Assembly (NCBI GenBank): GCA_905182855.1
Contig: CAJJDA010000009.1
Span: 62,001 to 126,000, forward strand
DNA: 64,000 bases
Source of the DNA: a gamma proteobacterium HTCC2207
GTDB taxonomy: Bacteria; Pseudomonadota; Gammaproteobacteria; Pseudomonadales; Porticoccaceae
Direction of reading: 5' to 3'
The position numbers and the translations under genes were made by a program. Numbering within the stretch: the stretch's first letter is position 1; the number at the start of each line of letters is the position of its first letter. This document shows positions 1-64,000 of this stretch, piece by piece. The notes under the pieces were generated by a model. The model was not told the origin of the DNA. It saw only the letters and a list, made by a program, of their open reading frames with translations, and ran no database searches.

Positions 1-42
1 AATTTTGTCTCTAAGACCCAACAGTGGATTATCGTCTGACAT
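1..42 (-). CDS. Start of a gene downstream of gyrA, probably pheA (partial)
   Basis: Only the first 14 codons are present, running off the left edge: M-S-D-D-N-P-L-L-G-L-R-D-K-I. A strong ribosome binding site, AGGAAGG on the minus strand at 51-57, sits 8 nt before the ATG, in the short gap after the gyrA stop. The L-R-x-K-I pattern resembles the first helix of the chorismate mutase domain of PheA. In related gammaproteobacteria gyrA is followed by serC and/or pheA. The identity is an inference from very little protein. Confidence 0.45.
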   Translation of the reverse strand, partial: MSDDNPLLGLRDKI

Positions 43-61
43 TGCTTAAACCTTCCTAGCC

Positions 62-2674
62 TTATTCTTCATTCGAATCATCTGTCTGAGCGATCTCTTT
101 AGGAGCATCATCGCCAACACTGCTATCTAAAACACTTTCTTCTTCCTCTGGCTCGGCAATACGGGCCAGACTCACCAGATTCTCATTATCCTTGAGGCGA
201 ATAATACGCACACCCTGAGTGTTACGGCCGACCACTGAGATCTCGTCACCGCGAGTGCGCACCATGGTACCCTGATCAGATATGAGCATGATCTCATCGC
301 CGGAAAATAGCTGGGTAGCACCCACTAGAGGACCGTTACGTTCACTGGCCTGGATAGCGATCATTCCCTTACCACCGCGGCCCTTAGTCGGGAACTCACT
401 GACATGCGTGCGCTTGCCGTAACCATTTTCGCAGACGGTCAAAAGAAAGCCAGCCTCCTTGGGTACAACCATGGCGATAACCAAATGCTCAACTGGCAGA
501 CGCATACCACGCACGCCTTTTGACACTCGACCCATAGCCCGAGCATCCGTACTAGCAAAACGCACAGCCTTGCCTTCAGAGCTGAGCAGCATAATATCAC
601 TATCATCATCTATAATAGCGGTACCCACCAAATGATCACCTTCAACCAAGTCAACGGCGCGCAAGCCGACGCTTCGGGGCCTAGAATACTGATCCAAAGA
701 GGTCTTCTTTACTGTCCCATTAGCCGTCGCCATAATAACAAATTTGTCAGGACTGTATTCTTCCACAGGCAGGATTGAACTGATACGTTCACCCTCAACC
801 AACGGTAATAGATTGACCACTGGACGCCCCCGCGAGTTGCGGCCCGCCAACGGAATCTGATAAACCTTGAGCCAATATACCTTGCCAAAATTGGTGAAAC
901 ACAAAATGGTGGCGTGAGTACTGGCAACCAAAAGATGCTCGACAAAATCTTCTTCTTTAACTGCGGTCGCCGATTTACCCATTCCGCCACGGCGCTGAGC
1001 CTGATAATCACTTAAAGGCTGAGTCTTGGCATAACCGCCATGGGAAACTGTCACTACTCGATCTTCTTCGGTAATCAAGTCCTCTACCGTTAAATCATGC
1101 AGAGACTCAATAATTTCTGTGCGCCTAGCATCACCAAACTCCTCAACAACAGCCTCTAGCTCTTCCCGGATAAGGGTCATAAGGCGGTTAATGTCACCAA
1201 GAATGTCCTGATATTCTGCAATCTCTTCCAACTTGACTGCAAACTCATCGATAATCTTGTCACTCTCCATGCTCGTAAGCCGGTGCAGTCGCAGCTCAAG
1301 AATATCTTTAGCCTGCTCCTGAGACAAAAAGTACTGCCCATCATGCAGGCCATACTGTTTTTCAAGCCAATCAGGACGCGATGCGTGAGGACCTGCGCGC
1401 TCGAGCATCGCAACCACGGTCCCTGGACTCCAGCCACGCGCAACAATGGCTTCGCGTGCATCCGCAGGTGAAGCAGACTGCTTGATGAGAGCGATTATTT
1501 CATCGATATTGGCCAGCGCAATAGCAAAACCTTCCAAGGTATGCGCGCGCTCTCTCGCCTTGCGCAGCAAGAAAATAGTTCTGCGCGTCACAACTTCACG
1601 ACGGTGACGCACAAAAGCCTCAAGCATCTCCTTGAGGTTGAGAATGCGTGGCTGACCATCAACCAGAGCAACAACATTGATGCCAAAGACATTTTGCATT
1701 TGCGTTTGTGCGAAAAGGTTGTTGAGCACTACCTCGCCAACTTCGCCACGCTTGATTTCTATTACAATGCGCATGCCATCTTTGTCAGATTCGTCGCGCA
1801 ACTCTGATATGCCTTCCAGCTTTTTCTCTTTGACCAGTTCGGCAATACGCTCAATCAAACGCGCCTTATTCAGCTGATAAGGAATTTCGCTGACGATAAT
1901 AGTTTCACGTTTGGTCTTCTCGTCCACAATAATTTCAGCACGAGCGCGCATATAGATACGCCCACGACCCGTCCTGTAGGCCTGAATAATACCCGCCCTA
2001 CCATTGATGATCGCCCCTGTTGGAAAATCCGGACCGGGGATGTATTCCATCAACTCATCAATGGTAATTTCGCTATTATCAATCAGCGCCAGACAGCCTC
2101 GGACTACTTCAGTTAGATTGTGCGGTGGAATATTCGTCGCCATACCCACGGCGATACCCGATGAACCATTGACGAGCAAATTGGGCACTCGAGTTGGCAT
2201 TACCACGGGAATCTGTTCGGTCTCATCGTAGTTGGGCGCAAAATCAACCGTATCTTTTTCTAGATCTTCCAGCAGCGCATGCGCAATTTTGGTCATGCGG
2301 ATTTCGGTATATCGCATCGCCGCAGCGGAATCGCCATCAACTGAGCCGAAGTTACCCTGACCATCGACCAGCATATAGCGTAAAGAAAAAGGCTGAGCCA
2401 TCCTAACGATGGTTTCATAGACCGCAGAATCACCATGAGGGTGGTATTTACCAATAACATCACCCACTACACGGGCTGACTTCTTGTAGGCCTTATTCCA
2501 GTCGTTATTTAGCTCGCTCATAGCAAACAAAACACGTCTATGCACTGGCTTTAGGCCATCTCGGACATCAGGCAGAGCCCTGCCGACGATTACGCTCATG
2601 GCATAATCTAGGTAGGATTGCTTGAGCTCATCTTCAATATTAACTGGAACAATTTCTTTGGCTAAATCGACCAT
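62..2674 (-). CDS. gyrA: DNA gyrase subunit A
   Basis: This is the 870-residue breakage-reunion subunit of DNA gyrase, which introduces negative supercoils together with GyrB. The catalytic tyrosine is Tyr122 in the motif R-Y-T-E-I-R. The quinolone-resistance segment reads G81-D-S83-A-V-Y-E87, so Ser83 is the wild-type residue and position 87 is Glu instead of the Asp of E. coli. The C-terminal DNA-wrapping domain carries a GyrA box reading QRRGGMG (about 979-999 on the plus strand), with Met in place of the usual Lys. The gene is complete and of normal length. It is transcribed away from mtaD, so the 194-bp gap upstream should hold promoters for both. An AGGAAA lies about 12 nt upstream of the start. 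Confidence 0.98.
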
Positions 2675-2868
2675 AACGTATCATTATTTCCTGATTATTA
2701 TTGCTCTTTTAGAGTTCGAGTCACCGTCTTTGACAAGGCCTAAAACAGTCCCCTTTAACAACCGTGATTTTAGCATAGATAGGGGGCTAAAATGTCACTT
2801 TTATTGCTACTTTAGGGCCTTCCAAGCTAAAAAATCGGTATACTTCTGGGACACACTTCGGAGCCACT

Positions 2869-4188
2869 ATGCAGCCCGCAAAAATCGACTTATTAATCTA
2901 CTGCCGATGGATAATCCCGATCATTCCTGAAGATAAAGTATGGGAAAATTGTGCCCTCGCAGTTGAAGGCGAAAAGATCATTGGCATCTTCCCTCAAGCG
3001 GAGGCTGCAAAACGATTCGCCCCGCTGAACACCGAACATCTGGACAACCACATTTTAATGCCCGGCTTAGTCAATGCTCACGGTCATGCCGCCATGAGCT
3101 TGTTGCGCGGCTACGCTGATGACCTACCCCTAATGCCCTGGCTGCATGATCATATCTGGCCAGCTGAGAGCCGCTTTGTGGACGATAGCTTTGTCCGCGA
3201 CGGCACCAACCTGTCCATGGCAGAAATGATTAAATCGGGAACCACTTGCTTTGCCGACATGTATTTCTTCCACGAGACCATTGTTGAAGAGGTGCGCGCA
3301 GCAGGTATGCGCTGCCAAGTTGGCTTTACGGTCCTCGATTTCCCTACAGCCTATGCCAAGAACGCCGATGACTACATCCACAAAGGGCTCGCCCTGTACG
3401 ATCGCTACGCCAATCAGCCACTGATTAAAGTGGCTTGCGCGCCTCATTCGCCATACTCCGTTTCAGATCCTGCCATGCGGATTATTGCAACCTATGCCAA
3501 TGAACTGGATATGGCGGTGCATATACACTGCCATGAAACCACTGAAGAGATCACCGAATCTATCGCCAATTATGACTGTCGTCCACTGGAGCGCCTAAAA
3601 AACCTTGGCTTGCTGTTACCCCAGACTCAGCTCGTACATATGACCCAAGTTGTTGGCGATGACATTGTGCTAGTGCAGGCCCACAACTGCCATGTGGTGC
3701 ACTGTCCCGAGTCCAATTTAAAGCTCGCTAGCGGCTTCTGCCCGGTGGGCAAAATGATAGATGCTGGTATCAACGTAGCCATCGGGACTGACGGAGCTGC
3801 CAGTAATAATGATCTGGACCTGTTTGGTGAATTAAAAACTGCCGCTCTACTGGCCAAGGCTGTCGCCAATGATGCGTCAACACTCAACGCCCATGCCGCG
3901 CTGCGAATGGCCACTATTAACGGCGCTAAAGCCCTAGGCTGGGATAGTGAAATCGGCAGCCTCGAAGTGGGCAAGTCTGCCGATATGATTGCCATTGATA
4001 CCAGTTCGATTGCCCAGCAGCCGTTGTATAATATCGCCTCTCAATTGGTTTATACCAATGTTGGGCACCGTGTCACCCACAGCTGGGTAGCGGCGAAGCC
4101 CCTATTAATTAACGGCGAACTGCGCACATTGAATGAACAAAACGTGATCCAGACCGCCCAGCAATGGCGTAACAGAATCGCCGATTAA
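2869..4188 (+). CDS. mtaD: TRZ/ATZ family amidohydrolase, probable 5'-methylthioadenosine deaminase
   Basis: This is a metal-dependent cyclic deaminase of the amidohydrolase superfamily, 439 residues. Visible metal and catalytic residues are His71-Gly-His73 at the end of the first strand, a His218-x-His220-x-His222 cluster, and Asp308 in the motif G-T-D-G-A-A-S. The Pseudomonas aeruginosa homologue beside ubiG (PA3170) deaminates 5'-methylthioadenosine, and the same neighbourhood (gyrA, then mtaD-ubiG-mupP-yciK) is seen here. S-adenosylhomocysteine is the usual alternative substrate of this family. The ATG has GGAG about 9 nt upstream. A TATACT at 2839-2844 could be its -10 element, but no good -35 accompanies it. 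The usual mtnA neighbour is absent. Confidence 0.85.
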
Positions 4189-4214
4189 GCAATTTATTAC
4201 ACCGGAAAGCAAAG

Positions 4215-4925
4215 ATGTCTAAAGCGCAAAATGTTGATCCCAATGAAATTCGAAAGTTTGAAGAACTCGCCAGTCGCTGGTGGGATCGGAACAGTGAATT
4301 CAAGCCTCTGCATGACATAAATCCCCTGCGAGCCAACTGGATTGATGCCCTAGCTCCTGTGGCGGAGCAGCACATTCTTGATGTGGGTTGCGGCGGTGGT
4401 ATTCTCTGTGAGGCCCTAGCGCAGCGTGGCGCCAAAGTCACTGGTATCGATATGGGTGATGCCCCGCTGGCGGTAGGTAACCTACACAAGCTTGAGTCCG
4501 GCGTCAGCGTCAGTTATGAAAAATCTACCGCTGAAGACTATGCGCTTAGCCATGCCAGCCAGTTTGATATAGTCACCTGTTTGGAAATGCTTGAACATGT
4601 GCCGGACCCCGGTTCAGTGGTAAGGGCCTGCGCTGAAATGACCAAACCCGGCGGCACGGTGTTCTTCTCGACGATTAACCGCAATCCAAAATCGTATTTA
4701 TTGGCCATAATTGGTGTTGAGTACATACTGCGTATGTTACCTAGAGGCACTCACGAATATGGAAAGTTTATCCGCCCCTCCGAGCTGGGCGGATGGATTC
4801 GTGAGTCGGGGTTGCAACTCGACCAGATGACAGGGCTGCTCTACAACCCCATCACTAAAACCTATAAGCTTGATGAACGAGACGTTGATGTGAACTATAT
4901 GATATGCGCTCGAAAGCCGCTCTAA
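4215..4925 (+). CDS. ubiG: Ubiquinone biosynthesis O-methyltransferase UbiG
   Basis: This 236-residue class I SAM-dependent methyltransferase performs both O-methylation steps of ubiquinone synthesis. The SAM-binding motif I reads L-D-V-G-C-G-G-G near residue 56. A typical N-terminal segment ([10 protein letters not shown]) and the H-x-W-x-like core match UbiG. The gene lies 26 bp after mtaD and only 3 bp before the phosphatase gene, so it is probably cotranscribed. The organism should therefore make ubiquinone and respire aerobically. The start is supported by GGAAAG upstream of the ATG. Confidence 0.96.
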
Positions 4926-4928
4926 CCG

Positions 4929-5591
4929 ATGATAAATTTTAAAGCGCTACTCTTTGATCTTGACGGCACGCTGCTAGACACAGCACCAGACTTTATTACC
5001 GCGCTTAACCGACAGTTAGCGCTGCATGACCTAAGTTCTCTTCCCGACGAGGCCATTCGGCGGTGCGTAACCAATGGCTCTGCCGGCCTAATTGCAGCGG
5101 GGTTCAGCATGACTCAAGATGACCCGCGCTTTGAACCTTTGCAAGTCGAATTTCTTGAGCTATATTTCGCGAATCTCGCGGATAGGACCGCGCTTTTTGA
5201 TGGACTACAGTCAGTACTTGATGAGTGCGTCGTCCGAGCCATTCCCTGGGGTATTGTGACCAACAAACCTTGGCGCTACACCGAATCGACGCTGTTGCAG
5301 TTGAATCTGATGGACGGTGCGGCGACCGTGATCTGTCCCGACCATGTCACCCATCCTAAGCCTGATCCCGAAGCCATGTTTTTGGCCTGCACTGAAATAG
5401 CAATAGCACCTGCTGACTGCCTCTATGTGGGCGACCATGTCCGCGATATAGTCGCGGGCCGCGATGCAGGAATGCGCACCATTGCAGCGGGCTGGGGCTA
5501 CATTGATGAGAATGAAGAGATTCTCGACTGGCAGGCAGACTGGGTCGTCGATCAGTCCCAGCAACTCTATTCACTTTTATTTAAGGATTAA
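4929..5591 (+). CDS. mupP: HAD phosphatase, probable N-acetylmuramic acid 6-phosphate phosphatase MupP
   Basis: This 220-residue HAD-superfamily phosphatase has all four signature motifs: D-x-D-G-T at the N-terminus (residues about 10-14), T-N-K-P, the Lys of K-P-D-P, and G-D-H-x-x-D. The sequence resembles phosphoglycolate phosphatases and is often labelled gph. In Pseudomonas the gene between ubiG and yciK is MupP, which dephosphorylates MurNAc-6-P in peptidoglycan recycling, and the D-T-A-P-D-F segment after the nucleophile fits that group. The choice of MupP over Gph rests mainly on gene position. It is tightly coupled to ubiG upstream and to the SDR gene downstream. Confidence 0.8.
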   Translation: MINFKALLFDLDGTLLDTAPDFITALNRQLALHDLSSLPDEAIRRCVTNGSAGLIAAGFSMTQDDPRFEPLQVEFLELYFANLADRTALFDGLQSVLDECVVRAIPWGIVTNKPWRYTESTLLQLNLMDGAATVICPDHVTHPKPDPEAMFLACTEIAIAPADCLYVGDHVRDIVAGRDAGMRTIAAGWGYIDENEEILDWQADWVVDQSQQLYSLLFKD

Positions 5592-5594
5592 TCT

Positions 5595-6359
5595 TTGCTA
5601 TCGGCAGAACAGATCATTAACTATCAAGCGCCAAGTGATTGCTTAAAAGACCGCATTATTTTAATTACCGGCGCTGGTGATGGCATCGGTAAAGCCGCCG
5701 CCTTGGCCTGCGCGCAGGCAGGAGCCTCGATCATATTAGCGGGCCGCACCGTGGCTAAGCTAGAGCAGGTTTATGACCAGATTATTGATGCCGAATTAGC
5801 CGAACCGACTATATATCCCATCAACCTCGAAGGCGCAGTCGCTGACGATTACGATACCCTCGCAGTTAATATAGACCAGCAATTTGGTCGCCTTGACGGG
5901 CTACTCCACAACGCAGGCGTTTTGGGTCAGCGCACGCCATTGAGCCACTACCGTCAAGATGTTTGGGATAAGGTGTTACAGGTTAACCTCACCGCCCCAT
6001 TTCAGATGACCCAGGCGCTGATGCCCATATTGGAAAAATCGGGTGATGCCTCCGTGGTATTTACATCATCGGGTGTTGGCAGAACTAGTCGCGCATTTTG
6101 GGGAGCCTATGCGGTTTCTAAGTTTGCGATAGAGGGGATGGTGCAGACATGGGCTGCGGAACTCGACGAATTGGGCTCTGTGCGTGTCAATGCCATTAAT
6201 CCCGGTGCTACCGCGACTGACATGCGTGCCCAGGCTTTCCCTGCGGAAGATCCGCAGGGACTTAAGTACCCTGCAGCCATTATGTCCGCGTATCTTTATC
6301 TACTTGGGCCCGACAGTAAAACCGTAAATGGCGAGTCCATAAACGCCCAGACTCGATAG
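5595..6359 (+). CDS. yciK: Short-chain dehydrogenase YciK
   Basis: This 254-residue short-chain dehydrogenase/reductase is of the YciK type. It has the Rossmann motif T-G-A-G-D-G-I-G, a H-N-A-G variant of NNAG, and the catalytic Y-A-V-S-K. The precise oxidoreductase substrate of YciK is not known. The start is TTG, 3 nt after the mupP stop, preceded by AAGGA at 5583-5587. No ATG fits the expected family N-terminus, so translation is probably coupled to mupP. The position after ubiG-mupP matches other gammaproteobacteria. Confidence 0.9.
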   Translation: MLSAEQIINYQAPSDCLKDRIILITGAGDGIGKAAALACAQAGASIILAGRTVAKLEQVYDQIIDAELAEPTIYPINLEGAVADDYDTLAVNIDQQFGRLDGLLHNAGVLGQRTPLSHYRQDVWDKVLQVNLTAPFQMTQALMPILEKSGDASVVFTSSGVGRTSRAFWGAYAVSKFAIEGMVQTWAAELDELGSVRVNAINPGATATDMRAQAFPAEDPQGLKYPAAIMSAYLYLLGPDSKTVNGESINAQTR

Positions 6360-6397
6360 CAACGCGGTATAAAACTGAGAAAGGCCGACGTTATCCG

Positions 6398-7234
6398 TTA
6401 TTTCGAGGTGTCTCCTCGAGCTCTAAGTTTCTTCTCCTTACGCTGTCGAATGTCCTTATACACAGCCTTTTCACTAAATCGAGGCGGTCGCAGCTTAACC
6501 GCATGGAACAGCGACACCACCTGCTTGGGATCTAACTCAAGGAACTCAGAACGACGCACAATCGACGGCAGTTCAATCGGCCCGTAACTGATTCGCTTAA
6601 GTCGATTGACTTCAACATCCTGAGACTCCCATAAACGGCGTACCTCTCGAGTACGACCCTCAGCCAAAATCACTCGGAACCATCGATTGCTACCGCCATG
6701 CTCTTCCGGTGTTCTTGAATGCTGTGCTTTAACCGTTTGAAATTTAGCTATGCCGTCCTCGAGTACCACTCCGTCAGTCAGACGCTTAATCATCGCCTCA
6801 TCAACGTCACCGTGAATACGCGCCATATACTCACGCTTTACCTCATAGGACGGGTGCATCAGCCGATTGGCAAGCTCACCATGATTAGTAAACAGCAGCA
6901 AACCACTGGTATTGATATCCAATCGACCAATCGCGATCCAACGACCGCGACTAAGACGCGGCAGACTATCAAACACTGTGGGCCTGCCATCAGGATCCTT
7001 AGTCGTACAGACCTCGCCTTCAGGTTTGCTGTACATCAGCACTCTCGGGCTGTCGTCAGTAATAATTTTAATTGGCCGACCATCAACCATAATGCGATCT
7101 TCCGCCTCTGCGCGATCCCCCAGTTTAGCGGTGGATCCATTAACCGACACCCGACCAGCGGAGATCCAAGTTTCTAGCTCACGACGCGAACCCAGGCCTG
7201 CTGTGGCCAACATTTTCTGTAATTTTTCACTCAT
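6398..7234 (-). CDS. rluB: 23S rRNA pseudouridine synthase RluB
   Basis: This RsuA/RluB-family pseudouridine synthase makes a pseudouridine in 23S rRNA helix 80. It has an N-terminal S4 RNA-binding domain (about residues 1-60), and the catalytic Asp lies in the motif G-R-L-D-I-N-T-S-G-L. The start at M-S-E-K-L-Q-K matches the E. coli protein. Its ATG overlaps the scpB stop by 8 nt (ATGAGTGA), which indicates translational coupling. An in-frame ATG six codons upstream is possible but unlikely. The basic C-terminal tail is typical. It is convergent with yciK, with no clear intrinsic terminator in the 38-bp gap. Confidence 0.95.
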   Translation of the reverse strand: MSEKLQKMLATAGLGSRRELETWISAGRVSVNGSTAKLGDRAEAEDRIMVDGRPIKIITDDSPRVLMYSKPEGEVCTTKDPDGRPTVFDSLPRLSRGRWIAIGRLDINTSGLLLFTNHGELANRLMHPSYEVKREYMARIHGDVDEAMIKRLTDGVVLEDGIAKFQTVKAQHSRTPEEHGGSNRWFRVILAEGRTREVRRLWESQDVEVNRLKRISYGPIELPSIVRRSEFLELDPKQVVSLFHAVKLRPPRFSEKAVYKDIRQRKEKKLRARGDTSK

Positions 7235-8006
7235 AGTTTGAGCCACTACCATCGTCAGATAAGGGGATTTCTGTGGTGACCGCTAAGGACTCATCAGAGC
7301 TAAAGTTGACACCTTGATCAATGTCACCGCCTTGCTCATCGACGGCCAGTTCAACGCCTGAGGCTTCAGTCACAAATTGATCTTCAATCGAGGGACCGTT
7401 GTCGTCGACAGGCACAGCTGTCCCATTCGGCTTATGTTGGCCACTAGACAGCGCCATCTCCAACTCTGGGTCAAGCTCAGCAAAGTCTTTGATCTCGCCC
7501 AAGGCAGGCAGATGCTCAAGGCTCTTAATATTGAAGTAGTCTAGAAACTGTTTGGTCGTCGCGTAGAGGGCGGGTTTACCCGGCACATCTCGGTAGCCGA
7601 CTACTCGCACCCACTCACGTTCCTGAAGCGTCTTGATAATATCTGAGCTCACCGCCACACCACGCACTAATTCTATGTCGCCGCGGGTTAATGGCTGGCG
7701 ATAGGCTATTAAAGAAAGAGTCTCAAGCATGGCGCGAGAATATCGCTTCGGCTTTTCTTCCCAAAGTCTATTGACCCAAGTCGCCAGCTCTTGATTGACC
7801 TGCAAGCGGTAGCCAGAAGCTATTTGTTTAAGCTGAAAGCCGCGACCACGGCAGTCGGCTTCAATTTCTTCAAGAGCCGCTTTCATCTGATCGCGCGGCG
7901 GCCGTTCGTCGTCTTCAAAGAGACTTTCCAGCCGCGCAATATCCAGCGGCTTACCCGCGGCCATCAGTGCGCCTTCGATAATTTTTTTAATTAAATCAGA
8001 ATTCAT
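7227..8006 (-). CDS. scpB: Segregation and condensation protein B
   Basis: ScpB is the winged-helix kleisin-associated subunit of the SMC-ScpAB condensin and acts in chromosome compaction and segregation. The 259-residue protein has the two winged-helix domains in roughly residues 8-170, including R-Q-P-L-T-R-G-D-I-E. An acidic, low-complexity C-terminal tail (about 190-259) is a common variable feature. It overlaps scpA by 4 nt (ATGA) and rluB by 8 nt, so the three genes form one operon. The cognate smc is at 19.6-23.1 kb in this window. Confidence 0.95.
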   Translation of the reverse strand: MNSDLIKKIIEGALMAAGKPLDIARLESLFEDDERPPRDQMKAALEEIEADCRGRGFQLKQIASGYRLQVNQELATWVNRLWEEKPKRYSRAMLETLSLIAYRQPLTRGDIELVRGVAVSSDIIKTLQEREWVRVVGYRDVPGKPALYATTKQFLDYFNIKSLEHLPALGEIKDFAELDPELEMALSSGQHKPNGTAVPVDDNGPSIEDQFVTEASGVELAVDEQGGDIDQGVNFSSDESLAVTTEIPLSDDGSGSNYE

Positions 8007-8905
8007 GATGTTCTTGCTTTTACGTGTATAGGCCCAAAGGATTCATTTTGGACTGTTTCTACCAATGACTCTTTGATCAACTCCATAATCGCCAAAAAGG
8101 TCACCACAACGCCCAGCTTACCTTCGCCCACCTTAAAAAGACTAACAAAGGGAACAAATTGCTGACCGCGAATAGTTTCTAACACCTGAGACATGCGCTC
8201 ACGCGTGGATAGCTTCTCCATCTCTACCTGATGGCTTTCAAACATTTCGGCTCTACGCAGGACGTCTGCCAGTGCCGACAGTAACTCACGCATATCAACA
8301 GCGGGCTGCGGCCGCTCGCTCTCGCGATCAGGTGGCTCGGCTCTCGCCTGATGGATATCACGACCCATACGCGGCATTTCATCAATATCTTCAGCCGCAT
8401 TTTTAAAGCGCTCATACTCCTGAAGTCGACGAATGAGATCAGCTCGAGGATCGTCTTCCTCATCCTCTTCTGAGACCTGTCGAGGGAGCAACATGCGGGA
8501 CTTAATCTCTGCCAACATGGCTGCCATCACTAAATATTCGGCGGCAAGTTCAAGATTAATCACGCCCATCAGATCAATATAACCCATGTATTGCCGAGTG
8601 ATCTCAGCAACATTAATTTCAAGGATGTCCAGATTTTGACGACGAATTAGGTACAGAAGTAAATCCAGAGGCCCCTCAAACGCCTCTAGAATAACTTCAA
8701 GCGCATCGGGTGGGATATAGAGGTCCTTGGGCATGGTGGTTAACTCTTTACCCTGCACCACGGCAAAGGGCATCTCCCCTTGCTGGTGACTTGGCGACAT
8801 ACCTGCACTGACCAATGCTTCACCCAATGATGGCGCGATGGCGACGTCCGCCAGCGGCAGGCTGTTTTCAACAGAGGTAGTTTCAGTCGACACTTGATAT
8901 CCCAT
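8003..8905 (-). CDS. scpA: Segregation and condensation protein A
   Basis: ScpA is the kleisin that bridges the SMC heads. The conserved N-terminal signature F-E-G-P-L-D-L-L-L-Y-L-I-R begins near residue 74, and the C-terminal winged-helix domain is near residues 220-295. The first 44 residues have no counterpart in most ScpA proteins. An internal ATG at residue 45 (start 8773) fits the usual N-terminus and may be the true start. It is cotranscribed with scpB and rluB, and yciO lies 61 bp upstream on the same strand. Confidence 0.94.
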   Translation of the reverse strand: MGYQVSTETTSVENSLPLADVAIAPSLGEALVSAGMSPSHQQGEMPFAVVQGKELTTMPKDLYIPPDALEVILEAFEGPLDLLLYLIRRQNLDILEINVAEITRQYMGYIDLMGVINLELAAEYLVMAAMLAEIKSRMLLPRQVSEEDEEDDPRADLIRRLQEYERFKNAAEDIDEMPRMGRDIHQARAEPPDRESERPQPAVDMRELLSALADVLRRAEMFESHQVEMEKLSTRERMSQVLETIRGQQFVPFVSLFKVGEGKLGVVVTFLAIMELIKESLVETVQNESFGPIHVKARTS

Positions 8906-8966
8906 CAGTATTCAGAGCGCGATTATACCCACAATACCGTCGAGGGGCATCAGGATTATTTAAGAT

Positions 8967-9587
8967 TTACACATGGGCTGAAAAATCGCCCCGCCCCTGA
9001 CGAGTTATCTCTGGGTTGGGACCCGTCATATCTACCACCGTGGTAGGCTCAATGCCACAGTGACCACCATCGATAATAGCCTCGACATGAGGCTCCATTA
9101 GCTGGCGAATGTCATAGGGGTCAGTCGGCGGAAAGTTGTCATCCTGAGTTATAAGGGTCACGCTCATCATCGGCTCGCCCAGCTCCTCAAGCAGTGCTTG
9201 CACAATGACACTATCCGGTACACGGATGCCGATGGTTTTACGTTTCGGATGCATCAGTCGCTTGGGCACCTCAGCGGAAGCGGGCAAAATAAAGGTGAAA
9301 GCACCAGGGGTGCTAGCCTTGAGAATTCTAAACGCACTATTATCAACCTTGGCATAGTTTGCCAACTCAGAAAGGTCACGACAAACTAGCGTAAAGTTGT
9401 GATTTTTATCAACGCTGCGAATTGCCCGAATGCGGTCCATCGCCTGCTTATCACCAATATGGCAACCGATGGCATAGACTGAGTCGGTGGGATAGATCGC
9501 CACGCCACCTGCACGAATAATCTCGGCGACCTGAGCGATCAGCCGTCGCTGAGGGTTGTCTGGATGAATAACGAAATATTGACTCAT
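8967..9587 (-). CDS. yciO: YciO-type Sua5/YrdC family protein
   Basis: This is a 206-residue protein of the Sua5/YrdC/YciO family, the same length as E. coli YciO. YrdC/Sua5 members make threonylcarbamoyl-AMP for the t6A modification of tRNA. YciO is a paralogue whose cellular role is less certain. The sequence has the family ATP/threonine-binding fold, with Y-P-T-D-S-V-Y-A near residue 36 and H-P-K-R-K-T-I-G near residue 113. The latter segment is typical of the YciO branch. The position upstream of scpA is common. The PHP-domain gene that often accompanies yciO is absent. Confidence 0.88.
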   Translation of the reverse strand: MSQYFVIHPDNPQRRLIAQVAEIIRAGGVAIYPTDSVYAIGCHIGDKQAMDRIRAIRSVDKNHNFTLVCRDLSELANYAKVDNSAFRILKASTPGAFTFILPASAEVPKRLMHPKRKTIGIRVPDSVIVQALLEELGEPMMSVTLITQDDNFPPTDPYDIRQLMEPHVEAIIDGGHCGIEPTTVVDMTGPNPEITRQGRGDFSAHV

Positions 9588-9784
9588 ACTGGTCGCTGTA
9601 TTGGTGAGTGATGTCTTTGGGCTGCATTATCACATAGCTTTGGGTATTATTGGATAGCTTAGCAAACTGCTTTAATGCCTGCCAGCCTCCTCGGCAGAAT
9701 ACATCCACACTGCCTGGGCATCGTCGACCAAAAGCCTCCTCAGAGCTGTACAGGGAGGCTAAAATGCAAATAGATTACTGCTTC

Positions 9785-9812
9785 TCGACAATGATCGCAT
9801 AGCGGTTACAAT
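9785..9812 (+). promoter_or_regulatory. Sigma-70-type promoter for the VC0807-family gene
   Basis: A -35-like TCGACA (9785-9790) and a -10-like TACAAT (9807-9812) are separated by 16 bp. The -10 ends 25 nt before the ATG at 9838. The match is five of six bases in each hexamer. This is a reading of consensus only. Confidence 0.45.
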
Positions 9813-9837
9813 GCTTTTCTTTTTCTAGCCCATTTTT

Positions 9838-10560
9838 ATGCCAAACCAAGATCCCCTAGCCGACGAACATTCAAGCACAAAAAAGCCAGAGAGCTTGCTG
9901 CTAAACCTCGCGTTTAATTTGCTGGTACCCACATTGGTTTTAACCAAGCTGAGTTCCCCTGACTTTTTAGGGATTAAACTGGCCATCGTTGTCGCACTCG
10001 CATTCCCCATCGGTTATGGATTGCATGATTTCATCACTCGCGGAAAGCTAAATTTCTTTTCCGGCCTGGGTGTTGTCAGTGTGACTCTGACAGGCGGCAT
10101 CAGCCTTATGGAACTCGATGCTATTTATATCGCCGTTAAAGAGGCCTCCATCCCTGCAATATTTGGCCTGGCTACGCTGATTTCCCTGAAAACATCGCAG
10201 CCGCTTATTCATACGTTTTTACTGAATGAAGCCATTTTGGAAACCCAAAAAATCAAAGATGCCTTGGCGGAAAATGGTAAGCAGTCAGAGTTTGACAAGT
10301 TATTAGTTAATGCATCTTGGATTTTAGCCGGATCTTTCTTTCTTTCATCATTACTCAATTATTTATTAGCCGTGATTATATTGACCGCGGACCCGGGCAC
10401 CGTGCTGTTTAATGAACAGCTCGGGAAAATGACCGCACTCAGTTTTCCAGTGATTGCCCTGCCTGCAATGGTCGTTCTGACAGCCGATTTATTCTATCTT
10501 TTCAGAGGTATCACCCGGCTGACGGGTATTCCTTTAGAAGGCATCGTAAAACAGAAATAG
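9838..10560 (+). CDS. VC0807-family integral membrane protein
   Basis: This 240-residue polytopic membrane protein matches the uncharacterised VC0807 family of marine gammaproteobacteria. The hydrophobic segments are at roughly residues 22-40, 45-62, 72-92, 100-118, 158-180 and 200-222. The recognisable family pattern includes G-K-M-T-A-L-S-F-P-V-I-A-L-P near residue 195. No catalytic motif is visible. It is sometimes labelled an MFS or intracellular septation relative, without proof. The start lacks a clear Shine-Dalgarno sequence. The yciI-like gene follows after 15 bp, which suggests cotranscription. Confidence 0.8.
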   Translation: MPNQDPLADEHSSTKKPESLLLNLAFNLLVPTLVLTKLSSPDFLGIKLAIVVALAFPIGYGLHDFITRGKLNFFSGLGVVSVTLTGGISLMELDAIYIAVKEASIPAIFGLATLISLKTSQPLIHTFLLNEAILETQKIKDALAENGKQSEFDKLLVNASWILAGSFFLSSLLNYLLAVIILTADPGTVLFNEQLGKMTALSFPVIALPAMVVLTADLFYLFRGITRLTGIPLEGIVKQK

Positions 10561-10575
10561 CTGAGGCAATAGACC

Positions 10576-10875
10576 ATGTGGTACGCAATTATTAGTCAAG
10601 ATAACGATAATAGTCTGACCCAGCGACAGTCTGCGCGAACTGCCCATCTCAATCGACTGCATCAACTTAAAAATACCGGGCGCTTATTAGTGGCAGGTCC
10701 GCATCCCGCAATTGACAACCCTGAGCCAGGCGAAGCCGGGTTCACCGGCAGTTTGGTGATAGCCGAATTCGACTCATTGGCGGATGCGAAGGCCTGGGCC
10801 GATGCTGATCCCTATGTGAGCGCCGGTGTCTATGCCTCAGTGACCGTAAAACCGTTCAATCGAGTCCTACCTTAA
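10576..10875 (+). CDS. YciI-like protein
   Basis: This is a 99-residue YciI-family protein with a ferredoxin-like dimeric fold. The family's conserved His-Asp pair can be seen as the His of R-T-A-H-L-N-R and the Asp of A-D-P-Y. The N-terminus (M-W-Y-A-I-I-S) and the segment G-P-H-P-A fit the family well. The biochemical role of YciI in proteobacteria is not established. It is probably in one transcription unit with the upstream membrane protein. Confidence 0.88.
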
Positions 10876-10956
10876 GTTCTCCGACACAGCCGAAGCATTA
10901 GCTTTTTTGCCCGATCAAGGTATGATTCACCCCTCTAAAACTATGAAAGAAGAACT

Positions 10957-11725
10957 ATGAACTTCCGACTCCTAACGATAGCTGTTTTTTTAGGCGCCTT
11001 TGCCGCCAATACTCCTGCTCAAGAGGTCGCTGACCCCGAGATTCAGGATGCCACGAACACTGCTGTCGCTGAGACTGAGACTGTGGTGATAGTCCCAGCC
11101 CAAAAGCCTGCAATTAAGCCACAGCCGCGCTACGTCTCTGATGAATTCTATGTACCCCTGAGAGAAACCCCCTGCTCACGCTGCAAAATTGTCCACCGCG
11201 GTTTAAAATCTGGCACCAAGCTAATGCTAATCGACCTCCAAGACGGTTGGGCATTGATGAAGACGGCCAATGGTACTGTGGGTTGGGTCGAAGAACAGTT
11301 TCTGAGTGAGCTGCCAATAGCACGAATTCAGCTGATTAAGGATCAGAAGGTACTGAACACCTTAAAAATGCGCAATGACAAACTTGAACAGATTATGCGA
11401 GAACTGCGCAAGCAATCTAATGCACTGCGCGGCGAGCTCGATAGCACCTCGGGCAGCAATGACAACCTCGCGGATGAACTTGCCAATATTAAAGAGATCT
11501 CTGCTGACGCCATCGCGCTGAACAATCAGAACCAAAAGCTGGTTAAGAAAAATCATATGCTGCAAGGGCGAAAATGACGTGTTGAAAGCTAATGTTAGTG
11601 ACATGAAAAAAGACCGTAGCAATGAGTCATTTTTATACGGCGGCATAACCGCTTTTCTCGGCGCCATATTAGTCGCTCTGATCCCTAAATTACGCGGTAG
11701 AAAACAGTTTTCAGAGTGGCAGTAA
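10957..11725 (+). CDS. SH3-domain periplasmic protein with C-terminal anchor (YgiM-like), frameshifted
   Basis: This is a TIGR04211-type protein. It has a signal peptide (residues 1-21, cleavage after N-T-P-A-Q), a bacterial SH3 domain (about 58-120), a coiled coil (about 125-205) and a C-terminal transmembrane anchor. The first frame stops at 11577 just before the anchor. The next frame reads straight on through E-N-D-V-L-K and a hydrophobic segment to a TAA at 11723-11725. The shift maps near the GGG at 11566-11568. Removing one G restores L-Q-G-E-N-D and gives 255 residues, a typical family length. The protein probably acts in the cell envelope, and its exact role is unknown. A sequencing error is as likely as a real mutation. 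Confidence 0.85.
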
Positions 11726-11807
11726 CTCACCGGTAACAAGGGTCAATAGGATCACAGAAACGTCGGTTGCGGCGATATTTTTGTAACATTAAAACGGAAG
11801 TTTTCTC

Positions 11808-12455
11808 ATGAAGAAGTCATTTTGTAAGCTGGTCATCTCTCTGGCGTTGGTGTTTTCAACAGCGCCTGCCTACGCCGTCTCAGCTAATCCTCAAGTCCTT
11901 TTTAAAACTGACAAAGGCGATTTTCTCGTCGAACTATATCCCAAGAAAGCCCCCGTCAGTGTTGACAGCTTTATAAAGCACGTAAATGGTTTTCACTATG
12001 ACGGATTGATTTTTCACCGAGTGATTAATAAATTTATGATTCAAACCGGCGGCTTCACTTTCGATATGACGTCCCGGACAAGTGATCGCCCGATGATAGT
12101 TAATGAATCTGACAACGGTCTTAAAAATAAGCGCGGCACCCTTGCAATGGCGCGTACCAGCGATCCAGACAGCGCACTGGCGCAGTTTTTTATCAACCAT
12201 AAATACAATCGGTTTTTAGATTATAAAGAGGGCCGGCCCGGCTATGCCGTTTTCGGCAAGGTCATCTCAGGCCTGGCGATAGTGGATAGTATTGCAGTGG
12301 TCGAGACAACCAACGTTAAAGGCTATGCCGATGTGCCAGTGGAACCGATTCGGATACTCAGTGCACGACTACTCAACCCAGAAGCCGTGACGCTTTTGCC
12401 TGAACAGAAAAAAGAAAAAAAGCCGGTATTTGAAAGACCAATTCCCATTCGGTAG
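11808..12455 (+). CDS. Periplasmic peptidyl-prolyl cis-trans isomerase, cyclophilin type
   Basis: This 215-residue protein begins with a clear Sec signal peptide (cleavage after A-Y-A, about residue 23), followed by a cyclophilin domain (about 30-190). Core motifs are Y-D-G-L-I-F-H-R-V-I and a Q-T-G-G segment, then M-A-R-T and A-Q-F-F-I-N. It should catalyse proline isomerisation during folding of exported proteins. The C-terminal Lys/Pro-rich tail is unusual but short. The ATG is preceded by GGAAG. It resembles PpiA in location and size, though the orthology is not certain. Confidence 0.9.
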   Translation: MKKSFCKLVISLALVFSTAPAYAVSANPQVLFKTDKGDFLVELYPKKAPVSVDSFIKHVNGFHYDGLIFHRVINKFMIQTGGFTFDMTSRTSDRPMIVNESDNGLKNKRGTLAMARTSDPDSALAQFFINHKYNRFLDYKEGRPGYAVFGKVISGLAIVDSIAVVETTNVKGYADVPVEPIRILSARLLNPEAVTLLPEQKKEKKPVFERPIPIR

Positions 12456-12467
12456 CGGAGGAATCAG

Positions 12468-13214
12468 ATGGTCGCCCTGAGTATTAATCTCAACAAAATT
12501 GCCCTGATCAGAAATTCTCGAGAGGGCAACTACCCCAACGTCATTAGTCATGCACAGCTATGCATCGACGAAGGCGTCGAGGGTATTACCGTGCACCCGA
12601 GACCCGATCAACGTCATATTCGCCCCATCGATGTGCGTCAGCTGAATCAGCTTGTAAGCCCACTCAGCACCGTAGAGTTTAATATTGAAGGTAACCCCTT
12701 TGCACCATCGCTTGGCGATTACCCCGGTTTTATAGCATTAGTCAAAGAGTCACAGCCTGAACAGTGCACCCTAGTGCCGGACAATAATGACCAGCTTACC
12801 TCTGATCATGGTTTTGACCTGAATATAACCGGCGAACAATTAATGCCCATTATTCAGGACCTCAAAGCACAGGGCATACGGGTAGCACTGTTTATGGACC
12901 CTGATCCTGCGCAGATACAACTGGCCGCACAGGTCGGAGCAGATCGCGTTGAACTTTACACGGGCCCCTATGCAGCCGCCTGGGGCACTGACAATCTTGA
13001 TAGACTTTTTCAGCGTCATCTGGCGGCGGCAGAACTTGCCACATCGCTGGGCATGGGCGTTAACGCGGGACATGACCTGAACTTAGACAACTTGGCCAAA
13101 TTTGCCAGCATACCTAGCCTGCTTGAAGTGTCCATTGGCCATGCGTTTACCGTGGATTCTCTGGCAATGGGCATGACTAACGCGCTACGGGCTTACAAAA
13201 CATTACTCAGCTAG
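12468..13214 (+). CDS. pdxJ: Pyridoxine 5'-phosphate synthase
   Basis: PdxJ condenses 1-deoxyxylulose 5-phosphate with 3-amino-2-oxopropyl phosphate to make pyridoxine 5'-phosphate. The 248-residue TIM-barrel protein shows H-P-R-P-D-Q-R-H-I (about residues 42-50), N-I-E-G-N near residue 68, and the C-terminal phosphate-binding G-H-A-F-T-V-D. An excellent Shine-Dalgarno sequence, GGAGGA, precedes the ATG. In many gammaproteobacteria pdxJ lies beside recO or acpS; here it follows a cyclophilin gene by 12 bp. Confidence 0.97.
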   Translation: MVALSINLNKIALIRNSREGNYPNVISHAQLCIDEGVEGITVHPRPDQRHIRPIDVRQLNQLVSPLSTVEFNIEGNPFAPSLGDYPGFIALVKESQPEQCTLVPDNNDQLTSDHGFDLNITGEQLMPIIQDLKAQGIRVALFMDPDPAQIQLAAQVGADRVELYTGPYAAAWGTDNLDRLFQRHLAAAELATSLGMGVNAGHDLNLDNLAKFASIPSLLEVSIGHAFTVDSLAMGMTNALRAYKTLLS

Positions 13215-13222
13215 GTAACGCC

Positions 13223-14083
13223 ATGCCTGACAACCTATCATCATTAACACTGTCCTGTATTGGCGCCGGCCGACTCGGGAAAACCCTCTGCCATCTATTT
13301 GCTCAACACCTGCACATAGGGCACATAATCAATTGCTCTGAAGACTCTGCCCGGTTAGCCGTCAAGTTTATTGGCGCAGGCCAGGCTAGGCGCGTGCCAG
13401 TCGATAGTGCTGACATCTGGTTGATCGCCACACCAGACAACGAAATCAAAGCGGCCAGTGCGGTTCTTAGAACTGCCAGCGTGCTTCGTGAAAGCGATAC
13501 GGTCTTCCACTGCAGCGGGGCATTAAACGCAGCGGAGTTAGACATCAGCGACTGCCACACCGCCTCAGTTCACCCGATTCACAGCTTTGCCGACCCGCAG
13601 CAGTCCATCAGCCAGTTTGCTGGCACACCCTGCGGTATGGAGGGTAACCGCAGCGCGTTAGACCGACTTCAGCCATTGTTTGAGCGGGTGGCGGCCAAAC
13701 CCTTTGTCATAGACAGCCAGCAAAAAGCCCTCTATCACGCCGCTACCGTCATGACCTGTAACTATCTGGTGAGCCTTTTAGAACTGGGCCAGAAAATGTT
13801 AACCGCCGCAGGTGTTAGCCCGCAACAGGGTGTCAACCCGCTGGAACCTCTCATACGCCAGACACTGGACAATTATTTTAACACCGACGCCATCAGCGCC
13901 CTCACCGGCCCGATCTCGCGCGGTGACACCGCCACCGTGGCATCGCATATACAGGCACTGCAGCAGCAGCCAAACAACTGGCAGCAGGTATACCGCGCGT
14001 TGGGAAACACCACCCGAGTAATCGCGGCTAAAGCAGGGCCAGAGCAAGCGCAGAAAACCTTAGCGCAATTGACAGACTTTTAA
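13223..14083 (+). CDS. Rossmann-fold/DUF2520 protein
   Basis: This 286-residue protein has an N-terminal NAD(P)-binding Rossmann-like domain (I-G-A-G-R-L-G at about residues 13-19) followed by a DUF2520 helical domain with the conserved S-V-H-P-I-H-S-F (near residue 114). The architecture resembles ketopantoate reductase, ProC and 6-phosphogluconate dehydrogenases, but the substrate is unknown. It starts 8 bp after pdxJ and is followed by a TrmH-type gene after 18 bp, so the three may share a transcript. Confidence 0.85.
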   Translation: MPDNLSSLTLSCIGAGRLGKTLCHLFAQHLHIGHIINCSEDSARLAVKFIGAGQARRVPVDSADIWLIATPDNEIKAASAVLRTASVLRESDTVFHCSGALNAAELDISDCHTASVHPIHSFADPQQSISQFAGTPCGMEGNRSALDRLQPLFERVAAKPFVIDSQQKALYHAATVMTCNYLVSLLELGQKMLTAAGVSPQQGVNPLEPLIRQTLDNYFNTDAISALTGPISRGDTATVASHIQALQQQPNNWQQVYRALGNTTRVIAAKAGPEQAQKTLAQLTDF

Positions 14084-14101
14084 ACTCAGGCACAGACCAT
14101 C

Positions 14102-14887
14102 ATGACTAAAGGCAACAACAAAGAGCCTCGCACCGACAGCGCTGAGTACGTCAAACGCAAAGCATTTTTTGATCAGTTAATCACTGTGTATGGCCGCAAG
14201 CCCGTACTAGAAATACTGCAGGACGAGAGCCTGCAGATCTACCGCGTACATCTCGCCGACTCCAACCGTGACGGTGGAATCATCGACCAGATCAAGCAAC
14301 AGGCCGCCGCGCGGAGTATCGAAGTCTGCTTTCATAGTCGCCCCGCCCTATCGCGAATCTCACGCAACAGCAAACAGGATCAGGGCGCCGCCTGCGACAT
14401 CCACTGCCCCGGCTATCAGCCCTATGAACAGGCACTACAAAAGACAATGACCGGCGCTATTATTGCACTCGACGGCGTCACCAATCCGCAGAATCTTGGC
14501 ATGATCATACGCAGTGTTACCGCCAGCCCGGCACATGGTTTACTGATTCCGAGTAAAGGTACCGCCGACATCTCTCCACTGGTTATCAAAGCTAGCGCCG
14601 GAACCTTATTTAAAGGCAATATACTGCGCTGCGACTCACTGCTCGCCGCCCTTAAAGACTTTCAATCGCGCGGCTATGCCCTATGCACCCTCTCCTCGCA
14701 CCAATCAACCCCCATCACGGAATTCTCCCCCACCGGCCCGGTAGTCTTTGTACTGGGCAACGAAAGCGAAGGCGTCAGCAAAGAAATAATGGCCCTAAGT
14801 GATCACCGCGTCGGCATTCCCATGGCAAATGGCGTCGAGTCTTTAAATGTCGCTGTCACCGCCGCAATAATCGCCTTTAGGCTTTAA
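14102..14887 (+). CDS. SpoU/TrmH-family RNA 2'-O-methyltransferase
   Basis: This 261-residue SPOUT-class methyltransferase has an N-terminal substrate-binding domain (to about residue 105) and a C-terminal trefoil-knot domain. The three family motifs are visible: N-P-Q-N-L-G-M-I-I-R, V-L-G-N-E-S-E-G-V, and I-P-M-A-N-G-V-E-S-L-N-V-A-V. Members methylate the ribose 2'-OH in rRNA or tRNA. Whether the target is like that of RlmB (23S G2251) or another nucleotide cannot be decided here. The gene is complete and ends a plus-strand run, convergent with the MFS gene. Confidence 0.9.
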   Translation: MTKGNNKEPRTDSAEYVKRKAFFDQLITVYGRKPVLEILQDESLQIYRVHLADSNRDGGIIDQIKQQAAARSIEVCFHSRPALSRISRNSKQDQGAACDIHCPGYQPYEQALQKTMTGAIIALDGVTNPQNLGMIIRSVTASPAHGLLIPSKGTADISPLVIKASAGTLFKGNILRCDSLLAALKDFQSRGYALCTLSSHQSTPITEFSPTGPVVFVLGNESEGVSKEIMALSDHRVGIPMANGVESLNVAVTAAIIAFRL

Positions 14888-15014
14888 GGCGCGCAGTAAC
14901 AGTCTTGAATCAAACGCTTTTGATGGCAGTCTAGTCCCTGCGACTCTGGCGCTGTTAGAAACCGGCAGGAAGGCTAGCCTAGCAATGCTTCTTGTGGTGG
15001 CGCTCACCAATCGC

Positions 15015-16244
15015 CTAATTTTTGGCGCCATTTGCGCGAATATGCCATAACGGTGAGAACAGTGCAGTGAGTACAGCAACGGTAAAGGTGACGGCTGACA
15101 CGGCTAAAAAGGCGTTTGTTAGGCCGACACTTTCGACTGTCACACCACAGACCCAGGCACCCAATGGTGCACCGCCAAATAGGCACAGTTGATAGACTGA
15201 TGCCGCACGTGAGCGCAGCAGCAAGGGAACCTGGCTGTGTAAAATAGTCCGCCCCAATGTCATAGACAGACCGGAGCAGGCGCCCCAGATATAAACCAAA
15301 GGAAACAGTAGCCACATGCTAGGTGCAGCAGCGATAAATCCCACCATGCTGCCGCGCAGTAAAAAGCTAACAACCATAAGTCTGCCCGGCCGATTAAACA
15401 TCTTGCTACGTTTCATGACACCAAAATTGGCGCTGACAATACCCAGTGAAAAAACAATCTGTAGTGTCGCGTAGAGCCCTGCCCCCCCGCCATAAAGCTC
15501 ACGGGCAATTAATGGCATTCCCACCAGATAAACCCCGAAGGCTAAAAACCCTGTGGCGAAGACAATCATGAGTAGATGCAGCAGGCCTTTGTCGTCTCGA
15601 AATAACTGCAACCCTTCGCGTAATTCTTGCCAGCTATGTTTTACCGTTTTGCTCTCTTTGACCGGCGCTACAGCTCCTTTGGGAACCGGATGACTGCGTT
15701 TGATCAGTACCGAGCTCACCACTAAGATGGCCATCTGAAAGGCCAGCAGCTGCGGCAGACTGACAATGTCTAACTGCCCCGCTACCCAGAAGCCAACGGC
15801 CTGCGCAATAAACTGTACCATCATGACCTTGGCAACGGTTTGGTGGATCAGGTCGGGCGCAGCAAATCCGAGCATACTCTCGCGGGCAGGCTGCACAAAT
15901 GCTGAGATGGTGCCAAACGCGATACCAAACAGCAGCAATAGATTAAATGTCAGTTCACCGGTTATCACAGAGACCATTAAAACAGCCAGTGGCAGCACAT
16001 ACATGATATACAGTAATGACAGCCAAGTACCGCGATGACGGCGGTCTGATGCGACACCACCGGGGAGAATAAATAACAGATTAGGCAGTAATACCGCCAT
16101 CTGCGCCAGACCTAGCTGGCTTGGGGTTTCCATAAGCACGCCAACGACTAGCCAGGGGAATAATACCTTGTGTAAGCCCATAGCCAGATTGCTGGCGCCC
16201 ATGGCGGCGAGATAGTAACCAAAAGAAAACTGCGTAGTCGGCAC
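15015..16244 (-). CDS. MFS transporter
   Basis: This 409-residue major facilitator superfamily protein, about 12 transmembrane helices, is of the MFS_3/EntS-like exporter type. A D-R-R-H-R-G loop between helices 2 and 3 is the family's conserved cytoplasmic motif. The substrate is unknown. The start is GTG placed directly after the stop of the small upstream membrane protein gene (TAGGTG), so expression is probably by translational coupling. No independent Shine-Dalgarno sequence is visible, and the start is therefore moderately uncertain. Confidence 0.82.
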   Translation of the reverse strand: MPTTQFSFGYYLAAMGASNLAMGLHKVLFPWLVVGVLMETPSQLGLAQMAVLLPNLLFILPGGVASDRRHRGTWLSLLYIMYVLPLAVLMVSVITGELTFNLLLLFGIAFGTISAFVQPARESMLGFAAPDLIHQTVAKVMMVQFIAQAVGFWVAGQLDIVSLPQLLAFQMAILVVSSVLIKRSHPVPKGAVAPVKESKTVKHSWQELREGLQLFRDDKGLLHLLMIVFATGFLAFGVYLVGMPLIARELYGGGAGLYATLQIVFSLGIVSANFGVMKRSKMFNRPGRLMVVSFLLRGSMVGFIAAAPSMWLLFPLVYIWGACSGLSMTLGRTILHSQVPLLLRSRAASVYQLCLFGGAPLGAWVCGVTVESVGLTNAFLAVSAVTFTVAVLTALFSPLWHIRANGAKN

Positions 16245-16463
16245 CTATTTACGACGCTGGCGCAGCATCACTATCAGGCGCCCCAGTAGGGCGGCGGTGG
16301 CGACAATGACCGTTAAGCCAAAGACAACCATCAGTAGATTTGAGGCTATTTCAGCGACAGGTACCTCATACACTTTGACTGCCATCAACAGAAAGGCAAA
16401 ACAGGCGACCATGGAGGCTATCCATGTTGAGCGCTGCTGTATTTGTTTCTTTAGATTAGACAT
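16245..16463 (-). CDS. Small membrane protein, unknown function
   Basis: This is a 72-residue hydrophobic protein with a basic N-terminal segment, two predicted transmembrane helices (about residues 12-30 and 38-62) and a very basic C-terminus (R-Q-R-R-K). I do not recognise a family. Its stop codon abuts the GTG of the MFS transporter gene, so it could be a small partner of that transporter. Confidence 0.6.
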   Translation of the reverse strand: MSNLKKQIQQRSTWIASMVACFAFLLMAVKVYEVPVAEIASNLLMVVFGLTVIVATAALLGRLIVMLRQRRK

Positions 16464-16573
16464 CTAACGACCTTTGCTAGCAAATAACGGTGACGTGGCT
16501 ATCAGTGAATCCATAGGTTGGCTCGTCAGCGTAATTAGCGCCCTGTCTGGCGCATTTACTGCGATGCTATCGA

Positions 16574-18628
<2,055 letters not shown>

Positions 18629-18632
18629 TTAT

Positions 18633-19487
18633 TCAGCTATCTTGGCCGCGCTGAAAAGACACATCGCGAGCACGTTGCCGATAATGGTCTATGGTTTGCG
18701 CGGTCATAGAACTGCGGGACTCATCCATGACATTGAGGTCTAATGCTGTCGCCATAACGTCGATCGCTTTGATCATAATATCAAACGCCTCGACCGGCTC
18801 TTCTATATCATCAAGGGCCATAAACAGGGTCACGCCCGGTATCTGTAGCTGTCGAATAGTATTCAAATCAAACGTGCCAGGATTGAGCAAATTAGCCATA
18901 CTAAACAACACTGGGCCTGATCCATCGTCAAGTAGGTGGCGATGAAAAATTTTCATTGCGCCGTAGCGAAAGCCAACACCGAGTATGGTATTGAGCAGAT
19001 CCGCGCCGGTCACGGTCTCGCCTTTATTGGCCATAAGGTGCATGACCAAAACGTCTGGCGCTGATTCGTTGTCACTGCTGAGCTGCTCATTTTTTTGTGA
19101 GCTCAGCGCCGGCGTGGGTTCCGTCTCGCGCTTTTGTTCCCCGGGCGGCCGATCGAATATTGCATTATCTAGATCAAAGATAGCCTGTGACGGTTCAGGT
19201 TCAAAGCCAAAGCTTGTAGATCCATGCAGTCTATCTTCGACATGACGCAACTGCTCGTCGTCACGAATACCCACAACCCTCGATTGGCCTAAGGGAAACT
19301 CGCCGGCGGCCGGCGGCTTTGCAGCGCCCCCCTCGGCATCAGCTGAGGCCTTGCGCAGCTTGCGCGACGACATTTGGAGATTTTCGTAGCGATTATTTTT
19401 TACACGCCGTGCGCCGTCGAGCAAAATGGCGACTACCACGAGCACCCCGATTATTATTAATATTTCCCGCGGCCCAAAAACGTCCAT
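18633..19487 (-). CDS. zipA: Cell division protein ZipA
   Basis: ZipA tethers FtsZ to the inner membrane at the division site. The 284-residue protein has an N-terminal membrane anchor (residues about 8-24), a charged linker of about 120 residues, and a C-terminal FtsZ-binding domain (about 145-275) with L-L-N-T-I-L-G-V-G-F-R-Y-G. It lies 75 bp after smc and 16 bp before ligA. The linker is less proline/glutamine-rich than in E. coli, but the architecture is standard. Confidence 0.95.
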   Translation of the reverse strand: MDVFGPREILIIIGVLVVVAILLDGARRVKNNRYENLQMSSRKLRKASADAEGGAAKPPAAGEFPLGQSRVVGIRDDEQLRHVEDRLHGSTSFGFEPEPSQAIFDLDNAIFDRPPGEQKRETEPTPALSSQKNEQLSSDNESAPDVLVMHLMANKGETVTGADLLNTILGVGFRYGAMKIFHRHLLDDGSGPVLFSMANLLNPGTFDLNTIRQLQIPGVTLFMALDDIEEPVEAFDIMIKAIDVMATALDLNVMDESRSSMTAQTIDHYRQRARDVSFQRGQDS

Positions 19488-19562
19488 ATTACCGAGTTAC
19501 CTAATAATTAATTAAGCGGTGAGTATTATCGCTTATCATTCTAACAAACCGTCGTCTTACTA

Positions 19563-22500
19563 TCAGGCTTCTGCCAACTCGGCAGCCTGATTAACATCTA
19601 CTGTCACTAGCCTAGAAACGCCTGGCTCATGCATAGTTACGCCAACCAGTTGATTGGCCGCTTCCATGGAAATCTTGTTGTGTGTAATAAAGATAAACTG
19701 CACCTCTGACGACATCTCTTTTACCATGGCCGCATAGCGACCAACATTGGCATCATCGAGAGGCGCATCAACCTCATCCAACATACAAAATGGTGCCGGA
19801 TTAAGTTTAAAGATCGCAAACACCATGGCAATCGCGGTCATCGCTTTTTCGCCACCCGAAAGCAGGTGAATCGAAGCATTCTTTTTGCCCGGTGGACGCG
19901 CCATTAAAGTAACACCGGTGTCCAGTAAATCGTTGCCTGTCATTTCCAGATAGGCATGGCCACCGCCAAACAATTTAGGAAATAACGCCTGAAGATGGCC
20001 ATTGACCAATTCAAAGGTCTCTTTAAATCTAGAGCGCGTTTCGCGATCAATCTTTTGAATCGCATTAGTCAGTGTCAGCAGAGCTTCTTCCAACTCGCCA
20101 TTTTGCTGATCTAAGTAATCCTTGCGCTCTGACTCAATTTTGTATTCATCAATAGCAGCCAAATTAATAGGCCCAAGTCGTTGGATACGATTGCTAATCA
20201 GCTGTATCTGCTCTTCCCAGTCGACCAACACCGCATCATCTGCAAGGCTTTCCAGTAACAACTCAAGATCCCCATTTTTTTCGAGGATCTGTTCTTCAAT
20301 GGTGCGACTTAATGTGCTGATCTCTTGCGCGGCGATGCGCTGTTGCTCAAGATCGCCTCGCACAGCCTGCACCTGCAGTTCCAATCCAGCACGCAGTTTT
20401 TCCTGTTCGCGCATCTGGTGATCAACCGACTCAACCAAGGCTCTGGCCTCTGCGAGTTCAGCCTCAACTAACAGACGTGCTTCCAACTGAATCTCAAGTT
20501 CCATTTTATGGCCTTCAGTCGGGTCTTCTTTAATGCTGAAGGCATCACGCAACTGCTGTCGACGCTCTTGGAGGCGCTCAACTTGAATTTCTAAACGCCC
20601 GATACCGTCCCGAATAGAACCAATCTGGGTAGTAAGAGCACTTTCGCGCATAGCCAGTTCCTGGCGACGATCACGGTCATGACGTGCTGTTTGTCGAACC
20701 TTATCCGACTCAGTGCGACAGATATCGCGCTGCGTCATTAGTGACTCACGCTGCTGAGTATCTACTTCCATTTTTTCAATCGATTCTTGCAGGATCACTC
20801 GCGCTGCGGCGAGGTTTTCCTGCTCTGCCTCTGACTGCTTTCGCACATCTGTCAGCTCTGTTTCGGCGCGCTCTTGGCGGGCTTTAAATTGCTCTATTTG
20901 AACTTCACCAGCACTCAGTTTAGAGCGCAGTTCCGCATAGCTACTTTGCTGTTGGGCAATCTGAGTGGCAATTTCCTGACGAGAGGCCTCAAGACTGCGC
21001 AAGCGCTGCTCATTGTCTTGACGGGCATCTTCGACTTCAATAACCTTTTCGCTCAGTATAGCCGTCTCTTCAGCAATCGTTTCAAGCTCTCGTTTGCGCT
21101 GCAAAACTCCGGCCGTCGCGTCTTTATCTCTGGCCACACGCAACCAATTACTGCCGAGCCAAATACCTTCGCGTGTAACCACTGATTCAATAGCGGACAA
21201 TGTTGGCTGCAGTTTTAACGCCTCACTCAAACTCTCTGCGGCATAAACATTAGCCATCAGCGCATCGGCAGCGTCGCCTTTAACAAGATCGCTGAGCGGC
21301 TGGCCTTTGCTGCCCCCCTTTGCTGCCACTACGGATTGACCAATAAGCAGTAATTCGCCTTTTTTGAAGTCATCCAACAAACCTAAATTGCTGACAACAT
21401 CATCAACTGAGATAGCCTGTAGGTAACTTCCCAGAACCGTTTCTACGGCAACTTCCCAACCGCTATCAGGCTTAATAGCATCAACTAATCTGGGGTTTTC
21501 TGCCAAGCCCTTTGTCACCAACCATTGCTTCTCGGCATCATCACCCATCGACGCCTGCTGTAATGCCTCTAGTGAAGCATGACGACCTTTTAAAGCTTGC
21601 TGACGACTGCGTACATCGTTGTGCTCGGCTGCCGCGACTTTTTCCTGTTCGCGTAATATTTCAATAGCTTCGCCATTATCAATACGCTGTTTATCGATAG
21701 TCTCGCGAGCTAATTCAGCCTCGGCGAGCATCTCTTGAATCATGGCCATTTCTTCTTCGGCTGGACTGGCCTGAAAGCTATTGGCTTCTTTAGACAGGGT
21801 ATCCTGTCGTTCCGTGAGCCGGCGCAGGAGTTGCTCTAGGTGTTGAATACGAGATTGCTGCACTTCAGCCTGCTGTCGTGGACTCGCTGAATTTTGATTA
21901 AACTCATCCCAGGTCTGCTGCCAGTTTTGCATGGCGATCTCGGCGGCCTGTAAGGCTTCAGAGGAGATAGCCTCGGCCTGACTGGCGGCCTCTAGCGCTG
22001 GCGACAACTCACTGAACTCAGCATCCCAACCAGCCACTTTAAGTCTATCCGCTTTAAGGTGCTCCTCGGCTTCGGTAAAGTTGCGTTCGGTCTGCTCTAG
22101 ATCTTTATGTAGCTCCTGAGCTCGCTGCTGCGCATGCTCTATCGCCTGCTCAACGCGAGCGACTTCGCCGCCAATTTTATAAAAGCGTGCCTGCACCTCA
22201 TTGAATGCATCCGTGTGATCAGTAAAGCCTGCGCGCAATTTCTCAATACTGGTGTCACAGACGCTGCGCTGAGTAACAATTCTTTCTTGTTCAACCTCAA
22301 AACCACCGATAACCTGCTTTTGCTCGGTGGCCGATACATCAAACCCACGCCATTTCAGGGCCAGTAATTCTGTCGTCAGTTGGCGTTCGTCTTTTTTGTA
22401 TTCAGAGTACTTTTCTGCGGCCTTAGCCTGGCGTTCCAGGCGAGACAATTGACGTGCGAGTTCGTCACGGATATCCGTCAATCGCTCAAGATTCTCCATC

Positions 22501-23060
22501 GTCCGGCGCATGCGACCTTCGGTATCCCGGCGGCGCTCTTTGTACTTAGATATACCCGCGGCTTCTTCAATATAAATCCTCAGCTCATCGGGTTTAGCTT
22601 CGATCAGGCGAGATATCATACCCTGCTCAATAATGGCATAACTGCGAGGACCCAGACCCGTACCTAAGAAGATATCGGTGATATCACGGCGACGACATTT
22701 ACTGCCATTTAGATAGTAGTTAGATTGTCCGTCACGACTTACTTTACGCTTGATACCGATTTCGTTATAGGCCGCGTATTCGCCGACAATGGTGCCATCG
22801 CTATTGTCAAAAATAAGCTCAATCGCAGCCTGACCTACCGGCTTACGTCCGCCTGAGCCATTGAAAATAACATCAGTCATAGACTCGCCACGAAGATTTT
22901 TAGCTGAGCTTTCACCCATTACCCAGCGGACCGCATCAATAATATTGGACTTGCCGCAGCCATTGGGACCGACGACAGCGCAGAGATTACTGGGGAAGTG
23001 AACGTTGGTGGGGTCAACAAAGGATTTGAACCCAGCTAATTTGATCGATTTAAGCCGCAT
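19563..23060 (-). CDS. smc: Chromosome segregation protein SMC
   Basis: This 1165-residue SMC ATPase forms the condensin core with ScpA and ScpB, which are also in this window. The Walker A motif G-P-N-G-C-G-K-S is at residues 31-38. Two long coiled coils flank a hinge (about 510-650). The C-terminal half carries the ABC signature L-S-G-G-E-K and the Walker B segment with D-E-V-D-A-P-L-D-D. The gene is intact despite its length. The presence of SMC-ScpAB (rather than MukBEF) fits non-enteric gammaproteobacteria. Confidence 0.97.
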   Translation of the reverse strand: MRLKSIKLAGFKSFVDPTNVHFPSNLCAVVGPNGCGKSNIIDAVRWVMGESSAKNLRGESMTDVIFNGSGGRKPVGQAAIELIFDNSDGTIVGEYAAYNEIGIKRKVSRDGQSNYYLNGSKCRRRDITDIFLGTGLGPRSYAIIEQGMISRLIEAKPDELRIYIEEAAGISKYKERRRDTEGRMRRTMENLERLTDIRDELARQLSRLERQAKAAEKYSEYKKDERQLTTELLALKWRGFDVSATEQKQVIGGFEVEQERIVTQRSVCDTSIEKLRAGFTDHTDAFNEVQARFYKIGGEVARVEQAIEHAQQRAQELHKDLEQTERNFTEAEEHLKADRLKVAGWDAEFSELSPALEAASQAEAISSEALQAAEIAMQNWQQTWDEFNQNSASPRQQAEVQQSRIQHLEQLLRRLTERQDTLSKEANSFQASPAEEEMAMIQEMLAEAELARETIDKQRIDNGEAIEILREQEKVAAAEHNDVRSRQQALKGRHASLEALQQASMGDDAEKQWLVTKGLAENPRLVDAIKPDSGWEVAVETVLGSYLQAISVDDVVSNLGLLDDFKKGELLLIGQSVVAAKGGSKGQPLSDLVKGDAADALMANVYAAESLSEALKLQPTLSAIESVVTREGIWLGSNWLRVARDKDATAGVLQRKRELETIAEETAILSEKVIEVEDARQDNEQRLRSLEASRQEIATQIAQQQSSYAELRSKLSAGEVQIEQFKARQERAETELTDVRKQSEAEQENLAAARVILQESIEKMEVDTQQRESLMTQRDICRTESDKVRQTARHDRDRRQELAMRESALTTQIGSIRDGIGRLEIQVERLQERRQQLRDAFSIKEDPTEGHKMELEIQLEARLLVEAELAEARALVESVDHQMREQEKLRAGLELQVQAVRGDLEQQRIAAQEISTLSRTIEEQILEKNGDLELLLESLADDAVLVDWEEQIQLISNRIQRLGPINLAAIDEYKIESERKDYLDQQNGELEEALLTLTNAIQKIDRETRSRFKETFELVNGHLQALFPKLFGGGHAYLEMTGNDLLDTGVTLMARPPGKKNASIHLLSGGEKAMTAIAMVFAIFKLNPAPFCMLDEVDAPLDDANVGRYAAMVKEMSSEVQFIFITHNKISMEAANQLVGVTMHEPGVSRLVTVDVNQAAELAEA

Positions 23061-23165
23061 GTTTAGTCGTTTCTATTTTTATTCGGTCCAGACCATTGCC
23101 CCGCAGGATTGCGTAGCAACAGCATCAGAATTCTACACGCTCTGGGCGCGACAGTCACTAGGTGG

Positions 23166-24386
23166 CTAAGGTCTTTGGCGGCTAATATTAAGCTTAATAG
23201 CGCCTGCCTGAGAGGACAGGTCAAAGGCTTCGGAAACGGCTTCCCAATCGCCAGACTGTGGGGTGGCAGAACCCGAAACTGAAAGGCGTGCAATCAGCCG
23301 AATGCGACTGGCACTGGACAGTCCTTGGCCAGCCATCAAGGCGTCTTTGTCCGACAAGACGACTGTCATGGGCATCTCGGCAGCTCTAAGCTTGCGCGCT
23401 GCCAATGGCATGGGTGATCCTGTCTCGCGAACCGCCGCTACGAATACTAACTGATCCGAGCTAAAGGCGATGGTTGGGCTGAGGCTAACATCTAGTTGCA
23501 CCTGGGCCATTATAGAGGGCTGTGACTCTGATTCCTCTTGCATACCACGTATATCATTAGCCCGATCAATACCTGACTGCAATGCTTGCCACGTCGCACC
23601 TGCCGGATCCATCCCACGACGTGCCGCTTCCCAATAGGTTACAGCGAGATCGAACTGGCGCTCCTCGAAGGCTTGAATACCTTTTAAACCCAGCACAGTT
23701 TCATTACTCGAGTCAGCGGTAAATGCCCGATCTATAGCGGTGGCGACCCGCTCGGTAAACTGACTTTTATCGACTATAAACAGGGTCTCAGCATACTGCG
23801 CTAACAGAAATGTATCGAGAGGTTCGACCTTGAGGGCTGAGGCAAAATAGTTGCTGGCGGCTAGGATATCACCCTTGGCAATCGATGATTGAGCGAGAAT
23901 AACCCAGTAGTAAACATTGTCGGGCCGATCCTGCACGCGATCTTCAACCGCCTCGATTAAATCAGTCAGTCCAGACGCAGCCTCCGGCTTATCCCCCCCG
24001 GAATTCATCAGACTTTGAATGTACTCATCATCCTCTGCCCCTAACTGCTGATAAGCGAAAAAAGTCACCGCCGACATTATTAGTACAATTCCCGGTATCA
24101 ACCAAAGACCCTGCGCAGTCAAAGCTGAGGGCTCCGCAGTGTCAGCGGTCGTATTGCGCAGCAATAATTGCTTGGCATCATCAATCAAGCGCTGGCATTC
24201 AGTTTGATCGATCTCTGCCCGATCGAACTGCTGCTGAAACTGTAACTGCTGCTCTTTAAACAGGCGGATATTTGCTTGTTTACGCGATAGAGTGACACTT
24301 TCAGCGCCATCACTTTGACCGATAATAAAGGGATAGAGTACAAAGACGCTTGCCACCAAAAGCAGCAAGACAATAGTCATTATCAT
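23166..24386 (-). CDS. ccmI: Cytochrome c maturation protein CcmI
   Basis: CcmI is the TPR-domain chaperone that presents apocytochrome c to the CcmF/CcmH ligation machinery. The 406-residue protein has an N-terminal transmembrane segment (about 2-20), a coiled-coil-like cytoplasmic loop, a second transmembrane segment (about 92-110) and a periplasmic TPR region (about 140-260). The C-terminal domain (about 290-405) is the extended periplasmic part found in many proteobacteria. It overlaps ccmH by 4 nt and closes the ccm operon. Confidence 0.93.
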   Translation of the reverse strand: MIMTIVLLLLVASVFVLYPFIIGQSDGAESVTLSRKQANIRLFKEQQLQFQQQFDRAEIDQTECQRLIDDAKQLLLRNTTADTAEPSALTAQGLWLIPGIVLIMSAVTFFAYQQLGAEDDEYIQSLMNSGGDKPEAASGLTDLIEAVEDRVQDRPDNVYYWVILAQSSIAKGDILAASNYFASALKVEPLDTFLLAQYAETLFIVDKSQFTERVATAIDRAFTADSSNETVLGLKGIQAFEERQFDLAVTYWEAARRGMDPAGATWQALQSGIDRANDIRGMQEESESQPSIMAQVQLDVSLSPTIAFSSDQLVFVAAVRETGSPMPLAARKLRAAEMPMTVVLSDKDALMAGQGLSSASRIRLIARLSVSGSATPQSGDWEAVSEAFDLSSQAGAIKLNISRQRP

Positions 24387-24847
24387 TGCTGATTTTCCTC
24401 GTCGCCAAGCATCGCATTTAAACGCTGTTGATCACTAGCTATCATCTCGCGGCCTTTGGCCACCAAGGGTTTGGCTTGCCGCCTATGACGCGCCAAAATT
24501 AGCACGCCAAACAGCACAACAAGCACCGGCGATCCCCAAAGTAACCAGGTATTTTTATTCACTTCAGGGCGATACAAAATAAATTCGGAGTAGCGCGATT
24601 TAAGGTAGTTTTTAATCTCGCGATCAGTCATTTTCTCCTCGAGCATGCGCTGTATTTCGCGGCGCAAATCTTTCGAGATGGGTGAATTTGAATCTGCCAG
24701 ATTTTGATTTTGGCACTTGGGACAGCGCAGCTCCTGAACCAAGTTCTGATAGCGTGATCGCAGCGACTCATCAGAAAACTCAACAACCTCGGCACCGGCA
24801 AATACCAACGCCGAAAAGCAAAGCGCAAAAAGAGCGGCTAGTCTCAT
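24383..24847 (-). CDS. ccmH: Cytochrome c maturation protein CcmH
   Basis: CcmH is the membrane-anchored thiol oxidoreductase that reduces apocytochrome c. The 154-residue protein has a signal/anchor (residues 1-18), the redox motif Cys42-Pro-Lys-Cys45 within L-R-C-P-K-C-Q-N-Q-N, and a C-terminal transmembrane helix (about 102-120). It lacks the fused TPR domain of E. coli CcmH, which is supplied by the separate ccmI. Four-nt overlaps on both sides support one operon. Confidence 0.95.
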   Translation of the reverse strand: MRLAALFALCFSALVFAGAEVVEFSDESLRSRYQNLVQELRCPKCQNQNLADSNSPISKDLRREIQRMLEEKMTDREIKNYLKSRYSEFILYRPEVNKNTWLLWGSPVLVVLFGVLILARHRRQAKPLVAKGREMIASDQQRLNAMLGDEENQQ

Positions 24848-25380
24848 TGGTCAGACCCATTTAACTGCTCATAAAGCGCACGAAACTCTGTATTCCAGAC
24901 TCGTTCATCTACCACGCCCACGCGACGGTGGCGAACAATGCCGCTGGCATCTACCAGAAAGGTCTCAGGGGCACCATAGACCCCCAGATCAATACCCAGT
25001 TGGCCCTGAGCATCGAAGATATTAAACTGATAGGGATTGCCACGCTCAGCTAACCATTCCTTTGCCTCGGCGCGCTGATCTTTATAATTAAGACCGATGA
25101 TTTTAACGCCCTTGGCCGATAACTCATTCAACATTGGATGTTCGATACGGCAAGCAAAACACCAGGTCGCCCAGACATTGACCAACACCACATCACCTTT
25201 AAAATCCTGCTCGGTGACAAACTGCTGCTCCGCCATTAGCGATGGTAAATTAAATGCTGGAAAGGGCTCGCCAACCAGTGCCGAGGGCAATTCAGTCGGG
25301 TCTTTATCTAGACCCAACAGTAGCACCAGTGACAGGCCTGCAAACAGCGCCAGAGGCACGAACAGCGCTAACCGATTCAT
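24844..25380 (-). CDS. ccmG: Thiol:disulfide interchange protein CcmG (DsbE)
   Basis: This 178-residue periplasmic thioredoxin-fold protein is anchored by an N-terminal helix (about 5-22). It helps keep the CxxCH cysteines of apocytochrome c reduced. The active site is W-C74-F-A-C77. The glutamate-containing groove typical of CcmG can be seen as G-V-Y-G-A-P-E-T-F near residue 132. It overlaps ccmF and ccmH by 4 nt each. Confidence 0.95.
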   Translation of the reverse strand: MNRLALFVPLALFAGLSLVLLLGLDKDPTELPSALVGEPFPAFNLPSLMAEQQFVTEQDFKGDVVLVNVWATWCFACRIEHPMLNELSAKGVKIIGLNYKDQRAEAKEWLAERGNPYQFNIFDAQGQLGIDLGVYGAPETFLVDASGIVRHRRVGVVDERVWNTEFRALYEQLNGSDQ

Positions 25381-27343
25381 ACGCTCAGGCCCTCGTTGTC
25401 GACCACCGGACTGCTAGCGGTCTTGCGTCGCCGATAGCGCTTATCAAACGCCGCTAATAATCCCCCGAGGGCAATCATCAAACCTCCGAGCCAGATACAG
25501 CGCACAAAAGGTTTCACATAGAGTCTTATCGCCCAGGCATCACCCGCTAGCGGCTCACCCAGAGAGACGTAGATATCACGCGTTATCTCGCCATTAATGG
25601 CCGCCTCGGTCATCGTCTGACCGCCCGCCCTGTAGCGACGTTTTTCTGGCCGCATGGTCGCAACCCTTTTGCCTCCGGACGTTACCTCAATTTCTCCCTG
25701 AGCAGCTGAAAAGTTTGGCCCCTGCACCTGCTTGAGGCTAACAAAATCAAACTGATAACCCGATACTTCAACCCTATCACCAGGCTCCATACGGACATCG
25801 CGCTGTGAATCATAAGCCGTACTCAGACCGACACCCAGAGCACAGACAGCCATTCCTATGTGCGCACAAATCATACCCCAATAGCTACCGGTCAGGTTTC
25901 TGAATTTGTCTGCCCGGCCCTCCGTTTTGAGAAACAGATCTTCAAGAGTCATGGTGGTAACCCAGAGTGCCAGCAATAGCGTGAATACGGCAAGCCATGA
26001 ATACTCATCGGCAATTAATGGCAATGCCAGTGCTAGTAACACACTGACAATAGCCGGCCACAGGCCTTTACGCAGTAACATGCTGACATCGGTTTTCTTC
26101 CAGCGGGTAAACCCAGCAAAGCCAACGCAGATCATTAGCGCACTCATCAGTGGCACAAAGAAAAAGTTAAAATAGGGAGGCCCAACGGATATCTTACCCA
26201 GATCCAGTACATCGGCTAACAGGGGGTATAGGGTACCGATCAGGATCATTGTCATCGAGCTGACCAATAAAATATTATTGACTCAGTAACATCACTTCAC
26301 GAGACCAGCCACTGTACTCAACATTGGATTGCATCGCCGGTCCGCGCAGAGCAAACAATAGCAGGGAGCCTCCAATAACTATAGCCAAAAACGCCAGAAT
26401 AAAAACACCGCGCTCAGGGTCACTGGCAAAGGCATGCACCGACGTCAGAATGCCCGAGCGAACCAAAAAGGTTCCAAGCAAACTGAGTGAAAAGGCGCAA
26501 ATTGCCAGCAGCAATGTCCAGCTACGGAACACTCCGCGCTTTTCGGTGGCTGCAATACTATGCATCAGTGCGGTGCCAACCAACCAGGGCATAAAAGAGG
26601 CATTTTCTACCGGATCCCAAAACCACCAGCCGCCCCAACCAAGCTCATAGTAGGCCCACCAGCTTCCGAGAGTAATACCAATAGTGAGAAACACCCATGC
26701 GGTGTTGATCCAGGGACGTACCCAGCGCGACCAGGCACTGTCGAATTGACCGCCAATCAGAGCGGCTATAGCAAAGGCAAAGGGCACAGAAAATCCGACA
26801 TAACCCATGTATAACATTGGCGGATGCACTATTAATCCAAAGTCTTGCAATAGCGGGTTGAGATCGCCGCCCTCAATCGGTGAGACCGGTAAAATTCGTT
26901 CGAATGGATTGGATGTCAGCAGCAAGAATAAGGCAAATCCCACTGATATTGCGCCCAACACGGACAATACTCTCGAGGACAAAACTAATGGCAGTTCGCG
27001 ACTCAATAGTGCGACGGCCGCAGACCAACCGGCCAAAATTAATGCCCAGAGCAGCAGGGATCCCTCGTGGGCAGCCCAAACTGCACTGACTTTAAACTGA
27101 ACAGGCAACAGGGTATTGGAATTATTGGCCACATACGCTAGTGAGAAATCATCCAGTAAAAATGCGTTCGTTAAGCAGGCGAATGATAATGCCATACAGT
27201 ACAAATTGACCTACCGCTAGCGAATGACCCAAGCGCATCCAGCTTTTGTAGCCAACAAACGAACCCGCCATAGGCGCTATGGTCTGGGCGACAGCCAAAC
27301 ATAGAGCAACAATTAATGCGGCATGACCTAACTCAGCAGTCAC
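25377..27343 (-). CDS. ccmF: Heme lyase CcmF (split by two frameshifts)
   Basis: CcmF attaches heme to apocytochrome c. The protein is encoded in three successive reading frames. The first 64 codons (from 27343) lead to a shift near 27190-27193. A middle part reads on to 26275 and includes the WWD heme-handling motif [12 protein letters not shown]. After a shift near 26280, the last 296 codons run to 25377. One extra base at each point explains both breaks and gives a 654-residue protein, as expected. The middle ends R-E-V-M-L-L-S and the third frame begins N-N-I-L-L-V, which join as in other CcmF proteins. All other ccm genes are intact, so error in the consensus is likely. Confidence 0.92.
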
Positions 27344-27801
27344 TCGACACTCTCCTTTTGACCCTGTTTCCGCCTGTAAGCATCGTTCATGGCATCGGCG
27401 ACTTCTGGCGGCGTGTACTTCTCGTCATGCTTGGCTAGCACCTCTGTCGCCTGCAGCACGAGATTCTCATCCACACTCCCCGCGGCAATAGCTGCCTCAC
27501 CCTCATCAAATAGGTCGGGCAGTATACCCCTGTGCTGGACAACCAACAGTGACGCACCATCGGTCACGGTAAACTGCACATCCAGAGAATCGGCAGCACG
27601 GACTACACTGCCCTCAACTACCATACCGCCGGCGCGGATATGCACACCCCGAGGCGCTTCACCCGCAGCGATCTGCGACGGCGTATAAAAATAATTGGCA
27701 TTTTGGCCTAACATATACACCACCAAACTCACCACTACGGTGGCCGCAACGACAATCAAAATAACCAACTGCAGCCGCTGTTTACGCGCAGGATGCATCA
27801 T
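27340..27801 (-). CDS. ccmE: Heme chaperone CcmE
   Basis: CcmE carries heme covalently from CcmC to CcmF in the periplasm. The 153-residue protein has an N-terminal transmembrane anchor (about 9-30) and an OB-fold domain. The heme-binding His125 is in L-A-K-H-D-E-K-Y-T-P-P. It overlaps ccmF and ccmD by 4 nt each. Confidence 0.96.
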   Translation of the reverse strand: MMHPARKQRLQLVILIVVAATVVVSLVVYMLGQNANYFYTPSQIAAGEAPRGVHIRAGGMVVEGSVVRAADSLDVQFTVTDGASLLVVQHRGILPDLFDEGEAAIAAGSVDENLVLQATEVLAKHDEKYTPPEVADAMNDAYRRKQGQKESVE

Positions 27802-27992
27802 GTTTCCTCCTTAGAATTAGCCGTTCGGGCGATGTCACGCGCAACATCCTTTAGCGCACGCCTACTGTCTAGTAACGGACTCACGATCAGCCATAGCATT
27901 ACCGCCATTGATACCAGCACAGCCGTCCACACATAGAAGCCGTGGCCATCCATGGTTAACAGTTGCTGTAAACTTTCAAATTGAAATGTCAT
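27798..27992 (-). CDS. ccmD: Heme exporter protein CcmD
   Basis: This is a 64-residue single-span membrane protein. The transmembrane helix (about 18-38) is followed by a basic cytoplasmic helix, the CcmD pattern. CcmD helps release holo-CcmE from the CcmABC complex. Identification rests on size, topology and its position between ccmC and ccmE. Confidence 0.9.
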   Translation of the reverse strand: MTFQFESLQQLLTMDGHGFYVWTAVLVSMAVMLWLIVSPLLDSRRALKDVARDIARTANSKEET

Positions 27993-28783
27993 GACTGCTC
28001 CCTTGCCATCGCGAGCTCTTTAACCCAGACACTTTTTCGCTCGCGGCACAATATCTCCGCGCGGGTAAACAGAAAAAGCGCCACCGTATAAAAACAATAA
28101 AACCCCAAAATCATTACCAATAATGGTTGAAACATATCTGGGTGCATACTCGGAGCCGAGGTAAATTTGATGGTGGCTGGCTGATGTAAGGTATACCACC
28201 AGTCAACCGACTTATAAATAATAGGAATATTCACTGTTCCCACTAGGGCTAGTATGGCGCTGGCTTTATTACCCGCATCATTACTGTGAAAAGCGTATTG
28301 CAATGCCAGCACCCCCAGATAAAGAAACAGCAGGATGAGCATCGAGGTAACACGTGCATCCCACACCCAGTAAGTGCCCCAGGTGGGTTTCCCCCAGACT
28401 GCCCCGGTAAACAAGGCTAAAAATGTCAGTGCCGCGCCGATTGGGGCAGCAGACTTCATTAGCATATAAGAAAGCTTCATCTTCCAGATCAGGCCAACGG
28501 CACCAGCAATCGCCATAATGTAGTAACCGGCTAAGGCTAAAAATGACGCTGGCACATGCAGGTAAATAATACGAAAACTGTTTCCCTGCTTGGCATCCTG
28601 AGGCGCAAATGCCAAACCCCACACTAACCCAGCACTCAGCAACGTGAACGCCAAAAGACTCAGCCACGGCAACCAGCGACCAGTAGTCTGATAAAACCAG
28701 CGAGGCGATCCAAGGCGGTGAAACCACTGCCAACTGGGGGACAGATTTGATAGCCAATTCATATATCTCGTCTCTTCATCCAA
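27989..28783 (-). CDS. ccmC: Heme transporter/handling protein CcmC
   Basis: CcmC loads heme onto CcmE. It is a six-helix membrane protein with the WWD motif W-G-T-Y-W-V-W-D-A-R and conserved periplasmic histidines, including Y-L-H-V-P-A. The ORF of 264 residues starts at 28783. An ATG seven codons downstream (28762, M-N-W-L-S-N) agrees better with the family N-terminus and may be the real start. It overlaps ccmD by 4 nt. Confidence 0.95.
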   Translation of the reverse strand: MDEETRYMNWLSNLSPSWQWFHRLGSPRWFYQTTGRWLPWLSLLAFTLLSAGLVWGLAFAPQDAKQGNSFRIIYLHVPASFLALAGYYIMAIAGAVGLIWKMKLSYMLMKSAAPIGAALTFLALFTGAVWGKPTWGTYWVWDARVTSMLILLFLYLGVLALQYAFHSNDAGNKASAILALVGTVNIPIIYKSVDWWYTLHQPATIKFTSAPSMHPDMFQPLLVMILGFYCFYTVALFLFTRAEILCRERKSVWVKELAMAREQS

Positions 28784-28789
28784 AATAAT

Positions 28790-29461
28790 CTAATTAACAC
28801 TGGTTATCCGCAAGGCGCCCGCTGCAGCTAGTGGGCACAATGCGATGGAAGCAGCCAGCATGGCGCCCAAAATTGCCAATGGACCCGACCAGGCAAAGCC
28901 ATCAATCGCACTTTGAACAGTGGCACTGCCAAAAATAATTACCGGCATATACAGCGGCATTACCAACAGTGAAAGCAACAGCCCCCCTTTGCGCAGGGAT
29001 ACCGTTAACGCAGCGCCCACCGAACCAATCAAACTCAAGCAGCCAGTTCCCAGCGCCAAACTAGCGACCATTGGCACATAGCCTTGCGCCGGCAATGACA
29101 GCATCACCCCAAGTAGGGGTGAGGCCAGAGTTAAAGGCAGACCTGTGACCATCCAGTGCGCAGCAGTCTTACCTAATACCGGCATAGCCAGTAAATGCGG
29201 ACTAATTAAAAGCTGCTCCAGTGAGCCGTCCTGATAGTCATTGGCAAATATTGCGTCGATGGAGAGCAATGTCGCCAACAGAGCCATCACCCAAATAATA
29301 CCCGGTGCAATCTCAGCTAAACGCGCAGATTCCGGTGTGATGCCTAACGGAATTAAAGTTGAGACCATGATAAAAAAGATTAGCGGGCTAGCGGCGTCAC
29401 CGCGCCGCCGATAGGCTAGCAGTAGGTCACGACGTAAATAGGCTGAAAACCCGCTCGCCAT
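28790..29461 (-). CDS. ccmB: Heme exporter protein CcmB
   Basis: This 223-residue six-helix membrane subunit belongs to the CcmAB ABC transporter that drives release of heme-loaded CcmE. Family segments such as L-F-I-M/F-F-I-M-V near residue 30 and a D-Y-Q-D-G-S-L-E-Q-L-L loop (about 75) are visible. The start overlaps the last base of ccmA, so the two are translationally coupled. Confidence 0.95.
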   Translation of the reverse strand: MASGFSAYLRRDLLLAYRRRGDAASPLIFFIMVSTLIPLGITPESARLAEIAPGIIWVMALLATLLSIDAIFANDYQDGSLEQLLISPHLLAMPVLGKTAAHWMVTGLPLTLASPLLGVMLSLPAQGYVPMVASLALGTGCLSLIGSVGAALTVSLRKGGLLLSLLVMPLYMPVIIFGSATVQSAIDGFAWSGPLAILGAMLAASIALCPLAAAGALRITSVN

Positions 29462-30093
29462 TACAATGCTCCCTGGTCAGCATGTGGCACACAGCTAGTT
29501 TTACGCAGACCATCAATCGCTAGATCTTGATGGGTTGAAAGGACTACAGCACCGCCCCGCTTAACATGCTCACGTAGACAGTTTTCGAGTAAGCTGACTC
29601 CCTGCTTATCGATGGCAGTGAAGGGCTCATCAAGAAACCATAGCTTAGCATTGGTCATGAATAGACGCGCCAAAGCAACACGCCTTTGCTGGCCTGCGGA
29701 AAGATTGTAACAGGGCACGTCGTCGTAGCCGGACAACTGAACTGCCGACAAGGCATCCCTAGTGGAGTCAATGCCACCCGTCGCCATCCAGCGTAAATTT
29801 TCGGCAGCCGTAAGATTCATTTTGACCGCGGACTGATGCCCCAGATACAGAATGTCGGAAAGATACTCATAACGGCAAAGGGTAATCGGTTGCCCTGCAT
29901 AAATTATAGCGCCAGATGAAGGCTGTAATGCCGTAGTAAGCAAACGCAGCAAGGTGGTTTTACCACTGCCGTTGGGGCCCTCGACCTGCATAATCTCACC
30001 CCTATCAACGGCAAAGTCAATTGGCTCGAAGGTATGACGGTCATCGCGCTCAAAGCACAGCTGTTCGACAGTTAGAAGCGATAATTTAGGCAA
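29461..30093 (-). CDS. ccmA: Cytochrome c biogenesis ATP-binding protein CcmA
   Basis: This 210-residue ABC ATPase has Walker A G-P-N-G-S-G-K-T (about 39-46), signature L-S-A-G-Q-Q-R-R, and Walker B followed by L-D-E-P-F-T-A. It is the first gene of the minus-strand ccmABCDEFGHI operon. The assigned start is TTG at 30093 without a clear Shine-Dalgarno sequence. It fits the family N-terminus, but no nearby ATG offers a check. Confidence 0.93.
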   Translation of the reverse strand: MPKLSLLTVEQLCFERDDRHTFEPIDFAVDRGEIMQVEGPNGSGKTTLLRLLTTALQPSSGAIIYAGQPITLCRYEYLSDILYLGHQSAVKMNLTAAENLRWMATGGIDSTRDALSAVQLSGYDDVPCYNLSAGQQRRVALARLFMTNAKLWFLDEPFTAIDKQGVSLLENCLREHVKRGGAVVLSTHQDLAIDGLRKTSCVPHADQGAL

Positions 30094-30482
30094 CAGATTA
30101 ATCCGAAATTTGTTGGTGTTTAGCGACTAGCATTATGCCAAAGATAAGTTCAAACAGGGGGATTTTCGGTCATAGCATCTATATTATCTGTATCATTTAG
30201 AGCACCAAGCATCGAATAACCTCTCTAGCAACTTTTCAACCTAACCGAGAAGACTTTTTAGCATTTAAATAGTCCCAAACCCATATCCGTCAAGCGATAA
30301 ACAATGCGAATATAACGCTGATAAAGCCTCTTTTAAGACCATATACCGCCGCGTTCAAGGCGGTTTAGAAATCGACCAGCAACACGCTATATCATTGTTC
30401 TTGTGCCTCCATAACTTAAGCGCCTGCTCGTTCTTTATTTAAGGAGCAGAGTGCTCTTCACCAAATGACGTAATTTATTTGA
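30094..30482. other. Intergenic region between ccmA and cca
   Basis: No credible gene is seen here. It must hold the ccm operon promoter (minus) and leads to the cca promoter (plus). It contains one perfect 6-bp inverted repeat, ACCGCC at 30345-30350 and GGCGGT at 30359-30364 with an 8-nt loop. The repeat has no T-tract, so it is not a convincing terminator. Confidence 0.6.
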
Positions 30483-30511
30483 TTGAGGTCGCCACCTACC
30501 CCCTTTACAAT
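30483..30511 (+). promoter_or_regulatory. Sigma-70-type promoter for cca
   Basis: TTGAGG (30483-30488) and TACAAT (30506-30511) are separated by exactly 17 bp. The ATG of cca is at 30535, leaving a leader of roughly 17 nt. This is a good consensus match. Confidence 0.55.
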
Positions 30512-30534
30512 AAGGCATCACTTTGGAATTACTC

Positions 30535-31764
30535 ATGAAAATCTACTTGGTAGGCGGCGCTGTTCGCGACAAATTACTCGACTATCCTAGCGATGAAAAC
30601 GACTGGGTAGTTGTTGGCGGCTCGCCTCAGGAAATGGTTGATGCCGGCTATCAAGCTGTCGGGCAGGATTTCCCCGTATTTATTAATACTCAATCGGGCG
30701 AAGAATATGCACTGGCCCGCACCGAGCGAAAATCGGGTCATGGCTATCAAGGTTTCGCTTTTCATACTGCACCCGATGTCAGCCTCGACGATGATCTTAT
30801 TCGCCGCGACCTGACTATTAATGCTATGGCCCAAGATACAGACGGCAGTATTGTCGACCCCCATGGCGGACAGCAGGACATAATCGATAAAGTTTTGCGT
30901 CATGTGTCCGATGCGTTCACTGAAGATCCATTGCGTGTCTTGCGCGTAGCGCGCTTTGCCGCCCGCTACCATCATCTCGGGTTTACCATTGCCCCGGAAA
31001 CATTAGCCCTAATGTCCACCATTACCGCTAGTGGAGAGTTGCAGTATCTGGTGGCTGAGCGGGTATGGAAAGAAACTGACCGCGCCCTGTGTGAGCGTTC
31101 GCCTGATATTTATATTAGGACACTGCGCGACTGCGGTGCCTTGACAGTGCTATTTCCTGAAGTTGATAAATTGTTTGGCGTTCCCCAAAGAGCTGATTAT
31201 CATCCGGAAATCGACACTGGCATCCATACTCTCATGGCTCTGCAGCAGGCTGCACGGCTTTCTGACAACTCCCCAATTCGGTTTTCGGTGCTAGTCCATG
31301 ATCTCGGCAAGGGCATCACACCCGATCATGTCTTGCCCAGTCATAAAGGCCATGAAGCGCGAGGCTTACCATTGGTAAAGGCCGTTTGCGATAGGCTCAA
31401 GGTGCCCAATGAGCATCGGCAATTGGCCATGGCGGTGACAGAATTCCATCTACTCTGCCACCGGGCTCTGGACCTGCAGCCCGAAGGTATCCTGACATTA
31501 CTAAAGGCCGTTGGCGCGCTTAAATCTGCTCAGCGATTAGAGGATTTTTTGACCTGCTGCAAAGCCGACGCTCGAGGCCGAACCGGCTTTGAAGACCGTG
31601 ATTACCCCCCCTCAGCGTACCTGCGTCAAGCTCGAAATATTGCACGTAAAACCGACATCGCTGATCTCGTTGCGTCCGGGCTTGTGGGCGCAGACATTGG
31701 CCGTCAACTCAGTTTGCGCCAAATCGCCGCGCTGACCGTATTTAAGCAGAATTACTCGGAATAA
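30535..31764 (+). CDS. cca: Multifunctional CCA-adding enzyme
   Basis: This tRNA nucleotidyltransferase adds or repairs the 3' CCA without a template. The start M-K-I-Y-L-V-G-G-A-V-R-D matches the family, and a TTG four codons upstream is disregarded. The protein is about 409 residues. The nucleotidyltransferase carboxylates lie in E-N-D-W-V-V-V, as E-x-D in place of the D-x-D of E. coli. The C-terminal half contains an HD phosphohydrolase domain (V-H-D-L-G-K-G near residue 250), the arrangement of the phosphatase/phosphodiesterase-containing gammaproteobacterial type. A pteridine reductase gene follows after 3 bp. Confidence 0.96.
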   Translation: MKIYLVGGAVRDKLLDYPSDENDWVVVGGSPQEMVDAGYQAVGQDFPVFINTQSGEEYALARTERKSGHGYQGFAFHTAPDVSLDDDLIRRDLTINAMAQDTDGSIVDPHGGQQDIIDKVLRHVSDAFTEDPLRVLRVARFAARYHHLGFTIAPETLALMSTITASGELQYLVAERVWKETDRALCERSPDIYIRTLRDCGALTVLFPEVDKLFGVPQRADYHPEIDTGIHTLMALQQAARLSDNSPIRFSVLVHDLGKGITPDHVLPSHKGHEARGLPLVKAVCDRLKVPNEHRQLAMAVTEFHLLCHRALDLQPEGILTLLKAVGALKSAQRLEDFLTCCKADARGRTGFEDRDYPPSAYLRQARNIARKTDIADLVASGLVGADIGRQLSLRQIAALTVFKQNYSE

Positions 31765-31767
31765 CTT

Positions 31768-32508
31768 ATGAACCAGCAGCAGCCCGTTATTTTAATCACT
31801 GGCGCAGCGCGCCGTATAGGCGCATTTATAGCGCAGATTTTTCACGCCAAAGGTTATCAGGTAATTATTCATTACCATCGCTCAGCGGCAGCGGCAGATA
31901 GACTTTGCGAGCAGCTGAACGCTACCCGCCCCGATAGCTGTGCGTTGGTGCAGAGCGACCTTAATGATATGCAAGGCCTGCAAAAAATCGCCGATCTGGC
32001 GCATTCAGTCGGCCGGCTAGATGTACTAGTCAACAATGCCTCAAGTTTTTTCCCAACACCTCTTGCAGACTGTGATGATGGGCAGTGGAATGATCTTATT
32101 AACAGTAATCTCAAAGGCCCATTTTTTCTCTCGCAAAAGTTGGCCTCGCTGCTGACGGCGAGCAGTGGCTCAATTATCAATATCTCGGACATGCACGCCC
32201 GACAGGCATTGGAAAATCACCCGATTTATACCATCGCCAAGGCCGGCAATATTGCTATGACTAAGTCTTTGGCCACAGAGCTGAGCCCCAATGTACGCGT
32301 TAATAGCGTGGCCCCAGGCGCTATACTCTGGCCCGAGCACGAGCTCGATGATATCGAGAAACAGGGTGCGGTATTGAGTAAGGTGCCCATGGCAAGAATG
32401 GGCACTGAGAGCGATATTGCGCAGACGGTGTATTTTCTAGCCGTTGAGGCAACCTATGTAACAGGTCAAACTATCGCCGTTGATGGAGGTAGTTCAAATA
32501 GCCTCTAG
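31768..32508 (+). CDS. Pteridine reductase (FolM-like SDR)
   Basis: This 246-residue short-chain dehydrogenase has the nucleotide motif T-G-A-A-R-R-I-G. The Arg in T-G-x3-R-x-G is typical of pteridine reductases and distinguishes them from most SDRs. N-N-A-S and Y-T-I-A-K follow. It probably reduces dihydropterins or dihydrofolate. That role fits its place between cca and the folate genes folK and folB, with which it is convergent. Its start is 3 bp after the cca stop. Confidence 0.85.
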   Translation: MNQQQPVILITGAARRIGAFIAQIFHAKGYQVIIHYHRSAAAADRLCEQLNATRPDSCALVQSDLNDMQGLQKIADLAHSVGRLDVLVNNASSFFPTPLADCDDGQWNDLINSNLKGPFFLSQKLASLLTASSGSIINISDMHARQALENHPIYTIAKAGNIAMTKSLATELSPNVRVNSVAPGAILWPEHELDDIEKQGAVLSKVPMARMGTESDIAQTVYFLAVEATYVTGQTIAVDGGSSNSL

Positions 32509-32614
32509 AGGCTAGGGCGAGGCATATATAGATATTAAACGAGAAATCGCTAGGATGAATGTGCGTATTAGATCAACCCTAGGAGGGATCCAACAGAGGG
32601 GTTCAACAGAGTCC

Positions 32615-33142
32615 TTAAGATTGCGCCTGACGGTCTTTTGTAATATTTTTATCGCGCCAGATAAACGCTATAGGAAAAAGCCGCTGCTTATTTTTATCAT
32701 AATCTGCCCAGTGCTGGGCGTAGGTTTGACCCGTCTGCGGGTGCTTACTATCCGGTGCAATTTCGGCCAGAGGCAGCAGTACAAAGGCGTTCTTAAGAAC
32801 TTCGTCACGTGGCAACTTCACACCATCGACCTCTCCGCTTAGCTGATCAACGGCCAAAATATCTATATCGAGACTTCTAGAGCCAAATCGGGGAGCGCTG
32901 CGATCTCGACCATTTTGGTTCTCTATGTCCTTAAGCTTTTTCAGCAGCTCAGCAACAGTCAGCGAAGAGCGGATACCCACCACTAGGTTATAGAAGCTAT
33001 CACCTGTAAAGCCCACTGACTCACTTTCATAAACAGAGGAAATAATTAATTCGCCGAAGTTATCCGCTAAAGCATCTAAGGCTGAGCCTATGCGCCTATG
33101 ACGCTCAATGTTACTACCGAGACTCAGATAAATCAGTGCCAC
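32615..33142 (-). CDS. folK: 2-amino-4-hydroxy-6-hydroxymethyldihydropteridine diphosphokinase
   Basis: FolK (HPPK) transfers pyrophosphate to 6-hydroxymethyl-7,8-dihydropterin in folate synthesis. The 175-residue protein contains the conserved S-L-G-S-N start and the signature R-S-L-D-I-D-I-L (about 88-95). The start is GTG, overlapping the last base of the folB stop (TAGTG). A GGAG about 10 nt upstream supports it, so translation is coupled. Confidence 0.95.
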   Translation of the reverse strand: MALIYLSLGSNIERHRRIGSALDALADNFGELIISSVYESESVGFTGDSFYNLVVGIRSSLTVAELLKKLKDIENQNGRDRSAPRFGSRSLDIDILAVDQLSGEVDGVKLPRDEVLKNAFVLLPLAEIAPDSKHPQTGQTYAQHWADYDKNKQRLFPIAFIWRDKNITKDRQAQS

Positions 33143-33498
33143 TAGGCCTTTGCTCCTCGCTCTATAATTATACCCACATCCTGCGAACCTCTAAGGGCAC
33201 CCGGCTTACTGACACGCAGTTTCAGCCAGGGCACAGAAAACTCGTTACTGACTATATTAGCCACCTCCTCTGCCATCCGCTCAACTAGAAGAAACTCACT
33301 GCCCTCAATAAAACTAATCAAGCGCTTAGCAATAGACTTATAGTTCAGTGCGTACTGAATATCATCTGTTTCTGCGGCTTTCCGAATATCATGAGCCATT
33401 TCCAGATCAAGACTCACGGTTTGCTTAACTTCACGTTCCCAATCATAAATACCAATAATCGTTTCAATGCGCAGATCTCTTATGTAAACAATGTCCAT
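33142..33498 (-). CDS. folB: Dihydroneopterin aldolase
   Basis: FolB cleaves dihydroneopterin to 6-hydroxymethyldihydropterin, the substrate of the next gene product. The 118-residue tunnelling-fold protein has I-Y-D-W-E-R near residue 17 and the catalytic region L-L-V-E-R-M-A-E-E-V. It lies 11 bp after tsaD and overlaps folK by one base. Confidence 0.95.
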   Translation of the reverse strand: MDIVYIRDLRIETIIGIYDWEREVKQTVSLDLEMAHDIRKAAETDDIQYALNYKSIAKRLISFIEGSEFLLVERMAEEVANIVSNEFSVPWLKLRVSKPGALRGSQDVGIIIERGAKA

Positions 33499-33509
33499 CT
33501 AGCTCTATC

Positions 33510-34540
33510 CTATGCCAAAGATTCTAATTGATCCATTGGCCAGCGTGGCGTGGCGCTGATCAACAGGGGGTTTCTCTGTCCGGCTAGCAATCTCTGACAA
33601 CCTGCATAGGCAATCATGGCACCATTATCCGTACAAAATTCGTGGCGTGCATAAAACACCTCGACGCCCTCTTCCTTAAGCGCGACCTCGAGTTTGTGGC
33701 GCAACCGGCTATTCGCCGACACACCGCCAGCAATCACCAGTATCTTCATTTTGGCCTGCCTTACGGCTCTGGTACATTTAATAACCAGAGTATCGACCAC
33801 CGCTTCTTGAAAACCGGCGCAAATATCGAGAATAGTTTGATCATCGGGTAACACATCGTCGCCACGATTTTTTTCGATTAGGTTGCGAGTAAAGGTTTTA
33901 AGGCCTGAGAAGCTGAAATCTAGCCCTGGCCGGTCGGTCATTGGTCGCGGAAAACTAAAACGATCAATCTGACCGCGGTCTGCCATTGCCGCCAACACCG
34001 GCCCACCGGGATAATCAAGGTCGAGCAATTTGGCCGTTTTGTCGAAGGCTTCACCGGCAGCATCATCAACCGACTCGCCCATTAACTCATATTGTCCTAT
34101 GCCCTTAACCGACACTAGCTGCGTGTGGCCACCAGACACCAATAGCGCCACAAAGGGAAACGGTGGTGGCCTGTCCTCGAGCATGGGTGCCAACAAATGG
34201 CCTTCCATATGGTGGACACCAAGTACAGGAATATCCAAGCGTACCCCAGCGCAGTGGCCATGGAACCGCCCACCATAAGAGCTCCCAGCAAACCGGGTCC
34301 CGCTGTATAGGCAATACCATCCAGCTGACTCTTATCGACCGCAGCCTGTTCCATCACCTTATTAAGCATCGGCAAAATCTTGCGAACATGGTCTCTGGAG
34401 GCCAATTCAGGCACGACACCGCCGTATTCAGCATGCAATTTCACCTGAGAGTACAGTGCATGCGCCAACAATCCACGCTCGCTATCATAGATAGCGAGCC
34501 CCGTCTCATCGCAGGACGTTTCAATACCGAGCACCAACAT
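33510..34540 (-). CDS. tsaD: tRNA t6A threonylcarbamoyltransferase TsaD (frameshifted)
   Basis: TsaD transfers the threonylcarbamoyl group to A37 of ANN-decoding tRNAs. Translation begins at [13 protein letters not shown] (ATG at 34540, AAGG upstream) and stays in frame to about residue 102 (...A-L-G-Y-A-W). The rest, from [13 protein letters not shown] to the end, is in the next frame. One missing base near 34235-34236 (GG for GGG on the minus strand) explains this. With it restored the protein is 343 residues and the metal-binding histidines become His111 and His115, exactly the E. coli numbering. TsaD is normally essential, so an assembly error is the likely cause. plsY, often found between folB and tsaD, is absent. 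Confidence 0.94.
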
Positions 34541-34655
34541 TATAAAGCAGACCTTTTTCACTGACTCTTGGGGTACAACTTTAAACCCTCTGCGGCCCTG
34601 TGTGAACCGGTACTTTCATAGGTCTAAAAGTCAGTCAAAAAGCCAGTAAAAACCT

Positions 34656-34684
34656 TTGCAACCCCTTAGTTAAGTGTATAGACT
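34656..34684 (+). promoter_or_regulatory. Probable promoter of the rpsU operon
   Basis: A TTGCAA at 34656-34661 is followed by overlapping -10 candidates: TATAGA at 34677-34682 (15-bp spacing) and TAGACT at 34679-34684 (17-bp spacing). This lies about 70 nt upstream of rpsU in the divergent gap with tsaD, where the macromolecular synthesis operon promoter is expected. Confidence 0.4.
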
Positions 34685-34754
34685 ACGCGCCCTTAGGGAG
34701 CCTACTACCGTCAGGCTCCATGGGTAGATTATTTTACTACAGGATAAAGCATAC

Positions 34755-34970
34755 ATGCCAAGCGTTCGAATTAAAGAAAACGAGCCCTTTGACGTCGCGT
34801 TACGTCGTTTTAAACGTTCATGCGAAAAGGCCGGAATTTTGGCCAAAGTTCGTAGCTGTGAGTTCTACGAGAAGCCCACTTGGGAACGCAAGCGCAAAGC
34901 GGCAGCTGCAGTTAAGCGCAGCCAGAAAAAAGTCTCTCGCGAATCACGCAAGTTTACTCGGCTCTATTGA
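34755..34970 (+). CDS. rpsU: 30S ribosomal protein bS21
   Basis: This 71-residue, highly basic protein is identical in plan to bS21: [12 protein letters not shown] at the start, [11 protein letters not shown], and a basic tail ending R-L-Y. It is the first gene of the rpsU-(yqeY)-dnaG-rpoD operon and is divergent from tsaD, the classical arrangement. AGGAT precedes the ATG. Confidence 0.99.
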
Positions 34971-35010
34971 TCTCAGACCTCTATTAGGGGTGGGTTTAGT
35001 TAGTCATAGC

Positions 35011-35040
35011 AAAGAGCGCCCTAACGGCGCTTTTTGTGTT
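35011..35040 (+). terminator. Intrinsic terminator/attenuator after rpsU
   Basis: AGCGCC (35015-35020), loop CTAAC, and GGCGCT (35026-35031) form a GC-rich 6-bp stem, followed directly by TTTTT. It lies 45 bp after rpsU and before yqeY. In E. coli an analogous attenuator sits between rpsU and dnaG and lowers expression of the downstream genes. Confidence 0.8.
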
Positions 35041-35078
35041 TCTGGTAATCAAGAATCTCAACGCAATGGAGAGTTGCC

Positions 35079-35525
35079 ATGTCGATGAAAGAGCAAATTA
35101 AAAATACTATGAAAGAGGCCATGCGAGCCAAAGACAAACCTCGTCTGGGCGCTATCCGCCTTATACAGGCTGATATCAAGCGTATTGAAGTCGATGAACG
35201 TATCGAAGTGGATGATGCCCGAGTACTGGCCATTCTCGACAAGATGGTCAAACAGCGCCGCGACTCTATCACTCAGTATGAGGCTGCCGCTCGTCAGGAG
35301 CTCGCTGATATTGAGATCGCTGAGATATCAGTGATTCAGGAGTTTCTGCCAACTGCATTGACCGATGAAGAAATCACCGCGATGATAGAGGACGCCGTAG
35401 CGCAGACCGGCGCCGCCTCCATGGCTGACATGGGCAAAGTGATGGGTATTCTCAAGCCACAAATTCAGGGCCGCGCCGATGGTGGTGCTGTTAGCGGACG
35501 GGTCAAAGCAGCCCTCTGCCAATAA
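35079..35525 (+). CDS. yqeY: GatB/YqeY domain-containing protein
   Basis: This 148-residue YqeY-family protein is helical and resembles the C-terminal tRNA-binding domain of GatB. The family segments E-Q-I-K-N-T-M-K-E-A-M and I-Q-E-F-L-P (near residue 87) are clear. Its role may relate to tRNA or amidotransferase function but is not settled. A GGAGAG precedes the ATG. It lies between the rpsU terminator and dnaG, a common gammaproteobacterial arrangement. Confidence 0.93.
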   Translation: MSMKEQIKNTMKEAMRAKDKPRLGAIRLIQADIKRIEVDERIEVDDARVLAILDKMVKQRRDSITQYEAAARQELADIEIAEISVIQEFLPTALTDEEITAMIEDAVAQTGAASMADMGKVMGILKPQIQGRADGGAVSGRVKAALCQ

Positions 35526-35625
35526 TCGAGCCCCAGATCATTATCAGCGAAAGCGTCGGTTAGCCTGTTTATTTTCATGCTGAAGGCGTTACACTGCAGT
35601 TAGACTATTTAACCACGTAGCCCCA

Positions 35626-37608
35626 ATGGCCGGACTAATACCACAGAGTTTTATTGATGACCTACTCGACCGGATCGATATCGTTGAGGTTGTCAACGCG
35701 CGCGTGCAGCTTAAAAAATCTGGCAAAAACTACAAAGCCTGCTGCCCCTTTCATGAAGAAAAAAGCCCCTCTTTTACCGTCGCTCAGGACAAACAGTTTT
35801 ACTATTGTTTTGGCTGTGGCACAGGCGGCAATGCTTTGGGTTTTGTTATGGAATTCGATCGTCTCGATTTCCTACCAGCCGTTGAGATGTTGGCTAAAAA
35901 TGCTGGACTGGAGATTCCCCGCGAGGCGACCCAAGATCGAGCAGTTAGCAAACAAAAAGATAGCCTGTATTCGATGCTGGTCGAGTCTGATAGCTTTTTC
36001 CGCCAACAACTACGCACGAATAAAGCCGCTGGAGCAGCCGTCGACTACCTCAAGGGTAGGGGTTTAAGCGGCAAAATAGCTGCCCAATTTGGGGTTGGCT
36101 ATGCCCCGCCTGGCTGGGATAATCTGCTCAAGGCTGCGGGCAGCGACCCCGACAAAATCAAACTTCTCGATGAGTCGGGTATGATCATAACCAAACCCGA
36201 AGACAAGAAGCAATACGATCGCTTTCGCCACCGCATCATGTTTCCGATTCGCGATCAAAGAGGCCGCACCATTGGCTTTGGCGGACGAGTGTTGGACGAC
36301 AGCACACCTAAATATCTCAACTCGCCCGAGACACCGGTATTCCATAAAGGTCGTGAACTCTATGGCCTCTACGAGGCCCGTCAGGCCCTAAAAGAGATCC
36401 CTCACCTAATTATGGTCGAGGGCTATATGGATGTCATCGCTCTCGCACAGTATGGCATCCACAACGCCGTAGCGACCTTGGGCACAGCCCTAACTGAAAG
36501 CCACCTGCAAAAACTGTTTCGCTACACCTCTGAATTAGTGTTTTGTTTTGATGGTGATAAAGCTGGACGCCGCGCCGCGGCTCGGTCACTGGAGATTGCC
36601 CTGCCAGAGATGAAAGATGGGGTGTCTGCAAAGTTTCTATTCTTACCCGACGGCGAAGACCCAGACAGCATGGTGCGCAAACATGGCACCGAGGCATTCC
36701 AACTGGACATTCAAAAGGCCCAGCCACTGTCCGAGTTTTTGTTTGAACAGCTCAGTGAAGGCATTGATGCCAGCACTGCCGATGGCAAGGCACGCCTCAG
36801 CAAAGTCTGCGCGCCGCAGATTAATCGAATTCCTCAGGGGGTCTTTCGGCAACTCATGCTTGAAGAGCTATCTCGACGCACTGGCATATCTGCGGAAAAC
36901 TTGCGCGACTACGTTGCCAGCCACAAGACGCCCCAACAGCAGGCGTCTAGTGCAGCACCAGCGGCTTCGACTACCAATGCTCGCTCTGCCGCATCAAGCG
37001 AGATAAGCCATTATGGCAGCTCCTACCAATCGGCATCGCCGCCAAATTATAGGTATCCGCCCGACGATGACCTTGATTATGAGGCATTCGACTCGCCTAG
37101 CGCGGAACGCACTAGCAAGATCCGTCTATCGCCGACTAAGTTCCTTACCGCCCTACTGTTAAATCACCCAGCCCTGGCCGAACATGTCGATGATACCGCC
37201 CTGCTGCAGCGCTCCACCGATGCAGATATAACACTTTTTCTACGCGTGCTCAAAGTAGTCCAGGACAATCCTAGTTACAAACCCTCCCACATTTTCGCCT
37301 ATTGGCTTGGCACTCATGGTAATCATACCGAGACTCAGATACTTCAGGGGCTCGCAGCCAGTGAACTTTATCATCCACCCAAAGGCACCGGCAGAGACGA
37401 CCATCAGGAATTTTGCGATGCGCTGAGTCATGTCAACGCTAGCGCCTTTGAGACGCTGCCAGCGACAGACAAAGCTACGTATTTACTGACTCAGGAGGCC
37501 CTTAATGAGCACGAAATCAAGCAGTTACACAGGATTCGTTTGCAACTCGGAGATGACCCCTCGGCACTGGTGCTAAAAAGTAAGATAAAAGAACGACTTG
37601 TAGTCTAA
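35626..37608 (+). CDS. dnaG: DNA primase
   Basis: DnaG makes RNA primers for replication. The 660-residue protein has the N-terminal zinc-binding domain with Cys40, His43, Cys61 and Cys64, followed by the RNA polymerase core. The TOPRIM motif is V-E-G-Y-M-D-V near residue 266. After it comes a Ser/Ala/Pro-rich linker (about 440-500) and the C-terminal DnaB-interacting domain. The linker is longer and of lower complexity than in E. coli. The gene is intact. Confidence 0.98.
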   Translation: MAGLIPQSFIDDLLDRIDIVEVVNARVQLKKSGKNYKACCPFHEEKSPSFTVAQDKQFYYCFGCGTGGNALGFVMEFDRLDFLPAVEMLAKNAGLEIPREATQDRAVSKQKDSLYSMLVESDSFFRQQLRTNKAAGAAVDYLKGRGLSGKIAAQFGVGYAPPGWDNLLKAAGSDPDKIKLLDESGMIITKPEDKKQYDRFRHRIMFPIRDQRGRTIGFGGRVLDDSTPKYLNSPETPVFHKGRELYGLYEARQALKEIPHLIMVEGYMDVIALAQYGIHNAVATLGTALTESHLQKLFRYTSELVFCFDGDKAGRRAAARSLEIALPEMKDGVSAKFLFLPDGEDPDSMVRKHGTEAFQLDIQKAQPLSEFLFEQLSEGIDASTADGKARLSKVCAPQINRIPQGVFRQLMLEELSRRTGISAENLRDYVASHKTPQQQASSAAPAASTTNARSAASSEISHYGSSYQSASPPNYRYPPDDDLDYEAFDSPSAERTSKIRLSPTKFLTALLLNHPALAEHVDDTALLQRSTDADITLFLRVLKVVQDNPSYKPSHIFAYWLGTHGNHTETQILQGLAASELYHPPKGTGRDDHQEFCDALSHVNASAFETLPATDKATYLLTQEALNEHEIKQLHRIRLQLGDDPSALVLKSKIKERLVV

Positions 37609-37650
37609 TGTTCACCAAACACGATATACGAATTAAAGTCCAAATTCTCT

Positions 37651-37679
37651 GCGACAACGAGTGTTTTATTAGATATAAT
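37651..37679 (+). promoter_or_regulatory. Internal promoter for rpoD
   Basis: GCGACA (37651-37656) and a perfect TATAAT (37674-37679) are separated by 17 bp, between the dnaG stop and the rpoD ATG at 37721. An internal promoter upstream of rpoD is also known in other bacteria. Confidence 0.6.
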
Positions 37680-37720
37680 TGCGCGCTATTTTTTGGCCTC
37701 CCACAACAGAAAATTTACCT

Positions 37721-39568
37721 ATGACAGAAAATATCAACAAGCAACAATCTGGCATTAAAGATCTTATCGCTAAGGGCAGAGAGCAAGGATATCTTACCTA
37801 CGCCGAGGTTAACGATCACCTGCCCGAAGACATTGCAGATCCCGAGCAGGTCGAAGACATCATTCAAATGATCAACGACATGGGCATCACCGTTTTCGAA
37901 ACGGCACCAGATGCCGAACAGTTGTTGATGATGTCCGGTGATAATACGCCGGACGAGGTCGCGGTCGCGGAGGCCGCAGCGGCGCTTGCCTCGGTGGAAT
38001 CAGAGCAGCATAGGACCACCGACCCAGTGCGTATGTATATGCGTGAAATGGGGTCTGTTGAGCTGCTGACACGTGAGGGCGAAATTGAAATCGCCAAGCG
38101 GATCGAAGAGGGTACTCGTGAACTTATGTCTGCGTTATCCGACTGGCCCGGATCAGTCGCCACGATTATCGGTGAGTGGGACAAGGTGGTCGCCGGGGAT
38201 AAAAAGCTGACTGACCTGATCAGTGGTTATCTTAACCCAATGGAACATGTTCCTTCCGCCCTCGCCCAGCAGCAGGCTGCTGAAGCTCTGGAAGCTGAAA
38301 AAATAGCCAATGGCGAAGAAATTGATGAAGAGGAGGAGGAAGAACAGCACGAAGGTGGCCTAGATCCAGAAGTCGCAACTGAACGGTTTGAGGAAATACG
38401 TACTCAGCTCATCAAAGCCGACAAGGCCGTAGCTCGCTCAGGCAGAATGGCTAGCGCCGGTATTAAAAACATGGCGGAGTTGGCGGAGCTTTTTAAGTAT
38501 CTTAAGCTGACGCCAAAGCAGTTCGATCCTCTCGCGGTGAATGTTCGCTCTGCGGTTGACAAAATTCGCGCCCAAGAGCGCAATATTATGAAAATGTGCA
38601 TTCGTTACGCAAGAATGCCACGCGGCGCTTTTATCAAAGCATTCCCCGGCAATGAAACGAACTTGGAGTGGACTGAAACACTGATTGCAGAGAAGTCAGA
38701 CTGGTCAGAGGGTATTAGTAAGCAGGCCATTGAAATTGTTCGCGCTCAGCGCAAACTCGCCAAAGCTGAAACTCAAAGCGGGCTGAGTATTTTGTTTATT
38801 AAAGACATTAACCGTCGCCTCACTATTGGCGAAGCCATGGCGCGTCGAGCCAAAAAAGAAATGGTTGAGGCAAACCTGCGACTGGTTATCTCTATAGCCA
38901 AAAAATACACTAACCGTGGCTTGCAATTCCTCGATCTTATTCAGGAAGGTAATATCGGCCTAATGAAAGCAGTTGATAAGTTTGAGTACCGTCGCGGCTA
39001 CAAATTCTCCACCTATGCAACCTGGTGGATTCGACAGGCCATCACTCGGTCGATTGCAGATCAGGCGCGCACCATCCGTATTCCCGTGCATATGATTGAG
39101 ACTATTAATAAACTCAATCGTATCTCTCGTCAAATGCTTCAGGAAATGGGTCGTGAGCCCACCCCAGAAGAATTAGCAGAACGCATGGAAATGCCTGAAG
39201 ATAAGATTCGCAAGGTCCTTAAGATCGCCAAAGAGCCCATTTCAATGGAGACGCCCATTGGTGAGGACGAAGATGCCAGTATTGGTGATCTCATTGAAGA
39301 CACCACTATCGCCCTGCCGGTTGAGGAGGCCACACAGCACAATCTCACCGAATCAACACGCGAAGTACTCGGCAGCTTAACCGCACGAGAAGCTAAGGTG
39401 TTGCGTATGCGCTTCGGTATCGATATGAATACAGATCATACGCTGGAAGAGGTAGGTAAGCAGTTTGACGTAACGCGCGAGCGTATTCGTCAGATCGAAG
39501 CCAAGGCGCTTCGCAAGTTGCGTCACCCGACTCGTTCTGATCATTTACGTAGCTTTATTGACGAGTAA
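37721..39568 (+). CDS. rpoD: RNA polymerase primary sigma factor (sigma-70)
   Basis: This 615-residue housekeeping sigma factor has region 1.1 at the N-terminus and an acidic, Glu-rich stretch (about 197-215) inside the non-conserved region. Region 2 includes [13 protein letters not shown] and [12 protein letters not shown]. Region 4.2 carries the -35 helix-turn-helix, [14 protein letters not shown]. The ATG at 37721 (M-T-E-N-I-N) is preferred over a TTG 14 codons upstream, because that TTG overlaps the TATAAT element. Confidence 0.98.
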
Positions 39569-39740
39569 TTTATAACGGCTGTTCGCTCTTACCGGGGGAT
39601 GGCCATTTAGCGATAGTATTTAAAAGCAGACTGGTAGCTGGCAGGGTGAATAACGCACAGAAAGACGCAGCATTATAGGGCTGGCTTGTCACTGTAGGTT
39701 CTGACCGAAAAATGCCGCAAGCAATCAGCAGAAAACTTTA

Positions 39741-39817
39741 GGGCCCATAGCTCAGCTGGTTAGAGCAGTCGACTCATAATCGATTGGTCGTAGGTTCAAG
39801 TCCTACTGGGCCCACCA
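39741..39817 (+). tRNA. ileX: tRNA-Ile2 with CAT anticodon (lysidine type)
   Basis: This is a complete 77-nt cloverleaf. The acceptor arm GGGCCCA pairs with TGGGCCC, and the discriminator A and CCA are encoded (39814-39817). The D arm is GCTC/GAGC, the anticodon stem GTCGA/TCGAT (one G-U pair) surrounds loop CTCATAA, and the T arm is GTAGG/CCTAC. The anticodon CAT is at 39775-39777. The anticodon arm and the TGGTC variable loop resemble E. coli ileX/ileY more than elongator or initiator tRNA-Met. It would therefore be modified by TilS to read AUA. It follows rpoD, as in pseudomonads. Confidence 0.9.
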
Positions 39818-39867
39818 TTTTTACCACTATACACATCAATACCTTATAACGCTTTGTCCCTTGCTTC

Positions 39868-39896
39868 ACCTGATTGCATACTTTCTCTCATCAGGT
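39868..39896. other. Inverted repeat downstream of the tRNA
   Basis: ACCTGAT (39868-39874) and ATCAGGT (39890-39896) form a perfect 7-bp stem with a 15-nt loop, 50 bp after the tRNA. No T-run follows, so its function as a terminator or processing signal is uncertain. Confidence 0.35.
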
Positions 39897-40007
39897 ACAG
39901 CAGGGGCAACAGTAGGTAGCCACATTTATCCCCCTAATCAGCATAGCTAAAGGGGCTTATCAGCATTGTCGCGTCCAGCAAGTCATTTTTTATATCTAGA
40001 GAGAAGC

Positions 40008-40907
40008 CTACAATCTACAGACCCAGCTGTGGCTCATAATTTTCCCCCACAATCCTGGAGTAAGGCACTCAGCGGCCACAATTAAGGTCACAAACTGCAT
40101 GTCACCATCGGGAATGTCACCTGCTCCTAGCGTAACTTCATACGTTATTTTGGAATGGAACTTCCCCGTCTCATAAGAAGAAACACTCGCATGAGATGCA
40201 GCATTCGAGGTAAGGAGCTCGGTTTCATATAGTCCAGAGTTGTCCACCCAAGTCATAAAGGCACTCACTGGGTCAGCCTTCTCAAAACTATAGTCGGGGT
40301 GTAGCAAATTCCGCTCGAACCACTGGGCTGAGGTTACTTTAGCATCCTGTTCGCCTTCAGCCCAAAGCGTGACAAGTCCATGGTGGTTAAATCCCACGAC
40401 GCGAGGGTCCCTCATATAATCACCCAGCCCGAGTACTCCTTGATTGCGCTTGTCCGTGGATGCAAACATCCCCATTGTAGATTCCACAACTAGGGTGGTA
40501 TCCGACGTCATTTCTGCACTGATTGCCGAATGTACGAGGACCCACTCTGTGGGTTTGGCGTTTTCAGTTGTGAGTTCGGGCTCCAAAATCTTCCCAAAAT
40601 TCCCAGGGGTGGTAAGTAGTGACGCACGGTTCTTGCAGTAATTGTTAACACAATCTTTGGCCATAGCTTGGGCTTTGGCTATATCTTCCTGGGTCACGGA
40701 AAAACGCGCGCCAAGGTTTGATGAGTTTAAATTTTTACCCGGATACGGGTCTTCCCGTAAACTTGAGTAGGCTACGTTATACCACATCATGGCCATGACA
40801 TAGTCACGGGCGGCGCCTTTACCTCTTTCGTACATATCTTCTAGCTTGAGATGCATGACCTTGATCAGCCGCTTCACTAGACCACTTAACAGCCGCAACT
40901 CTTTCAA
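40008..40907 (-). CDS. Sel1-repeat-like fragment fused to an unknown C-terminal region
   Basis: The open frame encodes 299 residues. Near its N-terminus it has one Sel1-like repeat (D-M-Y-E-R-G-K-G ... D-Y-V-M-A-M-M-W-Y-N-V-A). The remaining roughly 240 residues match no family I recognise and show no signal peptide. Just upstream, a different frame encodes another Sel1 half-repeat (A-V-K-W-S-S-E-A-A-D-Q-G-H-A, about 40846-40890). The gene has therefore probably lost its 5' part by a frameshift near 40840-40850, and the given start is arbitrary. It may be a decaying gene or a misread consensus. No ribosome binding site supports the start. Confidence 0.5.
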   Translation of the reverse strand: MKELRLLSGLVKRLIKVMHLKLEDMYERGKGAARDYVMAMMWYNVAYSSLREDPYPGKNLNSSNLGARFSVTQEDIAKAQAMAKDCVNNYCKNRASLLTTPGNFGKILEPELTTENAKPTEWVLVHSAISAEMTSDTTLVVESTMGMFASTDKRNQGVLGLGDYMRDPRVVGFNHHGLVTLWAEGEQDAKVTSAQWFERNLLHPDYSFEKADPVSAFMTWVDNSGLYETELLTSNAASHASVSSYETGKFHSKITYEVTLGAGDIPDGDMQFVTLIVAAECLTPGLWGKIMSHSWVCRL

Positions 40908-41013
40908 TCAGATGCGGTGGCTGCTCTCGATATCTCAGATAACATTTCCCGTTAATCTGCAGCCCCTGACGACTTACTCCCGCCGACTTTAGCTGTGTTA
41001 TAAATCATCATTG

Positions 41014-41193
41014 CTAGGATGAGAAATAAACGCTAGATACTATCTTTGCCATTAGAGCAGTGCTGGGGTCATTACTGATTGCATCAGCAAACCTGAACCT
41101 TAACCATGCCAGTAGTACCCTTGGCACCGTAAACATGGCATTCGGTGTGAGACCTGCATAAAACAGCTCCTAAATTTGAGCTTCAGTGTTCAT
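41014..41193 (-). pseudogene. Short ORF interrupted by an in-frame TAG
   Basis: A well-placed ribosome binding site (GAGGAA on the minus strand at 41201-41206, 7-nt spacing) precedes ATG at 41193. The frame reads M-N-T-E-A-Q-I, meets TAG at 41170-41172, then continues open for 51 codons (E-L-F-Y-A-G-L-T-P-N-A ...) to a TAG at 41014-41016. The 59-residue conceptual product resembles nothing I recognise. It may be a decayed small gene, and coding potential is unproven. Confidence 0.3.
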
Positions 41194-41484
41194 TGTGAAT
41201 TTCCTCTCAGTTATTGTCATATTGAGACCCATCTATATGAGTTTGCATACTTACTCGCAAGGCTGTGAAAGAAAGCGCCCATGTTTAGTCATGGAGGTAG
41301 TGCGGGAAGAAGGTGATTTTGTCGGGCAAGTACTTAAAAGTAAGGGCGTAATTAGCAACTAATAATAATTCTTTAGCCTACATAATTAGTTCTAACCGTT
41401 AGTGGGTTCCGCAAAAATAGCAGGGGATTAGCTAGGTTGTCAGAGTGACTTTACGCTATCATTAAGCCTCCCAAGGAGACAATT
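41194..41484. other. Intergenic region upstream of the acyltransferase gene
   Basis: No convincing gene is seen. The composition is AT-richer than the flanking operons. A TTGTCA at 41437-41442 could be a -35 element for the acyltransferase, but no properly spaced -10 is seen. AAGGAGA precedes the acyltransferase ATG. Confidence 0.5.
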
Positions 41485-42069
41485 ATGCAGCGGACACTCT
41501 TTACCACACCCATTGTGAGTTCCGTGCTGCGGGTCATCGCCAAGATTGTCTTGAAAATCATCCGCTGGCGTGTCATCGGGTCACTCCCCAAAGACCAGCG
41601 AAAGTATGTGCTGATAGTGGCTCCTCATACCTCAAACTGGGATTTTATTTTATTTGTTTTGGCGGTATCAGTATTGCGTCTAAAACCCAGCGTACTCATA
41701 AAAAGTACATTATTTGTAGGCCCTTTAGGCTGGTTTTTACGATACTGCGGGGCAATTCCCGTCAACCGTTCTCAGGCAGGTTCATTAGTGAACTACATCG
41801 CTGGCATCTATGAAGAGCATGAGGAATTCGTACTCATAATCACACCTGAGGGTACACGTGGCCCAAACCCTAACTGGAAACGGGGTTTTCACCATGTGGC
41901 CACAACAGCCCGGGTACCTATCCTTATAGTCTATGTGGACAGTACGATAAGGACTATTGGAGTAGAGCGTTTGATGGAACCCTCTGACGATATCGATGCT
42001 GACCTGCGTCAACTAAAAGCCTTTTATGATACAAAAAGCGGCTTGAAGCCCCAAAACTATGCCTCTTAG
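41485..42069 (+). CDS. PlsC-like lysophospholipid acyltransferase family protein
   Basis: This 194-residue membrane-associated acyltransferase has the catalytic H-x4-D motif at His48-T-S-N-W-Asp53. The acyl-acceptor phosphate-binding motif P-E-G-T-R is at residues 121-125. The short H-T-S-N-W-D-F subfamily is widespread in marine bacteria, and its acceptor is not defined; 1-acylglycerol-3-phosphate is the default guess. A hydrophobic N-terminal segment would anchor it to the inner membrane. The start has a strong Shine-Dalgarno sequence (AAGGAGA), and a hairpin with a T-run follows the gene. It appears to be a single-gene unit. Confidence 0.85.
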   Translation: MQRTLFTTPIVSSVLRVIAKIVLKIIRWRVIGSLPKDQRKYVLIVAPHTSNWDFILFVLAVSVLRLKPSVLIKSTLFVGPLGWFLRYCGAIPVNRSQAGSLVNYIAGIYEEHEEFVLIITPEGTRGPNPNWKRGFHHVATTARVPILIVYVDSTIRTIGVERLMEPSDDIDADLRQLKAFYDTKSGLKPQNYAS

Positions 42070-42174
42070 CCATAGAACCAAGACGCTCGATCCGCGGCGA
42101 GGCTATTTAACCTCCAGTGAATGACCACTGTAATACAGCGGTTAGGAGAGTGACATATTGACAGGAGGTCTCAG

Positions 42175-42216
42175 GCCCAATCGCTTTTAGGGACGTCCCG
42201 CATGGGCTTGTTTTTT
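42175..42216 (+). terminator. Probable intrinsic terminator after the acyltransferase gene
   Basis: GCCCA (42175-42179) pairs with TGGGC (42203-42207). The loop contains a second perfect palindrome, GGGACGTCCC (42190-42199). TTGTTTTTT follows immediately. It lies about 105 bp after the stop codon. Confidence 0.6.
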
Positions 42217-42351
42217 ATCTGCCATGCTATACGAAACGTTGTCCATACAGGCGAACTTCAGTTATTCACCTCAAACTCTTAGGCAAAATATTTAACTGGA
42301 TAATTTGGCCATCAAGAGTCGATAAGTTAACTCAATAACAGGGTTATCTGC

Positions 42352-42795
42352 CTAATAAGTAAATCCAGCATCGGGTTTAAGTTTAGCTGTCTCTTTCCAT
42401 AACACCCTATCCGCTAAACCGCTGTCATTAAATTCAATGAGCTGAATAATTTTATCGTCCTTAAACTTGAAAAAATGAGCATAAATTTGGTCGTAGCGCT
42501 CTCCGTCAACGGTCAGTCCGTCAGCTTCAAAAATCGTTGCCACGCAGTTTTCATCTGCACTCATTATTTTAAAGTTCTTACAAAATGTAAAATTTTCTAC
42601 GTCCAATCTCGAGACCACAGTGGGAAAAATTTCTTGTACTAGCCTGGCTTTACCAAAATAGGTACCACTTAGCACCCCGTCAATAAAGGGCATGCAAAGC
42701 TGGACATCATCATGTATCAGCGAGCTGTACAGATCCATATCACCCTCGACGATTGACTTGTAAAAATTGGTAACGATCTCTCTATTGATATCCAT
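42352..42795 (-). CDS. SnoaL/NTF2-like domain protein
   Basis: This 147-residue protein has the cone-shaped SnoaL/ketosteroid-isomerase-like fold pattern: V-T-N-F-Y-K-S-I-V-E-G-D at the start, a central H-D-D-V-Q-L segment, and Y-A-H-F-F-K-F-K-D-D-K-I near residue 108. Such proteins can be enzymes or ligand binders, and no catalytic assignment can be made here. It is isolated, with gaps of more than 220 bp on both sides. Confidence 0.75.
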   Translation of the reverse strand: MDINREIVTNFYKSIVEGDMDLYSSLIHDDVQLCMPFIDGVLSGTYFGKARLVQEIFPTVVSRLDVENFTFCKNFKIMSADENCVATIFEADGLTVDGERYDQIYAHFFKFKDDKIIQLIEFNDSGLADRVLWKETAKLKPDAGFTY

Positions 42796-43018
42796 CTAAA
42801 ACCCTCTTCAGTGTTTGTTTAATTAGACCCTCAGCTTACCGACACCCCAAGAGTGTTATACCACTGATCAATAACGGTTAGCTCAATATCGGACTAACAA
42901 CAGGCCGTTCTCTATTACCCATGGTAACTGGGGTGCGTCCTTCGCATCGATTTGCGCGTTTATTTAAAACATCTAGCCACCTATCGGCAATAATAACTGT
43001 AAGCCACTCAGCTAGCTT

Positions 43019-43321
43019 TTAAACAATAAAATTGACACAATCTAATCCATCCAGCGCCATATGAACAAGACACCCGATACCTATCAGACGCATTTTCGGT
43101 ATCAGTGCAAGTACCAAATACAATGCAATAAATTCGGGTTGATGCAACAAATGGAAGCCGATACTGCACCGATCAGGATCATAGATCGGGTTCGCCCACA
43201 GATGATCGATGTCCACCACCATGGTTGCCATTAATACAGGGTATGCCCGCCGCCATCGGTCGCGATAAAATAAACTCACGAGCAGTGCTGGCACCAGAAA
43301 ATGTAAACTTATATGAAACAC
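43019..43321 (-). CDS. DUF6122 family membrane protein
   Basis: This 100-residue, hydrophobic protein has three or four predicted helices and conserved histidines and aspartates: F-H-I-S-L-H at the start, V-D-I-D-H-L-W-A-N-P in the middle, and L-V-H-M-A-L-D-G-L-D at the end. The D-x-D-H and H-x3-D patterns resemble membrane metal-dependent hydrolases (YdjM/LexA-regulated type). That relation is an inference, and the function is unknown. It is a stand-alone gene. Confidence 0.7.
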   Translation of the reverse strand: MFHISLHFLVPALLVSLFYRDRWRRAYPVLMATMVVDIDHLWANPIYDPDRCSIGFHLLHQPEFIALYLVLALIPKMRLIGIGCLVHMALDGLDCVNFIV

Positions 43322-43600
43322 CGAATAAGGCCTATGATGGTTGTCTAGTGATCAATTATAGCGCTATGGGGCCTATTCTGGCAGCATGCTGTGCGGCGGC
43401 CCAACGGCTATGTGCACCTATATTTAATATTGGAACTGGTCGCCGTTGGCTTATCAATTATATTGCTTCGCTTGCAAAAATCAGGCCCCTAGGGCACCCA
43501 AGAGCCTACTCTGGTTTCCCGGGCTACAGTCGCTCAAAGATATCCCTAGAATCCCTCTCTGCACTGCGCTTAGTGTGCAATAAGATAGCCCATGACCGGG

Positions 43601-44062
43601 CTACGATCCGTCAACGAGGATGGTTATTTTTGGCGACATGACTGGCTGGGTGTGTGGCACATGAATATAATTACCTAACAGTAGCTGCAGACTGTGCTCG
43701 CCCGGTTCTAGCGTTAATATCGTCTCTGTTTGTCCTTTGCCAAAATGAATCAGCTCATTGCTGGCAGGTAAAGGCAGATCCATGCTGGGCAGCGCATCTA
43801 GGTCGATGAGTAAATGGTGATGGCCACTATCGGCAACTTCAGTGCCGGCGGGCGAGATGGCTACTTTGTCACTGCCAAACACGACTCTCACTGGCGAACT
43901 TACTATCTGCCCGTCTGTCGGCGAAATTATGTATACCCGAGCACCTTCAGGTGCCACTGACGACAGTGTAGGTAGCTTTGATGATTCGGAAACCGCTATA
44001 GGTGCTAATGCCAAGAGAAGGCTAAGTACTGCGAATTTAATATCTGTGTTCATGGTTTTCAT
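43601..44062 (-). CDS. DUF4399 domain-containing periplasmic protein
   Basis: This small exported protein has a signal peptide (cleavage after about A-V-S, residue 22) and a DUF4399 domain with the conserved G-H-H-H-L-L-I-D and H-F-G-K-G-Q-T-E-T segments. The histidine cluster suggests metal binding. The family often occurs near copper or heme-type envelope genes. The start used is M-K-T-M-N-T-D; an ATG three codons later (44053) is equally possible. It lies downstream of the PepSY gene on the same strand. Confidence 0.8.
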   Translation of the reverse strand: MKTMNTDIKFAVLSLLLALAPIAVSESSKLPTLSSVAPEGARVYIISPTDGQIVSSPVRVVFGSDKVAISPAGTEVADSGHHHLLIDLDALPSMDLPLPASNELIHFGKGQTETILTLEPGEHSLQLLLGNYIHVPHTQPVMSPKITILVDGS

Positions 44063-44138
44063 CTCTGTGATCACGTTATATGAATAATCTAGCACCACCG
44101 CTGAGGCCTAGCTATCGATGCCCTGCCTCTGGCCCGCC

Positions 44139-44202
44139 CTATGGCCACTATGGCCCAACTATGGCCCGACTATGGCCCAACTATGGCTCGACTATGGCTG
44201 AA
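44139..44202. repeat. 11-bp tandem repeat over the end of the PepSY gene
   Basis: Units of CTATGGCCCAA and close variants are repeated head to tail: one 9-bp copy at 44139-44147, then five 11-bp copies at 44148-44158, 44159-44169, 44170-44180, 44181-44191 and 44192-44202. The last two encode the C-terminus and stop codon of the PepSY protein; the rest lie downstream. As 11 is not a multiple of three, copy-number change would move the stop. Confidence 0.9.
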
Positions 44203-45593
44203 CTGTGAGTGGTCCACTGGGCCTTGGAATAACAGTAGCACCACTCGAAAAAAATCACCACTGCAAAGCTGATACCGGCTGCAGGCAGCATGATGCCCAA
44301 AATTAATATTAGCAGCCCAAATCTCAGCGATACTGGCCTCGGTGCCTTAGCGGGAGCGGCCAGACTGCCAGCTGGTCGTCTTAGCCACCAGATCAACAGA
44401 CCGAAAATACTCATAGTAATAATACCCAGCGCGGCGAGAAGTCCCAGCAGCTGATTTAACCAGCCAAATAGCACTCCCTCGTGAAGAGAGATACCCTGCG
44501 ATGCCAACCTCTGCACAGGGTGATGATCTTCAAATGCCACGCGCATTATTTCCTGACCGGTATACTGGTCGTAATGAATGCTAATCCGCTCCGAGCGCTG
44601 CTGAGGCATGCTGCGGACCGTCCAGACGCCATTGGCTGATTGAGGCGGATGAATCTGTACTGGGGGCACCAGCCGTTCGCTCTGAAGGTTCTCCTCAATC
44701 GTCTGTATCGCAAGGGTTCCGGTGTAAGCTGGCAGCCTTGTCGGTCCATTGCCTGCCTCTTGGTGATGAGCGTGGGGGTCGCTGTCAATCTGCCAGAGAG
44801 ACGGCTCCTCAATAACCAAAGCACCCTGCTCTGGAGACTTCGACTCTAATGTCACGCGCCACTGCTGGCCTGGACCCGTCCAGCCCATTGCTCCCTGTAC
44901 CTGCTTAAAACCCGAACCCCACAGCTGTGTCCAAGGCAGACCCGAAAACAGTAATAGTAATATCGGCAGCGCAAACCAAATACCAATAACACCGTGTAAG
45001 CTGGCAACTTTTGGTCTGGGGGCCTGATCCTTCAGGCGCGGTACAAACCAGCGCCGCAACTTACTTGGCTGCTGGCTATCTGGCTTGGCCAACCAAAGAT
45101 AGAGCCCTGTTAAAATCAGTACAACTAACCAGCTGGCCATAAGCTCAACGAAATAGGAGCCCAGATCGCCGAGCAACAATTCGCTGTGGATACGTTTCAC
45201 GACATTCAAAAAGCGCTCCGAACTAAGGGCGCTGTCGAGCACTGTGCCGGTGTAGCGGTCCAGCCAAAATATCTCCGCTGCGCCATTCACTTGAATTAAC
45301 TCGATCTCAATGGAGCGATCATCCGGCTTGGCAAGCACCAACATCTTTAGTCGCGCCTCGGGCTGATTGGCCAGCAGTCCAGACAACAATTGATCTGAAC
45401 TGATAACTGTAGTCCCTGCCACTATAGCGGGCGCCCTGGCATTGACCGAGGACTCTATATAGGCATCGACCTGCGGCTTAAACAAGTAAATTGACCCTGT
45501 GATCGCCAACAGACAGGCAAAGGGACAGACAATCAGCCCTGCAAAGAAATGCCAGCGCCAAAGGCGCTGACGTAAAGCCAGTTGCGAATTCAC
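44181..45593 (-). CDS. PepSY-associated TM protein
   Basis: This 470-residue inner-membrane protein has an N-terminal helix (about 17-37), periplasmic PepSY domains, and further helices near 150-170, 205-225, 385-410 and 428-455. PepSY_TM proteins commonly sit beside TonB-dependent receptors and are thought to act as reductases or accessory proteins in ferric-siderophore or metal uptake. The start is GTG directly after the stop of the receptor gene (TAAGTG), so translation is coupled. The C-terminus runs into an 11-bp tandem repeat. A His-rich loop (D-P-H-A-H-H) is present. Confidence 0.85.
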   Translation of the reverse strand: MNSQLALRQRLWRWHFFAGLIVCPFACLLAITGSIYLFKPQVDAYIESSVNARAPAIVAGTTVISSDQLLSGLLANQPEARLKMLVLAKPDDRSIEIELIQVNGAAEIFWLDRYTGTVLDSALSSERFLNVVKRIHSELLLGDLGSYFVELMASWLVVLILTGLYLWLAKPDSQQPSKLRRWFVPRLKDQAPRPKVASLHGVIGIWFALPILLLLFSGLPWTQLWGSGFKQVQGAMGWTGPGQQWRVTLESKSPEQGALVIEEPSLWQIDSDPHAHHQEAGNGPTRLPAYTGTLAIQTIEENLQSERLVPPVQIHPPQSANGVWTVRSMPQQRSERISIHYDQYTGQEIMRVAFEDHHPVQRLASQGISLHEGVLFGWLNQLLGLLAALGIITMSIFGLLIWWLRRPAGSLAAPAKAPRPVSLRFGLLILILGIMLPAAGISFAVVIFFEWCYCYSKAQWTTHSSAIVEP

Positions 45594-47885
45594 TTATCGA
45601 CCCAACTGGTAGGTGACTTTAAGGTGGAATGTGCGACCGGGCCAAGGGTGGTAAACATAGGCCTGCTCAGCGAACAGGTTATCGATGCCGGCACTCAACA
45701 GAATCTCCTCGCTGGCCTGCCAATTGGCTTTAATACCCACGAAGAGAAAGTCGTCCTGAGCGCCAAATACGTTATCCAGATGGTCGCTATTATTCAGGGT
45801 GCCGAAGCTCTCACTGGCGTACCGAATACTCAAACCGCCGCTAAGCCGTTCGCTCCACTTAGCGCTGAGCAGCAGATTACTGCGCCACCGAGCAGTGCGC
45901 GGAAACTCATTACCCACATAGCTGGGGTTAAACACATTATGAGTAATTTCAGCATCGGTATAGGACAGATTATAACGAAGGTTCAGCCCAGTGTTGAACA
46001 GTCTCTGCTGCTCCCAGACCCACTCAACACCGCTACTAGTTACTTCACCTACAGGCAAAAAGGTACTCACGCCATTGCTCGCGCGCTGATTGAAGATCAC
46101 ATCTTCAATCACCTCGTGAAAGATGTTCAGTCTTTTACTAGACCCATCATGGTTGCTGATGATCGAGACATTGTGAAAGATCCCGTCTTCAGGCTCCAAG
46201 GTTGGGTCAGCTATCATAGCGGCGCCACCACCGGACTCGACATTGACAAAGAGCTCTTCAATGACGGGAAACCGCAATGCCTTGGCGACGGAATAACGGA
46301 TCTCTAGAGTATCGCGTACCGCCCATGACAGCGATAATTTGGGCGACAGGCCCTTTTTACTGCGCCGATCTGCTGTGACTCCGCCAAGAAAACCGTTTTC
46401 CGCTTGCCAATACTCATAGCGTAAACCGACAGACAGATCCCAGTTATCGCCAAGCTGGTAACCGTATTGGGCAAAGACCGCCGACGTGCCTGCCTCGCCA
46501 CCACTATCAGGCCGACCAGTCACTGCATCGCCATCGAGTTCATCACTGTTGCGAATGCCAGCGATCGCATTGTAATCATCAACAATATAATTGAGTTCGT
46601 ACTGGTCGTAATGAACTCCCAGTGACAGGCGATGGCGATCATTGTCAGTCAGACTGTCGGAGGCTAACTTGAGATCAAATATCTGCCAACCAGTATCATC
46701 ATATTCAGTAATACGTGCGCGATAGCGGGCATTGTCCGAGGCGTAACTTGCCGCGGCTGGATTGTTACCAGAGCGCACTTCAACGTCCTCAAGGATATTA
46801 AACCGACTGTAAAAACCGTCGGCGATCCAGCCTGAAGACAAATGAAAACTCGCACCCAACCCGAGCAATAGACTGTCCCGCTGCTGAGTACGATTTTGTA
46901 GGCGACTGCCACCATATTGATAGGTATCGTAGACTTTTCCCTGCACCTCAACCCGTCGGTCAAACAGCAGACTTCCGCTGCTATCATAAAGGAAATTATT
47001 CGCCTGGCTCTCATCACGGCTGCGATCTTCATAGGCAATTGAGCCGCGTAACTGCACGGACTCTAAGTCATAAAATAACTTTACCTTAAACAGCTCAGTG
47101 ATCGCCTGCTCCGAGCCTGAATCTGCAAAATAAATACCCGCATCACCGAACTCATTGAAGCCATGAACTGCGCCACTAACAGCAGTTGCGGTGGGCGTTG
47201 CTGAGCGGGATTTGGCAAACAACTGATTCTGAGGCTGACTATCATTTTCCAATCTCGTGTAAGAGGCAAACACCCCCAGTGCGTCATAGCCATTCTCATA
47301 AGACGCAAACGTGCGATAGCCGCTATAGGTGTCGCGAGTATTTAGTACGTCAGACTGCTGAGAAAAATAACCCACCTCGAGATTAACGCGCTCTGAGGTC
47401 GGATGGTGCGTGGTTAAGTTCACGACTCCGCCGATAGCGTTGCCGCTGTATTCAGAAGAATAGGGCCCGTAAATAACCTCGACCCGCTCAATCTCGGCGG
47501 GCGCTACCAGCGACCAGCGCGGCGCACCGCGATAGCGTGTCTGCAAATGAAAGTGCAGCGGCATGCCATCAGCAAAAACCATAGACCGAGTCGTTTGAAA
47601 CATGTTGGAACCGCGCAAACCAATCACGCCATTGGCATCACCGATAAAACGCTTACGCACAATCAGGCTGGGTTCATGGGCCAGTGCATCTTCGACCGTG
47701 GTCATATTGATACTCTGAAGTTCCTCGGCGGTTATAACACTGGTGGGGCTGACAATGGCGGTGTCTTTAAACAGTTTGTCTGCAAGAACCACAACTTCTT
47801 CAAAACCTGGGATTGCGGCATTCACTGGTAGAGAGAGAAAACAAAGCGCGCCCAAGCGAAGATATGAAACAAGATTGCCTACCAT
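45594..47885 (-). CDS. TonB-dependent outer membrane receptor
   Basis: This 763-residue outer-membrane transporter has a signal peptide (about 1-24), a TonB box-like E-E-V-V-V-L-A at residues 29-35, and a plug domain (about 45-155) with V-I-G-L-R-G-S. The 22-strand barrel domain runs to the C-terminus. The plug resembles those of siderophore or metal receptors, and the His-containing L-H-F-H-L-Q segment is notable. The ligand is unknown. GGAGGA precedes the ATG. It forms a two-gene unit with the PepSY protein. Confidence 0.9.
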   Translation of the reverse strand: MVGNLVSYLRLGALCFLSLPVNAAIPGFEEVVVLADKLFKDTAIVSPTSVITAEELQSINMTTVEDALAHEPSLIVRKRFIGDANGVIGLRGSNMFQTTRSMVFADGMPLHFHLQTRYRGAPRWSLVAPAEIERVEVIYGPYSSEYSGNAIGGVVNLTTHHPTSERVNLEVGYFSQQSDVLNTRDTYSGYRTFASYENGYDALGVFASYTRLENDSQPQNQLFAKSRSATPTATAVSGAVHGFNEFGDAGIYFADSGSEQAITELFKVKLFYDLESVQLRGSIAYEDRSRDESQANNFLYDSSGSLLFDRRVEVQGKVYDTYQYGGSRLQNRTQQRDSLLLGLGASFHLSSGWIADGFYSRFNILEDVEVRSGNNPAAASYASDNARYRARITEYDDTGWQIFDLKLASDSLTDNDRHRLSLGVHYDQYELNYIVDDYNAIAGIRNSDELDGDAVTGRPDSGGEAGTSAVFAQYGYQLGDNWDLSVGLRYEYWQAENGFLGGVTADRRSKKGLSPKLSLSWAVRDTLEIRYSVAKALRFPVIEELFVNVESGGGAAMIADPTLEPEDGIFHNVSIISNHDGSSKRLNIFHEVIEDVIFNQRASNGVSTFLPVGEVTSSGVEWVWEQQRLFNTGLNLRYNLSYTDAEITHNVFNPSYVGNEFPRTARWRSNLLLSAKWSERLSGGLSIRYASESFGTLNNSDHLDNVFGAQDDFLFVGIKANWQASEEILLSAGIDNLFAEQAYVYHPWPGRTFHLKVTYQLGR

Positions 47886-47944
47886 GGCAAAAGTCCTCCG
47901 AGGATGAGGCTGAAGTATATTTAATCTTCGAGCGTTACGGATGT

Positions 47945-47955
47945 GACAAATTGTC
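47945..47955. promoter_or_regulatory. Short palindrome upstream of the TonB receptor gene
   Basis: GACAA-A-TTGTC is a perfect 5+1+5 palindrome about 60 bp before the receptor ATG and 12 bp after the phosphatase stop. It could be an operator for a dimeric regulator of metal uptake, but it is not a recognisable Fur box. Confidence 0.25.
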
Positions 47956-47966
47956 GCAGGCTGAGG

Positions 47967-49595
47967 TTACTCTATCGCGGCCTGCGCCTTGGCAACTAAG
48001 CCACCGGCAAAATTCATTATATGAAAGATAGCATTCTGCTCCTGAGTCCCCGACACCAAATAGGCCCCGGGCCCGGAAGCATAGATCGCCACATCTTCAC
48101 CAGAGTGCGTCTCATCGATTTTGGGTATCAGCGTCTCCTGATGGAAACCCGAGCTCTTAGTATCTATGGCGCTTAGGTCAGTGCGGCCGCCAAAAGGCTT
48201 GGCCGAATAGACCACATCGGCGTTGCTCTCATCGCCAAAATCGTGGAAGCCGGGACCATTGGCATAGCCTAACGTGGTGTAAGGAAGGCCATTGGCATCC
48301 TTGGCAAATTCACTGGTGCCTACGTTCACTACCTTACCTAAAATGGGATTGCCGCGCTTTGGATAGCCCGCCATAGTAAACACGTGGCTATGATCCGCGG
48401 TGACAATAATCAGCGTCTCAGCGGCATCGGTCCGATCGACGGCCGCCTGAATGGCGCTAGAAAACTCAACCGCGTCAGTCAGCGCATTAAACGCACTACC
48501 CGCGTGATGACCATGATCAATGCGCCCTGACTCAACCATTAGAAAAAAACCTTTCGGGTTATTGTCAAGTAGGTCTATAGCAGTGCTCGTCATCTCAGTC
48601 AGCGAGGGCTCGCCGCTAACCTCACCCCTAGTATTATTTTTGCGGTCAGCTTCATAGCGCATATGGGATTTCGCAAACAGAGCGAGCAGCGGCGCAGTGC
48701 TATCTATCTGTACCTGAGAAAAGCCTTGCTGCCCTTCAACGTAGGTCCCAGTAGGATATTTGGCCTGCCATTCTATAACAAGATTACGCCCATCAGTGCG
48801 ATCGCCAGCGCTCTCGGCATCGTCGCTATTAGGAGGTGCATCAGCCGGCAGAAAGTGACGGCGCCCACCCCCCATCATCACGTCGATACCGTCAATATCT
48901 ACACCTTCATAGCGCGCTTCTAGATTCGTATCAAAGTTAACTAATTGCGAGGCGATGTCTTCACAGCCTTTGGCAACCGCCTCTTCAGGCATGTCGGAAA
49001 TGTCCTCCCAGTTGCGATCGGCAGACTTAGCATAGGTCGCCGCCGGCGTGGCATGGGTGATGCGTGCGGTAGTGACAATGCCGGTGGACAGGCCTGCAAT
49101 CTCAGCCAATTCGAGGGCGGTGATAAGCTCGTTACCCGTCTGCGTAGCGCAGTCACGGACAATATTTTCATCCACACCAATCACGCCAAAATCGGTTTTA
49201 ACGCCACTAATGATGGCTGTCATCGTACCTGCAGAGTCTGGGGTTTGGGCATTGACATTGTAGGTCTTCGCTAGCCCAGTAAACGGGAAAAGACCAAAGC
49301 TCAGGCTGTTTTCTTCGCCGGATCGGCCCTGCTGCTGACCCGCCAAAATACGCGCTGCAGTGACCGTACCAATGCTCATGCCATCACCGACAAATAGGAT
49401 AATGTTTTTTGCTGCGCCCTGCTTTGCGCTGAGTTTTTTAATCATCTCGTGATGCGCTTCTACCTGCGTGGCAGATTGCTGATACCAGCTATTATCGGCA
49501 TGGGTTAACCGACTAGACCCGATCTCGTTTTTACTGTCACAGGCCTGCAGTCCAAGCACCGACAATACTAATAGTAAACCACGGGCTCTGTTCAT
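47967..49595 (-). CDS. Alkaline phosphatase (PhoA-type lipoprotein)
   Basis: This alkaline phosphatase-superfamily enzyme releases inorganic phosphate from phosphomonoesters in the envelope. The start is M-N-R-A-R-G with GAGGAAGG 6 nt upstream (542 residues). The longer frame to 49679 has no support. A lipobox L-Q-A-C around residue 20 suggests a lipoprotein. Catalytic features are V-G-D-G-M-S (metal Asp), the nucleophile Ser in P-D-S-A-G-T, E-S-G-R-I-D-H-G-H-H, and T-A-D-H-S-H. The 205-bp upstream gap shows no clear PHO box. Confidence 0.9.
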   Translation of the reverse strand: MNRARGLLLVLSVLGLQACDSKNEIGSSRLTHADNSWYQQSATQVEAHHEMIKKLSAKQGAAKNIILFVGDGMSIGTVTAARILAGQQQGRSGEENSLSFGLFPFTGLAKTYNVNAQTPDSAGTMTAIISGVKTDFGVIGVDENIVRDCATQTGNELITALELAEIAGLSTGIVTTARITHATPAATYAKSADRNWEDISDMPEEAVAKGCEDIASQLVNFDTNLEARYEGVDIDGIDVMMGGGRRHFLPADAPPNSDDAESAGDRTDGRNLVIEWQAKYPTGTYVEGQQGFSQVQIDSTAPLLALFAKSHMRYEADRKNNTRGEVSGEPSLTEMTSTAIDLLDNNPKGFFLMVESGRIDHGHHAGSAFNALTDAVEFSSAIQAAVDRTDAAETLIIVTADHSHVFTMAGYPKRGNPILGKVVNVGTSEFAKDANGLPYTTLGYANGPGFHDFGDESNADVVYSAKPFGGRTDLSAIDTKSSGFHQETLIPKIDETHSGEDVAIYASGPGAYLVSGTQEQNAIFHIMNFAGGLVAKAQAAIE

Positions 49596-49800
49596 GGATC
49601 CTTCCTCTACATTAATGGTTGCGTCTCGGGGGCAGTAATCGCCACTGCGTCTCAGTCTCAATTCCGGTACGTCATTCACTCATAGAATATGGCCGTAGGG
49701 AACAGCTATCATCGACGCTGATGCGGGTCGATAGTAACACGCAAAAGACTCGAAAGACGTCACTTACTCCCCCCAATGTAACTATAGACGCTATTAAGGC

Positions 49801-50439
49801 CTAACCCTCAATCCGAAGGCCGAATTCGCGACCAGCGTCTAACATCCACAGGGCAATATAATCGGCAAAACTGCGCCGAATAATAAGATCAAAGGAACCA
49901 TCGGTTCTGTTACTGACCAATGCGCTCGCCTTGGCAAAGGTTGTCTGAGCGCAGCGACCCTTGCCCGAGCCCGCATTAGACCAGCCAGCAAAATCATAGA
50001 TACATGACTTTTTTAACACGCTATCTATCGCCATCGGCGCCCCGCGCAGATTGACCATGGTTTGGCCGCCGCTAACATCCACAATCGAAATATGACCAGA
50101 CATAGCTTCGCGCAACCGAGCTTCTAAAACACTGGCATCTATCTCGCTAACCAACAGCCATTCATCTGGACCCAACCAGTAAATACGGCTCTGGCTACTA
50201 CAGTGATAATTGCCTCGGGTCGACAGATTCAGTTCAAGGATATCTATTACCGCTGCGCAGAAACCGGCATCATTGGGATCCCCACGCAAACTGAGAAACG
50301 CACAGGCAGGGGACTCTTTGACCACCAGAGCATATTCAACCTCGCCGTTGAAAATCTCGGCATTTGGGGCCTGACCCCTATGACTGGAAACTCTATGAAA
50401 GTAGTTTAACGGTAATTCCTGCTGGCTATTATTCGACAT
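49801..50439 (-). CDS. soxG: Sarcosine oxidase subunit gamma
   Basis: This is the gamma subunit of heterotetrameric sarcosine oxidase, about 212 residues from the ATG at 50439. That start overlaps the soxA stop by 11 nt and has AGGGGAG upstream; the longer open frame is in soxA. The fold is GcvT-like, with Y-W-L-G-P-D-E-W-L-L near residue 80 and a C-terminal S-F-A-D-Y-I-A-L-W. It is a structural subunit without cofactor and is last in the soxBDAG operon. Confidence 0.93.
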   Translation of the reverse strand: MSNNSQQELPLNYFHRVSSHRGQAPNAEIFNGEVEYALVVKESPACAFLSLRGDPNDAGFCAAVIDILELNLSTRGNYHCSSQSRIYWLGPDEWLLVSEIDASVLEARLREAMSGHISIVDVSGGQTMVNLRGAPMAIDSVLKKSCIYDFAGWSNAGSGKGRCAQTTFAKASALVSNRTDGSFDLIIRRSFADYIALWMLDAGREFGLRIEG

Positions 50440-53434
50440 GGTGACGCTCCCCTTTGGGGTCATAGAATACAGAGCTAACAATTTCAGCGGCAATGATACG
50501 GCCATCTGCCAGCGGGCAGTGGACCACTTGGCCCATTCTTCCAAGCCCACCCTTAACCACTGCGAGGGCAATAGAATGGCCCAAATATGCGCTGTAATAG
50601 CTGGAGGTCACATGGCCCTGCATTGACATGGGTATCTTTTGCTTGGCATCAAAGACCACCTGCGCGCCCTCTGGCAGCACAGCTTGGCCATCGACTGTTT
50701 TAAGCCCGACGAACTGCTTGCGGTTTTCACGCAAAGTGTCGCTGCGCTGCAAGGATCGCTTACCAATAAAACTGAAGGTTTTCTTGTTCCCTACTACCCA
50801 ATCCATATTCATGTCTGCGGGTGTCATGGACCCATCAGTATCCTGACCAACAATAATAAATCCCTTTTCAGCACGCAGGACATGCATAGTTTCGGTGCCA
50901 TAAGGAGTCATGGAAAATTCTTCACCTGCCTCAATTAGCGCCTGCCAAATGTGTCGGCCATAATGAGCGGGAACATTGACCTCATAAGACAGCTCACCGG
51001 TAAAGCTAATACGGAACACTCGCGCCTTGACGCCCGCCACGGTGCCGTCGCGCCAATCCATAAAAGAAAACGCCTCATTGGACAGGTCGATATCCTGACA
51101 GACCTTGGCAATAACCCTGCGCGCATTGGGACCCGTGACGGTCGCGGTGGCCCAGTGATCGGTCACCGACGTGAAGTACACCTGTAGTTCTGGCCATTCA
51201 GTCTGCTGCCAGATTTCCAGCCATGCCAGTACCCCCGCAGCCCCACCGGTGGTGGTAAACATTAGGTAGTGATTGTCACCCAAGCAAGCACAGACACCAT
51301 CGTCAAAAATCATGCCGTCTTCTTTTAGCATGACGCCGTAACGACATTTTCCCGGTGCCAATTTCAGGTATGAGTTGGTGTAAATACGGGTAATAAATTC
51401 TGCAGCATCTGGGCCTTGAATATCTATCTTCCCAAGCGTACTAGCATCCAACATACCAACTGAATTGCGTACCGCCAGACATTCGCGGTTAACCGCGTCA
51501 TTCATAGTTTCGCCCTGCTGTGGAAAGTACCAGGGTCGCTTCCACTGCCCCACATTTTCAAATTCGGCTCCATGCTCTACATGCCAACGATGCATAGCCG
51601 TGTAGCGTTCAGGATCAAACAGCGCTTTGACATCGCGCCCTGCAATCGCACCAAAGGTGGTCGGCGTGTAGGACGGGCGGAAGATAGTTGTACCCGTTTC
51701 TGCAATCGTCTGGTCGAGCGCATTGGCCAGAATCGCCATGCCGTTAATGTTGCCCAGTTTGCCCTGATCGGTACCAAAACCTAGTGCGGTATAACGCTTC
51801 ACATGTTCGACTGATTCAAATCCTTCACGGACAGCCAACTCAATGCCGCCGGCACTAACATCGAGCTGGAAATCAACAAACTGACTGGGTGCCCGACTAG
51901 TCGCACTCGTATGCGGCACTAAAAACAGCGCCTGCTGTGGCTGCTCGATGTAGTCTTCAACGGCACAGGCAGGGAACTGCACGCTCCCGTCTCCATGACC
52001 GCAGAGGCTAGCGGCAACGGCCCCGGCACTGGCACCCTCTGCAAGGCATCCGGTCAAATCGAAGGTTCCCCTACAGGCACCCGCAGACCGCTCCTGTTGC
52101 TTCGACTCACCGGGTCTGAAGCCAACAATACTCTCATCCCAGACCGGTTTGGCCCCCGTGTGTGAACTCAAATGGACCGCCGGGCTCCAACCCCCAGAAC
52201 AGGCAATTAGGTCACAGTTCAGACGTCGCACTGGCCCGGTAACCTGAGTGCCAGACGCATTAATAGGCGCAATCAGCGCACGTTTAACACGCTTATTACC
52301 CTGAGCTTCTATAAGCCCATGACCTCCAATCACCTCTATACCGCGGAGCTTGACCGCCGCCACAATATCGCCGCTCGGGTTGCTACGAGTATCGACTACT
52401 GCAATGATCTGGCGGCCGGTCTGCTGCCAATCTAGGGCTGTCTGATAGGCACTGTCATTGGTTGTGAATAGCAACAGCTTTTTGCCTGGAGCAACCCCGT
52501 AACGATTGATATAGGTGGATACGGATGATGCTAGCATTACGCCGGGGATATCATTGTGTGCAAATACCAGAGGTCGCTCAAAAGCACCCGTGGCCAAGAC
52601 TACCTGAACCGCACGCACCCTATGTAACCGCTGACGTGTTCCTTGGGCCGATGAAAGTCCTAAATGATCGGTGCGCCGTTCTAAAATAGTCAAAAAATTG
52701 TGATCGTAATAGCCAAACACCGTGCTCCGCGGCAGCAGCTGAACATTTTTATAGGCCACGAGTTCGGCCACCAGACTGGCAACCCACCGCGGAGCCATCA
52801 CGCCATCCATCGTTTGTTGCGATGCGAGTAAACTACCGCCAAATTCAGACTGCTCGTCAGCAATAATGACTCTGGCGCCGGTGCGCGCCGCTTCACGGGC
52901 AGCTACCAATCCCGCTGGGCCTGCCCCCACTACCAAGACATCGCAGTGTTGATTAAGCTTGTCATACGTATCTGGATCAGCCTCGACTGGAGCAGTGCCA
53001 AGCCCTGCGGCCTTGCGAATAAAATGCTCATAAGTCATCCACAGCTTTTTCGGATACATAAACGTTTTGTAGTAAAACCCCGGAGGCATAAGTCGGCCAA
53101 AGGCACCCACTATCGCCATCACATCGAAGTTGACGCTGGGCCAACCATTGACACTGGAGGCTTCCAGCCCCTGATATAGCTCTACCTGGGTGGCCTTAAG
53201 GTTGGGTACTGTAGAGGCACCCGAGCCCAACTGAATAATGGCATTGGGCTCTTCAGCCCCATGACCAAATATACCGCGCGGGCGGGAATACTTAAAGCTG
53301 CGCCCCACGACATCGACACCATTGGCCAATAGCGCAGATGCCAGCGTATCGCCAGCAATGCCCTGATAAGACTTCCCATTAAAGGTGAAATCAATGACCG
53401 CCCCAGTGTGAGACGCCAATCGGTTCTGGCTCAT
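50429..53434 (-). CDS. soxA: Sarcosine oxidase subunit alpha
   Basis: This 1001-residue subunit binds NAD+ and tetrahydrofolate, taking up the formaldehyde-level carbon from sarcosine as 5,10-methylene-THF. It has an N-terminal 2Fe-2S-ferredoxin-like fold (F-x-F-N-G-K, residues 15-100) and a dinucleotide-binding motif V-V-G-A-G-P-A-G (about 168-175). The C-terminal GcvT-like aminomethyltransferase domain (about 610-1000) includes V-T-G-P-N-A-R. It overlaps soxD by 4 nt and soxG by 11 nt. Confidence 0.96.
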   Translation of the reverse strand: MSQNRLASHTGAVIDFTFNGKSYQGIAGDTLASALLANGVDVVGRSFKYSRPRGIFGHGAEEPNAIIQLGSGASTVPNLKATQVELYQGLEASSVNGWPSVNFDVMAIVGAFGRLMPPGFYYKTFMYPKKLWMTYEHFIRKAAGLGTAPVEADPDTYDKLNQHCDVLVVGAGPAGLVAAREAARTGARVIIADEQSEFGGSLLASQQTMDGVMAPRWVASLVAELVAYKNVQLLPRSTVFGYYDHNFLTILERRTDHLGLSSAQGTRQRLHRVRAVQVVLATGAFERPLVFAHNDIPGVMLASSVSTYINRYGVAPGKKLLLFTTNDSAYQTALDWQQTGRQIIAVVDTRSNPSGDIVAAVKLRGIEVIGGHGLIEAQGNKRVKRALIAPINASGTQVTGPVRRLNCDLIACSGGWSPAVHLSSHTGAKPVWDESIVGFRPGESKQQERSAGACRGTFDLTGCLAEGASAGAVAASLCGHGDGSVQFPACAVEDYIEQPQQALFLVPHTSATSRAPSQFVDFQLDVSAGGIELAVREGFESVEHVKRYTALGFGTDQGKLGNINGMAILANALDQTIAETGTTIFRPSYTPTTFGAIAGRDVKALFDPERYTAMHRWHVEHGAEFENVGQWKRPWYFPQQGETMNDAVNRECLAVRNSVGMLDASTLGKIDIQGPDAAEFITRIYTNSYLKLAPGKCRYGVMLKEDGMIFDDGVCACLGDNHYLMFTTTGGAAGVLAWLEIWQQTEWPELQVYFTSVTDHWATATVTGPNARRVIAKVCQDIDLSNEAFSFMDWRDGTVAGVKARVFRISFTGELSYEVNVPAHYGRHIWQALIEAGEEFSMTPYGTETMHVLRAEKGFIIVGQDTDGSMTPADMNMDWVVGNKKTFSFIGKRSLQRSDTLRENRKQFVGLKTVDGQAVLPEGAQVVFDAKQKIPMSMQGHVTSSYYSAYLGHSIALAVVKGGLGRMGQVVHCPLADGRIIAAEIVSSVFYDPKGERHHVE

Positions 53435-53721
53435 GCGCTGGCTCCGACAATTGTTGGTTGAGTACCCGTTTTATAGGTTTCCAGTATTTCATAGGTCAGG
53501 GTGTTCCGGGTGGCGTTAAAATAGCGCCGACAACCCATGGCGTGATACCACATCTCATGATGGATACCGCGCGAGTTGGTGCGGAAAAACAAGTAATCGG
53601 CCCAGGCTTGGTCGTTTAGTGCTTCAGGCTCCAGCGGCCGCACAATGTGCGCTTCACCGCCGTAGCTGAACTCTTCCTCGTCGCGATTTTCCTGACAATG
53701 GGGACAATGGATTAGTAACAT
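53431..53721 (-). CDS. soxD: Sarcosine oxidase subunit delta
   Basis: This 96-residue zinc-binding small subunit has ligands visible as Cys6-P-H-Cys9, His60 and Cys64. The family motif C-P-x-C-x-E-N-R-D-E-x-E-F is intact. It overlaps soxA (ATGA) and follows soxB by 14 bp, the usual B-D-A-G order. Confidence 0.97.
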   Translation of the reverse strand: MLLIHCPHCQENRDEEEFSYGGEAHIVRPLEPEALNDQAWADYLFFRTNSRGIHHEMWYHAMGCRRYFNATRNTLTYEILETYKTGTQPTIVGASA

Positions 53722-53735
53722 ATGAGTTCTCGTCT

Positions 53736-54986
53736 CTAGTGAGCGACACCGGCAGCGCCGTGTTCATCAATCAGTGCGCCGGTATTGAAGCGATCAAGGC
53801 TAAACGCCGCAGCCAATGGGTGCGGATGGTCGTTGGCTACGGTGTCAGCAAACACATAGCCTGAGCCCGGAGTCGCTTTAAAGCCACCCGTACCCCAGCC
53901 ACAGTTAAAATACAGACCTTTGATCGATGTTTTACTGATAATCGGACAGGCGTCCGGGCAGGTATCAACAATACCGCCCCACTGACGATTCATGCGCACC
54001 CGACTAAACGAGGGAAACAATTCACAGATCGCTTGAATGGTATGTTCAACCACATGAAAGGAGCCTCTCTGACCATAGCCGTTGTAGCTATCCACACCGG
54101 CACCAATCACCAAATCGCCCTTGTCAGACTGACTGATATAACCATGCACAGCATTGGACATAACCACGGTATCTAAACAGGGCTTCACTGGCTCGGATAC
54201 CAGTGCCTGAAGCGGTCTTGACTCAACGGGCAATCTCAGCCCAGCCATAGCCGCAACCACGCCAGAATTACCTGCGGTAACACAGGCCACTTTTGCCGCG
54301 CCGATAAACCCATGATTAGTCTCTACGCCAATTACAGCGCCACCTTGACGGCGAATACCGGTGACTTCTGTCTGCTGAATGAGATCCACGCCCAGCGCAT
54401 CGGCACCACGAGCATAGCCCCAGGCAACGGCGTCATGACGTGCAGTGCCGCCGCGCGGTTGCCATGAAGCGCCCAGTATCGGATAGCGACTATCGGAAGA
54501 GATATTAATCAACGGAGCAATTTCTTTAATGCGCTGAGGGCTAACCACTTCACCATCAATGCCATTCAAGCGATTGGCGTTGACGCGGCGCTCGATATCG
54601 CGCATGTCTTGCAAGTTATGCCCCAGATTAAGCACTCCTCGCTGGCTAAACATCACGTTATAGTTAAGTTCTTGGCTCAACCCCTCCCAGAGTTTTAACG
54701 ATAAATCGTAGAGTTGAGATGCCTCGTCCCACAGATAATTGGAGCGGATAATCGTGGTATTTCGCGCCGTGTTGCCACCGCCAAGATAGCCTTTTTCAAT
54801 CACCGCAATATTGGTAATACCATGAATCTTCGCTAGGTAGTAGGCGGTCGCTAAACCATGCCCCCCCCCGCCTACGATAACCACATCATAGTGTTTTTTG
54901 GGTGTTGGACTGCGCCAAACCTTTTGCCAATTTTCATGGTAGCTCAGCGCATTCTTTAACAGGCTGAAGCCAGAATATTTTTTCAT
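53736..54986 (-). CDS. soxB: Sarcosine oxidase subunit beta
   Basis: This 416-residue FAD/FMN flavoprotein subunit oxidises sarcosine to glycine and formaldehyde-level carbon, with H2O2 as by-product. The N-terminal FAD motif reads V-I-V-G-G-G-G-H-G. The region G-T-A-R-H-D-A-V contains the His expected to bind FMN covalently. The glycines of the FAD motif are encoded by a run of nine G (C9 at 54861-54869 on the plus strand), which is in frame. It is the first gene of soxBDAG, with a promoter candidate in the divergent gap upstream. Confidence 0.96.
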
Positions 54987-55068
54987 GATGAGCTCTCAAC
55001 AAAATTGCAGGTTAGACGCTTTTATTGGAGCAAACTGTATACCCCAGCAGATAGAAGAAAACTGACAA

Positions 55069-55097
55069 TCTATAGGCTAAAAAGCGACAAAACGTCA
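55069..55097 (-). promoter_or_regulatory. Sigma-70-type promoter for soxBDAG
   Basis: On the minus strand TTGACG (55092-55097) is followed after 17 bp by TATAGA (55069-55074), about 83 nt upstream of the soxB ATG. It lies in the 210-bp divergent region shared with the GlxA-type regulator gene. An activator site further upstream would fit but is not identified. Confidence 0.5.
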
Positions 55098-55196
55098 AAA
55101 TAGCAAGAAAATGGCACATAGATACAAGAGATATGGCGATTTTGTTGTATATAAATGCCGTCTTGCCTACACTAACGGCTTCAAACACAAGAGTTT

Positions 55197-56210
55197 ATGA
55201 TGGCCAAAAGCGTGCCGACCAACGTCAGTAATCCGTTGAGTAATCAAATCGCCTCACCGAATCTGTCGGTGGGGTTTGTGTTGATGCCAAGCTTTACACT
55301 ACTGCCATTTTCGGCCTTTGTAGACGCTCTGCGTCTGGCTGCCGATGAGGGTGACCAGAGCCAGCAAATCAATTGTCAGTGGACGCTAATGGGACAGAGC
55401 CTGGCACCTATTGCGTCCAGCTCTGGCGTTGTGGTCCAACCCTGGGAAACCTATCGCGACCCGGCAGGCTTTGATTACATTGTGGTGGTCGGCGGGCTAC
55501 TTCCCGAGACCTTGCGGGGCAGTCAACATCTGATAAATTATCTACAGCGCGCCGACCGGGCTCATGTGCCTATTATTGGTTTATGTACGGGATCCTTTGC
55601 AATGATTCGTGCAGGGCTGATGAAGAACCGACGCTGCTGTGTCAGCTGGTTCCACTATAAGGATCTCACTGAGCGCTACGCCGATGTAGTGCCAGTAGCC
55701 GAACAGCTGTTTGTCGATGATGGCGACCGAATCACCTGCGCCGGTGGAGCTGTAGCAGCTGATCTAGCAGCCTATATTATTGAGCGGCATCTAGGCCAGA
55801 GCTGGGCGCGCAAGAGTTTACGCATTCTAGTCATGGATAGCCCGCGTCCCGCCAATGCACCGCAGCCCCAACCGGCCTCTGATTATCAGGTCAACAATAC
55901 GTCAGTTAAGCGTGCGCTGTTACTGCTCGAACAGAATCTTAGTCGTCCTTTATCAACCGATGCTATCGCCCTGCGCCTCAATATTTCTAAGCGCCAACTA
56001 GAGCGATTATTTATTAGTGAAACCGGCGTTAGCTTGCAAAGGTTCTATCGTAAGATCCGCTTAAATTATGGTCTTTGGTTATTACAAAATACGCCGCGAT
56101 CAATTACCGATATTGCCCAGGATACGGGGTTTTCAGACACCGCGCATTTCTCTCGTGCCTTTAGAGCAGCCTTTGATAAAAAGCCTATGGAATGCCGAGG
56201 AGCAGCCTAA
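55197..56210 (+). CDS. GlxA/AraC-family transcriptional regulator (sox-linked)
   Basis: This 337-residue regulator has an N-terminal DJ-1/PfpI-like domain (about 24-195, with Cys130 in G-L-C-T-G-S) and a C-terminal AraC double helix-turn-helix (about 235-335). Relatives include GbdR, SouR, CdhR and ArgR-type activators that sense betaine derivatives or amino acids. Divergent transcription from soxBDAG suggests it controls sarcosine oxidase, perhaps responding to sarcosine or dimethylglycine. Which ligand it binds cannot be read from the sequence. Confidence 0.88.
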   Translation: MMAKSVPTNVSNPLSNQIASPNLSVGFVLMPSFTLLPFSAFVDALRLAADEGDQSQQINCQWTLMGQSLAPIASSSGVVVQPWETYRDPAGFDYIVVVGGLLPETLRGSQHLINYLQRADRAHVPIIGLCTGSFAMIRAGLMKNRRCCVSWFHYKDLTERYADVVPVAEQLFVDDGDRITCAGGAVAADLAAYIIERHLGQSWARKSLRILVMDSPRPANAPQPQPASDYQVNNTSVKRALLLLEQNLSRPLSTDAIALRLNISKRQLERLFISETGVSLQRFYRKIRLNYGLWLLQNTPRSITDIAQDTGFSDTAHFSRAFRAAFDKKPMECRGAA

Positions 56211-56229
56211 TCCGCTTCGCTCATCTCCT

Positions 56230-57228
56230 TTAGGACAGCACGCGGCGTTCACTACTTGGCGGTTTACCATACAGGTCGCTATAGCACTTACTGAAGTGTG
56301 GCGCAGTGGAAAAACCGCAAGTAATGGCCACATCAATCACTGGAATAGAAGTCTGCAATAATAACAGTCGTGCCCGGGAAAGACGCAGTTCCAAATAATA
56401 CCTTGACGGCGCGCGACTTAAATAGCGATTAAATAACCGTTCCAGCTGACGCCTTGAAATACCCACATAGCTAGCCACCTCATCCAGGGTCAATGGTTCC
56501 TCAATATTACTTTCCATTAATAATACCGCATCCACTAAACGCGGCTGACTGGCGCCAATCAGGTACTGCAACGGTGCACGCTGTGCGTCCTTCTCTGTGC
56601 GCACTCTATCGCAGGTAAACTGCTCGGATATTTGCTGCACCAGCTGATGACCATGAATACTCGCGACTAGGTTAAGCATTAAATCAATGGAGCTAATGCC
56701 GCCAGCGCAGGTGTAGCGATCACGGTCGATCACAAACAGGCTGGAGGTTATTTTAAGCCGCGGAAACTCTTCCCTCATACTGGCTAAATTTTCCCAATGG
56801 ATGGTGCACTCATAGCCGTCTAAGAGACCGGCAGTAGCAAGCACATAACTGCCAGTGCAAAGGCCGCCTAAGGGAGTCTTTCGCTTAGCTAACCGGCGTA
56901 GGCAATCGACTACCGGTTTAGTGGAATGAGTCTTAATATGATAGCCACCACAGACTATTAGGACGCCAAGATCCTCTGCAGACCGGAGGCTATCAGACAC
57001 TCTGAATTTAAGCCCGGCACTGGATACCACCGACTCACCATCGATACTGTATAACGTCCAACGATAGAGTTCGCGTCCACTTAGCCGATTCGCCATGCGG
57101 AGTATACCCACCGCATTAGAGAACGTACTCAGGGTGTATTCGGGCATTAACAGAAAGCCTACATGCATAGCTAACGGGGGATCTACGAGCACTTCTTCAG
57201 CAGTGACAAAATCGACTGTATCGGACAT
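56230..57228 (-). CDS. GlxA/AraC-family transcriptional regulator (GbdR-like)
   Basis: This 332-residue regulator has a DJ-1/PfpI-like domain (about 22-190, Cys124 in G-L-C-T-G-S) and an AraC helix-turn-helix (about 230-328). The segment L-R-M-A-N-R-L-S-G followed by L-Y-R-W closely resembles the Pseudomonas GbdR group, which senses glycine betaine and dimethylglycine. It is convergent with the neighbouring regulator, with 19 bp between them, and lies at the 3' end of the methyltransferase operon. AAGAAGG precedes the ATG. A palindrome lies 23 bp upstream. Confidence 0.88.
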   Translation of the reverse strand: MSDTVDFVTAEEVLVDPPLAMHVGFLLMPEYTLSTFSNAVGILRMANRLSGRELYRWTLYSIDGESVVSSAGLKFRVSDSLRSAEDLGVLIVCGGYHIKTHSTKPVVDCLRRLAKRKTPLGGLCTGSYVLATAGLLDGYECTIHWENLASMREEFPRLKITSSLFVIDRDRYTCAGGISSIDLMLNLVASIHGHQLVQQISEQFTCDRVRTEKDAQRAPLQYLIGASQPRLVDAVLLMESNIEEPLTLDEVASYVGISRRQLERLFNRYLSRAPSRYYLELRLSRARLLLLQTSIPVIDVAITCGFSTAPHFSKCYSDLYGKPPSSERRVLS

Positions 57229-57250
57229 ATTTAAACGCCTTCTTTTTAGT

Positions 57251-57265
57251 CACTCAAAATGAGTG
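57251..57265. promoter_or_regulatory. Palindrome upstream of the GbdR-like gene
   Basis: CACTCA-AAA-TGAGTG is a perfect 6+3+6 inverted repeat between the ASKHA gene stop (57334) and the regulator start (57228). It could be an operator for autoregulation. A role as a transcript hairpin is also possible, although no T-run follows in the minus direction. Confidence 0.35.
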
Positions 57266-57333
57266 TATTTTGCTGAGTATAGAGTAAGAAAGGTCTTGAT
57301 AAGACATTTATTTTACCCATTTTTCAGCGGTGA

Positions 57334-59345
57334 TTAGCGCCTGCGTTGCCTCCTAACACCCACAGTATCTTTTACCTCATTGACTACTGGCATGCTTACC
57401 ACAGAGAACAGATTAGGAAAGGGATCACGCTTGTTTGGAAAGGCCATAGCATCGACAAAATAGTCCTGAAATTTAGGCTCAAGAGCAGTTTCAATTTTCT
57501 CAATATTTTTTACTAACGTCTCAATAACATGCCGTGATTGACATTGAGAAGCGCAATTCGAGCGCCTGTACCCGCAGCATTACCCGCCGAGGACACTTCT
57601 TCTAATGGACAGTCAGGAATCAGGCCCAAGACCATGGCGTGCTGTACGTTGATATGGCTACCAAATGCTCCAGCAAGACGAATGCGCTCTATCTTATCAA
57701 CGCCCATATGGTCCATTAATAGCTTCACACCTGCATACAATGCCGCCTTAGCCAGCTGAATTTGGCGGATGTCATTTTGTGTAACCACGATAGGTTCTTC
57801 GCCACCCTCTGACGTGAATAAACTATAGGACCAGGTACGATCATTACTAATAATTCGCGCGGTGCGGCTAGCCAGTCCGCCATCGACAATACCGTCAACG
57901 GTGACAATACCAGCGAGATACATCTCGGCAACAACCTCAATAATACCGGAACCGCAGATTCCAGTGATGCCAAAATCTCTGACCGCGTCAGTAAAACCCT
58001 CTTGGTCCGACCAGAGCTCACAACCAATCACTTTGAACCGCGGCTCTAATGTGTCTGCGTCAATGCGCACGCGCTCAATAGCACCGGTGGCGGCACGCTG
58101 ACCGCAGCTAATCTGAGCCCCTTCAAAGGCCGGCCCGGTTGGACTTGAACAGGACATTAACCGCTGACGATTGCCCAATACAATTTCGGCGTTGGTACCC
58201 ACGTCCACTAGCAGGGTCATTCGATCCTGAGCCTGAGGCTCCTCAGACAGAATCATACCTGCGGTATCAGCGCCAACATGCCCGGCAATACAGGGCAGCA
58301 CATAGAGCCGCCCGCCAGGATTAATCGACAACCCAACCTCAGTCGCTCGAACATTCACCGGGGCATCAGTGGTCAAAGCAAAGGGTGCGCCGCCCAATTC
58401 TATCGGATCAATACCCAATAAAATATGATGCATTATGGGGTTGGCCACCAGAGAGATTTCTACAATATCCTCAATACTGGCACCAATAATCTGAGCCACG
58501 TCGACAAACAAACTATTCAGTGCATCGCGGATAACCTGAGTCATCTGTTCGGCACCCTCTGGGTGCATCATCACGTAGGAGACACGGCTCATAAGATCTT
58601 CGCCAAAACGAATCTGTGGATTCATCAAGCTAGAGTTGGCCAGAACCTCACCACTGAATAGATCACAGAGGTGCGCCGCCACCGTGGTAGAACCCACGTC
58701 GACAGCCACACCATAGGCTTTGTCGCGGAATCCAGCCCACAGAGCAATGATCTGACTGCCTCGATGTACCGCTACTGTAATGCCGCGTTGGCCCTCCCGC
58801 AGCGCGGGCTGCAATGTTTTTAATAATCGGACCTCAAAGGATAGGCCACTTAGCTGCCATTCAGTTTCCAGTGCATCCATCAGTCGTTGCACATCACCCT
58901 TGGGTACATGCATATCCGGCTCTTCAACTTGAACATAGTAAAGCCGCGTTGCTGGATCTAATTTGATATCACGATATTCAGCATCTTTGCGCACAATCTG
59001 CCGATGCACCTGACTTTCAGGGGGGACGTCTATAACCACATCATCGAGCAGCAATGTGTGACAACTCAGTCGGCGACCATTGGCCAGGGGGACTTTGCGC
59101 TCACCGTATTTAATTTCAGTAGCGCACACTGGGGAAAGATGACTGCTTTTGGAGATAATCTCATGTTTGGGGAAGGCACCGTCAGTGCAGATGATTTGAC
59201 AGCGCCCGCAAAGTCCACGACCGCCGCAAACTGAGTCAATATCTACACCGAGCACCCGTGCTGCATGCAATAGCGGCGTATTCAGGGGAAAGCTACCTCG
59301 CCGCCCCGAAGGCGTGAACACGACCTTGACCTGCTTCTCACTCAT
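57334..59345 (-). CDS. Corrinoid activation protein, [2Fe-2S]-ASKHA (RamA/RACo-like), frameshifted near its end
   Basis: It probably reactivates the Co(II) corrinoid protein by ATP-dependent reduction. The N-terminal plant-type ferredoxin domain has Cys40-x5-Cys46-x2-Cys49 and Cys95. A linker follows, and then an ASKHA/DUF4445 ATPase domain beginning at V-D-V-G-S-T-T-V (about residue 216). The first frame ends at 57513. The other frame continues I-E-T-L-V-K-N-I-E-K-I-E-T ... and ends in an Arg-rich tail at 57334, as in homologues. One missing base near 57527-57528 explains the break (GG read as G on the minus strand), and repair gives 670 residues. It lies 17 bp after the methyltransferase gene. 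Confidence 0.9.
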
Positions 59346-59362
59346 AATTAACCCTCGGCGAC

Positions 59363-60256
59363 TTACTTTGCACGGCGACGGCTGGTGCGGCCACCACGGC
59401 CTGCCTCTGCCGTTGGATCTCGATATGCCTTAATCCAATTGGCGCAGTTGGGATCATTGCCCATCATCACGTCGCCACCGCGCACTGCTTGCATGACCTC
59501 AGGGTGCAATGGACTTGTGATCGCTGAGGTCATTCCTGCGCCCATAGCCATGGTCAAAAATGCACTGTTAATACCATTGCGGTTGGGCAGACCAAAACTC
59601 ACATTTGATGCGCCGCAGGTGGTATTCACTTTTAATTCCTCACGCAGCCGACGCACCACATGCATAACCTGTAGACCCGCAGTATTAATCGCACCGATAG
59701 GCATAACTAGCGGATCAACAATCACATTGCTATAGTGGATACCATGATCGGCCGCTCGCTCAACAATTTTTTTAGCGACTTTAAAGCGCTCGTCTGGGTC
59801 TTCAGAGATCCCTGTTTCATCATTAGATATCGCCACCACAGCCGCACCATATTTGGCGACCAGCGGCAGGACTCTTTCCAAGACTTCATCTTCACCTGTC
59901 ACTGAATTGACCAAAGCTTTGCCCTGATACACCGAAAGCCCCGCCTCTAATGCTTCAATGATAGAAGAGTCAATACTCAGAGGAACGTCAGTAATGGACT
60001 GCACCAGCCTAATGGCCTCAGCCAGGATACGCGGTTCATCGGCCAGTGGAATACCAGCATTGACATCCAACATATGAGCGCCCGCCAGGACCTGTGCTAG
60101 AGCATCAGCCTCGACGCGACTGTAATCGCCTATCTTCATTTCCTCCGCAAGGATCTTTCGACCGGTCGGATTAATCCGCTCGCCAATAACAACGAAGGGC
60201 TGATCAAAGCCAATTTTAACTTCACGAGTGGCGGAACTGAGGGTAGTGATGGTCAT
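59363..60256 (-). CDS. Methyltetrahydrofolate:corrinoid methyltransferase (MtgA/AcsE-like)
   Basis: This 297-residue pterin-binding TIM barrel is related to dihydropteroate synthase, MetH domain 2, AcsE and MtgA. Family features are E-R-I-N-P-T-G-R (residues about 26-33), L-D-V-N-A-G (about 63) and S-I-D-S-S (about 94). It would move the methyl group from the methylated corrinoid protein to tetrahydrofolate, or the reverse. The basic C-terminal tail (G-R-G-G-R-T-S-R-R-R) is like that of homologues in alphaproteobacterial clusters. The neighbouring reactivase, MetF and MttB genes support the role. Confidence 0.9.
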   Translation of the reverse strand: MTITTLSSATREVKIGFDQPFVVIGERINPTGRKILAEEMKIGDYSRVEADALAQVLAGAHMLDVNAGIPLADEPRILAEAIRLVQSITDVPLSIDSSIIEALEAGLSVYQGKALVNSVTGEDEVLERVLPLVAKYGAAVVAISNDETGISEDPDERFKVAKKIVERAADHGIHYSNVIVDPLVMPIGAINTAGLQVMHVVRRLREELKVNTTCGASNVSFGLPNRNGINSAFLTMAMGAGMTSAITSPLHPEVMQAVRGGDVMMGNDPNCANWIKAYRDPTAEAGRGGRTSRRRAK

Positions 60257-60271
60257 GCTATTCTCCAGACT

Positions 60272-61258
60272 TTAACGGTTCGGATGCCAGGGTTTTCTAT
60301 CGCCTAGCACATTAGTTTTCTCGACGATCTCTGCGACACGATGCTCTTGTTTATACGCCATAATGTGCACGCCACTGGCCCCTTCAATTTCACGAATCTG
60401 GTTGATCATATCAATACAGATATTGACGCCTTCCTGCTTCTGGTCTTGCGCACCCGACAGACGTTTAATGATGGCGTCTGGAATATGTACGCCGGCTACG
60501 TTATTGCGAATCCACTCGGCAGATTTAGCTGACGCTAGGGGGCCAACACCCGGAAGAATGAAGACCTTTTCCAGCAATCCCTGATCTCGTACCTTGCTCA
60601 TATAATCTTTTAACATTTCAATATTAAAGCAGTATTGAGTTTGTATAAACTGGGCACCAGCAGCGACTTTTTTTGCTAACCGCAGGGGCCGATAATCGAA
60701 CGGCGGCGCAAAAGGATTGGCCGCCGCACCCAAAAATATCTGTGGCGGCGACGTGATGGTGCGACCACTTAAAAATTGCCCTCTGTCACGCATACCTCTC
60801 AGCATTTCTAATGAGGTCATGCAATCCATATCGAATACAGGCTTCGCCTCGGGGTGATCCCCTGACTGCACACCGTCGCCTGTCAGACACAGAATATTCG
60901 ACACACCCATCGCTGAGGCGCCAAGCACGTCTCCCTGCATAGCGATACGATTTTTATCGCGACAGGAAATCTGCATAATCATCGAGTACCCGCAACGGGT
61001 CAAAAGAGCACACATTCCAACACTGGACATATGGCAATTGGCGCCAGAACCATCGGTAGCATTAATGGCGTCGACATAGCCATCAAAGCTAGACGCTCGC
61101 ACATAGACCTCATGGGGGTCGGCTGAATCCGGAGGAGCAATTTCTGCGGTTACAGCAAATTGACCGGAACGCAACACTCGCTCAAAACGGCCCGGTGAGA
61201 CGTGCCCGGGCAGGATCGGTAAGTTTTCACCTGAATTCGGTTCGTCTTCAAACAGCAT
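60272..61258 (-). CDS. Methylenetetrahydrofolate reductase, MetF-like
   Basis: This FAD-dependent TIM-barrel protein is related to MetF, 328 residues from ATG 61258 (M-L-F-E-D-E-P). The ATG overlaps the upstream stop by 11 nt, and the longer open frame lies in the upstream gene. Family motifs include A-E-I-A-P-P near residue 38 and Q-T-Q-Y-C-F near 215. In this context it would interconvert methyl-THF and methylene-THF, presumably oxidising methyl-THF made from demethylation. This is the catalytic half; the companion C-terminal-type domain is encoded separately just upstream. Confidence 0.88.
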   Translation of the reverse strand: MLFEDEPNSGENLPILPGHVSPGRFERVLRSGQFAVTAEIAPPDSADPHEVYVRASSFDGYVDAINATDGSGANCHMSSVGMCALLTRCGYSMIMQISCRDKNRIAMQGDVLGASAMGVSNILCLTGDGVQSGDHPEAKPVFDMDCMTSLEMLRGMRDRGQFLSGRTITSPPQIFLGAAANPFAPPFDYRPLRLAKKVAAGAQFIQTQYCFNIEMLKDYMSKVRDQGLLEKVFILPGVGPLASAKSAEWIRNNVAGVHIPDAIIKRLSGAQDQKQEGVNICIDMINQIREIEGASGVHIMAYKQEHRVAEIVEKTNVLGDRKPWHPNR

Positions 61259-61712
61259 GATTTTCAGCCACTTTTTTACGCGTTGCTCGCAGCCAAGCGG
61301 AGGTACCTTTATTGCGAACATCTAGAGGTGGCTGAATGATTTGAATAGTGGATTCCTGATTACCGAGTTTTTGACTGCCCTCCCAGGCTGTCACCCAAAC
61401 ACAGGTCATCTCAGGCTGTATTTCGCAGCCTCCATCTGCACGCACTCCGCCACAGGGTCCATTGCGCAATGTTTTAGGACAGTTCATAGGGCAGGCCATC
61501 CCCGTGTTACCCAGAGTGCATTGACCACAGGATTGGGAATCAAAAAGCAGTCCTTTTACGGCGCTCTCTAGGCGCGAAAAAGGCGTCTCTAGACGCTCGT
61601 AACCGACCCAATTAAGTACTGGGTGCAGAAATACTAAGAGCGTCTCCAGACCCTGATATAGCCAGTGCAAGCCGCGCGCATGGCGCACAGACCAGTAGCG
61701 CATAGTCTTCAC
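61248..61712 (-). CDS. Methylenetetrahydrofolate reductase C-terminal (MetV-like) Cys-rich protein
   Basis: This 154-residue protein matches the MTHFR_C domain (MetV-like). Its Cys pattern is C-G-Q-C, then C-P-M-N-C-P, N-G-P-C-G-G and a further C. These probably bind Zn or Fe-S, as in acetogen MetV, which partners MetF. A hydrophobic N-terminal segment (L-L-V-F-L-H-P-V-L near residue 26) is also present. The start is GTG overlapping the upstream TGA, with an ATG three codons in as an alternative. It overlaps metF by 11 nt, so the two products probably form a complex. Confidence 0.85.
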   Translation of the reverse strand: MKTMRYWSVRHARGLHWLYQGLETLLVFLHPVLNWVGYERLETPFSRLESAVKGLLFDSQSCGQCTLGNTGMACPMNCPKTLRNGPCGGVRADGGCEIQPEMTCVWVTAWEGSQKLGNQESTIQIIQPPLDVRNKGTSAWLRATRKKVAENHAV

Positions 61713-62017
61713 TGATCGTCGACCCTAACGCCTTTGCTGGCGATCAGCGCCGCAATATCCGCATTGGAGTAGGCTAGCTCAATAGCGCCGGCAAACTGTT
61801 GCGCTAACTCGTGTGGACAGCCGTCTCCCCCGATGGAGCTGGTCACGCGACGCCAGTCGGCTAAATAGGCGTCACTACCGCCCTTGCCTGCACGCATAGC
61901 CGCACGGTCAATTGCCGCCTGAAAGCGATGACTAAGCATGGTTTTACCCCGCTCACGTCCTCGTTTTACCAGTACCTGAGCGGGGATGTCACGCCAGTAA
62001 ACCTCTATTTTTTGCAT
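61709..62017 (-). CDS. 'Virulence factor' family small protein
   Basis: This 102-residue protein matches the PF13769-type 'virulence factor' family: K-I-E-V-Y-W-R-D-I-P-A-Q at the start, K-R-G-R-E-R-G-K near residue 18, and W-R-R near 55. The name is historical, and no virulence role is implied. It is repeatedly found with MttB-type methyltransferase and DUF1638 genes. Its function is unknown, and it may assist corrinoid loading or reactivation. GGGAGT precedes the ATG. Confidence 0.8.
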   Translation of the reverse strand: MQKIEVYWRDIPAQVLVKRGRERGKTMLSHRFQAAIDRAAMRAGKGGSDAYLADWRRVTSSIGGDGCPHELAQQFAGAIELAYSNADIAALIASKGVRVDDQ

Positions 62018-62030
62018 TTTCGTACTCCCA

Positions 62031-62657
62031 CTATGCGTTAAACTTTAAAACTTGTTCTTGCAGGCCTGTCTGAAGGTCACCGTAGCCGCAGGGGACTGTC
62101 TCGAACCCCAATGCTAAAAACTCGGCCGCCTTTTGTGCCTGCTGCACCAGCCAGCTGTCCTGCCGCTGCGACAAATAAACAACCTTTGTATAATTGGCAA
62201 ATAACTGCGCACGCAACTCGGGATGTTTATCGAGCCGCAGCCCACGGATGATTAAGCGGTCAAAATGTTCGACCAAAAAATCTGTCAGATAAAACGTACC
62301 TAAATTCTGCTCAGCCAATTCAGAGAACCGCTGTTCGCCGGCATAAAACGAATAGCAATGCGCGCCAGGTAAGCGCTCGATGCCCTGCATAGACTCTTCA
62401 GCAAGAAGAGCATCAATCTGACCACCAGTGCCGCAATCGGCATAGGCAACGAATATATGCTGATACTTTTGCCGGTTTTGCTCGATTTTCAACCGCAACT
62501 TCTCAGGAATCAGCTTGGGTCTGTTGTGTAATTCAGCGTCCAGACATTGCAAATCAAACTGCTGCCAACCATTAGCTTTTTGTAACCATACAATCTCTTT
62601 GGCCAAAGCGCCGCAGGCGATAACCAATAGTTTTTCCTGAGCCTGAGTTTGGCGCAC
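62031..62657 (-). CDS. DUF1638 domain-containing protein
   Basis: This 208-residue DUF1638 protein has conserved A-C-G-A-L-A-x-E-I near residue 15 and Y-A-D-C-G-T-G-G near 72. The Cys residues in both are candidates for metal or corrinoid handling. The start is GTG overlapping the corrinoid protein stop by one base (TAGTG), so the two are cotranslated. The biochemical function is unknown, but family members sit in methylamine/betaine corrinoid methyltransferase loci. Confidence 0.85.
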   Translation of the reverse strand: MRQTQAQEKLLVIACGALAKEIVWLQKANGWQQFDLQCLDAELHNRPKLIPEKLRLKIEQNRQKYQHIFVAYADCGTGGQIDALLAEESMQGIERLPGAHCYSFYAGEQRFSELAEQNLGTFYLTDFLVEHFDRLIIRGLRLDKHPELRAQLFANYTKVVYLSQRQDSWLVQQAQKAAEFLALGFETVPCGYGDLQTGLQEQVLKFNA

Positions 62658-63356
62658 TAGGCTGGCTCTAATACTCGACGTTCAGCAACCAAACGAATAG
62701 CGGTCGTGGCCGCATCTGCCGCATCACGGCAGTAGGCATCTGCACCAACCGCTAAGCCAAATTCTTCATTGAGAGGAGCCCCGCCAACCATGACAATATA
62801 GTTGTCGCGCAAACCCTGATCTTTCAATGCATCCACAACGACTTTCATATAGGGCATAGTGGTGGTTAACAGAGCCGACATTCCCAGAATGTCCGGTTTA
62901 TGACGCTCAAGGGCAGCGAAGTAATCTTCGACTGAATTATTAATACCGATATCATGCACCTCAAACCCGGCACCTTCCATCATCATGGATACCAAAGTTT
63001 TTACCAATATCGTGAATATCACCTTTGACGGTGCCAATCACCATAGTGCCGACTGGCCTAGCGCCAGTTTCTGCCAGCAGTGGCTTGAGAATCGCCATGC
63101 CACCCTTCATTGAATTGGCCGACAGCAGGACTTCCGGGACAAACAAAATACCATCACGGAAATCGATGCCGACAATGGTCATGCCGTCGACTAACGCCTT
63201 ACCCAGAACCTGCTCAGGGCTCCAGCCTCGGTTCAACAGAATTTGTGTGCCCTCCTCTATCTCTTCTTTTAGCCCGTCATACAAATCGTCATGCATCTGT
63301 AATACCAGATCCTCATCGGACAGGTCCGCCAAGATAATATCGTCTTCTTCAGACAT
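62657..63356 (-). CDS. Corrinoid protein of the methyltransferase system (MtgC/MttC-like), frameshifted
   Basis: This cobalamin-binding protein would shuttle the methyl group between the MttB-like enzyme and the methyl-THF transferase. It has an N-terminal helical cap domain (about 20-100) and the Co-ligand motif D113-I-H115-D-I-G118, followed by a Rossmann-like B12 domain. The frame breaks right after G-K-N. Removal of one T from a TTT (A at 62994-62996 on the plus strand) restores K-N-L-V-S-M-M-M-E and gives 232 residues, the normal size. The remaining B12-binding elements, including M-S-A-L-L-T-T-T-M and V-G-G-A-P-L, are intact in the second frame. Confidence 0.92.
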
Positions 63357-63385
63357 ATAGTGCCCCTGTTAATATAGCGGTAAAG

Positions 63386-64000
63386 TTAATAATCGCGATC
63401 GGCAAACGACGCTTTACGCCGCGCCATAAAATCTTGTAATGCTTCATCGATCCCAGGGTCTATAGCTGGCGCCTGATAATCATTGAGCATTTTTTTCCAA
63501 AGGGTATTGGCGCGCTGAGCCGTATCCAAAGCACCATCCGCGGTCCACTGTTCAAAACTATTGTTGTCGGCCACCGTGGAGCGGTAAAAAGCCGTTTCAA
63601 AGTTGGCCAACGTATGTGCGGAACCCAGGTAGTGTTTGCCTGGGCCTACTTCTCGCACCGCCTCCATCGCCTGACCGTTTTCAGACATGTCCATGCCACC
63701 GAGCAGAACCCCAATCATGCTGGCCTGATCGCAATCCATAATAAATTTTTCGTAACCCATGGCCAGGCCTCCCTCGAGCCAACCGGCTGTGTGCAGCATA
63801 AAGTTGACGCCTGCCAGTGCCGAAGTTTGCAAGGTATTGGCCGCCTCATAGGCTGCTTGCGCGTCGGGCAGTTTGGAGCCACAAAGACCACCACCACTGC
63901 GAAAGGGAACACCCAGCCGACGTGCCAGTGCGGCAGCGGCATAGACCACCATGCTAGGCTCGGGCGTACCAAAGGTCGGCGCCCCTGTAGCCATTGAGAC
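63386..64000 (-). CDS. MttB-family (trimethylamine/glycine betaine) methyltransferase, C-terminal part
   Basis: This is the C-terminal roughly 204 codons of an MttB-superfamily methyltransferase; the rest lies beyond the right edge. It shows the family segment G-G-L-C-G-S-K-L-P-D-A-Q-A-A-Y-E and a C-terminal helical region. No in-frame TAG occurs in this part. In archaeal trimethylamine MttB the pyrrolysine is about 160 residues from the C-terminus, so this protein belongs to the non-pyrrolysine group. Characterised members of that group (MtgB) demethylate glycine betaine; others use proline betaine or carnitine. The corrinoid gene follows 29 bp downstream. Confidence 0.9.
   Translation of the reverse strand, partial: VSMATGAPTFGTPEPSMVVYAAAALARRLGVPFRSGGGLCGSKLPDAQAAYEAANTLQTSALAGVNFMLHTAGWLEGGLAMGYEKFIMDCDQASMIGVLLGGMDMSENGQAMEAVREVGPGKHYLGSAHTLANFETAFYRSTVADNNSFEQWTADGALDTAQRANTLWKKMLNDYQAPAIDPGIDEALQDFMARRKASFADRDY

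What the first reader, a model, noticed from the sequence alone, without database searches (positions are those of the whole stretch)
49801..64000. Corrinoid-dependent amine demethylation operon joined to sarcosine oxidase in an aerobic gammaproteobacterium
A non-pyrrolysine MttB homologue, its corrinoid protein, a methyl-THF:corrinoid methyltransferase, MetF/MetV-like reductase parts and a [2Fe-2S]-ASKHA reactivase adjoin soxBDAG and two GlxA/AraC regulators. The proteins are seen in the sequence. MtgB-type glycine betaine demethylation is known from anaerobes. The coupling to O2-using, H2O2-forming sarcosine oxidase is an inferred pathway: betaine to dimethylglycine with the methyl going to THF, then (by an enzyme not in the window) to sarcosine and glycine. 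How a low-potential Co(I) system works in an aerobe is an open question.
Basis: partly seen in the sequence, partly recalled or inferred. Interest (0 to 1): 0.85.

Follow-up and report, generated by a model that had tools for sequence, protein, structure and literature searches.

The report
Aerobic B12-dependent glycine betaine demethylation operon
A marine SAR92-clade bacterium carries, side by side, genes that appear to strip all three methyl groups from glycine betaine, the first with vitamin B12; the route is already published for other aerobic marine bacteria, but two of its helper proteins remain unexplained.

Summary
The window lies in a 76%-complete SAR92-clade (Porticoccaceae) MAG. 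Its minus strand carries mtgB (cut by the window end), mtgC, DUF1638, PF13769, metV, metF, mtgD and a RACo-type reactivase, then two GlxA/AraC regulators (one close to GbdR) and soxBDAG. In 19 of 19 close relatives holding all checked genes the order is the same.

The central claim is not new. Mausz et al. (PNAS 2025) showed cobalamin-dependent MtgBCD betaine demethylation in an aerobe and reported it in marine Gammaproteobacteria; Price et al. (2018) tied RamA-like and DUF1638 proteins to B12 reactivation in an aerobe. This is a new member of that kind. Differences: a MetV-MetF pair where some relatives have a single-chain reductase; MetH elsewhere in the genus; no CbiC found, but B12 uptake genes.

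The freshest lead is the small "virulence factor" PF13769: in 249 sampled Pseudomonadota genomes it occurs in exactly the 23 with a full-length MttB, and 21 of 22 loci lie beside a methylene-H4F reductase. mtgC and the reactivase are frame-broken in this assembly.

The parts
63386..64000 (-). 3' part of mtgB/mttB (glycine betaine:corrinoid methyltransferase type, non-pyrrolysine); full gene 513 aa, reaching beyond the window
   Evidence: PF06253 756 bits; 66% identical to 4yyc, 44% to MtgB 2qne
62961..63356 (-). mtgC, first piece: B12-binding cap domain; frame changes before the end of the gene
   Evidence: PF02607, NF047996 MtgC profile 2-108
62657..63037 (-). mtgC, second piece: B12-binding domain, in another frame
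   Evidence: PF02310, NF047996 106-209; one frame in 84 of 84 relative loci
62031..62657 (-). DUF1638 protein, presumed partner in cobalamin reactivation
   Evidence: PF07796; four cysteines invariant in 36 of 36 aligned proteins; model pLDDT 91
61709..62017 (-). PF13769 small protein (named 'virulence factor' in Pfam)
   Evidence: PF13769; phyletic match to MttB and adjacency to MTHFR
61248..61712 (-). MetV-type cysteine-rich subunit (DUF5981)
   Evidence: PF12225; seven cysteines kept in at least 95% of 40 aligned sequences
60272..61321 (-). MetF-type methylene-H4F reductase
   Evidence: PF02219
59363..60256 (-). mtgD/mtgA: methyl-H4F:corrinoid methyltransferase (pterin-binding)
   Evidence: PF00809; NF005719 over cut-off
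57513..59345 (-). RACo/RamA-type reductive activator of corrinoid protein; C-terminal end in another frame
   Evidence: RACo domains; lengths and frame
56230..57228 (-). GATase1-AraC regulator, GbdR-like
   Evidence: NF052371 GbdR 425.5 bits, cut-off 480
55197..56210 (+). second GATase1-AraC regulator
   Evidence: DJ-1_PfpI + HTH_18; GbdR model 180.7 bits
53736..54986 (-). soxB, sarcosine oxidase beta
   Evidence: TIGR01373 over cut-off
53431..53721 (-). soxD, sarcosine oxidase delta
   Evidence: PF04267
50429..53434 (-). soxA, sarcosine oxidase alpha
   Evidence: TIGR01372 over cut-off
49801..50571 (-). soxG, sarcosine oxidase gamma
   Evidence: PF04268

Best explanation
This is a catabolic glycine betaine cluster of an aerobic SAR92-clade bacterium, of the MtgBCD kind. 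Inferred steps: MtgB moves a methyl group from glycine betaine to the cobalamin of MtgC; MtgD passes it to H4F; the operon's own MetV-MetF oxidises methyl-H4F to methylene-H4F, its electron acceptor unknown. Dimethylglycine is demethylated by the DAO/GCV_T flavoprotein beside mtgB, and sarcosine by SoxBDAG with O2, both passing C1 units to H4F; the divergent formate-H4F ligase can harvest them as formate and ATP. RACo and DUF1638 rescue oxidised Co(II). A GbdR-like regulator probably senses betaine or dimethylglycine. B12 is probably imported. Shown here: gene content, conserved order, homologies, co-occurrence. Inferred: substrate, direction, coupling.
For: Domain content. Same order of 12 genes (13 markers, mtgC counted as two) in 19 of 19 close relatives that hold them all; the other 12 of the 31 close relatives are loci of 3.3-19.7 kb. 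GbdR-like regulator. The cluster's MTHFR is extra: 16 of 16 genus genomes have a strong MetF, 12 of 12 mtg-positive genomes also have a reductase at the operon, 4 of 4 mtg-negative have one MTHFR only. The reductase type at this position varies (38 MetVF, 12 and 4 single-chain among the 62 of 80 loci with both PF13769 and mtgD), so the step matters more than the enzyme. No glycine betaine monooxygenase: best GbcA score 129 against a cut-off of 670 in 4 of 5 Rieske candidates tested. BCCT transporters in 16 of 16. B12 riboswitch in 16 of 16, in this genome upstream of a BtuB-like/CobA/BtuF-like cluster; CbiC in 0 of 16. Published precedent in R. pomeroyi (PMC12478193).
Against: No expression or growth data for this organism. 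mtgC and the reactivase are frame-broken in this assembly, so in this very genome the system could be decaying; I think an assembly error likelier because mtgC is intact in 84 of 84 relative loci and both halves stay 83-92% identical to close relatives. Some MttB paralogues of unknown substrate branch nearer than D. hafniense MtgB. A BHMT/MtgE-type gene is also in this genome (NF005718, 435 bits against 338). Eight of the 62 assessable loci have no reductase between PF13769 and mtgD. The GbdR cut-off is not reached.
Confidence: 0.82

Rival explanations
1. The MttB here takes another quaternary amine (for example a carnitine-, choline- or proline-type betaine) and the neighbouring genes then handle the product.
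For: Unknown-substrate paralogues branch inside the group; only D. hafniense MtgB and pyrrolysine MttB could be used as characterised references.
Against: The gene sits beside dimethylglycine- and sarcosine-demethylating genes and a GbdR-like regulator; it is 44% identical to MtgB over 474 residues.
Confidence: 0.1
2. As in R. pomeroyi, MtgC and MtgD here also serve as a split methionine synthase with MtgE, and betaine demethylation is secondary.
For: An MtgE/BHMT-type gene is in this genome, and no MetH was found in the incomplete MAG.
Against: 15 of 16 genus genomes have MetH over the cut-off (13 as one full-length hit, 2 in pieces), including 4 of 4 without the mtg cluster; MtgE-type hits in only 4 of 16. 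The cluster holds catabolic genes and a second MTHFR.
Confidence: 0.05
3. The cluster is a decaying remnant in this organism: two frame breaks within about 6 kb.
For: Frame changes in mtgC and in the reactivase.
Against: The other operon genes compared with a relative align in one piece; the mtgC break is seen in none of 84 relative loci, and both halves remain 83-92% identical to close relatives, as expected for sequencing or assembly errors. For the reactivase, 2 of 51 relatives are short too and were not examined.
Confidence: 0.08

Closest known systems
MtgBCD(E) glycine betaine methyltransferase of aerobic marine bacteria (Mausz et al. 2025, R. pomeroyi DSS-3)
   Same: MtgB, MtgC, MtgD, RamA-like activator, DUF1638, dedicated methylene-H4F reductase; aerobic; dimethylglycine/sarcosine genes often nearby in Gammaproteobacteria
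   Different: All in one cluster here; MetV-MetF pair instead of a lone MetF2; MetH kept in the genus, so mtgCD is probably not needed for methionine in most members; no CbiC found; MetV, GbdR and the word virulence are absent from that paper's main text
MtgABC of Desulfitobacterium hafniense
   Same: MtgB type (44% identity), corrinoid protein, methyl-H4F methyltransferase
   Different: Aerobe; beside sarcosine oxidase; carries PF13769 (the D. hafniense locus itself was not compared here)
Split methionine synthase of Phaeobacter inhibens (Price et al. 2018)
   Same: B12 cap/binding protein and pterin-binding protein; DUF4445 (RamA-like) and DUF1638 reactivation pair
   Different: Purpose there is methionine synthesis; no MttB or sarcosine oxidase in the passages I read
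MetVF-type methylene-H4F reductase of acetogens
   Same: MetF (PF02219) with a cysteine-rich MetV subunit (PF12225)
   Different: In an aerobe, expected to run in the oxidative direction; no Rnf or Hdr gene in the cluster
GbdR regulator and SoxBDAG of pseudomonads
   Same: GATase1-AraC regulator and heterotetrameric sarcosine oxidase for betaine catabolism
   Different: Pseudomonads start with the monooxygenase GbcAB, not found here in the candidates tested

Membership tests
Aerobic MtgBCD glycine betaine methyltransferase | MttB-family protein without pyrrolysine | tested here: met
   756 bits to PF06253, no internal stop; the Pyl position of 7xcl aligns with Leu (my reading)
Aerobic MtgBCD glycine betaine methyltransferase | Separate corrinoid (MtgC) and pterin-binding (MtgD) proteins | tested here: met
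   mtgC frame-broken in this assembly, in one frame in 84 of 84 relative loci
Aerobic MtgBCD glycine betaine methyltransferase | RamA-like activator and DUF1638 in the genome | tested here: met
   activator frame-broken near its end
Aerobic MtgBCD glycine betaine methyltransferase | Glycine betaine as substrate | not testable with these tools
   Only context: neighbours and GbdR-like regulator
Aerobic MtgBCD glycine betaine methyltransferase | Dual use in methionine synthesis (MtgE present, MetH absent) | tested here: inconclusive
   MtgE-type gene present and MetH not found in this 76%-complete MAG; MetH in 15 of 16 genus genomes
MetVF-type methylene-H4F reductase | MetF plus cysteine-rich MetV encoded together | tested here: met
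   PF02219 and PF12225; 7 conserved Cys
MetVF-type methylene-H4F reductase | Fe-S clusters and flavin, electron partner | not testable with these tools
   needs protein
Heterotetrameric sarcosine oxidase | soxB, soxD, soxA, soxG in order | tested here: met
GbdR | Curated model NF052371 at its cut-off (480 bits) | tested here: not met
   425.5 and 180.7 bits: GbdR-like, not filed as GbdR
Dimethylglycine dehydrogenase | DAO + FAO_M + GCV_T + GCV_T_C fusion | tested here: met
   substrate not tested
Glycine betaine monooxygenase route (GbcAB) | GbcA over the NF058607 cut-off | tested here: not met
   best 129 of 670 among 4 of 5 candidates; genome incomplete

The most novel reading that the evidence does not exclude
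The small PF13769 protein, named a 'virulence factor', is a dedicated and unrecognised component of B12-dependent quaternary amine demethylation in aerobic Pseudomonadota, working with whichever methylene-H4F reductase (MetV-MetF or single-chain) oxidises the methyl-H4F. DUF1638 beside it is a four-cysteine metal or Fe-S protein that helps RACo keep cobalamin reduced in the presence of oxygen.
Probability: 0.45. Interest if true: 0.6.

Novelty: new member of a known kind. Interest (0 to 1): 0.42.

Why it matters
Glycine betaine is an abundant marine osmolyte and SAR92 bacteria are common in blooms. The cluster probably ties betaine use in this clade to imported vitamin B12, and shows that mtgBCD can coexist with MetH as a catabolic set. 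The tight link of PF13769 to MttB and to methyl-H4F oxidation names a specific unknown protein that can be deleted and assayed in existing model strains, and bears on how an aerobe runs low-potential corrinoid chemistry.

Tried and rejected
Novelty of the main pathway: rejected after reading PMC12478193. Structure-based function of DUF1638 and PF13769: confident models (pLDDT 91 and 92) but no solved-structure match at E of 0.001 or better and only sequence hits of E 0.08 or worse in the PDB. MetV against the PDB gave only matches to designed TPR repeats, ignored. A shared element upstream of soxB and the dimethylglycine gene was seen but not tested. Number of reductase exchanges: not resolved, as branch supports inside SAR92 are low. 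Literature: no paper holds PF13769 or DUF5981. Word searches for PF13769's neighbourhood gave 95 and 51 papers, 10 listed each, off the point by title except the known corrinoid papers, none newly read. MetV with corrinoid and aerobic gave 8 papers, on acetogens, archaea or anaerobes by title, not read. The library is open-access only and figures were not visible, so Fig. 4 of PMC12478193 may show some of the same genes. My first tally of reductase types (39, 13, 6, 7, 15) counted hits anywhere in a locus; one search recounts by position and is the one used.

Full report
What is there. The window is part of contig C9 of a 1.64 Mb, 76%-complete genome in 14 contigs. Its nearest named relatives are SAR92-clade genomes (Porticoccaceae, HTCC2207, MOLA455, H921). 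Reading down the minus strand from just outside the window: a dimethylglycine-dehydrogenase-type protein (837 aa; DAO, FAO_M, GCV_T, GCV_T_C), mtgB (513 aa), mtgC, DUF1638, PF13769, metV, metF, mtgD, a RACo-type activator, a GATase1-AraC regulator; then a second such regulator on the plus strand, and soxB, soxD, soxA, soxG on the minus strand. A formate-H4F ligase is divergent upstream.

Is it real and conserved. Among 80 named loci fetched with the window MttB (355 confirmed matches, the best 80 kept), 31 have an MttB at least 87% identical. Of these 31, 19 hold all 12 genes checked (13 markers, mtgC counted as two; reductase, soxA and soxG left aside) and all 19 have the same order. The other 12 lack one or more; they are loci of 3.3 to 19.7 kb, and I did not examine them one by one. 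The 49 more distant loci keep parts of it: mtgC's two halves in 39 each, DUF1638 in 34, PF13769 in 37, mtgD in 39, RACo in 30.

Frame breaks. mtgC is two overlapping ORFs here, but lies in one frame in 84 of 84 relative loci where both halves were found (these include duplicate records of the same contigs). The activator is 610 aa here; 49 of 51 relatives have 668 aa or more, and against three relatives its end is found in another frame. The two short relatives, L088 and L089, were not examined. Intact copies exist in relatives. An assembly or sequencing error is the likelier reason, but I could not see reads.

Substrate. MttB is 66% identical over 506 residues to PDB 4yyc ('putative trimethylamine methyltransferase'; source organism recalled as Sinorhizobium meliloti), 44% over 474 to D. 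hafniense MtgB 2qne, and only distantly related to the pyrrolysine enzyme. In a small FastTree the window protein groups with other gammaproteobacterial MtgB and 4yyc; D. hafniense MtgB lies outside, with paralogues of unknown substrate in between. Substrate therefore rests on context: dimethylglycine and sarcosine genes on either side and a regulator scoring 425.5 bits with the GbdR model (cut-off 480; the second scores 180.7).

Other routes and supplies. In 16 genus genomes (12 with, 4 without the cluster): MetH over the cut-off in 15 of 16 (13 as one full-length hit, 2 in pieces), not found in this incomplete MAG; MtgE/BHMT-type hits in 4 of 16, this genome included, that gene being over the NF005718 cut-off. 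A strong MetF is in 16 of 16; an additional reductase at the operon in 12 of 12 cluster-bearing genomes; three of those have a third. Cobalamin riboswitch in 16 of 16, in this genome upstream of a BtuB-like receptor, CobA and a BtuF-like protein (receptor and BtuF below their cut-offs). CbiC, my only test for corrin synthesis, in 0 of 16. BCCT transporters in 16 of 16. Four of five Rieske matches of this genome were tested; none is GbcA (best 129 bits, cut-off 670).

A swapped reductase. Between PF13769 and mtgD lies either metV-metF or a single-chain reductase-like gene of about 280-329 aa. Of 80 loci, 62 have hits to both flanking genes; in that gap 38 have MetVF, 12 a single-chain gene like that of SAR92 MED-G170, 4 a second single-chain kind, and 8 none. 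Both main types occur inside SAR92, and Halieaceae mostly have MetVF, but branch supports inside SAR92 are low, so I do not count the exchanges. The single-chain proteins score weakly with MTHFR models, one above the Pfam cut-off (28 bits against 24). The step, oxidation of methyl-H4F, is kept while the enzyme changes. This fits the reading of Mausz et al. that MetF2 oxidises methyl-H4F.

PF13769. In 249 Pseudomonadota genomes drawn by the tool, this genome included, PF13769 occurs in 23 and MttB in 24: the same 23, each with a full-length match, plus one genome with only a 73-residue MttB match (hypergeometric p about 1e-31; the genomes are related, 16 genera in 6 families, 12 in one family and 7 in one genus, so this overstates independence). 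DUF1638 is in all 23 and in 16 more; MetV in 12 of the 23, one of these below its cut-off. Of the 22 PF13769 loci outside the window's genome, 21 have a reductase within about 1.5 kb (12 single-chain, 9 MetVF) and 1 lies among mtgD, DUF1638, mtgC and the activator. PF13769 also rings in one control genome, Bacillus subtilis, where MttB does not, so elsewhere it has another role. In this phylum it follows MttB, whichever reductase is used. The protein has no conserved cysteine, keeps a WRDIP motif (invariant in 37 of 37), and its model matches no solved fold. My reading, a partner or regulator of the reductase, is inference.

DUF1638. Cys15, Cys38, Cys75 and Cys101 are invariant in 36 of 36 aligned proteins and present in two distant members whose alignment I read (L157, L164). 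In the model each lies at or soon after the C-terminal end of a strand (strands 10-14, 34-38, 67-71, 93-95), as a metal or cluster site on one edge of the sheet would. I had no coordinates to measure distances, so this is a lead.

What is known. Mausz et al. 2025 (PMC12478193; Results and Discussion read, figures and supplements not seen) report proteomics and mutants in R. pomeroyi DSS-3 showing MtgC and MtgD essential for betaine growth and for methionine synthesis, with RamA-like and DUF1638 proteins more abundant, and find mtgC homologues and mtgBCD in marine Alpha-, Gamma- and Deltaproteobacteria, often beside the later demethylation genes. Its main text does not mention MetV, SAR92, GbdR or the word virulence. 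Price et al. 2018 (PMC5764234; passages read) give mutant fitness evidence that DUF4445 (RamA-like) and DUF1638 proteins are needed for B12-dependent methionine synthesis in P. inhibens grown aerobically. An Antarctic metatranscriptome (PMC6383258; passages read) credits SAR92 among others with potential to use compatible solutes; its betaine detail is in a supplement I did not see.

Verdict. What remains new to me is the MetV-MetF variant in an aerobe, MetH coexistence and likely B12 scavenging in SAR92, and above all the PF13769 link. No paper in the library holds PF13769 or DUF5981.

Noticed in passing
window 61709-62017: PF13769 'Virulence_fact' occurs in the same 23 of 249 sampled Pseudomonadota genomes as full-length MttB, and beside a methylene-H4F reductase in 21 of 22 other loci.
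   Followed up: yes
window 62031-62657: DUF1638 has four invariant cysteines near strand ends in its predicted model, suggesting a metal or Fe-S site.
   Followed up: partly
L050:8732-10219, L084:3157-4635, L111:15745-17235: A second, about 25%-identical MttB type occurs in some SAR92 genomes and beside two dimethylglycine-dehydrogenase-like hits in Luminiphilus and Woeseiaceae loci; substrate unknown.
   Followed up: partly
window 54987-55196 and L003:5645-5901: A GTCG-containing element (TTGTCG, as a spaced repeat, upstream of soxB) is conserved upstream of soxB and of the dimethylglycine gene in 15 aligned loci each; a candidate regulator site.
   Followed up: no
L080: A contig labelled Flavobacteriaceae TMED48 (FRAM18_bin288) carries this SAR92-type cluster, its MttB 90% identical; it looks misbinned.
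   Followed up: no
L111, L119, L124, L126: Woeseiaceae-type loci with mtgB, mtgC, PF13769 and mtgD but no DUF1638 or RACo hit in the fetched stretch; how their cobalamin is reactivated is open.
   Followed up: no
L087, L092: Halieaceae loci with only short metF-like remnants between PF13769 and mtgD.
   Followed up: no
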